NCBI GenBank assembly: GCA_000995135.1
Contig: LBWY01000016.1
Location: 1 to 33,110, forward strand
Direction: 5' to 3'
DNA from: Parcubacteria group bacterium GW2011_GWE2_39_37
Lineage (GTDB): Bacteria > Patescibacteriota > Patescibacteriia > Patescibacteriales > GWE2-39-37
Length of the DNA stretch: 33,110 nt
Positions 1 through 33,110 of the stretch are shown in pieces; within the stretch, counting starts at the first letter, position 1; the number at the start of each line of letters is the position of its first letter. Both the position numbers and the translations under genes were made by a program. Under the pieces are notes generated by a model. That model was not told the DNA's origin. It searched no databases and was given only the letters and a program-made list of their open reading frames with translations.

Positions 1-1
1 C

Positions 2-445
2 CTGACCGAGGCTAAGTTCAATGAGCTTAAAAACAAGCTGGAAAGACTGAAGAAATACAGTCATCCACGAGCAGTTGAAGAAGTCAAGCGATTGGCAGAG
101 ATGGGAGATTTTTCCGATAATGCCGCCTATTCCATGGCAAAAGGACGGCTAAGAGGCATTAACCAAAGAATCCTTGATATTGAAGATCACTTAAAACGTT
201 CTCTTATTATTACACCACTAAAGGATTCCACGACCGTTCAGCTCGGCCACCATGTAACCGTTGAAGTTTCCGGCAGGCAAAAAACTTACCTTTTACTGGG
301 ATCGGCCGAGACAGATCCTAGTAAAGGAATCATTTCCCACAACTCACCTATCGGCTCAGCGTTGATTGGTCGCAGAGTCGGCGATATCATAATAATAAAA
401 ACCTTGAGTAAGGATGTTGAATACAAGATTGTCCGTATAGAATAA
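2..445 (+). CDS. greA: GreA/GreB-family transcription elongation factor (5' truncated by window edge)
   Basis: The reading frame is open from base 2, so the N-terminus lies outside the window; 147 codons are visible. Gre factors enter the RNA polymerase secondary channel and stimulate cleavage of backtracked transcripts. The visible N-terminal part is the antiparallel coiled coil (LTEAKFNELKNKL, then a second helix), with the tip motif GDFSDNAAY. This matches the GreA tip GDLxENAEY, whose acidic pair coordinates the catalytic Mg2+; here the second acid is Asp rather than Glu. The C-terminal FKBP-like domain ends with SPIGSALIGRRVGDIIIIKT, the usual Gre signature. The stop is TAA at 443-445, seven bases before the convergent VOC remnant. 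greA is more likely than greB, but the missing N-terminus and the divergent tip leave some doubt about the exact subfamily. Confidence 0.9.
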   Translation: MTEAKFNELKNKLERLKKYSHPRAVEEVKRLAEMGDFSDNAAYSMAKGRLRGINQRILDIEDHLKRSLIITPLKDSTTVQLGHHVTVEVSGRQKTYLLLGSAETDPSKGIISHNSPIGSALIGRRVGDIIIIKTLSKDVEYKIVRIE

Positions 446-451
446 TGAAAT

Positions 452-764
452 TCATTCTTTCATACTATGCAGACCGATTGAATTGCCTTCGGTGTCCATG
501 ATAACAGCAATCCAGCCAGGCTCACCGATGTTAGTTTTCGGATTAATGATTCTTCCGCCCGCCTCCTCAACTTTAGCAAGCACCTGGTCTAACCTGCCTT
601 CGCAATTCAAGTAGACGCGCACTCCTCCAGGAGCTGGTTTGAAATCCAAGTTAGGCGGTACGATATCGCCACCTACCCCTTCCATATTTTCCATCGGGAA
701 AAATCCAAGTTTCTGCCCCATCGTGTCATTATGGGATATCGAACCAATTTATTACATTTTTCAT
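452..764 (-). pseudogene. Broken VOC (glyoxalase/bleomycin-resistance fold) gene with missing middle
   Basis: The main open frame (721 to 452, 89 codons) contains LGFFPMEN, GGVRVYLNCEG, VEEAGGRIINPKTNIG and DTEGNSIGLHSMKE, the second half of a small VOC-family protein of about 120 residues. An ATG at 764 opens MKNVINWFDIP in a different frame and then stops. This is the normal N-terminus of the same family. Between the two pieces about 20 residues (the usual first helix, DxxRAxxFYxxxF) are absent and the frame is lost. The locus therefore reads as one gene damaged by an internal deletion of roughly 60 bases that is not a multiple of three. A shortened protein from ATG 721 is possible but would lack the first beta-alpha unit. 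A sequencing or assembly error is the alternative explanation. The size of the loss comes from my memory of homologs, not from an alignment. Confidence 0.75.
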
Positions 765-813
765 ATTTTTTGTTTAATAATTATTCATCTTAATTACATT
801 GAATTAATTTTTG

Positions 814-848
814 GTTAAAAAAAAGGTAATTCCATGGGAATTACCTTT
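814..848 (-). terminator. Intrinsic terminator of the REC-radical SAM gene
   Basis: A perfect 12-bp inverted repeat, AAAGGTAATTCC (822-833) and GGAATTACCTTT (837-848), with a 3-base loop. Read on the minus strand it is followed by a run of eight T (817-824). It lies about 85 bases past the stop of the minus-strand gene ending at 932. Confidence 0.85.
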
Positions 849-931
849 GTGTTGTTATATATGAATTTAACGAGGCCCTCATTAAATCAAATTCACAGGA
901 ACACTTCCTTCAAACGTTTTCAAATGTTCAA

Positions 932-2368
932 TTATTTCATTTTATCGGCATCTTCAAGCCACTCCACGATACAGCCGCCGCAGCCTGCATTTATCAGCAT
1001 ACCGATGATGTCCCTGATGCGGACATCCTTGACACCTTCTTTCTTAAGGTAACCTCGGAAGCGTTTAACGTCTTCCATGGTCGTCCCTTTTGCTTCATCA
1101 AAGCCGTTGGCATGGTCTAGACTACCTGGCACCAATGCCATCAGTTTGATTCTAAAAATCGGTCTGCCGTCTGGCAAAAAACGGTTACCATAAAAATCTG
1201 CGATCATCCTGGCGTCTTCGATGCTGTCATTGACGCCCTTCATCACTACCCAAGAGATAGTCACCGGCTGATTAGTCATCTGAGCGATGATCTCATCACA
1301 ATTCCGGATCCTCGTCAAAGGCTCCTTGATGGTGCCGGGCTTTAAACGAAACCTGGTTTCCGGCAACAAAGAATCGATACTTCTGTGATGGGTTACACGG
1401 GGAAGGTTTATATACTTCCTGATGTATTCCAACAGAGCGCTCTCACTGCCCACGGAGGTAATCTTAAAGCTGATATCCAGGGCAGTGATTTTTGATAACT
1501 GGATAAAAGTTTTCATACAGTTGTCCAGATTCCAAACCAAACCGTCACCTTCGGAGGCAAGATTGAATATCAGTTTTGTCTTTCCTCCTTTTTTTAAGAA
1601 ATTTTTTACCTTCGGACTGTTTAAGGCCACATAGGCCTGACCGATGATCTCTCCCTCAGTAAGCGGGCGGATGAATTTTACTTTGTGCCCGTACCGATTC
1701 CTTCTGTTCCGCGGATTCTTGCAATTCACGCAGTCTGCTGGACAGCCGAGCAAGGAAGACAAGGAGATATTGACAACGCCTTTCTTTTTCCTGTAGATCA
1801 CAGTGTTTATAAAAGCGCCATCCAAAACGCACCGGCTAGTTATTTTTTCTGATTCCTCCCCCGGTCTTGTCCGATCCGTCCTCCTTGAATGGAAAGTCAA
1901 GGATTCAAACCCTTGAAAATACTGTGTGGACAACCAGAGGTTAAGCATGACATCAGGCGGGTTTGCTCTTCTTCGTTCTGGTTTCATCAACTTTTTACAG
2001 CTATCAAGAAGTGTGTTGATGTTAACCGGCTTGATTATGGCGTCGTCTGGTTTATAAGTGAGCCTGGCAGCCAAATCTGCATTGCCCGTGATGACCACGA
2101 CATTCACATTGCCGATTATTTCTATAACTCGGCGACCAAACTCCTCTCCTGACCACAGCTTTGTCTGAGGTAAAAGCTGCATTTGCAGATCAAGCAGAAT
2201 CAGATTAAACATCACCCCGGTAATTAAAGAAGAAGTGATTATCTGATTCGCCAAATCGATACTGTCAGCCTCAACCACCTCATAGCCGGAGTTTCTCAGA
2301 ATCTTCGCTGTGAACTTCAAACTGTCCAATTCATCTTCGACCACCAAAATTCTTCCTTTTGTTTTCAT
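932..2368 (-). CDS. Response-regulator receiver domain fused to RlmN/Cfr-like radical SAM enzyme
   Basis: 478 residues. Residues 5-128 form a receiver domain with all key residues: acidic pair E11/D12, phospho-acceptor D60 (LILLDLQM), switch T94 (VVITGN) and K113 (IIKPVN). An insertion (QLLPQTKLWSGEEF) follows beta-3. Residues about 180-470 form a radical SAM domain: CxxxCxxC at C209/C213/C216 (LLGCPADCVNC) should bind the [4Fe-4S]-SAM cluster. The later VVMKGVNDSIEDA and the terminal AGCGGC resemble the VMLxGVNDS and ACGQL motifs of the rRNA methyltransferases RlmN/Cfr; C463 or C466 could match the catalytic Cys. Substrate is unknown: RNA methylation is inferred from resemblance only. A strong SD (AAAGGAG, 8 bases before ATG) supports the start. 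The gene follows the receiver-PAS-kinase gene after 62 bp on the same strand, so phospho-control of the enzyme by that kinase is plausible. Confidence 0.85.
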   Translation of the reverse strand: MKTKGRILVVEDELDSLKFTAKILRNSGYEVVEADSIDLANQIITSSLITGVMFNLILLDLQMQLLPQTKLWSGEEFGRRVIEIIGNVNVVVITGNADLAARLTYKPDDAIIKPVNINTLLDSCKKLMKPERRRANPPDVMLNLWLSTQYFQGFESLTFHSRRTDRTRPGEESEKITSRCVLDGAFINTVIYRKKKGVVNISLSSLLGCPADCVNCKNPRNRRNRYGHKVKFIRPLTEGEIIGQAYVALNSPKVKNFLKKGGKTKLIFNLASEGDGLVWNLDNCMKTFIQLSKITALDISFKITSVGSESALLEYIRKYINLPRVTHHRSIDSLLPETRFRLKPGTIKEPLTRIRNCDEIIAQMTNQPVTISWVVMKGVNDSIEDARMIADFYGNRFLPDGRPIFRIKLMALVPGSLDHANGFDEAKGTTMEDVKRFRGYLKKEGVKDVRIRDIIGMLINAGCGGCIVEWLEDADKMK

Positions 2369-2430
2369 CGCTCATTCTCCTTTGTTTTGGATTTTAAATG
2401 ACCAGCTTAACTATATAAAATAATTAAAAA

Positions 2431-4083
2431 TTACCCTCGTGGCAAATTGACAGTAAATAACGAACCCTTGCCAAGTGCACTCTCCACTTCAATTTTTCCC
2501 CCGTGTCCGTTTGCCACCCACTGACAGATTGCTAAGCCCAAGCCAGAACCTCCATCATTTCTTGTCCTTGCTCGGTCCACCCGATAAAAACGCTCAAAAA
2601 TATTCGGTAAATGTTCTTGAGAAATACCGACTCCATTATCTTCGACCATAATTTTTATTTCTGTTTCTGTTATCTCTTTCCAAATCCTTATCCATCCATT
2701 ATTTTTATTATATCGGATAGCATTTCTGATCAAATTCGAAAATAATTTTTCTAACTTGCTTTCATCTGCCATCATTTCTGTCCCGATTATATCTTTTTTA
2801 AATTCAATTTTTATATTTTTAGTATCCGCGATCACCTTTAGAGATTTGCAAACCAAAGAGATCAGCTCATCTAAATTAATTTTTTTATAATTTAACCTCT
2901 GATTGTCCTCGGAATTAGTAATGGTTGCCAAATCAGTCAACATAGCCGACATTCTTTTGACTTCGCTCAAAATTTGTTGATGTGACTCTAAGTTTTCTGA
3001 CTTACAATCTTTGTTTATAAACATCAATTCGAGATTACCTTGGATAATCGTCAATGAAGTTCTTAGCTCATGCGAAACATCAGCCATAAAAATTGACTTT
3101 AGCTCGAGAACTTTATTCAATTCCATATTGACCGCGTTCAATTCGGCAGTTCTTTTCGTAACTTTTTTTTCAAGCTCATTGTTCAATTCCAACAACTTAT
3201 TTTTTGCCAATACCGCCTCCGTATTATCGATTGCCATCGAAATCGCGCCTTCGATATTGCCTTTATTATCTAAGAAAGGGACGGCAATGATCTTGAAATA
3301 TTTATCCTCCCCTGCGCTATTCCTTTCGTAACAATTATCTCTTCTGACTATCGTTCCATTAGCCAATAATTTTTTGTAGTCATCAACCAGTTTTTCTCGA
3401 TTAAAAAAACTACCGGTAAAAATACTATGTTTACGGTAGTCTTTTTTTGAGTTTGAAAAATTATTATAATATTTATTCGCCGAAGTAACATACCCCTCTT
3501 TGTCTAGAGTAATGATACTGACTGGTACATTATCCAAAATAATATTATTGAATTCATTCAGCTTGCGACTTTCCTCTTCTGTCGGCTTTTCGAATGTTTT
3601 TGCAACTATCTCCTGCTTATTGTTTTCTGAATTTTTATTTGTAAAATCAAAACTGACTTGTTTCGGCACTGGTTTCTTATTCTGCCTAAGAGGTCTATTT
3701 TTTTCACTTAAAATGTTTTTCTTCTGCTTCTGTTTCAACAGCATTCTTATTCTTTCAATCAATTCATTTAAAGAAAAAGGTTTTACCAGGTAATCGTCTG
3801 CTCCTGCTTCCAGTCCTTTCTTTTTATCCGCGTTGGTATCGCGGGCGGTCAACATTATTATAGGAGTGTTGATCTTGTTTCTGCGGATAGCACGACAAAC
3901 CGTCAAACCGTCCATTTTCGGCAACATCATATCCAGTATTATCAAGTCGTATTCATTTTTCTCTGCCAAGGCCAAGCCTTTTTCTCCGTCATGGGCAACG
4001 TCAACCGAAAAAAACTCCATCTCCAAACCCTTTTTAAGGAGATAAGTTATACTGACCTCGTCTTCGATAACCAGAATAGTCAT
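2431..4083 (-). CDS. Soluble hybrid histidine kinase: receiver-PAS-HisKA-HATPase
   Basis: 550 residues from ATG 4083. The receiver domain is at the N-terminus (residues 1-120: E7/D8, phospho-acceptor D51 in LIILDMMLPKMDG, T79, K101). A PAS domain follows (about 176-290), then a coiled-coil linker (295-330), HisKA with H338 in DVSHELRTSL, and HATPase_c with N454, DNGVGI (482-487) and GGSGLGLAIC (511-520). No membrane segment is visible, so the input is probably intracellular or comes through the receiver. Receiver-first order is the reverse of most hybrid kinases. The longer reading from TTG 4167 is rejected: that TTG is part of a TTGACA box, the extra 28 residues look like noise, and ATG 4083 begins exactly at a normal receiver N-terminus (MTILVIEDE). 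The gene is followed after 62 bp by the REC-radical SAM gene, probably as one transcription unit. Confidence 0.9.
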   Translation of the reverse strand: MTILVIEDEVSITYLLKKGLEMEFFSVDVAHDGEKGLALAEKNEYDLIILDMMLPKMDGLTVCRAIRRNKINTPIIMLTARDTNADKKKGLEAGADDYLVKPFSLNELIERIRMLLKQKQKKNILSEKNRPLRQNKKPVPKQVSFDFTNKNSENNKQEIVAKTFEKPTEEESRKLNEFNNIILDNVPVSIITLDKEGYVTSANKYYNNFSNSKKDYRKHSIFTGSFFNREKLVDDYKKLLANGTIVRRDNCYERNSAGEDKYFKIIAVPFLDNKGNIEGAISMAIDNTEAVLAKNKLLELNNELEKKVTKRTAELNAVNMELNKVLELKSIFMADVSHELRTSLTIIQGNLELMFINKDCKSENLESHQQILSEVKRMSAMLTDLATITNSEDNQRLNYKKINLDELISLVCKSLKVIADTKNIKIEFKKDIIGTEMMADESKLEKLFSNLIRNAIRYNKNNGWIRIWKEITETEIKIMVEDNGVGISQEHLPNIFERFYRVDRARTRNDGGSGLGLAICQWVANGHGGKIEVESALGKGSLFTVNLPRG

Positions 4084-4099
4084 GTTTTTCTTAAATAAT

Positions 4100-4167
4100 A
4101 GACAAAAAATAATAATTTGTCTTTTTTTAAGTTTTCTTAACTTATCATAAAATGCGCAAATTGTCAA
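4100..4167 (-). promoter_or_regulatory. Upstream region of the kinase gene: TTGACA box and leader hairpin
   Basis: On the minus strand a TTGACA hexamer occupies 4167-4162, but no good -10 lies 16-18 bp away; the nearby TATGAT is too close. Between it and the kinase ATG (4083) is an inverted repeat, AGACAAA (4100-4106) with TTTGTCT (4116-4122). In the minus-strand transcript it forms a hairpin ending 17 bases before the start codon, so it could affect ribosome access. Confidence 0.35.
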
Positions 4168-4249
4168 TAGCAGATTTGCTTTATTGTTGAAACCTGCTAA
4201 AATTCATCTGCTAGGATAGCCGCAGGCTATTCTTTTTTAATTGGCTAAT

Positions 4250-4903
4250 ATGGGTAAAAATTTAACTAAAAATCACAACAAGAATAAAAACCCTGAAACT
4301 TTCTCCCCCAAGCAGACCGACCTAATCTTCACTTATCTCTTTAGTGGATTAATTTTCTTAGTATTTTTCTTTCCCCTGGATCAATCTTCCCAGAAAAATA
4401 CTGGTTTTTTCCCTACATTTAAAGCTGAAAGCCAGATAACCAAAGATGCTCTACCAGAAGACGCTATTGAACTGAACCGAAAGATCTTAACAATAACCAA
4501 AAATACTCCGATGGAAAAAATGGCTGAAGAAATCTCCCGAAAAGATCGAGTGGTTGCCGCATTTCTTGTAGGCATCGCCATGAAAGAAAGCAAATTCGGT
4601 ACCTATGCTCCAAAAAAGAACGGAATCGATTGTTATAACTACTGGGGTTATCGCGGCAAAGAAAATACGACCGAAAGCGGCTACTCATGTTTTAAATCGC
4701 CTACAGAAGCATTGGCTGTGGTGGGCGGAAAAATCGACTCCATGGTAAAACGTGGTGTCAAAACTCCAGCGCAGATGATTTCCTGGAAATGCGGCTCTAC
4801 CTGCCAAGGCCACGATCCGGCAAGCGTAACAAAATGGATCAAGGATGTCAGCATCAACTATTATCGTTTAAATACAAAAGAAATTGCCAAAAGCGATCGT
4901 TAA
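4250..4903 (+). CDS. Membrane-anchored glucosaminidase/lysozyme-like protein
   Basis: 217 residues from ATG 4250; a TTG at 4241 would add three residues. Neither start has a clear SD. The N-terminus is cationic and Asn/Lys-rich, followed by one hydrophobic segment at about residues 25-43 (IFTYLFSGLIFLVFFFP), a signal anchor placing the rest outside. Residues 90-200 resemble glucosaminidase/lysozyme-like peptidoglycan hydrolases: VGIAMKESKFG supplies a likely catalytic Glu (E113), followed by NYWGYRG, then SPTEALAVVGGKI and the tail WIKDVSINYYRL. Four cysteines (DCYNYWG, YSCFKS, WKCGSTCQG) could form disulfides outside the cell. A role in cell-wall remodelling is inferred. The stop codon overlaps the convergent gene's stop: the bases TTAA at 4900-4903 serve both. 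Confidence 0.75.
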   Translation: MGKNLTKNHNKNKNPETFSPKQTDLIFTYLFSGLIFLVFFFPLDQSSQKNTGFFPTFKAESQITKDALPEDAIELNRKILTITKNTPMEKMAEEISRKDRVVAAFLVGIAMKESKFGTYAPKKNGIDCYNYWGYRGKENTTESGYSCFKSPTEALAVVGGKIDSMVKRGVKTPAQMISWKCGSTCQGHDPASVTKWIKDVSINYYRLNTKEIAKSDR

Positions 4904-6231
4904 ACGATAGCATCAGTCTTATTCTCATCATAAGAAGTATAGGCCAGGACGTCAGCGATCATTGATGCTGCGCTCCAGGCTTGAGTCCTGCAAGCGATCT
5001 GCCCATGAGTTGATCGGTATTCTTTATACTTTCCTTCAAAAAAAACAAATAGTTCAATCGGCGTACCAAAATGCTGCCAAGCCATAAATTCCGCTTCTCG
5101 TACTCGATTAGCTTCTTTTATGAAACCATAGTTTTCCATGCCTTCCGCGATCAAGCTGTTGTCATGCGGCCAGATCGATCCATTATGATAGCTATTAGCA
5201 TCAAAAGCTCTAGACTTCTTGCCAAGGGTTCGGATGCCGGCAGTCTCTTCAAATATTTCGGGTTCAAGAATTTTCTTTACCAATAAGCCCACATATTTCC
5301 TATATAATATTCCATCGATCTTCTTGTCGTCTTGAAGATTCATACAAGACCAAAGCACATGGCCAATGCTAGAACGCAAAGAAACCAAGGGTTTGTGATT
5401 TCCATCAAGCGCATGTGCCATTTTGAAATTTTCCGGATTGGCCGAAACAATAAATATTTTATTGAAGTCTTTTTTTAATTTACTCGCTTTTTTATTTAAG
5501 GCGCTCACATCAACATCGGCGCGATGTCGCCTCGAAAAGTATTTCGCCCAAAGTCTCAAAGCAAGATATGAATAACCTTGCGCCTCCACGGGCGCGATCG
5601 GATAGATAATATTCTCACTGTCCTCATGGAATATGGCTTCACTGCTATCCATCCAATTCTGAGTGATCAGACCGCCTCGTTTTCTTTGCAGGTGCATCTG
5701 ATAATCGATAAATCCATCTTTGTTAATATCGCCGAAAACCATAATCCAATTGATCGCCGAAACCACATGATCAATTATTTTCTGCATGAATTTCTTGTCC
5801 TTGGTTTTTTGCCAATATCTATAGATAGCGATCAAAAAAAGAGGAGTCGCATCAACGCTGTCAAAATTCCTCATCGTATTATCAGGATAGACATACCATG
5901 GTGGGATCCCTCTGATAGTCAGGTGCTCATGTTCGCTGATCCTGAATTCATGGATGCATTTACCCGGTTCCTCTCCGCTTTCTATATTTATATCTTTGCC
6001 CTGCAATTCAGCTAAGCCTAATAATATTTTTCTGACTAGGGTCAAAAAATAATCTTCTTTTTTATAGTTGTATGCTCGCAATAGTTTCAAGCTGGTCACC
6101 AAAGAATCACGACCAAAAATGCAACCATAAATTTCTTTTTTTCCTGAAGCCAAGATACCTTTTTCAACTTCCAAACTTTTGATGGTATCGATGCCTAGTC
6201 TATAAATATATTGAATATCTTCATCTTTCAT
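4900..6231 (-). CDS. Amylo-alpha-1,6-glucosidase (glycogen debranching enzyme C-terminal type)
   Basis: 443 residues forming an (alpha/alpha)6-barrel glucosidase-like protein. Recognisable stretches are IFGRDSLVTSLKLL (38-50), NFDSVDATPLFLIAIYRYW, GLITQNWMDSSEAI, PIAPVEAQGYSYLALRLWAKYF and SYHNGSIWPHDNSLIAEGM, all typical of the GDE_C/amylo-alpha-1,6-glucosidase family. Members hydrolyse alpha-1,6 branches or related glycosides in alpha-glucan or compatible-solute metabolism. No signal peptide is seen, so it is cytoplasmic. Its start overlaps the end of the upstream glycosyltransferase by 11 bases, implying one operon with coupled translation and a shared saccharide pathway. The exact substrate cannot be read from sequence. 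Confidence 0.85.
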   Translation of the reverse strand: MKDEDIQYIYRLGIDTIKSLEVEKGILASGKKEIYGCIFGRDSLVTSLKLLRAYNYKKEDYFLTLVRKILLGLAELQGKDINIESGEEPGKCIHEFRISEHEHLTIRGIPPWYVYPDNTMRNFDSVDATPLFLIAIYRYWQKTKDKKFMQKIIDHVVSAINWIMVFGDINKDGFIDYQMHLQRKRGGLITQNWMDSSEAIFHEDSENIIYPIAPVEAQGYSYLALRLWAKYFSRRHRADVDVSALNKKASKLKKDFNKIFIVSANPENFKMAHALDGNHKPLVSLRSSIGHVLWSCMNLQDDKKIDGILYRKYVGLLVKKILEPEIFEETAGIRTLGKKSRAFDANSYHNGSIWPHDNSLIAEGMENYGFIKEANRVREAEFMAWQHFGTPIELFVFFEGKYKEYRSTHGQIACRTQAWSAASMIADVLAYTSYDENKTDAIV

Positions 6232-7255
6232 TTTGTTGGCTTAAGATTTCTTGATATATCTTTTCATATTGATCAACCATTTTTTTGCTATTGAAATTTT
6301 CAAGGGCATATTTTCTGCACCTTTCCCTACTGATCGATCTGATATCTTTTACTCTCGCAGCCATCTCCTCCTCATTCTTGACTACGAATCCGGTAATCTT
6401 ATCTTGGATAATCTCCGGAATCGAACCTCGATCAAAAGCGATCACGGGACAACCGCAAGCCATCGCCTCGATAAGTGTCAGTCCGAACGGCTCTGGCCAG
6501 TCAACCGGATGAAGCGAACAAATGGCCCTGCTGAATAATTCGTTTCTTCTCTTGCCATCCACTTCGCCGATCCATTCGATATTTCCCTTGAAACGTGGTT
6601 TGATTTTTTCAAAATATTCCTCATCCGCTTTATCTGCCTTGGCCGCGATTATCAATTTTAAACCCAGTGCTTCTGCTACATTGATTGCATGGTGCAGGCC
6701 TTTTTCTTTTGAAATCCTGCCAACGAACAAGAGATATCCATCGTCATTATCGGAAAAAGGATATTCTTCCATCTCAAGCCCATTGTATATAGTAGCAATA
6801 TGATTGGCATCGGGTGCAGCTTTTTTTTGAAAGTCAGAAATCGTCACCACAAAAGATCTTTTAAAATTTTTGTAAACAATTTTCGCTTCTTCAGAAAATG
6901 CACCATGCTTGGTTATCACTACCGGAGTCTCCACCATTTCTGCAATCGCCAGACTCAAGGCATCGTTGTGATCATGAATGATATCAAACTGCTCATGCAT
7001 TTTATAAGCAGCGCCAAGATTCAACATAGAAAGCATTATTTTTCCGTAATAGTCATCGCCGACACCGCCTCTCAACGCCCGCGGGTAGGCTGCGAAATGT
7101 TTAGCGCTGGTAATCGAATCGCCCGAAGCGAACAGAGTCACTTCATGTCCTCTTTGTACTAATTCTTCAGTCAATACATAGACTATCCTTTCAATTCCAC
7201 CGTATTTTTCCGGCGGAACCCGTTCAATTATTGGTGCTATTTGTGCTATTTTCAT
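6221..7255 (-). CDS. GT4-family glycosyltransferase
   Basis: 344 residues, GT-B fold. The N-terminal acceptor domain starts MKIAQIAPIIERVPPEKYGG, with the glycine-rich loop YGGIERIVYVLTEELVQRGHEVTLF spanning residues 18-42. IIHDHNDAL and VITKHGAF follow. The nucleotide-sugar domain has LLFVGRISKEKGL (175-187) and the EX7E motif EPFGLTLIEAMACG with E255 and E263. This is a cytoplasmic retaining glycosyltransferase using a nucleotide sugar; donor and acceptor are unknown. It is the first gene of a pair with the debranching-type glucosidase (11-base overlap). No SD precedes ATG 7255, as for most housekeeping genes here. Confidence 0.9.
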   Translation of the reverse strand: MKIAQIAPIIERVPPEKYGGIERIVYVLTEELVQRGHEVTLFASGDSITSAKHFAAYPRALRGGVGDDYYGKIMLSMLNLGAAYKMHEQFDIIHDHNDALSLAIAEMVETPVVITKHGAFSEEAKIVYKNFKRSFVVTISDFQKKAAPDANHIATIYNGLEMEEYPFSDNDDGYLLFVGRISKEKGLHHAINVAEALGLKLIIAAKADKADEEYFEKIKPRFKGNIEWIGEVDGKRRNELFSRAICSLHPVDWPEPFGLTLIEAMACGCPVIAFDRGSIPEIIQDKITGFVVKNEEEMAARVKDIRSISRERCRKYALENFNSKKMVDQYEKIYQEILSQQNER

Positions 7256-7418
7256 AGCAACATTTTCTCATCGATTTATTAAAACAGGATTAATAGAAAA
7301 AAAATCATCATTTAACAACAATAAAAAATATATAATGTTAAGTATTTAAATCTCTGCTTCAATTAACCAAAGTTTAATCTGCTTCTGGTTGAATATAGTT
7401 GGAAAGGGGGTGATAAAT

Positions 7419-7598
7419 ATGCCAAACAAAAAAAGAGGCTTTGGCTCCATGGATCCGGAAAAGCAACGAGAAATTGCAAGAAAAGGCGGAGAGGCTTCAC
7501 ATAGTGGCGGGTTTGCATCAATGGATCCGGAAAGACAGAGAGAGATAGCGAGAAAAGGCGGAGAATCCTCACATGGAGGCGGAAGAAAATCAACTTAA
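7419..7598 (+). CDS. KGG-repeat stress protein (two repeats)
   Basis: 59 residues from ATG 7419. The start is decided by the SD AAAGGGGGTG at 7404-7413, and the in-frame ATG 7389 lies upstream of that SD. The protein is two near-identical units, GFGSMDPEKQREIARKGG and GFASMDPERQREIARKGG, each followed by a Ser/His/Gly linker. This is the KGG motif of general stress proteins such as Bacillus GsiB and enterobacterial YciG. Such proteins are small, hydrophilic and probably disordered; the function is thought to be protective, but the mechanism is unknown. A strong terminator follows directly, so it is a single-gene unit. Confidence 0.9.
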   Translation: MPNKKRGFGSMDPEKQREIARKGGEASHSGGFASMDPERQREIARKGGESSHGGGRKST

Positions 7599-7606
7599 TT
7601 CAATTT

Positions 7607-7636
7607 AAAAAAGTGGCCGGAAACGGCCACTTTTTT
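7607..7636 (+). terminator. Intrinsic terminator of the KGG gene
   Basis: Inverted repeat 7607-7619 and 7624-7636 around a GAAA tetraloop: the core GTGGCCG pairs with CGGCCAC and is flanked by A and T runs. It begins nine bases after the KGG stop codon and would work in both directions. Confidence 0.95.
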
Positions 7637-7644
7637 TACAAAAT

Positions 7645-7669
7645 GCAGGATTAGAAATCCTACTTCTGC
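7645..7669. repeat. Short nested hairpin in a 173-bp intergenic stretch
   Basis: AGGATT (7647-7652) and AATCCT (7656-7661) flank a 3-base loop, with GCAG (7645-7648) and CTGC (7666-7669) as outer arms. No T run follows. I see no gene between 7599 and 7771; apart from the KGG terminator this hairpin is the only structure noted there. Confidence 0.35.
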
Positions 7670-7771
7670 CGCCGTCCATGATACATTTAAAAATTTTTAA
7701 TTTTCAAACTTTGAAGATTTATTACCAGTCTACGGATCTTATATTAATAATTTATTAAATTCAAATAATCA

Positions 7772-8458
7772 TTATCTTTTCGGATTGATTCTTCTGGTCA
7801 GATCATCCAATATTTTAGCTGCACTTTCTCTGCCCCCGAGGCCGAATGCCAACCCGCCAGCCAATGAAAGCATGAACACGATTCCAGTAAAAAGGATATT
7901 CAATAATGAAACTGCTATGCCAAGCTGGATAAAAGCCGCCATGAAAGAAAAGATTATGATGGCCCATTCTGAGATCAGAGCGATAAGATTTGCCGAATCA
8001 CCGGTAATCCTATTCGTCTGTCCTGCCTTCTTTACTGCATTGCCGACGAACTCACCGATGATGAAACCGAGGGTAAGGATTACCACCGCCACGAACAATC
8101 TTGGTATGTATGCAACTACGGAATCGAAGAATTGACTGATCTGCGGCAGTCGTAAAATGTCAGCAGCTGATATCAAAGTTACGAATATGACGAACCATTT
8201 GACGAACCAGGCCAGGATATCAGCAATAGTAAAATCCCAACCGAAGCTTTTAATTTTTTGATTGATTCCTACTCTATTAAATAAGTCATCAAGCTTCAGC
8301 CAATAGACCGCTTTCTTTATCAACTTCGCTAGAGCATTCGCAATTATCAAACCCAGAATCAAGACAATGATTGCAGCCAACAGTTGCGGAATAAAGCCTA
8401 TCATCCTATCCCAAAGATTTATAAAAGAAATTTTAATTGAATCTGCTTGCTCATTCAT
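7772..8458 (-). CDS. MscS-like conserved TM-helix membrane protein
   Basis: 228 residues with about five hydrophobic helices (roughly 23-43, 80-100, 117-140, 160-180, 184-207). It matches the pattern of small proteins with repeated 'conserved TM helix' units related to mechanosensitive channels: two similar units, PQLLAAIIVLILGLIIANAL and PRLFVAVVILTLGFIIGEFV, each introduce a helix. The last helix ends in SLAGGLAFGLGGRESAAKIL, which recalls the MscS pore helix and its glycine/alanine packing. The soluble MscS beta domain is absent, so channel activity is uncertain. No SD is seen before ATG 8458. Confidence 0.8.
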   Translation of the reverse strand: MNEQADSIKISFINLWDRMIGFIPQLLAAIIVLILGLIIANALAKLIKKAVYWLKLDDLFNRVGINQKIKSFGWDFTIADILAWFVKWFVIFVTLISAADILRLPQISQFFDSVVAYIPRLFVAVVILTLGFIIGEFVGNAVKKAGQTNRITGDSANLIALISEWAIIIFSFMAAFIQLGIAVSLLNILFTGIVFMLSLAGGLAFGLGGRESAAKILDDLTRRINPKR

Positions 8459-8539
8459 ATAATTTTTTATAAAAATTAATTAATCTAATTGTGGATATAA
8501 TAAATTAAAAAAATTAAATCCAAATTAAGTTTAAATAAC

Positions 8540-8566
8540 AAAAAATAGGATTTTTACATCCTATTT
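8540..8566 (-). terminator. Intrinsic terminator of the membrane histidine kinase gene
   Basis: AAATAGGAT (8543-8551) pairs with ATCCTATTT (8558-8566) around a 6-base loop. On the minus strand a T run (8545-8540) follows. It sits 17 bases past the kinase stop at 8583. Confidence 0.85.
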
Positions 8567-8582
8567 ATTTTTAACTTTTTGA

Positions 8583-10301
8583 TTATTTCTTTACCGGCAG
8601 GGATAAATAAAAAGTGGTGCCTTTATTTTCTTTGGTTTCAAACCAGATCTTTCCGCCAGAAGCTTCAGTGATCATCTTTGCCAGATACAAACCGAGTCCG
8701 GTGCCATCATTAGTCAATTGATTGGCGGCTTCAGTCCGGAAAAACTTACTGAAAAGCTTAGACGTATCTTTGGTGGCTATACCGATGCCATTATCCTTAA
8801 CGCTTAGGACGTAGTTATCCTTTTCTTTTGCGATTTTCATTACCACCTGTTTGCCCTTGCCGGAATATTTTATCGCGTTCGTCAACATATTCTGGATGAC
8901 TTGGCTCACCAAAGTCGGATCAGCGTTAATGTTCAATCTTTTTGCCACAAACGGTTTGAATATGATCTTGATCCGGTGCTCATTTGCTAAAGCGATACAA
9001 TTCTCAACCGAATTATTCACGAGTTCGATCAGATCACAAGTCTCTGGTTCTGGCTTTATCTTTCCCGATTCCAGGCGGGAGATATTTAAAAGATCATCAA
9101 TCAGTTTGATCATCCTGTTAACTGATATATTTATCCTTTCAAGATACAAAGACTTCTTTTCTTTGTCGTTTTTCGAGTGTAGCAACTCATCGCTGAACAG
9201 CTTTATCGTAGTCAGCGGTGTTTTTAATTGATGAGTAGCCAAGGAAACAAATTCAGATTTCATCTTGTCCACCTCCCTGGCAGCAGTTACATCCCTGAAG
9301 GCCACAATGCAACCGATCGTTTCACCATTGCTATCCACTAAAGGCGCGGCGCTTTTTTCTACCGGCAATTTACTGCCGTCTTTTTTTATCAACAAATCGC
9401 AGTTTCCATATTCATTACTTTTCCCATGCTTAAGTGTGTCTTCAATAAACCTATAACACAGCTTACCTTCACCATCTTCAAATTTCAAGAAAGTCTTATA
9501 ATTTTTGTCCAATACCTCACTAGCGCTATAGCCTGTCAGATTGTTGGCCATCCTATTAAAGATGATTATCTTGTTCAGGTTGTTGATTACAAAGACACCA
9601 TCAGCGATATTCTCCAAAACTGTTTCGATCCTCTTTTTTTCTGCTCCCAGTTTCTTGCTGTAATAAGAAATCTTGTTTTCAGAGATTTTCAATTCCCTAA
9701 CCTTATCATTCAAAGAAGCCTCTTTATTCTCGTACAAATTTTTAGAGATATTGATGATCAAACCGGCAGTGAATAAAGAGATGCCTTGCAAAAGCAAAAG
9801 TAAAAGCTCTACCGAATGGATCGAATGTTCATAAAGACAAAGCGCGATCAAGGCGCCAAGAACAAAGATTAAAAAAATCGCCGTTAAAAATAGACCACCA
9901 TAGAGCGGAGCGGAAATCGCTGTCAAAAAAACCAAAGGATATTTTATTGGAGAATAATGACCGCCCGTATTAATGATGACGATCATCATGAAAAAAACAT
10001 ACAATAAAGAATCGATGGTAAATTGTATCTTGGGCGGGAGAATCTGTTTTCTTTTGAGCAGATCACTAAACAAAAAATATATTCCCAAGACCGCAAAAGA
10101 CAGAACAATGACCTCGGTGCTTTTCTGGAAATACCCTTGAGCGGCCAAAATCAATACTATCGAGAATAATATTATCGAATAGACAGTCATCACCCAAAAT
10201 TCCTTTCTAAGAGGCGCTTCGAAAAGCAGATCTTTGATTTCGTACATTATCTTATCTCTCAGATTGATGCCTGGAAAATAGATTCTTTTTGCCTTTTGCA
10301 T
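8583..10301 (-). CDS. Membrane PAS histidine kinase
   Basis: 572 residues. The N-terminal membrane domain has about six hydrophobic helices between residues 36 and 185. A coiled coil (187-225) leads to a PAS domain (225-342; NIADGVFVINNLNKIIIFNR, then CIVAFRDVTAAREVDKMKSEF). HisKA has H357 in SLATHQLKTPLTTIK, followed by HATPase_c with N475 (NMLTNAIKYS), DNGIGI (503-508) and GTGLGLYLAKM. All catalytic boxes are intact. The loosely defined membrane domain resembles multi-helix sensing modules rather than a periplasmic loop sensor, suggesting detection in or near the membrane. No response regulator is adjacent, so its partner is encoded elsewhere or is one of the receivers at 0.9-4.1 kb. An internal ATG at 10247 is a possible alternative start; neither has a clear SD. 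Confidence 0.9.
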   Translation of the reverse strand: MQKAKRIYFPGINLRDKIMYEIKDLLFEAPLRKEFWVMTVYSIILFSIVLILAAQGYFQKSTEVIVLSFAVLGIYFLFSDLLKRKQILPPKIQFTIDSLLYVFFMMIVIINTGGHYSPIKYPLVFLTAISAPLYGGLFLTAIFLIFVLGALIALCLYEHSIHSVELLLLLLQGISLFTAGLIINISKNLYENKEASLNDKVRELKISENKISYYSKKLGAEKKRIETVLENIADGVFVINNLNKIIIFNRMANNLTGYSASEVLDKNYKTFLKFEDGEGKLCYRFIEDTLKHGKSNEYGNCDLLIKKDGSKLPVEKSAAPLVDSNGETIGCIVAFRDVTAAREVDKMKSEFVSLATHQLKTPLTTIKLFSDELLHSKNDKEKKSLYLERINISVNRMIKLIDDLLNISRLESGKIKPEPETCDLIELVNNSVENCIALANEHRIKIIFKPFVAKRLNINADPTLVSQVIQNMLTNAIKYSGKGKQVVMKIAKEKDNYVLSVKDNGIGIATKDTSKLFSKFFRTEAANQLTNDGTGLGLYLAKMITEASGGKIWFETKENKGTTFYLSLPVKK

Positions 10302-10388
10302 AGAGTTGATATTATTATTTCAATTATACCGATTTTTGATGTTTATTACCAGAAGTAAATGACATCAAAGAACAAAAAACAATAAATC

Positions 10389-11138
10389 CTATACCATCTT
10401 TTTCAATGAACTAGCATTTTTTGCCGCATGCGCGGAATCGTCATTATTAAAAAATATAAAAGCCTTTTTCACCTTGAGCGATCCGATAATTTTAAGCCAT
10501 TTTTTCAGATCCTTGTCAGCATACAAAGAAGAAAACAATTCCGGTTTTCCATGCAGCCGGACATAGGTCCAATCAACTGTCTTGACCAGATTTGTTTTCC
10601 AGTCGGCAGAATCAGTAATGCAATAGGCGGCCTTGTGTCTTTCCAAGATGGCAAAGACTTCCCTGGTCAGCCAAGAATCGTGCCTGAATTCGATCGCAAA
10701 TAATATTTTACCTTTGTATTTTTTTTTATTCACCTTCTCTAAAAATTGCAGAAAATATTCTAATCGCTCTGCATTCTGCTTGAAACCAGGCGCAAGCTGG
10801 ATCAAAATCGGTCCCAGATTATCGGCTAAAGTCGCCATCTGTTTCAAGCAATATATTAAGCGGCCTTCACTTTCCTCATCAATGATCAGTCGTTTCACAT
10901 GAGTAAAATAGCGATTGAGTTTGACGACGAAAATGAATCTCTTGCCGACCTGGGTTCTCCACTTTTCATAAATCTCACTCTTAATTATTCGATAAAATGC
11001 AGAATTCACCTCGACAGTGGAAAAATTTTTAGCATAAAACTTCAACCATTCTTTGCTGGAGATATTTTCAGGATAAAATCTCTTTTTCCAATCTTTGAAC
11101 TGCCATCCCGAAGTGCCGATCAGATACCTGGTTTTCAT
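10389..11138 (-). CDS. DUF72 (YecE-like) family protein
   Basis: 249 residues from ATG 11138. DUF72 features: start MKTRYLIGTSGWQFKDWKKR, then STVEVNSAFYRI, FVVKLNRYFTHVKRL, LGPILIQLAPGF, LFAIEFRHDSWLTREV, AAYCITDSADWKT, WTYVRLHGKPE and the end KAFIFFNNDDSAHAAKNA. The family has a TIM-barrel-like fold; its biochemical role is not established. The start is decided by context: the longer reading from 11198 would run back through the DUF6496 gene, whereas ATG 11138 is one base after that gene's TGA stop (TGATATG), a typical coupling arrangement. It is the fourth gene of a Ku-LigD-DUF6496-DUF72 run. Confidence 0.88.
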   Translation of the reverse strand: MKTRYLIGTSGWQFKDWKKRFYPENISSKEWLKFYAKNFSTVEVNSAFYRIIKSEIYEKWRTQVGKRFIFVVKLNRYFTHVKRLIIDEESEGRLIYCLKQMATLADNLGPILIQLAPGFKQNAERLEYFLQFLEKVNKKKYKGKILFAIEFRHDSWLTREVFAILERHKAAYCITDSADWKTNLVKTVDWTYVRLHGKPELFSSLYADKDLKKWLKIIGSLKVKKAFIFFNNDDSAHAAKNASSLKKMV

Positions 11139-11139
11139 A

Positions 11140-11316
11140 TCATTTTTTCTTAGGCACTTTTGCGCCTTTTTTTCTCGCTTCTGACAAACCGATCGCAACT
11201 GCTTGCTTGGGGTTCTTAACTTTTTTGCCGCTTTGACCGCTTTTCAATTCCCCTTGCTTGTACTTGTGCATCGCTTCCTTGACCGTTTCTTGAGCTTTTT
11301 TTCCATATTTTGGCAT
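11140..11316 (-). CDS. DUF6496-like small basic protein
   Basis: 58 residues: MPKYGKKAQETVKEAMHKYK, then QGELKSGQSGKKVKNPKQAV, then AIGLSEARKKGAKVPKKK. This matches the small conserved proteins (DUF6496) that begin MPKYG and end with a Lys-rich AIGLSEARKKGAK tail. It is highly basic, so nucleic-acid binding is plausible but unproven. It lies 42 bp downstream of ligD, and its TGA stop is one base from the DUF72 start, so it probably belongs to the NHEJ operon. No SD precedes its ATG. Confidence 0.88.
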   Translation of the reverse strand: MPKYGKKAQETVKEAMHKYKQGELKSGQSGKKVKNPKQAVAIGLSEARKKGAKVPKKK

Positions 11317-11358
11317 ATTGTTATTTTAAATAATAATTATCAGCGCCTTTGATTAATC

Positions 11359-13254
11359 TTATATTAAATTCTTAATCATCTTTTCCAGTCGTTCGATGCT
11401 CTCATCCATTTTTATTCCTTCGCCCAAAACTCCTTGCCAAAGATCGCCGTATTTTTTTATCCTGGACAATGCATTGAAAATATTAAAACTTTTCGGGTTC
11501 AGGTTCTCATTGACTTCCGACCAAGCAAGCGGCATCGATATCGGCGCACCTTTTTCCGGTCTCAATGAATAGGCGCTTGCCAAGGTCTGTCCTCGCCTAT
11601 TCTGCAAATAATCAAGATAAACTTTCTCAGTTCTTTGCGCGGGCATTCTTTTCAGACTAGTGATTTTCGACAAATTTCTCGAAACGATCATGTTGATGAT
11701 CAAGGCAAATCTTCTTGCCTGTTCATAGTCATATTTAGCCTGCAACGGAATAAAAATATGCAAACCGGTCAAGCCGGAAGTTTTGCAATATGCTTTGACT
11801 TCGATCTTTTTCAATATATCATTGGTCGCGAGCGCAGCTTTGACCACTTGCTTGAAACCGATGTTTAAAGGATCCAGATCAAGAATCAGGTAATCTGGAT
11901 GATCCAGGCTTTGAATCCTGGAATTCCAAGGATTGATCTCGATACAGCCCAGATTGACCATATATAAAAGAGTCTCTTTATTCTGACAAAGCAGATAATT
12001 TATTTCCTTGTTTTCCGTATCGGATAATATCTTGATCGATTCGATTCCTGCCGGCAGAGTTGTATTATTTTTTTGATAGAAGGATGGCCCATCAATCCCG
12101 TGCGGAAAACGATGCAGATTTTCAGGCCGGTCTTTAAGATAAGGCAGAATATAATCGGAAAGCTTTTCGTAATAATCAAGGACATCTTTTTTGGTGTGTC
12201 CTTCATTCGGCCACAGGACCTTGTCCAAATTGCTGAATTTTTCAAACCCCTGCTCTTCATGATTATTCATAAGAGTGCTAACTTTTTGCGGTACTTCTCT
12301 GACAACTTCTTTTGGCCGCTTGTCTTCACGCAAGCCGACAAATACCGGATGCCTCATTGAACCATCATCAGTCCATTCTGTAAATCTGATTTCACAAACC
12401 AATTTCGGTTCTACCCAGGTCACTTGGGCGTTCGTCTTCGGCATTAGTTCAAAAGGAGAGTGATCGCTTCTTATCGTCATTAACCTGGACTTAAGTTCTG
12501 CTAATTCTGTTTCATTGAAGCCGCCGCCCGAATGGCCGGCATAGACTAGTCTATCCGATTCATAGACCCCCAAAACCAATGAGCCTAGATGTTTACGGCC
12601 TTTTCTAGGTGCAGTAAAACCGCAGATGATCGCTTCCTGCGTCTGTAGATTTTTTACCTTCAGCCAATCATCGGTCCTCTGCCCCTCGACATATCCGCTC
12701 AAAGAATTTTTTGCCATCACACCCTCGATTCCCAGGGCGGCTACAGATGAAAAAAAATTTTTTCCTTCTTTTTCAATATGATCCGCATACCTGATGTTGG
12801 TAAATTCCGGCAAAATATCTTTTAAGATTTTTTTTCTTTCTCGTAACTGCAATCCCCTCAAATCATATTTCCCATAAAAGAGGAGATCAAAGACAAAATA
12901 AATCGGATAGCCGCTTCCAGTCTTAAGATGATTCTGCAATAGTTTGAAATCAGCCTTACCCTTGTCATCCAAAACCACCACCTCACCATCAAGCACGATA
13001 GGGGCAGGAAGTTTTTCTAGAGCTTTCACAATCGCAGGAAATTTTTCAGTATAAAGCAGCTTGTTCCTGGAATAAAGATCTATGCGACGATCAATGATCG
13101 CGATTATGCGATAGCCGTCAAATTTTATCTCAAAAAACCAATCCCCCTTATCGAACGGCCGATCAACAGATTTTGCCAGCATCGGACTCACAGTATCTGG
13201 GATCTTGCCGATCATTTTCGCTTTTTTAAAGATGGCAGAGATATCGTCTTTCAT
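11359..13254 (-). CDS. ligD: ATP-dependent DNA ligase D (ligase + polymerase domains)
   Basis: 631 residues. Residues 20-200 are the adenylation domain with catalytic K44 in FEIKFDGYR, LDGEVVVLD (88-96) and WLKVKN (197-202). An OB domain follows (205-310: LGSLVLGVYESD, FTEWTDDGSMRHPVF). Residues 338-610 are the AEP/primase-like polymerase domain with the metal-binding pair D459/D461 (LILDLDPL), SGLTGLHIFIPL (493-504) and a third Asp at 548 (VYLDYLQNRRGQTLASAYS). The N-terminal phosphoesterase module of Pseudomonas/Mycobacterium LigD is absent, a common variant. It fills and seals breaks held by Ku, whose gene is 17 bp upstream in the same direction. No frameshift is visible and the length is normal for the two-domain form. 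Confidence 0.95.
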   Translation of the reverse strand: MKDDISAIFKKAKMIGKIPDTVSPMLAKSVDRPFDKGDWFFEIKFDGYRIIAIIDRRIDLYSRNKLLYTEKFPAIVKALEKLPAPIVLDGEVVVLDDKGKADFKLLQNHLKTGSGYPIYFVFDLLFYGKYDLRGLQLRERKKILKDILPEFTNIRYADHIEKEGKNFFSSVAALGIEGVMAKNSLSGYVEGQRTDDWLKVKNLQTQEAIICGFTAPRKGRKHLGSLVLGVYESDRLVYAGHSGGGFNETELAELKSRLMTIRSDHSPFELMPKTNAQVTWVEPKLVCEIRFTEWTDDGSMRHPVFVGLREDKRPKEVVREVPQKVSTLMNNHEEQGFEKFSNLDKVLWPNEGHTKKDVLDYYEKLSDYILPYLKDRPENLHRFPHGIDGPSFYQKNNTTLPAGIESIKILSDTENKEINYLLCQNKETLLYMVNLGCIEINPWNSRIQSLDHPDYLILDLDPLNIGFKQVVKAALATNDILKKIEVKAYCKTSGLTGLHIFIPLQAKYDYEQARRFALIINMIVSRNLSKITSLKRMPAQRTEKVYLDYLQNRRGQTLASAYSLRPEKGAPISMPLAWSEVNENLNPKSFNIFNALSRIKKYGDLWQGVLGEGIKMDESIERLEKMIKNLI

Positions 13255-13271
13255 TTCATATCATTAAACGG

Positions 13272-14051
13272 CTATTTTCTTTTTTGCGCGTACTCAAGAC
13301 TTTCCTTCAACTTTGCCATTATATCCGGGATTGCGGTAGGGACAGGCATCTCCTCTTTTTCGATCCTGAACACCTTGCCTTTCAATTTATGATCGATTAT
13401 TATCTGCAACTGCTCATTATAGGTGTCTTTATATTTTTCAGGCTGAAAAGGAATGGTAAGCTGATTGATCAGCTGGATCGCAATTTCAAGTTCCTTGGCG
13501 GTGAATTCATTTTTCCGAGGCAGAAACAATTCATCTGTTCGCCTCAACTGTTCTGGAAAACGCAGCTGATTTAAGATCAAAGCCTCCTTGTCTGCCGCAA
13601 TCACCACCAGATATTCGCGGGTATGCATGACAAATTTAGCGATACCCGCTTTTTTTGATTTCCTCAGCGCTTCGCGTAAGATCGCATAAGCCTTGCTGGT
13701 ATTTTTTTCCGGCTCGATATAATAGGGCTTTTCAAACAATTTATAATCTATCTCTTCCTGTTTGATGAAACCGACGATCTCGATCATCTGGCTGCGTTTC
13801 AGATTGATTTTTTTGAAATCCTCATCTTCAATCACTACGTACTGACCTTTCTCGAACTCATAACCGCGGACTATATCTTTGTAGGGCACCTCCTGTCCGT
13901 CTGTTTTGCAGATTTTCAAATACTTGATCGGGCACAAGTCTTTCTTGCGCAGATAATCGAAACTGAATTTCCTTTCTTCGCTGGCACTATAAATTTTTAT
14001 CGGTATATTGATCAGGCCGAAGCCGATTATACCGGACCAAATCGGGCGCAT
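13272..14051 (-). CDS. ku: Ku DNA end-binding protein
   Basis: 259 residues. Bacterial Ku signatures: start MRPIWSGIIGFGLINIPIKI, then CPIKYLKICKTDGQEVPYKDIV, GYEFEKGQYVVIEDEDF, KPYYIEPEKNTSKAYAILREA, FVMHTREYLVVI and PEQLRRTDELFLP. It forms a homodimeric ring on double-strand ends and recruits LigD, encoded 17 bp downstream. The Lys-rich C-terminal extension of some Ku proteins is short here. No SD is present. The 136 bp upstream contain a dyad that may serve this gene or the divergent glsB-like gene. Confidence 0.95.
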   Translation of the reverse strand: MRPIWSGIIGFGLINIPIKIYSASEERKFSFDYLRKKDLCPIKYLKICKTDGQEVPYKDIVRGYEFEKGQYVVIEDEDFKKINLKRSQMIEIVGFIKQEEIDYKLFEKPYYIEPEKNTSKAYAILREALRKSKKAGIAKFVMHTREYLVVIAADKEALILNQLRFPEQLRRTDELFLPRKNEFTAKELEIAIQLINQLTIPFQPEKYKDTYNEQLQIIIDHKLKGKVFRIEKEEMPVPTAIPDIMAKLKESLEYAQKRK

Positions 14052-14125
14052 ATTCTTATTGATAATTATCCATCAATTATATGCGATCGGCCATTAAGCG
14101 GCTGTGAAGTGTGCTGGCCTTTTCT

Positions 14126-14161
14126 GTACTTAATCTTTTATTAATGATTAAGTACTATAAA
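14126..14161. promoter_or_regulatory. Dyad overlapping a -10-like box between ku and glsB-like genes
   Basis: A perfect 10-bp inverted repeat, GTACTTAATC (14126-14135) and GATTAAGTAC (14146-14155), with a 10-base spacer. The right arm abuts TATAAA (14156-14161), a plausible -10 for the plus-strand gene at 14188; no good -35 is visible. The symmetry fits a dimeric repressor site, but the binding protein is unknown. Confidence 0.4.
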
Positions 14162-14187
14162 TAAGCTATTATTATTAATCAAAAAAT

Positions 14188-14433
14188 ATGGAAATCATTA
14201 TTTGGATCATCATGGGTGCGGTAGTCGGCTGGGTAGCTTCCATGATCATGGGAACAAGCGAGGGACTATTGCTTGATATCGTAATCGGTATCGTCGGAGC
14301 AGTAATCGGCGGCTGGCTGATGGGCTATTTCGGCTATGGCGGAGTATCAGGCTTCAACCTATACAGTTTCATCGTCGCCTTGCTCGGTGCTATCATCCTT
14401 TTGGCAATCGTTAAAGCGATCAGGAGAGTTTGA
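14188..14433 (+). CDS. GlsB/YeaQ/YmgE-family stress membrane protein (copy 1)
   Basis: 81 residues, three hydrophobic segments with the glycine-rich family pattern: IIWIIMGAVVGWVASMIMG, then IVIGIVGAVIGGWLM and [21 protein letters not shown]. These small inner-membrane proteins of the transglycosylase-associated family are linked to general, acid or antimicrobial stress; the molecular role is unknown. A second copy at 16148-16396 is very similar (shared [14 protein letters not shown]), and the two flank the FAD-Rieske gene. No SD; its own terminator follows. Confidence 0.92.
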   Translation: MEIIIWIIMGAVVGWVASMIMGTSEGLLLDIVIGIVGAVIGGWLMGYFGYGGVSGFNLYSFIVALLGAIILLAIVKAIRRV

Positions 14434-14458
14434 TTCCTTGGCTTTTTAATGATAAGAC

Positions 14459-14487
14459 AAAGCAGTCGAAGATTTCGACTGCTTTTT
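14459..14487 (+). terminator. Intrinsic terminator of glsB-like copy 1
   Basis: A perfect 12-bp stem, AAAGCAGTCGAA (14459-14470) and TTCGACTGCTTT (14474-14485), with loop GAT and a T run. It lies between convergent genes and may also act on the minus-strand oxidoreductase transcript, where the T run is weaker. Confidence 0.92.
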
Positions 14488-14510
14488 GTATCTATACATA
14501 ACGAATTTAT

Positions 14511-16016
14511 TTAATCTTTATCATCAATTTTCGGCAATGGCTTTACTGCTGGTCCGTTTATAATTCCGCCTTCTTTTGTAAAACGTGAGCCATGACAAGG
14601 ACAATCCCAAGATTTTTCATTCGGGTTCCAATTGACTATGCAGCCTAGGTGGGTGCAGACAGCAGAATATGAATGCACTCTGCCATTCTCATCTTTATAT
14701 ACTGCCGCTTTCTGTCCCTTCAGAGTCATTGTCCTCCCTGTGCCTTTCTCTAGATCGGCAAAAACTGTTTTGTCTTTTTTGAAATACTGAAGATAATTCT
14801 TTAATCCTCTGGTCAACATTTCTCTGAATTGCTTAAAAGAAGCCATAGGCTTTACCTTGGTGGGATCATATAATTGGCTCCAATTGTTCTTTCTGCCCAT
14901 CACCAGATCGGTTATCAGCTTTGCGGAGACCAAACTGGTGGTCATGCCCCACTCTCCGAACCCGGTAATGACATAAACATTATCGGTATTCGGCATCCTG
15001 CCGATAAATGGCACCCTATCGATCGAGGTGCTATCCTGGGCTGCCCAAACATAATCGATTTTTTCAATGTCGAATTTTTTCCTAGCAAGTTCTTCTAGCC
15101 TCTTGAAATGATTAATGTTCTCTTCTTCACCAACTACATGATCTTCCGCGCCGATGATCGCCCATTTTTCCTCCTTGTCTTGATATGGCCGATGAGACAA
15201 TCTGTCGGTATCAAAATTTATGTAATTGATGTCGGCCACCGGTGTCTTCAGTTTCGCCGCCAGAGCATACGAGCGGATCTGACTCATTCTGAAGGCAAAA
15301 AAACCTTTATCATAAATCGGATAATTAGTAGCAATGATTACTTTTTTAGCCCTGATTTCACCTTGGTCAGTTATTACAGTAGATACATCCGCCTCCTTGA
15401 TATCAAGAACCTGAGTGTTTTCAAAAATATGATTATTTTTCTTAACTATTTTTTCTGCCAAAGCCAAGAGATATTTTCTTGGATGGAAACAAGCTTGATT
15501 TTCAAATTTTAATGCCCCGGTAATCGCGAATGGGATTCCGTCTACCCTATCTTCAATTGAGGCAGGCAAGCCGATCTGTCTGCAAGCCGCCAACTCATTT
15601 TCCAGCTCAGTCCTTCCTTCTTTAGTTGTAGCATAAACATAGGACGGCAGCCGTTGCAGATTACAATTGATGTTTTCTTTTTTGGTTATGTTTTCTAATT
15701 CTCGGATCGCCCATTCATTAGATTCTGCATAAAGCTTCGCTTTTTCAAAACCGTAATTTTTGATCAGAAATTCATATTTTATATCATGTTGTGAAGTTAC
15801 CTTGGCTGTAGTGTTGCCCGAGGTAGCCATTGCGATATCATACATTTCGATGACAGCAACTTTCAAGTTCTCCTGCATCAAAAAATAGGCGGCATTAAGA
15901 CCTGCTATGCCTCCGCCGACGACCACCACATCAACCAGAAGACCAGGCTCAAGCTTGGGATAATCAGCCGAAGGAGTCGTGCCTATCCAGATGGATTTTA
16001 TATTTTTTGGCAACAT
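14511..16016 (-). CDS. FAD-dependent oxidoreductase with C-terminal Rieske [2Fe-2S] domain
   Basis: 501 residues. Residues 28-60 are a Rossmann FAD-binding start (VVVVGGGIAGLNAAYFL, with E57 ending beta-2). The middle is DAO/glycine-oxidase-like (ATSGNTTAKVTSQHD, VIIATNYPIYD, SIDRVPFIGRMPNTDNVYVITGFGEWGMT). Residues about 410-501 are a Rieske domain with C454-T-H-L-G-C459 and C472-P-C-H475-G-S. Ligands would be C454, H456, C472 and H475, with C459-C474 as the usual disulfide. The family is known from Gram-positive and soil bacteria; its substrate is not established. No signal peptide is seen. It is flanked by two opposite-strand GlsB/YeaQ paralogs. Confidence 0.92.
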   Translation of the reverse strand: MLPKNIKSIWIGTTPSADYPKLEPGLLVDVVVVGGGIAGLNAAYFLMQENLKVAVIEMYDIAMATSGNTTAKVTSQHDIKYEFLIKNYGFEKAKLYAESNEWAIRELENITKKENINCNLQRLPSYVYATTKEGRTELENELAACRQIGLPASIEDRVDGIPFAITGALKFENQACFHPRKYLLALAEKIVKKNNHIFENTQVLDIKEADVSTVITDQGEIRAKKVIIATNYPIYDKGFFAFRMSQIRSYALAAKLKTPVADINYINFDTDRLSHRPYQDKEEKWAIIGAEDHVVGEEENINHFKRLEELARKKFDIEKIDYVWAAQDSTSIDRVPFIGRMPNTDNVYVITGFGEWGMTTSLVSAKLITDLVMGRKNNWSQLYDPTKVKPMASFKQFREMLTRGLKNYLQYFKKDKTVFADLEKGTGRTMTLKGQKAAVYKDENGRVHSYSAVCTHLGCIVNWNPNEKSWDCPCHGSRFTKEGGIINGPAVKPLPKIDDKD

Positions 16017-16147
16017 GATTTATTTTTTCAAAAAAATATTATAATAGAAAAAATAAGAATTGATTAAGGATCGGATTAAACTATTTTAATTTTTTCTTAA
16101 TGCTCAATTTTTAAACTATATTAATAATTCAATAAAAATAAAAATCT

Positions 16148-16396
16148 ATGGGAATTTTATTGTGGATCATCTTCGGAGGCTTGGTCGGTTGGATTGCTTC
16201 GATGATAATGAAAACCGACGCGCAACAAGGCATCTTCTTAAATGTTGTCGTCGGCATCGTCGGCGCCCTGCTTGGGGGTTGGATTATGAGCGCGATAGGC
16301 GAAACCGGAGTTACAGGTTTCAATCTCTACAGCTTCATCGTTGCCCTGCTTGGTGCAGTACTACTCATCCTGATTGTCAAAGCAGTGAGAAGATAA
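16148..16396 (+). CDS. GlsB/YeaQ/YmgE-family stress membrane protein (copy 2)
   Basis: 82 residues with the same three-helix, glycine-rich pattern as copy 1: [19 protein letters not shown], then [15 protein letters not shown] and [19 protein letters not shown]. The two copies differ mainly in the first loop (KTDAQQGIF against GTSEGLLLD). The relation suggests duplication, with the oxidoreductase gene now between them. No SD; TATATT within AACTATATTAATAA upstream (before 16130) is a possible -10. Confidence 0.92.
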
Positions 16397-16411
16397 ATAA
16401 ATCTGCAACAC

Positions 16412-16438
16412 AAAAAAACAGCCTTTACGGCTGTTTTT
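16412..16438. terminator. Bidirectional terminator between convergent small genes
   Basis: AAAAACAGCC (16414-16423) pairs with GGCTGTTTTT (16429-16438) around a 5-base loop. It has A and T runs on both sides, so it can serve glsB-like copy 2 (ends 16396) and the minus-strand small gene ending at 16446. Confidence 0.88.
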
Positions 16439-16445
16439 AAATACT

Positions 16446-16568
16446 TTATCTCTTTACACTTTTCTTGGCCTTTTCTTCCAACATCACCTGCTTGATTGCG
16501 AGACGTTTTTTGGTTTTAGGAGAGCGTGATGGTTTCTTTGTCCCGACTCCTGTGCTTCTTTTTGCCAT
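16446..16568 (-). CDS. Very small basic protein, unknown
   Basis: 40 residues: MAKRSTGVGTKKPSRSPKTK, then KRLAIKQVMLEEKAKKSVKR. About a third of the residues are Lys or Arg, with an Ala/Leu/Glu helix near the C-terminus. I do not recognise the family. The spacing (a shared terminator 8 bases beyond its stop and the Zn-ribbon gene 23 bases upstream on the same strand) supports a real gene in a two-gene unit. Nucleic-acid binding is possible from charge alone. No SD. Confidence 0.6.
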   Translation of the reverse strand: MAKRSTGVGTKKPSRSPKTKKRLAIKQVMLEEKAKKSVKR

Positions 16569-16591
16569 ACTGTTGAATATATTTTATTTAA

Positions 16592-16858
16592 TTAATTACT
16601 TTTCCAACGTTCTAACTTGGATATGCCTTTTGTAAGAAAGCCTGCGATAAAGCCTGGCATCCCCATCTCTTTAAGTTTGGTTTTGCAAAATTCTTGCATC
16701 TGAGTGACACTCCAATCTGGGGCAAGAAATGCGCCATTCTGATAGCAATAGCTGCAGTAGCGGATCGACTTGCTACCATCAGCTTCTGTTCCGCCTCCTT
16801 GCGGATCCTTTTTCAAGGGCATAGCACAACTTTGACAAATTTTATAAGTTTGTTCCAT
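16592..16858 (-). CDS. Small putative zinc-ribbon protein
   Basis: 88 residues. Two CxxC knuckles, C8/C11 (ICQSCAMPL) and C35/C38 (RYCSYCYQNG), separated by GGGTEADGSKSI, form the pattern of the 'putative zinc ribbon' family, in which GTExDGSKSxxYCxYCY is highly conserved. The C-terminal half (WSVTQMQEFCKTKLKEMGMP) is helical. Function is unknown. It is the first gene of a pair with the 40-residue basic protein. Confidence 0.85.
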   Translation of the reverse strand: MEQTYKICQSCAMPLKKDPQGGGTEADGSKSIRYCSYCYQNGAFLAPDWSVTQMQEFCKTKLKEMGMPGFIAGFLTKGISKLERWKSN

Positions 16859-16976
16859 ATAATTATTTATAGATGTATCTTATCAATACTAACAAGATTT
16901 GTCCATTACCTTCAATTAATCTTTATTTAACATGAACTTGTTATATTTTCTTTTTAAAACATTAAAGTACAATCGT

Positions 16977-17450
16977 ATGAACCCAACAGATCCCAATGCG
17001 ATTATAAAGAATGACCATGAAAATGTAAAAATTATGCTGGATGCATATCTGGATATGGAATTTGATCAGAAGCTTGATCAAGCGGAAAAAATTAGTGAGA
17101 CGCTTGCCGTACACATGGGAATGGAAGAAGAAATATTCTATCCCGAAGTAGAGAAATTATCAGCCGGAGAAGAATTGATCTCAGATGCGATCGAAGAACA
17201 CAAAGAGATCAAAGATCATCTTTTGACTATTCTAAAAACAGACGATGAAGACGAATTGGACAAACACATGAAGATGATGGAAAAGGTATTGCTCCATCAC
17301 ATAAAGGAAGAAGAAAGCAAGATGCTAACACTTTCCGAAGAAAAATTAAAGAATGAACATGCAGTTCTTGCCGGCAGGATGCTCGCTTACAAGGCCAGTA
17401 ACAAGGGAAAGATTTTTTTTGATAAGTTGAAAGACAAAATCGGAATTTAG
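16977..17450 (+). CDS. Hemerythrin-like HHE-domain protein
   Basis: 157 residues from ATG 16977. A four-helix-bundle di-iron pattern is visible: H14 (IIKNDHENV), H46/E50 (AVHMGMEEE), H75 (AIEEHKEI) and H107/H108 with E112 (LLHHIKEEE). Such proteins bind O2 or NO, or take part in iron and oxygen handling in the cytoplasm. An upstream in-frame ATG (16932) would add 15 hydrophobic residues that do not fit the family, so the later start is preferred; neither has an SD. It sits among other redox genes. Confidence 0.85.
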   Translation: MNPTDPNAIIKNDHENVKIMLDAYLDMEFDQKLDQAEKISETLAVHMGMEEEIFYPEVEKLSAGEELISDAIEEHKEIKDHLLTILKTDDEDELDKHMKMMEKVLLHHIKEEESKMLTLSEEKLKNEHAVLAGRMLAYKASNKGKIFFDKLKDKIGI

Positions 17451-17478
17451 GAGTAAAATTCTATAAGACGTAGACAAA

Positions 17479-17952
17479 CTAGGCTTGTTTCAAAATCTCT
17501 ATATCTATCTTGTTCATACCAAGCATCGCTTTCATTACTCGACCAGCTTTTTCTTTATCCGGATCTTCCAATAGCGCGTCCAATTCTTCGGGGACGATCT
17601 GCCAGGAAACGCCAAACTTGTCCTGTACCCAGCCACATTGTTGCTCTGTGCCTCCATTTGTAAGCCTTTCCCACAGCTCGTCGATCTCTTGCTGATTTTC
17701 ACAGTTCACTACAAAGGAAATGGCAGGGGTGAAAATGAATTCCGGTCCGCCGTTCAAGGCGATAAAATCGTGTCCATTCAGTTGGAATTCCACTGTCATT
17801 ACGCTACCTTCCGGTTTTCCGGAAACCTCCACCGCTTCCTTTTTGTAAAGCGCACTCTTGATTACTCGGGAATTCTTGAAAACCGAAACATAAAAATTAG
17901 CCGCCTCCTCAGCCTGATTATCAAACCACAAGAATGGAATTATTTTTTTCAT
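17479..17952 (-). CDS. PhnB-like VOC-family protein
   Basis: 157 residues from ATG 17952. The start is chosen because the family begins MKKIIPFLWFDNQAEEAANF and the 17 residues of the longer reading (from 18003) look unrelated. Other motifs are GHDFIALNGGPEF, TPAISFVVNCENQQEIDELW, QQCGWVQDKFGVSWQIVP and VMKAMLGMNKIDIEIL. It is of the 3-demethylubiquinone-9 methyltransferase-like/PhnB-like subgroup with the VOC metal-binding fold; the reaction is unknown. It is intact, unlike the VOC remnant at 452-764, which belongs to a different subgroup. Confidence 0.88.
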   Translation of the reverse strand: MKKIIPFLWFDNQAEEAANFYVSVFKNSRVIKSALYKKEAVEVSGKPEGSVMTVEFQLNGHDFIALNGGPEFIFTPAISFVVNCENQQEIDELWERLTNGGTEQQCGWVQDKFGVSWQIVPEELDALLEDPDKEKAGRVMKAMLGMNKIDIEILKQA

Positions 17953-18037
17953 AAAAAAATAATACCGAATCCAAATTAATATTTTATGAAAATGAACTAC
18001 CACTTCAAAAATATAGCCTAAGCAAGTATTTAAGAAT

Positions 18038-18616
18038 TTAAGCCATTTTTTCTCCTAATTTTTCTACCCTTAGAATTATTTTTTTTCTTTTAGTTTCTGA
18101 AAGATACTTCACCAAGCCGAAAACAGTTTTTTTCACCGGCCGGATGCCGCAGAATCCGAGCGCACCTTTTGCCAAGGCTTTATAACCGTTGGTCCTATAG
18201 AGTAAGAGATTTAATAAAGGGTGAGAATCCATGGTTACGATCAGACGAGCACTTCTGCCTTTTAAAAGCTTTTCCAAGAATGGATAGCCTTGGTGATACT
18301 TGAAGGCAAAGCCAGGTAAAAAGATCCTATCAAAAAAACCTTTCATCAATGCCGGCGGCGCCATCCACCAAACGGGGAAAACAAAGACCAGGTGGTCTGA
18401 CCATTTAATAGCTTCTTGGGCCGTAAGCAAGTCCGGTTCAAGAGGCTGAATAATATGGTAGCCTTCATGGAGAATCGGATCAAATTTCAAATCTGCCAAA
18501 TTGATTCTTTTGACTTCTGCGCCAGCATTCTTTGCTCCCTTTTCGTAAGCAGCTGCCAATCCATAGCAAAAGCTTTCTTTATGCGGATTACCGTTTATGA
18601 TTAGAATTTTTTTCAT
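18038..18616 (-). CDS. NAD(P)H-dependent quinone/FMN oxidoreductase
   Basis: 192 residues with a flavodoxin-like fold. It begins MKKILIINGNPHKESFCYGL (FMN phosphate loop) and contains DPILHEGY, the flavin-binding FVFPVWWMAPPALMKGFFDR, FLPGFAFKYHQGYP and VTMDSHP. This is the pattern of the NQO1/MdaB/KefF-like group, which transfers two electrons to quinones and limits oxidative stress. Cytoplasmic; no SD. It probably forms a small unit of its own: the PhnB-like gene starts 85 bases further on in the same direction. Confidence 0.9.
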   Translation of the reverse strand: MKKILIINGNPHKESFCYGLAAAYEKGAKNAGAEVKRINLADLKFDPILHEGYHIIQPLEPDLLTAQEAIKWSDHLVFVFPVWWMAPPALMKGFFDRIFLPGFAFKYHQGYPFLEKLLKGRSARLIVTMDSHPLLNLLLYRTNGYKALAKGALGFCGIRPVKKTVFGLVKYLSETKRKKIILRVEKLGEKMA

Positions 18617-18672
18617 TATTATAATTTACAGATATTTCTTAATAAAGACATTATATCACGGCCAGCGGAAAA

Positions 18673-18702
18673 ATAAAAAAACCACACAATAAACCGTGTG
18701 GT
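18673..18702 (-). terminator. Intrinsic terminator of the 4-TM membrane protein gene
   Basis: ACCACAC (18681-18687) pairs with GTGTGGT (18696-18702). On the minus strand a run of T (18680-18675) follows. It starts seven bases beyond the gene ending at 18709. Its stem sequence recurs in the terminator at 20772-20800. Confidence 0.85.
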
Positions 18703-18708
18703 ATGTTT

Positions 18709-19317
18709 TTATGCCTTTTCTTCCTTGGCAATAACGATGACTGGAGCTTCTTCACCGTTTTCTTCAAAGCCGAAAACGATATCCGGATCATCTTCGAGCC
18801 AATCTCGGGGAGCACGTTCCTGGAACCATCGGCCTCGAGTCGGGTTATCAAGGTGTATCAATACCCCCCAGAAAATGAACAGTTTGAAAGCAGTTGAGAA
18901 CACTTCTATAGTCCCCGCTAGCTCGCTTTCAAAGTTCAGAAACATTGTGTTCCCCATGATGTATAGGGACAATGCTCCCAGGTAGATATGGAGAGGTATC
19001 GGCAGGCGCTGATCCCGGTAAAGCAAGAAGGTGTTTTTGTCTTTGGTCATCAGGCTCACGCCCGAGCGAGTGAACTTCTTGTAAACCGCCAGCAGGATCA
19101 ATGCTCCTGGCAAGGTGTAGAGTAACCAGGAATCGGAAATCCTCACCCTGATGATTTCCTGGTCCACTTCGCCGTAGTAGAAACCGTACAGCCTGAGGCT
19201 TTTCCATATCACCACCATGGCCATGGAAAGCATCACCACCTTCATTACCATGAAACTGTGTTTCCAGAATGAATGGAAGCGCCTCGACCAATCGTTCTTT
19301 TTCGATAGCTTTTTCAC
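18709..19317 (-). CDS. Unknown four-helix membrane protein
   Basis: 202 residues from GTG 19317, chosen because the SD GGGGGT lies 6-8 bases upstream. Hydrophobic segments lie at about 21-41, 63-79, 108-127 and 134-154. The N-terminus is basic and the C-terminal 45 residues are hydrophilic and acidic (APRDWLEDDPDIVFGFEENG). I do not recognise a family. It has its own promoter (19376-19404) and terminator. GC content looks higher than in neighbouring housekeeping genes, suggesting acquisition. Confidence 0.7.
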   Translation of the reverse strand: MKKLSKKNDWSRRFHSFWKHSFMVMKVVMLSMAMVVIWKSLRLYGFYYGEVDQEIIRVRISDSWLLYTLPGALILLAVYKKFTRSGVSLMTKDKNTFLLYRDQRLPIPLHIYLGALSLYIMGNTMFLNFESELAGTIEVFSTAFKLFIFWGVLIHLDNPTRGRWFQERAPRDWLEDDPDIVFGFEENGEEAPVIVIAKEEKA

Positions 19318-19375
19318 CTTTACCCCCTATTTGATTTAATGGAATGTTCAACTACCATTTGGATAGCAACAGAAA

Positions 19376-19442
19376 AAAATACCATGTTACAGGGTCTTTG
19401 TCAATGATTAAACATTGACATATCAAACCACTGAGATACTAT
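19376..19442. promoter_or_regulatory. Divergent promoters sharing a palindrome of two TTGACA boxes
   Basis: TGTCAATG (19399-19406) and CATTGACA (19413-19420) form a perfect 8-bp inverted repeat, and each arm contains a TTGACA -35 facing outward. Plus strand: TTGACA (19415-19420), 16-bp spacer, TACTAT (19437-19442), for the gene at 19478. Minus strand: TTGACA (19404-19399), 17-bp spacer, TATTTT (19381-19376), for the gene starting at 19317. One protein bound to the palindrome could control both. Confidence 0.65.
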
Positions 19443-19477
19443 TAAAGTATGAGTATTAATTCAATAACTTTAAAATT

Positions 19478-19756
19478 ATGACAACAAAAATAATCAGCTG
19501 GCTGTTCGGAATCATTTTTTTTGCCATCGGCCTAGTAAACCTTTTTTGGGGGAACGATTCTATTTTCGGCGCCTTCATCATTCTCCTTTCCTTTGTTTAT
19601 TTTCCTCCTGTAAATACTCTTCTCAAAGAAAAAACCGGTTTTACAATTCCAACTTCAATTAAAATCGTTTTGGCCATTTTCATTCTCTGGGCAACCCTGG
19701 GCGTGGGTGAATTATTCGACAAGATAGACCTGATAATGAATGATTTTAAATCGTGA
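19478..19756 (+). CDS. Small three-helix membrane protein, unknown
   Basis: 92 residues with hydrophobic segments at about 5-24, 28-44 and 60-76 (IISWLFGIIFFAIGLVNLFW, AFIILLSFVYFPPVNTLL, IKIVLAIFILWATLGVG). A short loop KEKTGFTIPTS separates the last two. No family recognised. It is transcribed from the divergent promoter at 19415-19442; no SD is seen before its ATG, unlike its minus-strand neighbours. Confidence 0.65.
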   Translation: MTTKIISWLFGIIFFAIGLVNLFWGNDSIFGAFIILLSFVYFPPVNTLLKEKTGFTIPTSIKIVLAIFILWATLGVGELFDKIDLIMNDFKS

Positions 19757-19822
19757 TTATTTTGAACTGCGATTAAGTTTAGAAATGAACTACCACTGCG
19801 AAAGGCCGGTGGTTTCCAAGAA

Positions 19823-19854
19823 TAAAAAGAGCCGCAAGTTAGAAACTCGCGGCT
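19823..19854 (-). terminator. Terminator overlapping the stop codon of the 273-residue protein gene
   Basis: An 11-bp stem with one G-U pair is formed by 19830-19854 on the minus strand (arms beginning AGCCGC and ending GCGGCT, 3-base loop), followed by CTTTTTATT. The stop TAA (19841-19839) lies inside the hairpin, so the last codons form part of the stem. Confidence 0.8.
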
Positions 19855-20660
19855 AAGCATGATATATTATCAAAAGATTTTTCAAGGGGCTCCTCAGGCG
19901 GCTCAAACGGCAACTCTGGATTGCCGGCGCCGTATACCTGATAGTCGAACTTGTCCGTTCTCACTATTTCCGCTACCCGAGCCCAATCATACTCTCCGTA
20001 TATGATGATTATCTTCGGATAGCGGGTATCCCGGCAGACCATCGCTCGCAGTTTTTTGTTAAGGGCGACGAATTGCCGGTCGCTCCAGCCCTTTTCTTCA
20101 TTGGTTAGCACGGTGAACACCTGGCTGACGAACTCATCAATTATCTGTCTAGACCGATTCATGAGCCTCTTTGTTGCCTCAAACAACAACTTCAAGGAGA
20201 CGTCTTTCTTGTCAACGGTGGCTAACCTCGGAAACAGCGGCGTTACCGATTCGCCAGCTTCACTGATTACCTTTTTTAAACTGGTGATTCGCCTTTGCCT
20301 TTCGATGTTGGCACGTAGCGAAAAAATCCGGAGCGCCAGACGATAGGCTTGATCGATGTCGTCGACATCTTTCTCATCAAATCGAGATTTTACGATCCGT
20401 TTAACTAGTTCATTAAATGCCTCTTCAGGCTCGCCGGATGCCTTATTTTCCTTTTTTTGTTTAAAAATGTCTTCTACTCGGATAATGATTGTCGTTAGTT
20501 TAAGCGCCTTAAGGTGGCTCAAGGTTTTCAAATCGGCAATCAGCTTTAGTAAGGTTTCTTCTTTGATATAGGCCAAGTCTTCTACTCTTGGCAGTTCCCT
20601 AGCCAAATCAAAATGCAATCCACAGAGCAAAATCAAGTACTTAGTAACAAAAGTCTCCAT
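19839..20660 (-). CDS. Unknown soluble, mostly helical protein
   Basis: 273 residues. The start ATG 20660 is supported by a perfect SD, AGGAGG, eight bases upstream. There is no signal peptide or membrane segment. It is mostly charged helices (KADLKTLSHLKALKLTTIIIRVEDIF-like stretches at 42-66 and 135-190). Near the C-terminus lies a compact alpha/beta patch (YPKIIIIYGEYDWARVAEIV, about 217-236). I do not recognise the family. A promoter with TTGACA/TATTTT precedes it and a terminator overlaps its stop, so it is a single-gene unit of the 18.7-23.3 kb island. Confidence 0.7.
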   Translation of the reverse strand: METFVTKYLILLCGLHFDLARELPRVEDLAYIKEETLLKLIADLKTLSHLKALKLTTIIIRVEDIFKQKKENKASGEPEEAFNELVKRIVKSRFDEKDVDDIDQAYRLALRIFSLRANIERQRRITSLKKVISEAGESVTPLFPRLATVDKKDVSLKLLFEATKRLMNRSRQIIDEFVSQVFTVLTNEEKGWSDRQFVALNKKLRAMVCRDTRYPKIIIIYGEYDWARVAEIVRTDKFDYQVYGAGNPELPFEPPEEPLEKSFDNISCLAASF

Positions 20661-20713
20661 CAGGCGCCTCCTGTACTATCGAATTGAATTTTATTAAGGG
20701 CAAGATAAGCAAA

Positions 20714-20743
20714 AAAATAGCACAATTTGCCGTTTTTTGTCAA
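20714..20743 (-). promoter_or_regulatory. Promoter of the 273-residue protein gene
   Basis: TTGACA (20743-20738), 18-bp spacer starting with an A run and GGC, and TATTTT (20719-20714). It lies about 55 bases before the ATG. It resembles the promoters at 22132-22161 and 23377-23405. Confidence 0.65.
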
Positions 20744-20771
20744 ATGCTGGCTCTAATAATAGTTTAGGAAT

Positions 20772-20800
20772 AAAAAAAACCACACAGTAAAACCGTGTGG
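20772..20800 (-). terminator. Intrinsic terminator of the 399-residue protein gene
   Basis: CCACAC (20780-20785) pairs with GTGTGG (20795-20800), with inner GT/AC pairing. Eight T follow on the minus strand (20779-20772). It is nearly the same stem as at 18673-18702. Confidence 0.88.
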
Positions 20801-20815
20801 CTAGGATTGCCGACC

Positions 20816-22015
20816 TTATTCGCCGACAACTTGGGTTATTTGTTCAACAATGTTCTCATCGAACTCATCGCATTCGTCAAGAATGCCGTTGAGAACATTT
20901 ATGTGTTTAATTTTCTTTTCGGTGCCGAGCCTTAAGAATACCTCTTTTCTTAGTTTGATATTCTCCCTTACCCGCAAAAGCAGTTTACCTTTTTCTGCGT
21001 TCTGCTCTTCGAGTATTCCAATTTGCCCTTTAGCAATTTCCAGTTCCCGCTGGAGATCACTTATAGTTTGGAGCAAACCATCGCCATCAGCCTCTTTGAC
21101 TATCAGCATGTTTCTGGCGCTTTCTGTCAGCCAGATACACGGTTGTGGCAGACTTTTGGTCGGAGGCTTGCTGATTATGCCTCGTTCGATCAGATGTCTG
21201 ATCGCCCCCCTCTGGTTAAGGTTCTTCAACTTCAATCCCCTCAGTATCTCCCCAAGACCATCCCTGGATACAGGCGCAAGCAGGCCGCCTGCTTTCTCCA
21301 CAAAAGCCCTGATGAAGGCTTCGAGGATCGACTGAAAGAAAATGTTGCGGTACCGTCTGCTCCTTTCCTTCGCGGGCAGATTATCAGGGATGGAAGCATC
21401 GATTTCCTCTTCAATAGGGTCGTCGTGAATGGAAGAGCTACTCGCTTCGTCAGCCCTGGGAACGGGAGTATCAATTCCTTCGCCAGTTATCTCTGCCTCC
21501 TCCGAGACTGCCTCAGTGTCGTTGACCATTTCTTCGATTGGCGGTGGTGGTGGCACATCTTGAATTGAAGCAGCCGCAGTCTCTTGCTTTCCAGTCCCAT
21601 TAACTTCAGCCGGAGTTCTGGTCCGAGAACACTTTTCTTCAGCGATGTTCTTGATGATGCTCAAGAACGCCGCATGTCGGTCTACTGATATGCAAACCGG
21701 TATTTGGATTTTGCACCACCAAACCTGGTCTGTGCCGATAAAACCGATCTTGACAATGACACCGATCCCCGGAGTTTCGCGGCAAATTTTTTGGACTTCT
21801 ACCCAATCGACTTTGTGCGTGATCCCGCTATGAGTTTCCTTGTCCAAAAAAACGTTGAATTTTTTTCGTACTGTCTGCCCTCTAAGAACAAGCAGTATCA
21901 TCTCCTCCAATCTTTTTTGCGGAGCCCCTTTAAGCTGTCTTTTGCCAGCTCTCAGCTCAACTTCAAGTCCATCGAATTCTGTCTTGGCATTACCTCGCTT
22001 CCTATTCTCCTTCAT
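20816..22015 (-). CDS. Unknown protein: acidic linker, winged-helix-like region, coiled coil
   Basis: 399 residues from ATG 22015. This start is chosen because AAAGGAG lies five bases upstream; the longer reading from 22030 contains that SD inside its coding sequence. N-terminal region 1-130 is basic then alpha/beta (VQKICRETPGIGVIVKIGFI; VWWCKIQIPVCISVDRHAAF). Residues 135-215 form a Pro/Glu/Ser-rich acidic linker (PPPPPIEEMV). Residues 225-305 look like a winged helix (LGEILRGLKLKNLNQRGAIR, then HLIERGIIS and a WLTESARNML end), and 310-360 a coiled coil. The winged-helix reading suggests DNA binding but is inferred from pattern only. Own promoter, long hairpin leader and terminator. Not a family I recognise. 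Confidence 0.65.
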   Translation of the reverse strand: MKENRKRGNAKTEFDGLEVELRAGKRQLKGAPQKRLEEMILLVLRGQTVRKKFNVFLDKETHSGITHKVDWVEVQKICRETPGIGVIVKIGFIGTDQVWWCKIQIPVCISVDRHAAFLSIIKNIAEEKCSRTRTPAEVNGTGKQETAAASIQDVPPPPPIEEMVNDTEAVSEEAEITGEGIDTPVPRADEASSSSIHDDPIEEEIDASIPDNLPAKERSRRYRNIFFQSILEAFIRAFVEKAGGLLAPVSRDGLGEILRGLKLKNLNQRGAIRHLIERGIISKPPTKSLPQPCIWLTESARNMLIVKEADGDGLLQTISDLQRELEIAKGQIGILEEQNAEKGKLLLRVRENIKLRKEVFLRLGTEKKIKHINVLNGILDECDEFDENIVEQITQVVGE

Positions 22016-22051
22016 CATTTCTCCTTTCATTGCATGTGAATAATTTTTTTA

Positions 22052-22107
22052 GATTAGTTTCAATTTTAAAAACAATCAAAAAATCATCTTTAAAATTGAA
22101 ACCAATC
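22052..22107 (-). promoter_or_regulatory. Long stem-loop in the leader of the 399-residue protein gene
   Basis: Two 19-base arms (22052-22070 and 22089-22107) are inverted repeats with one mismatch; the core GTTTCAATTTTAAA (22057-22070) is perfect. The loop is 18 bases. It falls between the promoter at 22132-22161 and the SD at about 22021-22027, so it would be transcribed. There is no T run after it in the minus direction, so it is not a plain terminator. It could be a regulatory RNA fold or a dimeric protein site. Confidence 0.55.
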
Positions 22108-22131
22108 GTTTTGAAAGAACAAGGATAATAG

Positions 22132-22161
22132 AATATAACACAAGATCCCTTTTTTTGTCAA
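22132..22161 (-). promoter_or_regulatory. Promoter of the 399-residue protein gene
   Basis: TTGACA (22161-22156), 18-bp spacer beginning AAAAAAGGG, and TATATT (22137-22132). Predicted start near 22125, giving a leader of about 110 bases that contains the stem-loop at 22052-22107. Confidence 0.7.
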
Positions 22162-22185
22162 AAAAGGATAAGCTGAGATTTAACA

Positions 22186-22219
22186 ACAAAAAAATAACGC
22201 TAATTTAAGCGTTATTTTT
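22186..22219 (-). terminator. Intrinsic terminator of the 54-residue membrane protein gene
   Basis: AAAAATAACGCT (22190-22201) pairs with AGCGTTATTTTT (22208-22219) around a 6-base loop. On the minus strand T residues follow. It lies 22 bases past the gene ending at 22242. Confidence 0.85.
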
Positions 22220-22241
22220 CTAATTGAAATTTGGAAAAAAC

Positions 22242-22406
22242 TCAGTCTTTCTTGTTCTTTATCAGCCCTACAACTCCAATAACGACCAAAACTAATCCAA
22301 GTAACTGCGCTCCAGGGCTGTCATCATAGCCGCCGTACACAAACATAAAAGCACCAAATAATATTGCGGGAACAAAATATAGCATTTTTTTATAATATTT
22401 TTTCAT
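22242..22406 (-). CDS. Small two-helix membrane protein, unknown
   Basis: 54 residues: MKKYYKKMLYFVPAILFGAF opens the first helix (about 8-24), a short loop YGGYDDSPGAQ follows, then LLGLVLVVIGVVGLIKNKKD forms the second helix and a basic end. The positive-inside pattern suggests both termini are cytoplasmic. No family recognised. A good terminator follows, supporting expression; no SD before the ATG. Confidence 0.65.
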   Translation of the reverse strand: MKKYYKKMLYFVPAILFGAFMFVYGGYDDSPGAQLLGLVLVVIGVVGLIKNKKD

Positions 22407-22550
22407 ATTGTTTTTATGAATTAATTATATCACAATTTTCAAAAAATGCCTGCAATAATTTTTAAATTTAAAAACCGCGTAACCTATATAAAAAAATAAT
22501 ACTGCTTGATTAAAGTAATGTTAGGCAGCTTAAATTAAATTAAAGATTTA

Positions 22551-22578
22551 AAAAAACCGCGCAGCATGAGCTGTGCGG
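22551..22578 (-). terminator. Intrinsic terminator of the 82-residue protein gene
   Basis: CCGCGCAGC (22557-22565) pairs with GCTGTGCGG (22570-22578), with one imperfect pair. On the minus strand a T run (22556-22551) follows. The stem starts directly after the TAG stop at 22579-22581. Confidence 0.85.
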
Positions 22579-22827
22579 CTATATAAGCGTAATTCTTCTT
22601 TTCAAATCATTGAGGCCGCTTGTCCTGCCCTCAATTGATGTTTCGGACATGGTTTTGACAGCAATCTGGCGTCGCAGACCAGTATCCAATTCGATCTCAA
22701 AGAAGTTCTCTCCCTTGAGCTGATGAAATGTCCTGCAGAACCCTTCTATAGGGCTGACATTTTCTACATCTACAAAAATGATCCGTACTTTGCGACCTGC
22801 AAACATCAAGATCAATTTTTCTAACAC
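22579..22827 (-). CDS. Unknown 82-residue protein
   Basis: 82 residues from GTG 22827, placed by a perfect AGGAGG eight bases upstream. The first half is hydrophobic beta-like (VRIIFVDVENVSPIEGF), the middle FFEIELDTGLRRQIAVKTMS and the end basic. There is no membrane helix long enough to be sure of. No family recognised. A promoter (22875-22903) and terminator make it a single-gene unit with the same signals as the other island genes. Confidence 0.65.
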   Translation of the reverse strand: MLEKLILMFAGRKVRIIFVDVENVSPIEGFCRTFHQLKGENFFEIELDTGLRRQIAVKTMSETSIEGRTSGLNDLKRRITLI

Positions 22828-22874
22828 TGAAACCTCCTGACTGAAACTGGATTGGCTATTTAATTATGATGCAA

Positions 22875-22903
22875 CGAATAACCACCTTGTTTTCCGTTTG
22901 CAA
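22875..22903 (-). promoter_or_regulatory. Candidate promoter of the 82-residue protein gene
   Basis: TTGCAA (22903-22898), 17-bp spacer and TATTCG (22880-22875). It overlaps nothing but the last bases upstream of the preceding gene's stop at 22904. It is weaker than its neighbours but has the same spacing. Confidence 0.4.
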
Positions 22904-23152
22904 TTATCTCAAGCCCGAAGCCAACCAACTTTCTCTGCGCATAACACTTGGCTTGATACAGCCTTTTGTCAAATTTTCAATAACCTCCCCTGCCTTTTCA
23001 TGAAGCGTAATGAAAAGCAGTCCAGATTGACCCGTTAAGGTGGTAAACTGACCAAACCGCTTGATGGATACAGACCCTCTTTTCTTGTTAATGATATTAA
23101 TAACTGCTCTTTCGGCGCTCTCCTGTTTCGGTTTTTTTGGTTTGTTTGCCAA
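22904..23152 (-). CDS. Unknown small protein, main frame (probably continues from the upstream overlapping frame)
   Basis: 82 residues if started at TTG 23152: a Lys/Pro-rich start (MANKPKKPKQ) followed by a well-formed alpha/beta stretch (AERAVINIINKKRGSVSIKR, then TGQSGLLFITLHEKAGEVIE). There is no SD at the TTG, and the frame is open upstream to 23213 or so without a better start. The frame starting at 23238 has an SD and runs into this one across a run of five A. A -1 shift there gives one 111-residue protein. No family recognised. Confidence 0.5.
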   Translation of the reverse strand: MANKPKKPKQESAERAVINIINKKRGSVSIKRFGQFTTLTGQSGLLFITLHEKAGEVIENLTKGCIKPSVMRRESWLASGLR

Positions 23153-23238
23153 GCTTTTTCCGGATGCAATCGATTCGATTGATCTACCAGCATTCCAATT
23201 ATTCCAAGCAAGTCACTCAATCCAGGCTGTTTGATCAT
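23035..23238 (-). CDS. Overlapping upstream frame with strong SD (first part of the same locus)
   Basis: ATG 23238 is preceded by GGGAGGGG two bases upstream, so translation probably starts here: MIKQPGLSDLLGIIGMLVDQ then SNRLHPEK. After CCGGAAAAAGC (about 23160) the frame continues with low-quality, Asn/Arg-rich residues that overlap the better frame by 118 bases. I read the first 28 codons as genuine and the rest as a shadow, meaning a frameshift (mutation, sequencing error or slippage on AAAAAG). Confidence 0.45.
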   Translation of the reverse strand: MIKQPGLSDLLGIIGMLVDQSNRLHPEKAWQTNQKNRNRRAPKEQLLISLTRKEGLYPSSGLVSLPP

Positions 23239-23299
23239 AGCCCCTCCCATTCTTTAGCAAGATAAATGCAAATTTATTTTGTTTCTCAACTTATAATGA

Positions 23300-23350
23300 T
23301 TTAGTGAAAAATATAGATCCACTAAGTCAAAACCAAGATTATTCACTAAA
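23300..23350 (-). promoter_or_regulatory. Inverted repeat in the leader of the frameshifted gene
   Basis: TTTAGTGAA (23300-23308) and TTCACTAAA (23342-23350) form a perfect 9-bp inverted repeat with a 33-base spacer. Its position between promoter (23377-23405) and SD parallels the leader dyad at 22052-22107, although the sequences differ. The spacer has a further CACTAA, reminiscent of half an arm. Confidence 0.4.
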
Positions 23351-23376
23351 ATATTTTAAAAGAACAGTGATAAAAT

Positions 23377-23405
23377 AGAATAACATAAAAGATGCCTTTT
23401 TTCAA
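23377..23405 (-). promoter_or_regulatory. Promoter of the frameshifted gene
   Basis: TTGAAA (23405-23400), 17-bp spacer containing AAAGGCATC, and TATTCT (23382-23377). Flanking bases up to AAAGAAC resemble those of the promoter at 22132-22161, so the two regions may be related by duplication. Confidence 0.55.
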
Positions 23406-23431
23406 GAGTTGACGTTGTTTATTTAACAAAC

Positions 23432-23459
23432 AAAAATAGACTAAATTTAGCCTATTTTT
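23432..23459 (-). terminator. Terminator-like hairpin after the tRNA 3'-end copy
   Basis: AAAAATAG-A-CTAAA and TTTAG-C-CTATTTTT face each other; on the minus strand the central pair is G-U and the 3' arm ends in T5. It follows the tRNA 3'-end copy at 23463-23480, as the terminator at 23530-23573 follows the real tRNA. Confidence 0.5.
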
Positions 23460-23462
23460 TAT

Positions 23463-23480
23463 TGCTCCCAGGGTCGGATT
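23463..23480 (-). repeat. 18-bp direct copy of the tRNA-Asn 3' end
   Basis: TGCTCCCAGGGTCGGATT here is identical to 23573-23590, which is the 3' end of tRNA-Asn (T-arm 3' part, acceptor 3' strand, discriminator and two flanking bases). The identity stops abruptly on the side towards the rest of the tRNA. Such copies are the usual trace of integration at a tRNA 3' end, or of a decayed tandem tRNA. Confidence 0.75.
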
Positions 23481-23529
23481 TACCCTACGCTGTCGCTTCG
23501 GGCATAAACCTTCTCATCCGTCTGATAAT

Positions 23530-23573
23530 ATAAAATAAAACACACCCAAGGTTTTGGGTGTGTTTTATTTTAT
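23530..23573 (-). terminator. Terminator directly after tRNA-Asn
   Basis: A perfect 20-bp stem (23530-23549 with 23554-23573) around loop GGTT; the core CACACCCAA pairs with TTGGGTGTG and AT-rich arms supply the T run. It begins one base past the tRNA 3' end. Confidence 0.88.
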
Positions 23574-23574
23574 G

Positions 23575-23646
23575 CTCCCAGGGTCGGATTCGAACCGACG
23601 ACCAACTCGTTAACAGCGAGCTGCGCTACCGCTGCGCTACCCGGGA
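23575..23646 (-). tRNA. trnN: tRNA-Asn (anticodon GTT)
   Basis: A 72-base cloverleaf on the minus strand. Acceptor stem TCCCGGG pairs with CCTGGGA (one G-U), discriminator G. D-arm GCGCAGCGGTAGCGC. Anticodon stem GCTCG/CGAGT with loop CTGTTAA, anticodon GTT. T-arm GTCGG-TTCGAAT-CCGAC. CCA is not encoded. A strong terminator follows at once. It lies between the rpoD/dnaG cluster and the accessory island. Confidence 0.93.
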
Positions 23647-23848
23647 AGATTCAATTATCAACGAAAAGTTGCAAGGCAACCTCGTTGCTCGCAATTACGA
23701 ATTATCAATTAACAATTATGAGGAATTCGTACTTGCTCAAAAACAAAACTTGCCTTACGGCAGGTTATTAATATATATTATAAACTAATCTTCGCAATAG
23801 TCAATAACCTTTATATTATAACTAATTTTAGCTGATATTTAATTTAAA

Positions 23849-23880
23849 TCCCCCTGCCCCCCCTTTGTTAAAGGGGGCAA
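23849..23880. repeat. C/G-run palindrome downstream of rpoD
   Basis: A run AAATCCCCCTGCCCCCCC is followed by TTTGTTAAAGGGGGCA, pairing GCCCCC with GGGGGC through CTTT/AAAG. It starts 17 bases past the rpoD stop and could stop transcription, but no T run follows on the minus strand. The pattern resembles dispersed intergenic palindromes of other bacteria. The rest of 23647-23848 holds AT-rich short hairpins (GTTGC-AAG-GCAAC near 23669) and no gene. Confidence 0.5.
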
Positions 23881-23896
23881 TACACTAGGCTGAGAT

Positions 23897-25216
23897 TTAA
23901 TAATCGCGTAGTTTCTTTATCCCCTCATGCTTAGTGATTCTTTCCAGGGCTTTGGCTTCGATTTGGCGGATGCGTTCGCGGGTCACGTCGAATTCTCGGC
24001 CTACCTCTTCCAAGGTGTGGGCGACGCCGTCGACTAGGCCGAAGCGCATTTCTAGGATCTTCTGTTCTCTTGGTGATAAGTGGGAAATAACTTCTTGGAC
24101 ATAATCTTTCAACAACTGCAAAGCGGCGGAACGATCTGGGGTGACGTTCTTTACATCCTCTATGAAATCTTCCAAGGTTGAATCTTCTTCGTCTTCACCG
24201 ATGGAGGTTTCCAAAGAAATCGTGTCTTGGGAAATCTTGATCACGTGTCTGACTTTCTCGATATCCTCGCCCATCTCGGAGGCGATTTCTTCCGGCATCG
24301 GTTCACGGCCCAGGTCCTGGATCAACTGGCGTTGGATCTGCTGGAACTTATTGATTGTCTCCACCATATGCACCGGTATGCGGATGGTTCTGGACTGGTC
24401 GGCCAAGGCGCGAGTGATCGCCTGTCTGATCCACCAGGTAGCATAGGTTGAGAACTTGAAACCTTTTCTATATTCAAATTTTTCCACCGCGCGAAAAAGT
24501 CCGATGTTGCCTTCTTGGATCAGATCCAAAAGGCTCAGGCCTTTGGCGCCGGAAAACTTCTTGGCAATCGAAACTACCAAACGCAGGTTCGCTTCGATCA
24601 AGCGGCGTTCAGCTTCCTTGTCCCCTTTCTCTTTGCGTTTGGCCAGTTCTGTTTCTTCGGCATTAGTCAGCAATGGCACTTTGCCGATCTCTTTCAAATA
24701 CATCTGGATCGAATCGGAGCTCAGCTCAGAGATGTCGAATTTCTTTTTATCCTTAACGGTGCCAGTGATTTCCGCCACCTTCTGTTTTCTTTTTTCATCC
24801 AAATTAAAATCCAAAAAGCTACCGGAGTCTTCGATTATCTGGACGCCATTCTTTTGCAGATCTTCTAACAACAATTCATAGTCATAAAGATACTCTTCCA
24901 CTTCTGGGAAAACATACAGGATTTCTGTTTCCGTGACAAAACCCCGTGATCTGCCTTTGGAGATCATGGTAGCGATTTTTTCCTCGTTCGGTTTGACCGG
25001 TTCGGTTACAGGCTCCTTTTTGACCGGTTTCTTTTCGATTATTTTAGGAGTAACTTTTTTGCTGATAGCTTTGACTGGTTTAGCCGTTTTCTTTTCCGGT
25101 TTCTTGACTGCCTTGGCCGGTTTAGCTTTTTGTACTGGAGCTTTTGCCTTGACTGCAACCTTCTTAACGACTTTCTTCGGCTTCACCTCTTTGGTTTTCT
25201 TTTTACTTTTTGCCAT
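23897..25216 (-). CDS. rpoD: Primary sigma factor RpoD (sigma-70)
   Basis: 439 residues from ATG 25216. This start leaves a 22-bp gap after dnaG, whereas the longer reading from 25273 would overlap dnaG by 35 bases. Residues 1-80 are a Lys/Pro/Ala-rich tail ([20 protein letters not shown]), then a short region 1.1-like part ([20 protein letters not shown]). Region 1.2: [16 protein letters not shown]. Region 2: [37 protein letters not shown] and [17 protein letters not shown] (-10 recognition and melting). Region 3: [10 protein letters not shown]. Region 4: [14 protein letters not shown] and [20 protein letters not shown] (-35 helix-turn-helix). Intact helices agree with the TTGACA/TATAAT-type promoters seen in the window. 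Confidence 0.97.
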
Positions 25217-25238
25217 TATATTTAAAGTTTTAGCTTTC

Positions 25239-27248
25239 TTATTGATCGATTTTATTAAGTTCTTTATACTCATCGGATAAAAGTTTAAAATCTTCTAAAA
25301 GGCTATTGAGCCTGATTTCATTATTTTCTTGCTTTTCCGTCTGCCCTATCAGCCGTTCTACCTCTCTTAGCTGTTTTAAAAGATAGGTTTTTTTTAATAA
25401 GACGACGATTTTGACTATTTCATTCTTGGCCTGCTCGCTAGTGTAGTCAAAAAAGTCTTTATCAGCTAAAAGAGCCAACCTATCTAATAATTCCGGCTGG
25501 TTTATCTCTTTTGGTTTTTGATTGTTAACTATATTCGCATCGCCGTTCAGCGCTTCTGACGCTATTTGCTGGTCAATCAGCCATTTACGGAAATCTTTAT
25601 AGTTAATTGTTTGAGGTTGGCCCGGTTCGCCTGATTCATTTTGGCTATCTTGGGTCCAATTATCAATGCTCTTATTATAATAAATTACTAAATTATTGTA
25701 AAGACCCCTTATGCCATGGCCGATCAGATGGTCCAAGGACAAATTATTGATCAAGTAGGTCAGATGGTCGGGAAATTTCAAAGCCACGGCCAGAACCATT
25801 TCTGAAAGCATCTCTTCCCGACTGCGCACAGCCACCGATTTCAAGAAATTATTCGCTGCCACCGCGCTCGGCTGTTCTGCTTCCGGTCTCACCTTGCCAA
25901 GTTCTTCCCTCAAGGCATTCTCACTGACATTGATCTTCTGACTGATTTTTCTGACCCAAAAATCCTGTTCCGTTTTGTCCTTGCTGCCGATCACGGCAAC
26001 CTTGGGCAATAGGTCGGCCACTATCTTTCGGCGGTTTTCTATGTTTTCCAAATCAGCATCCGCAAAAGCCTTGTCATAAAAATACTGCATGATGTCTTTG
26101 GCTCCTTCCACTGCGCCCTTCCACTCCTCCGGACTTTTCTTAATGCATTCATCCGGATCCTTGCCGCTGGGGATTTCAATAATCTTGATGTTGATCGATA
26201 ATTCTTTGCTCGGATTGATGAATTTTTTGATATTACCGTAACGGTCTTCGCCCTCGACAATCCGGCTGACGTCCTCCACTCTTTTCATTACCCTATTGCC
26301 GGCATCAGTTGCCTTTTGACCGGCGGAATCAGAATCCAAGGCCAAAGCGATGTTCTTGGTATAGCGAGCGATCAGGCCGATCTGCTCTGCAGTCAGGGCG
26401 GTGCCGGAAGAGGCGATCACATTATTAAAACCATGTTGGTGCGCGGTAATCACATCCATCTGCCCTTCCACCACGATGGCCAATTCCTCCGCGCGGATCC
26501 TGGTCTTGGCCCGGTCCAGGCCAAACAGCAGTTTACCTTTGTCATAGATCATCGTTTGCGGACTATTGATATATTTGCCCATTTTTTCTGTTGCCTCTTT
26601 TTCCGGATTCACCCGCGCGGTAAAAGCGACCACGTTTGCGTTTACATCCCGGATCGGAAACATGATCCGATCACGAAAACGGTTGTAATAACGGCTGGTG
26701 CCCTCTTTCTTAATACTCAAACCGGCAGAAAATATTTCATCTTCTTTGTATTTGCGACTCTTTAAAAAGTTGATCAGGTCCTCCCAGTTGTCCGGGCTAT
26801 AACCGATCTGCCAGTCCTCGATCGTCCGCTCGGTCAGGCCGCGCTCCAGTAGGTACTGTTTACCCTTTGTCCCAAGCTTGGTTTCCATCAAGACATGATG
26901 ATAATATTTGCTCGCCTGTTCCATCACCTCGATCAACCGTCCGCGCTTGGAGCTAAGTTCCGGATTCTGCGCTTTCAGCTCCACTCCTGCCTTGGGCGCT
27001 AGCAGTCTTAGAGCATCGATAAAACTCAGACCCTCCATTTCCATCACGAAGGAAAAGATGTCTCCGCCTTTGCCGCAACCGAAACAATGCCAGATCTGTT
27101 TTTCGGAGCTGACCATGAAGGAAGGTGATTTTTCATTATGGAACGGACAGTTTGCCCGAAAATTTATGCCAGCCGGTTTGAGCTGGATGTATTCTCGAAT
27201 GACATCCACCACATCCAGTCTGGATTTTATTTCATCGGAGGGATTCAT
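25239..27248 (-). CDS. dnaG: DNA primase DnaG
   Basis: 669 residues. N-terminal zinc-binding domain with C34, H37, C55 and C58 ([30 protein letters not shown]). Catalytic core with [22 protein letters not shown] and TOPRIM residues E261 (VVEGQMDVI), D305 and D307 (ALDSDSAGQ). The C-terminal 200 residues are the helicase-interacting region, ending in a coiled coil ([20 protein letters not shown]). It makes RNA primers for replication. It precedes rpoD by 22 bp, the classical macromolecular-synthesis arrangement. There is no SD at the ATG; four CACGTGAACA repeats lie just upstream. Confidence 0.97.
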
Positions 27249-27258
27249 TTCATCAAAT

Positions 27259-27321
27259 CACGTGAACACTTAAGCACGTGAACAATTATTTGTTTGTGTT
27301 CACGTGCTCGTTGTTCACGTG
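27259..27321. repeat. Four CACGTGAACA repeats, two direct and two inverted, upstream of dnaG
   Basis: CACGTGAACA occurs at 27259-27268 and 27275-27284, and its reverse complement at 27297-27306 and 27312-27321. The extended pair AGCACGTGAACAA (27273-27285) and TTGTTCACGTGCT (27311-27323) is a perfect 13-bp inverted repeat. Alternative pairings are possible because all four share the core. They fill almost the whole 85-bp gap between the 122-residue protein gene and dnaG. No T run follows, so terminator function is doubtful; a protein-binding or RNA-fold control site is possible. Confidence 0.75.
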
Positions 27322-27333
27322 CTCACTTGTTTA

Positions 27334-27702
27334 TTAAAATTTGTACCAGGGTTTTTTTTCTTCTTGGGTTTCTGATGTTTTATTACGCTGTTCTGTGACT
27401 AGGCGAACTATCAAGCTCTTTATTCTTTGCACTTCTTCTTCCACGATTCGGCCACCATACTCGGCGCTGTGCATATGACTGCCCGCATAGCTCGCTTGCT
27501 TCTGGTCCAAATGCAAGCTGAAGATCAATTTGTCCGTCTCATTTTTTAGATACAGATGCAATCGCGGATAATGCTCGCGGCTCAGCCTTCGTACATAGCT
27601 ATCATGGCCGGTCTTGAAATCATTGATATGGCCATAGCCAGCCTGGCGCATCACATAGTCACCAGACAAGTTTACCTTGGTTTTGTCAACAGCAAAATCC
27701 AT
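27334..27702 (-). CDS. Conserved-looking 122-residue protein upstream of dnaG
   Basis: 122 residues, soluble: MDFAVDKTKVNLSGDYVMRQ, then AGYGHINDFKTGHDSYVRRL, EHYPRLHLYLKN, FSLHLDQKQASYAGSHMHSA, EYGGRIVEEEVQRIKSLIVR and a Lys/Trp end. The mixed alpha/beta pattern with several His residues (HLDQ, HMH) could bind metal, but I do not recognise a named family. I believe similar hypothetical proteins occur in related candidate-phylum genomes; this is memory, not a search. It has an excellent promoter 28 bases upstream and is followed after 85 bp by dnaG. Confidence 0.75.
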   Translation of the reverse strand: MDFAVDKTKVNLSGDYVMRQAGYGHINDFKTGHDSYVRRLSREHYPRLHLYLKNETDKLIFSLHLDQKQASYAGSHMHSAEYGGRIVEEEVQRIKSLIVRLVTEQRNKTSETQEEKKPWYKF

Positions 27703-27729
27703 AGTTTTATTTAAAACTTTAGTACCTCC

Positions 27730-27758
27730 AGTATAATTTATTATTCAGCTTAGGTCAA
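27730..27758 (-). promoter_or_regulatory. Strong promoter of the 122-aa gene/dnaG/rpoD cluster
   Basis: TTGACC (27758-27753), 17-bp spacer, TATACT (27735-27730); each box has 5 of 6 consensus bases. Predicted start near 27723, 20 bases before the ATG at 27702. Confidence 0.75.
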
Positions 27759-27882
27759 AACGAAAAAAAGTATTACAATCTACAAAGACCGATGATTTCT
27801 ACCGTCGCAGTCTACGTAATGCATTCAATTTCCATTTGCGAACTTGAAAAAATTCAGTCAGAATTCGAACGGAGGCCAAGGA

Positions 27883-27974
27883 GAATGCGGCACTGTTTGA
27901 CCCCGGGAGCACCCGGGGGAGTTTGCCGCATTCCCCTGTTCGCGATTTTTGGTTACTTTTTTTAAAAAAGTGAC
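27883..27974. other. GC-rich structured element in a 363-bp gene-free stretch
   Basis: Between 27703 and 28065 I find no convincing gene. GAATGCGGC (27883-27891) pairs with GCCGCATTC (27925-27933), enclosing CCCCGGG-AGCA-CCCGGGG (27901-27918). GTTACTTTTTT (27952-27962) then faces AAAAAAGTGAC (27964-27974), and a GC-rich tail follows (27975-28000). Composition contrasts sharply with the AT-rich surroundings. Read on the minus strand the block resembles dispersed intergenic repeats I recall from other phyla, whose spurious translation includes GGGHFFKKSNQKS. It could be an untranslated RNA or mobile repeat; its direction is unknown. Confidence 0.6.
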
Positions 27975-28064
27975 CCCCGCCGGGTAGGCGCCGCCGGAGG
28001 CATTTGTAGCATGAAGTCCCTGTGATAACACACATGCAACTACTACATTAGTATTTCTAATAAC

Positions 28065-28096
28065 AAAAATAGTCCCGATTATTCGGGACTATTTTT
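28065..28096 (-). terminator. Intrinsic terminator of the RRM protein gene
   Basis: A perfect 14-bp stem, AAAAATAGTCCCGA (28065-28078) and TCGGGACTATTTTT (28083-28096), loop TTAT. It starts 17 bases past the gene ending at 28113 and can act in both directions. Confidence 0.93.
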
Positions 28097-28112
28097 TATT
28101 GGGTATTTGAAA

Positions 28113-28442
28113 TTACCAATTGCTTCTTCGTTCTCCACCGTATCCACCTCTGCTTCCGCCACCACTGTTGAAATCACGTCTTGGAGGACGAGCTTCCATT
28201 GGGCGAGCTTCATTTACAGTAAGAGTTCTGCCGTCAAATTCCTTACCATTGAACATCGCAATAGCAGCTTGGGCTTCTTCGTCAGTTGCGTATTCTACGA
28301 AACCAAAACCCTTTGAACGACCGGACATTTTGTCCATGATGATGGTTGCTGAAACTACAGAACCAGCTTGTGAAAAAGCTTCTTTTAAAGCTTCATCTGT
28401 GGTGCCATATGATAAGCCACCAACGTACAACTTCTTTGACAT
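28113..28442 (-). CDS. Glycine-rich RRM RNA-binding protein
   Basis: 109 residues from ATG 28442, where the family normally begins (MSKKLYVGGLSYGTTDEALK). The longer reading from 28481 would add Lys-rich leader residues. It has a single RNA-recognition motif: RNP2 LYVGGL (5-10) and RNP1 KGFGFVEY (44-51), with the aromatic residues needed for RNA stacking. The C-terminus is Gly/Arg-rich (GGGSRGGYGGERR). Such proteins bind single-stranded RNA and often act in cold or stress adaptation as RNA chaperones. It has an extended -10 promoter and a leader of about 140 bases, suggesting post-transcriptional control. No SD. Confidence 0.93.
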   Translation of the reverse strand: MSKKLYVGGLSYGTTDEALKEAFSQAGSVVSATIIMDKMSGRSKGFGFVEYATDEEAQAAIAMFNGKEFDGRTLTVNEARPMEARPPRRDFNSGGGSRGGYGGERRSNW

Positions 28443-28590
28443 ATTTTTCTTGGTCTTATTTTTAAACTGTAAGCTGACCACTTCTCGGCTTGTTTTTTAT
28501 GCTCGCTAGACCAAGAGGGTCTTTTGATGGATCTGTCATCAGTTGTATGATGAAAATCGGAAAACACGTTGAGAAACACTTACTAAAACA

Positions 28591-28619
28591 AGTATAGCAG
28601 AAATGCTTATAAAAGTCAA
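28591..28619 (-). promoter_or_regulatory. Extended -10 promoter of the RRM gene with long leader
   Basis: TTGACT (28619-28614), 17-bp spacer ending in TGC, TATACT (28596-28591). Predicted start near 28584, about 140 bases before the ATG at 28442. The leader holds small hairpins (AGACC-CTCTT-GGTCT near 28512-28526). Confidence 0.75.
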
Positions 28620-28640
28620 TGCGTAATTGTTAATTTTAGA

Positions 28641-29831
28641 TTAAATTTCCGATTCTGCACTTAACTTGCCGATAAGCGCTAAACCTGCGCTTTTTACCGC
28701 TTCCAAGTCTTCGGCGGTAGGCGGACCCTTGATTTCCAGCTCTTTCACTAAATCCAGACTTAGGGCAGCGGTTATTTCTTTGAAATTCTTGCCCGCGCCC
28801 CCTGCCCAACCGCAAGAGCTCATAAATACAGCATGTTTCAGCGGTGGTTTCAGCGTTTTGACCAGATTAGCGGCAAAACTAGCCACCGGGTGAAGTTCAC
28901 CCAAGACGGTCGGGGCGGCAAACACCAAGGCCCTGGCATCAACCAGATCTTTGGCGATATCACCTATATCACTGGCGGTCAGATCATAACAGACAAATTC
29001 TATTTTTTGCTCTGTCAGCACTTTGGTCATCGCCTCAATCATTTTTTTGCTACTGCCCCACATACTCAAGTAAACCAACAGTACTTTCTTTTTCGTCTCT
29101 CCCACAACCCATTTTTTATACTGCTCCAAAATCCTTGGCGGATCCTTATAAATCGGGCCGTGGCTAGGCGCGATGACTGCGATCGGCAGGTCGGCAATTT
29201 TTTCCATCGCCCGTTTGGCCATAGGTCGAAAAGGCATCATGATTTCACCATAATATCTTTGCGCATGATATTCCAGGTTGAAGGCTTCATTGTCAAAAAC
29301 AGCACTAGACATATGGGCTCCGAAAAAATCACAGGAGAAAAGTACTTTTTCTTCTTCCAGGTAGGTAAACATGGTTTCTGGCCAATGGAGCATCGGCGCT
29401 TCGATAAAGCGCAGAGTTTTGCCGCCCAAATCCAATCGTTCCTGATCCTTGACGATCATAATCCTTTCCTGGGGAATATTATAAAAACGTTTGGCCATTT
29501 CACCCCCCATCAGAGAAGTGACCAGTTTGACTTTCCCGTTCTGAAGAAAAATATACGGGATAGCACTGGCATGGTCTGGCTCAGCATGATTCATGATCAG
29601 ATAATCCAGGTTCTTCAGCTTGGCCACTGCATTGATATTGCGGACTAATTTTTTTTCAAATCCTGGATTGACCGTATCGATCAAGGCTAGCTTTTTATTA
29701 CCAAAAACTAGGTAGGAATTATAACTAGTGCCTTCGGGCAAAGCAATTAGGCCGTCAAATAATCTACGCTTAGGATCTTTTACCCCTACCAAGCAACAGG
29801 AGGCCGATATTTCAATTGATTTGTTTTGCAT
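28641..29831 (-). CDS. fprA: A-type flavodiiron protein (FprA)
   Basis: 396 residues. Residues 1-245 form the metallo-beta-lactamase-like di-iron domain: H82-x-E84-x-D86-H87 (NHAEPDHAS), H149 (PMLHWPETMF), D168 (FSCDFFGAH) and H224 (APSHGPIY), the complete ligand set. Residues 249-396 are a flavodoxin domain (FMN loop YLSMWGSSKKM; later FAAPTVLGELHP and SSCGWAGGAGKNF). It reduces O2 to water or NO to N2O in the cytoplasm, protecting anaerobes; the electron donor (rubredoxin or similar) is not in the window. No SD; the RRM promoter lies directly after its stop. Confidence 0.95.
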   Translation of the reverse strand: MQNKSIEISASCCLVGVKDPKRRLFDGLIALPEGTSYNSYLVFGNKKLALIDTVNPGFEKKLVRNINAVAKLKNLDYLIMNHAEPDHASAIPYIFLQNGKVKLVTSLMGGEMAKRFYNIPQERIMIVKDQERLDLGGKTLRFIEAPMLHWPETMFTYLEEEKVLFSCDFFGAHMSSAVFDNEAFNLEYHAQRYYGEIMMPFRPMAKRAMEKIADLPIAVIAPSHGPIYKDPPRILEQYKKWVVGETKKKVLLVYLSMWGSSKKMIEAMTKVLTEQKIEFVCYDLTASDIGDIAKDLVDARALVFAAPTVLGELHPVASFAANLVKTLKPPLKHAVFMSSCGWAGGAGKNFKEITAALSLDLVKELEIKGPPTAEDLEAVKSAGLALIGKLSAESEI

Positions 29832-29933
29832 ATTTTTTATTTATGAATCAGAAGGGAATTTTGAATATTTTTTTTCAGCTAAAAATGGTATCATATAAAT
29901 AATTCAATTCAATCTACGGGTAATGGAGGAAGC

Positions 29934-30173
29934 ATGAAAACGCTCATTTCAATCTTTCTGCTCTGCTTGTCAGCGGTCCCTGTTCTTGCCGGACCCGACC
30001 TCAATCTGGGAGTCACCAGAGCGACGGCTGCCGCCCAAAAAGATAAAGCAGGGATGTCCAAAGAAACAAATCCACCACGCGATACGAAAAAAATCAGACA
30101 GAGCGGCACAGAACATCCGGTGTTCACCGTCACCTTCGACAAGGAAATGAAGGTCAAGGTGCTGCCGAAATAG
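29934..30173 (+). CDS. Small secreted protein, unknown
   Basis: 79 residues. A Sec signal peptide is clear: MKTLISIFLLCLSAVPVLAG, with cleavage after VLA (residue 19). The mature 60 residues are hydrophilic and disordered-looking (ATAAAQKDKAGMSKE, NPPRDTKKIRQSG), ending in a beta-like stretch, HPVFTVTFDKEMKVKVLP. No family recognised. SD GGAGGAAG and a terminator overlapping the stop give it the same signals as the island genes at 18.7-23.3 kb. Confidence 0.7.
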   Translation: MKTLISIFLLCLSAVPVLAGPDLNLGVTRATAAAQKDKAGMSKETNPPRDTKKIRQSGTEHPVFTVTFDKEMKVKVLPK

Positions 30174-30197
30174 GATCAATCAATGATCCTTTTTTTA
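30172..30197 (+). terminator. Intrinsic terminator of the secreted-protein gene
   Basis: AGGATCA (30172-30178) pairs with TGATCCT (30184-30190) and is followed by a T run. The stem starts within the TAG stop (30171-30173). Confidence 0.85.
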
Positions 30198-30211
30198 TTG
30201 CCTGATAGGTT

Positions 30212-30433
30212 TTATAATTTTTCAATTTCCTTAAAATCCTTATCCGGCAAATAGAGCATCAACAGGCCGACAAACAATCCACCCAAGGCAGTCCAGAAAT
30301 GATTTTGACCAAAGAAGAGCAAATCGAACGCATCCAAGAGATACCAGATGCCCCGCCAGACAAGAACGATGCCGACCACGACAAAAAAATTTTTTATAAA
30401 ATAATTGAGGCCGCGTTTTTTTCTAAAAAACAT
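30212..30433 (-). CDS. Small two-helix membrane protein, unknown
   Basis: 73 residues, basic start (MFFRKKRGLNYF), hydrophobic segments at about 12-34 and 45-62 (FVVVGIVLVWRGIWYLL; FWTALGGLFVGLLMLYLP) and a charged end (DKDFKEIEKL). No family recognised. It follows another two-helix protein gene by 15 bp on the same strand, so the two are probably expressed together. Confidence 0.7.
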   Translation of the reverse strand: MFFRKKRGLNYFIKNFFVVVGIVLVWRGIWYLLDAFDLLFFGQNHFWTALGGLFVGLLMLYLPDKDFKEIEKL

Positions 30434-30448
30434 ATTAAAAGATTTAAA

Positions 30449-30613
30449 TTATTTCTTTTTTCTATTGATTTTTAAATCAGCCCATAAAGAAAGCAGGCCC
30501 AGAGCAAGGAAAAGCGCGGCCACTAGCCAATTCTTTTTTTGGAAGGCTTCAATCAGCGCAATGCCAAAAAATAGAATGAATACTGTCATGTTCATCAAGC
30601 TGATATTTTTCAT
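30449..30613 (-). CDS. Small two-helix membrane protein, unknown
   Basis: 54 residues from ATG 30613 (MKNISLMNMTVFILFFGIAL); the longer reading from 30649 adds 12 polar residues with no SD and is less likely. Hydrophobic segments at about 8-24 and 28-45, with a basic end (KINRKKK) marking the cytoplasmic side. No family recognised. It lies 15 bp upstream of the other small membrane protein. Confidence 0.65.
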   Translation of the reverse strand: MKNISLMNMTVFILFFGIALIEAFQKKNWLVAALFLALGLLSLWADLKINRKKK

Positions 30614-30651
30614 AACCTTAGTGTAGCATGATACCGTGCTTCGCGACAACG

Positions 30652-32735
30652 CTAGCTTCTTGCTAGCACCCTGGCTAGTTTAAGTTCGTCATAAGAATAC
30701 TTGCCGTCCAGATATTCAAAAACCGGCTTCAATCTCTCGTCGCCGCATTCCGCAAAAGCGGTTTTCATTTTTTCATACCTGTCCTTCGGCAACTTCAAAT
30801 ATTCCAGATCCAGACGTTCACCGGCATCGATCATTTTTTCTAGATGATTGATGATAGTGCCGACGGCCAAGCCCTGATGTTTGGCAATTCTTTCAAGCGG
30901 AATCTTTTTTTGGGTCAGTTCCTTGGTCTTGAGATAATATTGAGGCGAGGCAGCAACTTTGATCTCCCGTTCATTCTGGTTCTTGCCAGGAATGGCCACT
31001 GGTGAAATATTATTATCTTTTGCATAGCTATTGATCGCCTCTAAAAATACCTGACTGAATTGCTCCAGCTTGCGCGCGCCAACGCCGCTGATCGCAGAAA
31101 AACTGGTCTGGTCATTTGGGAAATAATAAGCCATCTCCTGAAGGCTGGCATCACCGAAAATGACAAAGGGCGGCACATTGGCCTCGTCTGCCAACTGCTT
31201 GCGTAATTCCCGCAGTATGCCGAATAATTCTTGATTATAATCCAAGTCGCCTTTCTTGAAAGTCTTTTTAATGGCTTTCTCCGTCTGCGGTTTCACTAGC
31301 TCCAGTTTTTCTTCGCCTTGCAAAAAAGCGGCTCCCTTTTTTGTTAAGCTCAAGGTCGGATATTTGCCGACACTTTTCATCAGATAATTTGCTCTGAGCA
31401 ATTCCAGAATGATCTGTCCCAATTCATCTTCATTAAAATCTTTGACGATGCCAAAGACTGAAAGCTCGTTGTGGTGATTGATGGATATTTTTTGGTTGCT
31501 TTTTCCCAAGAGTACATCGATGACATGATTCTTGCCAAAACGATTCTCTGTTCTTGCAACGGCCGACATTATTTTTTTGGTGATCTCGGTCGCGTCGAAC
31601 CGCTCCTTTTCAATCAGGCAGGAATCACAGCTAGCACAATTGTCCCCTGCCAGCTCTTCCCCGAAATAGCTAAGCAGATATTTTTTGCGGCAAGTATTTA
31701 GGTCGCAATAAGTTAAAACCTCATCCCATGCTTGCGCGTATCGGCGTAGGTATAAAAAAGCACGCATTGGCTCGGCAAACCATCGCGACCGGCACGGCCG
31801 ATTTCCTGATAATAACCTTCAAGGGTCTTGGGGAAGGTATAATGGACTACCAGGCGCACATCAGGCTTATCGATGCCCATGCCGAAGGCAATGGTCGCCA
31901 CCATTATATTAACCTTGTCTTTGATGAATAGTTCTTGCGCCAATTTTCTTTCGTTGGCATCCAGTCCAGCATGATAAGCGCGGGCACTAAAATCATTCAA
32001 TTTCAAATTTCCGACCAACTCCTCCGTTTCCTTACGCGAAAAACAGTAGATGATTACCGATTCGTTTTTGTGCTTGTCCAGAAGGTTCACCAGTTTGGCA
32101 AAGGCCTGTTTTTTTTCAACCACGCTGATGCTCAGATTTTCACGATTAAAACTGGAGGTAAAAATTTTCGCTCTTTGTAAATGCAGATGATTGATAATGT
32201 CCTCCCGCACCTTGGTGGTAGCAGTAGCGGTCAGGGCAATTATCGGCACACCGGGTAGCAGTTTTTTCAGCTGGCCCAAATTACGATAATCCGGCCGAAA
32301 ATCATGCCCCCACTCGGAAATACAATGCGCCTCGTCCACCGCGATCAAACTGATCGTCAAAGTCTTTAAAAAATCCTTGAAGCTTTGCAACGCCAATCTT
32401 TCTGGAGCGAGATACAAGATTTTTACCTCACCATTTTTTGCTCGTTCGCACACTTCATCGATCTGTTCCGCAGTCAAAGAAGAATTAATAAATTCCGCCC
32501 TAACCCCGCAAGCCTTGAGCGCATCCACCTGGTCCTTCATCAGGGCGATCAAAGGCGAAATTACCAAGGTCAAACCGGAGAACTTTAAAGCCGGCAATTG
32601 ATAGCAAAGCGACTTGCCGCCGCCCGTCGACATCAGCACAAAACTGTCTTGCCCCGCCATCACATTATCAACAATCTCCGCCTGTAAAGGCCGAAATTCA
32701 TCGAAACCGAAATATTGTTTGAGAAGTGTTTTCAT
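30652..32735 (-). pseudogene. recQ: RecQ helicase broken by internal loss and frameshift
   Basis: The first frame (ATG 32735 to 31713) holds the helicase core: [15 protein letters not shown] (Walker A), [38 protein letters not shown] and [12 protein letters not shown]. It ends after [12 protein letters not shown] second frame (open from about 31767 to 30652) resumes at [19 protein letters not shown] with the zinc-binding cysteines (NCASCDSC), an RQC winged helix, an HRDC domain (SFSAISGVGARKLEQFSQVF) and a C-terminal helix-turn-helix (LERIAKHQGLAVGTIINHLE). In intact RecQ proteins about 35 residues separate the two joints; here only about 17 remain. So some 50-55 bases are missing and the frame is lost. 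RecQ unwinds DNA in repair. Two separately translated halves, or a sequencing or assembly error, are alternatives. Confidence 0.85.
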
Positions 32736-32759
32736 TGCCAAAAATTATTCAATATACAA

Positions 32760-32768
32760 ATTATAGCA
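32760..32768 (-). promoter_or_regulatory. Extended -10 promoter of recQ
   Basis: TGC followed by a perfect TATAAT (32765-32760); the -35 is weak (TTGTTT at 18 bp). Predicted start near 32753, about 18 bases before ATG 32735. Confidence 0.6.
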
Positions 32769-32866
32769 TACAAAGAAAAAGATAAACAAAAACACATAAT
32801 TCCCATCTTTGCTTATCAATAAATTCATCTTTTGTTGGAGTGAGAGTTTGTACTCTAAATTTTGAA

Positions 32867-32896
32867 TAAAAAAAAGAGGACTTTTTAAATCCCTCT
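32867..32896 (-). terminator. Intrinsic terminator of the gene at the right edge
   Basis: AGAGG (32875-32879) pairs with CCTCT (32892-32896), with partial inner pairing. On the minus strand a run of T (32875-32868) follows. It lies 12 bases past the stop at 32909. The rest of 32742-32868 holds the recQ promoter and no gene. Confidence 0.75.
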
Positions 32897-32908
32897 CATT
32901 TCAAGTTG

Positions 32909-33109
32909 TTAGACCTGAATTACTAGATTTCTCAATCTTTGTAATAGCCGGCGCTCTGCCAGCAGAATTTCAATATAAAACGTTTCAGGCAACGAAGTGT
33001 TGGAGTTTTCTGGACCGACATCATGATAGATGAACAAATCTTCAGTCGACAAGAGAGCCTCTTGAACAGCGATATTTTGCCTTACCTTTTCATGAATAAA
33101 AGTGGCGAG
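32909..33109 (-). CDS. C-terminal end of an unknown protein (runs off the window)
   Basis: 66 codons are visible, open to the right edge and ending with TAA at 32911-32909: LATFIHEKVRQNIAVQEALL, then STEDLFIYHDVGPENSNTSL and PETFYIEILLAERRLLQRLR, end NLVIQV. It is soluble, helical and acidic to neutral. The ordered composition and the terminator that follows support a real gene. I do not recognise the family from this fragment. Confidence 0.6.
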   Translation of the reverse strand, partial: LATFIHEKVRQNIAVQEALLSTEDLFIYHDVGPENSNTSLPETFYIEILLAERRLLQRLRNLVIQV

Positions 33110-33110
33110 T

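Follow-up and report, generated by a model that had tools for sequence, protein, structure and literature searches.

A receiver domain fused to a divergent RlmN/Cfr-family radical SAM domain as a predicted two-component output in the Patescibacteriales

Background

In this work we describe a gene of Parcubacteria group bacterium GW2011_GWE2_39_37 in which a receiver domain is followed, in one frame, by a radical SAM domain of the RlmN/Cfr family. The gene lies in a stretch of 33,110 nucleotides (contig LBWY01000016.1), called the window below. The fusion is real, rare and unusual, and it joins two known families in a combination for which we found no description in open-access papers. Its architecture, its pairing with a histidine kinase, the loss of an OmpR-type output and the residues kept and lost against RlmN are established by comparison of sequences; from these we infer phosphotransfer, gating of the enzyme, methylation of a cysteine and a nucleic-acid substrate. 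On balance we favor the view that the protein is a two-component output in which an enzyme replaced an ancestral DNA-binding regulator, and that this enzyme is a phospho-gated radical SAM protein derived from the RlmN/Cfr family.

The outputs of two-component systems are mostly transcription, cyclic nucleotides or motility. In some response regulators, such as CheB, PleD and PorX, the receiver is joined to an enzyme, as it is in the fusion, and to our knowledge none of these or of the like response regulators has a radical SAM output. An earlier note on this DNA, made from the letters alone, had named the fusion as the best candidate in the window for an undescribed system. In the open-access literature we found no description of a receiver-radical SAM fusion or of any enzymatic response regulator with a radical SAM output. 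Receivers joined to metabolic enzymes are on record, and their distribution in archaea is narrow (PMC5847659).

Results

Fusion gene and its distribution

The features of the fusion gene and of the adjoining kinase gene are listed in Table 1. The receiver family PF00072 matches the window protein (P0001) over residues 6-122 with an E-value of 9e-9, a match above the Pfam cut-off, and a residue check found the active site of the receiver intact, with the acidic pair, the phospho-accepting aspartate, the threonine/serine and the lysine all in place. The ten residues named in the earlier note (E11, D12, D60, T94, K113, C209, C213, C216, C463 and C466) are all present, and its reading of the protein as a response regulator stands, with a receiver above cut-off and a likely cognate kinase next to it.

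Table 1. Features of the fusion gene and the neighboring kinase gene, in window coordinates
Feature	Position	Strand	Basis
REC-radical SAM fusion gene (P0001, 478 aa)	932..2368	-	single continuous frame; full-length homolog in genome G034
Receiver domain, residues 1-130 (E11, D12, D60, T94, K113)	1979..2368	-	PF00072 match and residue check
D60 codon, predicted phosphorylation site	2189..2191	-	receiver match and residue check; phosphorylation predicted
Radical SAM domain of the RlmN/Cfr family, residues 181-470	959..1828	-	profile matches, alignment, PDB and fold searches
S202, at the position of the RlmN resolving cysteine C118	1763..1765	-	alignment; Cys in 28/28 aligned RlmNs
CxxxCxxC cluster motif, C209/C213/C216	1721..1744	-	aligned with E. 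coli RlmN C125/C129/C132
C463-G-G-C466, with C463 at the position of the RlmN methyl-carrying C355	971..982	-	alignment
Shine-Dalgarno-like AAGGAGA, 7 nt 5' of the fusion ATG	2376..2382	-	read from sequence
Terminator-like hairpin 3' of the fusion gene	822..848	-	consensus match only
Histidine kinase gene, REC-PAS-HisKA-HATPase, likely start ATG at 4083	2431..4167	-	domain matches; 47% identical to G034 kinase
Codon of kinase residue H366 (in SHELR), the predicted phospho-donor	3070..3072	-	HisKA match and alignment
Kinase-fused receiver, from an OmpR-type regulator without its DNA-binding domain	3715..4083	-	identity to 11 OmpR receivers

The earlier note had proposed a search for other fusions of this kind, and our search of related genomes brought one more full-length member. 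Among the 145 related genomes covered, a single one (G034) stood out from the ordinary RlmNs. It is a metagenome-assembled genome of the same order but of another family, and its contig JAUSGE010000019.1 encodes a protein of 449 aa (P0002, frame L010) with the same domain order and a receiver match of E 9e-14. The radical SAM parts of the two fusions are 39% identical and their receivers only 25%, and the G034 receiver has D8-N9 where two acidic residues are expected. The scan of a second genome collection recovered only the same G034 record. Of 111 genomes searched within the order, a profile built from the two sequences picked out these 2 alone, and it detected no further fusion in 380 genomes of the phylum; in 381 genomes of the class it returned the two fusions together with two much lower-scoring proteins, identified by their motifs as ordinary RlmNs. 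Additional searches of the order were of small extent, and those that came back empty carry little weight. No fusion was found on viral contigs, and a tblastn search of plasmids with the G034 homolog gave weak partial matches only, which, where annotated, were Cfr or RlmN. Three IMG/VR contigs of 80-88 kb (L065, L073 and L074) bear RlmN-like genes that are mutually 90% identical, and the one that was read has both C118 and C355; these genes are possibly phage-borne, or possibly misclassified host DNA.

Family placement of the radical SAM domain

The generic radical SAM family PF04055 matches the window protein weakly (residues 206-384, E 0.018, under the Pfam cut-off). Among the NCBIfam models, those of Cfr, the C8-methyltransferase of 23S rRNA A2503 (TIGR04432, E 1e-10, 41.3 bits), and of RlmN, the C2-methyltransferase of 23S rRNA A2503 and tRNA A37 (TIGR00048, E 1.5e-10, 40.6 bits), both fall far short of the curated thresholds, which are 550 and 290 bits, respectively. 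The G034 homolog scores higher with the RlmN model (E 5e-17, 61.8 bits), which is also under the cut-off. In the fusions the matches to this model start at position 88 or 105 of 355; no sequence match to the N-terminal RNA-binding domain of RlmN was obtained in either protein, and the receiver occupies its place, with a linker that is modelled with low confidence.

Of the PDB sequences, Cfr alone (9p0p, E 2e-10) was matched by the radical SAM part of the window protein. A tree built from 36 sequences, however, places Cfr with RlmN, and both fusions split from the two families with a support of 99 on a long branch, where long-branch effects are possible. The radical SAM parts of the fusions are 29-30% identical to the RlmN of the window genome itself. 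This canonical RlmN is split across two contigs (C10 and C45) that overlap at their ends by about 40 bases without mismatch, the frame running on from one to the other, and it has both E105 and C118. Its presence rules out the fusion as the sole RlmN of the genome.

AlphaFold2 models of both fusions were built from shallow alignments that include RlmN sequences, and their mean pLDDT is middling (62.6 and 64.7). Searched with Foldseek, the window model had an RlmN-type methyltransferase (6fz6) and Cfr at the top and receivers next, and VIA-align gave a Z of 14.6 and an rmsd of 3.6 over 258 residues against 6fz6, and a Z of about 15 against receivers. The top 11 fold matches of the G034 model were all of the RlmN/Cfr type. 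The pLDDT of the loop that carries C463 is below 50, and this is likewise so for the equivalent loop in the G034 model.

Residues kept and lost against RlmN

In an alignment of the two fusions with 28 related RlmNs and the E. coli enzyme, both fusions retain the cysteines of the cluster (E. coli C125, C129 and C132) as well as C355, which is C463 in the window protein and C436 in the G034 homolog. Both thus bear the class A sequence signature, which consists of CxxxCxxC and a C-terminal methyl-carrying cysteine. They also retain R, N, D and G at positions where RlmN hardly varies. In contrast, C118 and Glu105, which are invariant in the 28 RlmNs, are replaced by S202 and N188 in the window protein and by G190 and A173 in the G034 homolog, where A173 falls in a loosely aligned stretch. 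The two fusions also have D and N instead of H235 and V and Q instead of N312, their SLH motif is altered, and the GMGEP motif of RlmN gives way to a stretch containing EGD. Four residues common to both (P235, S372, K408 and G462) differ from nearly all RlmNs. Among the positions changed with respect to RlmN are several that contact SAM or take part in catalysis.

By its sequence and predicted fold, the radical SAM part is a divergent RlmN/Cfr-family domain and neither RlmN nor Cfr. The RlmN/Cfr-like output proposed in the earlier note is upheld as far as the family is concerned, but an identification with RlmN or Cfr proper fails on the missing C118 and Glu105, on GMGEP and SLH, which do not have the RlmN form, and on the separate RlmN of the genome. 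With the residues on the substrate side of RlmN gone, family membership is no guide to the catalytic outcome.

The neighboring kinase and the OmpR-type regulator

The kinase gene of the window, likewise on the minus strand, lies 62 bp upstream of the fusion gene, and its product has no clear membrane span in the sequence. In G034, a PAS-HisKA-HATPase kinase also lies directly upstream of the fusion. This position in both genomes, together with 47% identity between the two kinases over 399 aa, supports the pairing of kinase and fusion. The two genes fit a two-gene operon, since the kinase gene adjoins upstream and a terminator-like hairpin follows the fusion gene. In G034, the fusion is directly followed, with a slight overlap and on the same strand, by a gene for an HAD-type hydrolase (L039, 7244-7966), which has no counterpart directly after the window fusion.

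Thirteen other genomes of the order, including G034, have a kinase that is at least 44% identical to the window kinase over its PAS-HisKA-HATPase part. The neighborhoods of the 12 kinases outside G034 were compared. In 11 of them (L051-L058 and L060-L062) an OmpR-type regulator of approximately 230 aa is encoded directly upstream of the kinase, and in the twelfth (L059) the kinase starts at the contig end. The kinases of these pairs are orthologous to that of the window, with 43-49% identity. The one regulator that was scanned has a receiver and a Trans_reg_C domain, and on alignment the C-terminal part is alike in all 11, so that these pairs end in a DNA-binding domain, whereas the window locus lacks that domain and has the fusion instead. 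The window kinase itself is composed of a receiver, a short linker and the kinase part; this receiver is 55-64% identical to those of the 11 OmpR regulators, and the DNA-binding domain is absent. The remaining full-length OmpR matches in the window genome (G000) and in G034 belong to a different regulator-kinase pair and were rejected as the missing partner.

The fusion is absent from all 11 genomes with the kinase-OmpR pair, and a stand-alone DNA-binding partner is absent in both fusion genomes versus none of the 11 others (Fisher p = 1/78, relatedness ignored). In G034, 194 bp separate the kinase from the end of its contig, and an upstream partner may therefore be missing from the assembly, although G034 is given as 97% complete; the window genome is only 83% complete. 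Given that the fusion genomes are without the DNA-binding partner and the genomes with the partner are without the fusion, the radical SAM fusion appears, on this comparison of gene neighborhoods, to have taken over from the transcription factor as the output of the pathway. The kinase tree gives no resolution as to a single origin of the fusion.

Four of the kinase orthologs (L051, L054, L060 and L061) have long and variable N-terminal extensions, for a total of 840 to about 1140 aa, next to the same OmpR regulator, from which it follows that the input side of the kinase family also changes quickly.

Other genes were noticed in the window. A second PAS-HisKA-HATPase histidine kinase of 572 aa is encoded a few genes upstream (8583-10301, minus strand), next to a mechanosensitive-channel-like gene (7772-8458). 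Adjoining genes at 11359-14051 (minus strand) encode a LigD-type protein, with an ATP-dependent ligase followed by a primase-polymerase, and Ku, the two members of a bacterial end-joining pair; the genome has a size of about 1 Mb. The gene at 14511-16016 (minus strand) encodes an FAD-dependent oxidoreductase with a C-terminal Rieske domain.

Discussion

In the mechanism that we propose, the PAS kinase would sense a signal, autophosphorylate at H366 and then pass the phosphate to D60 of the fusion protein. The receiver stands at the place of the N-terminal RNA-binding domain of RlmN, and its phosphorylation would open or close the active site. This site would bind a 4Fe-4S cluster via C209, C213 and C216, and, by analogy with class A methylases, the methyl group would probably be carried by C463; in Cfr, the C338A mutant, changed at the equivalent of C355, is unable to accept the methyl group (PMC3702613). 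As C118, Glu105 and several SAM contacts are gone, it is probable that the fusion has a different substrate or completes the reaction in a different way, for instance by means of another thiol. RNA is our best guess for the substrate, because every close relative acts on RNA.

The absence of C118 makes an ordinary RlmN turnover unlikely. An alternative resolving thiol may be C466 in the window protein and C194, near the cluster motif, in the G034 homolog, or else a covalent adduct may persist instead of being resolved by a different thiol. It was by means of the C118A mutant that a covalent complex was trapped in the RlmN-tRNA structures (PMC5130265). More tentatively, the output of the system could be a radical marking of RNA, gated by the receiver and carried out without C118, which would leave either a new mark, through a thiol such as C466, or a lasting enzyme-RNA adduct. 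Against the reading as a phospho-gated enzyme weigh the small number of members, which are two only, the D8-N9 of the G034 receiver, the contig end in G034 and the middling models.

Other explanations have to be weighed against it. The radical SAM domain might be non-catalytic and serve as a phospho-controlled binder of RNA or protein, or keep its cluster as a redox sensor. Several SAM-contact and catalytic positions are indeed changed and the long branches denote fast change, but decay should not spare the cluster cysteines, the methyl-carrying cysteine and the near-invariant R, N, D and G, which makes this explanation unlikely. That a protein or a small molecule is the target of the domain, with the receiver serving only to bring the enzyme to a partner, we regard as quite unlikely: the unrecognizable RNA-binding domain and the non-standard acidic pair of the G034 receiver would agree with it, while the closest relatives are all RNA methylases and no small-molecule biosynthetic gene was recognized beside either copy.

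A phospho-regulated but otherwise ordinary RlmN/Cfr-type methylase, forming m2A or m8A in rRNA or tRNA upon a signal, would be in line with the two closest families and with the conserved cluster and methyl-carrying cysteines. It would also have a parallel in Enterococcus faecalis, where RlmN is an environment-responsive switch, as oxidants inactivate its Fe-S cluster and m2A falls in rRNA and tRNA (PMC10336011). However, C118 and Glu105 are absent and E. coli RlmN with C118A forms no m2A (PMC5130265); in addition, the RlmN N-terminal domain is not recognizable, the genome already has a canonical RlmN and the fusions branch outside RlmN and Cfr, and we hold this explanation to be quite unlikely. 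As to an artefact of assembly or annotation joining two genes, the window genome is a metagenome-assembled genome that is 83% complete, but the frame is continuous with its own Shine-Dalgarno-like site, and a full-length protein of this layout in a second genome, which was assembled independently and comes from a different family of the order, makes chance or mis-assembly so improbable that we consider it ruled out.

The two fusion loci and their relatives appear to represent a natural swapping of outputs, in which one kinase family is served by a transcription factor in some genomes and by an enzyme in others. As a natural relative of RlmN that is devoid of C118, the fusion is of relevance to the way in which the covalent intermediate is resolved in class A methylases. 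Finally, a receiver joined to a radical enzyme of the RNA-methylase type would let a sensed signal act directly through chemical modification, for which the translation machinery is a possible target.
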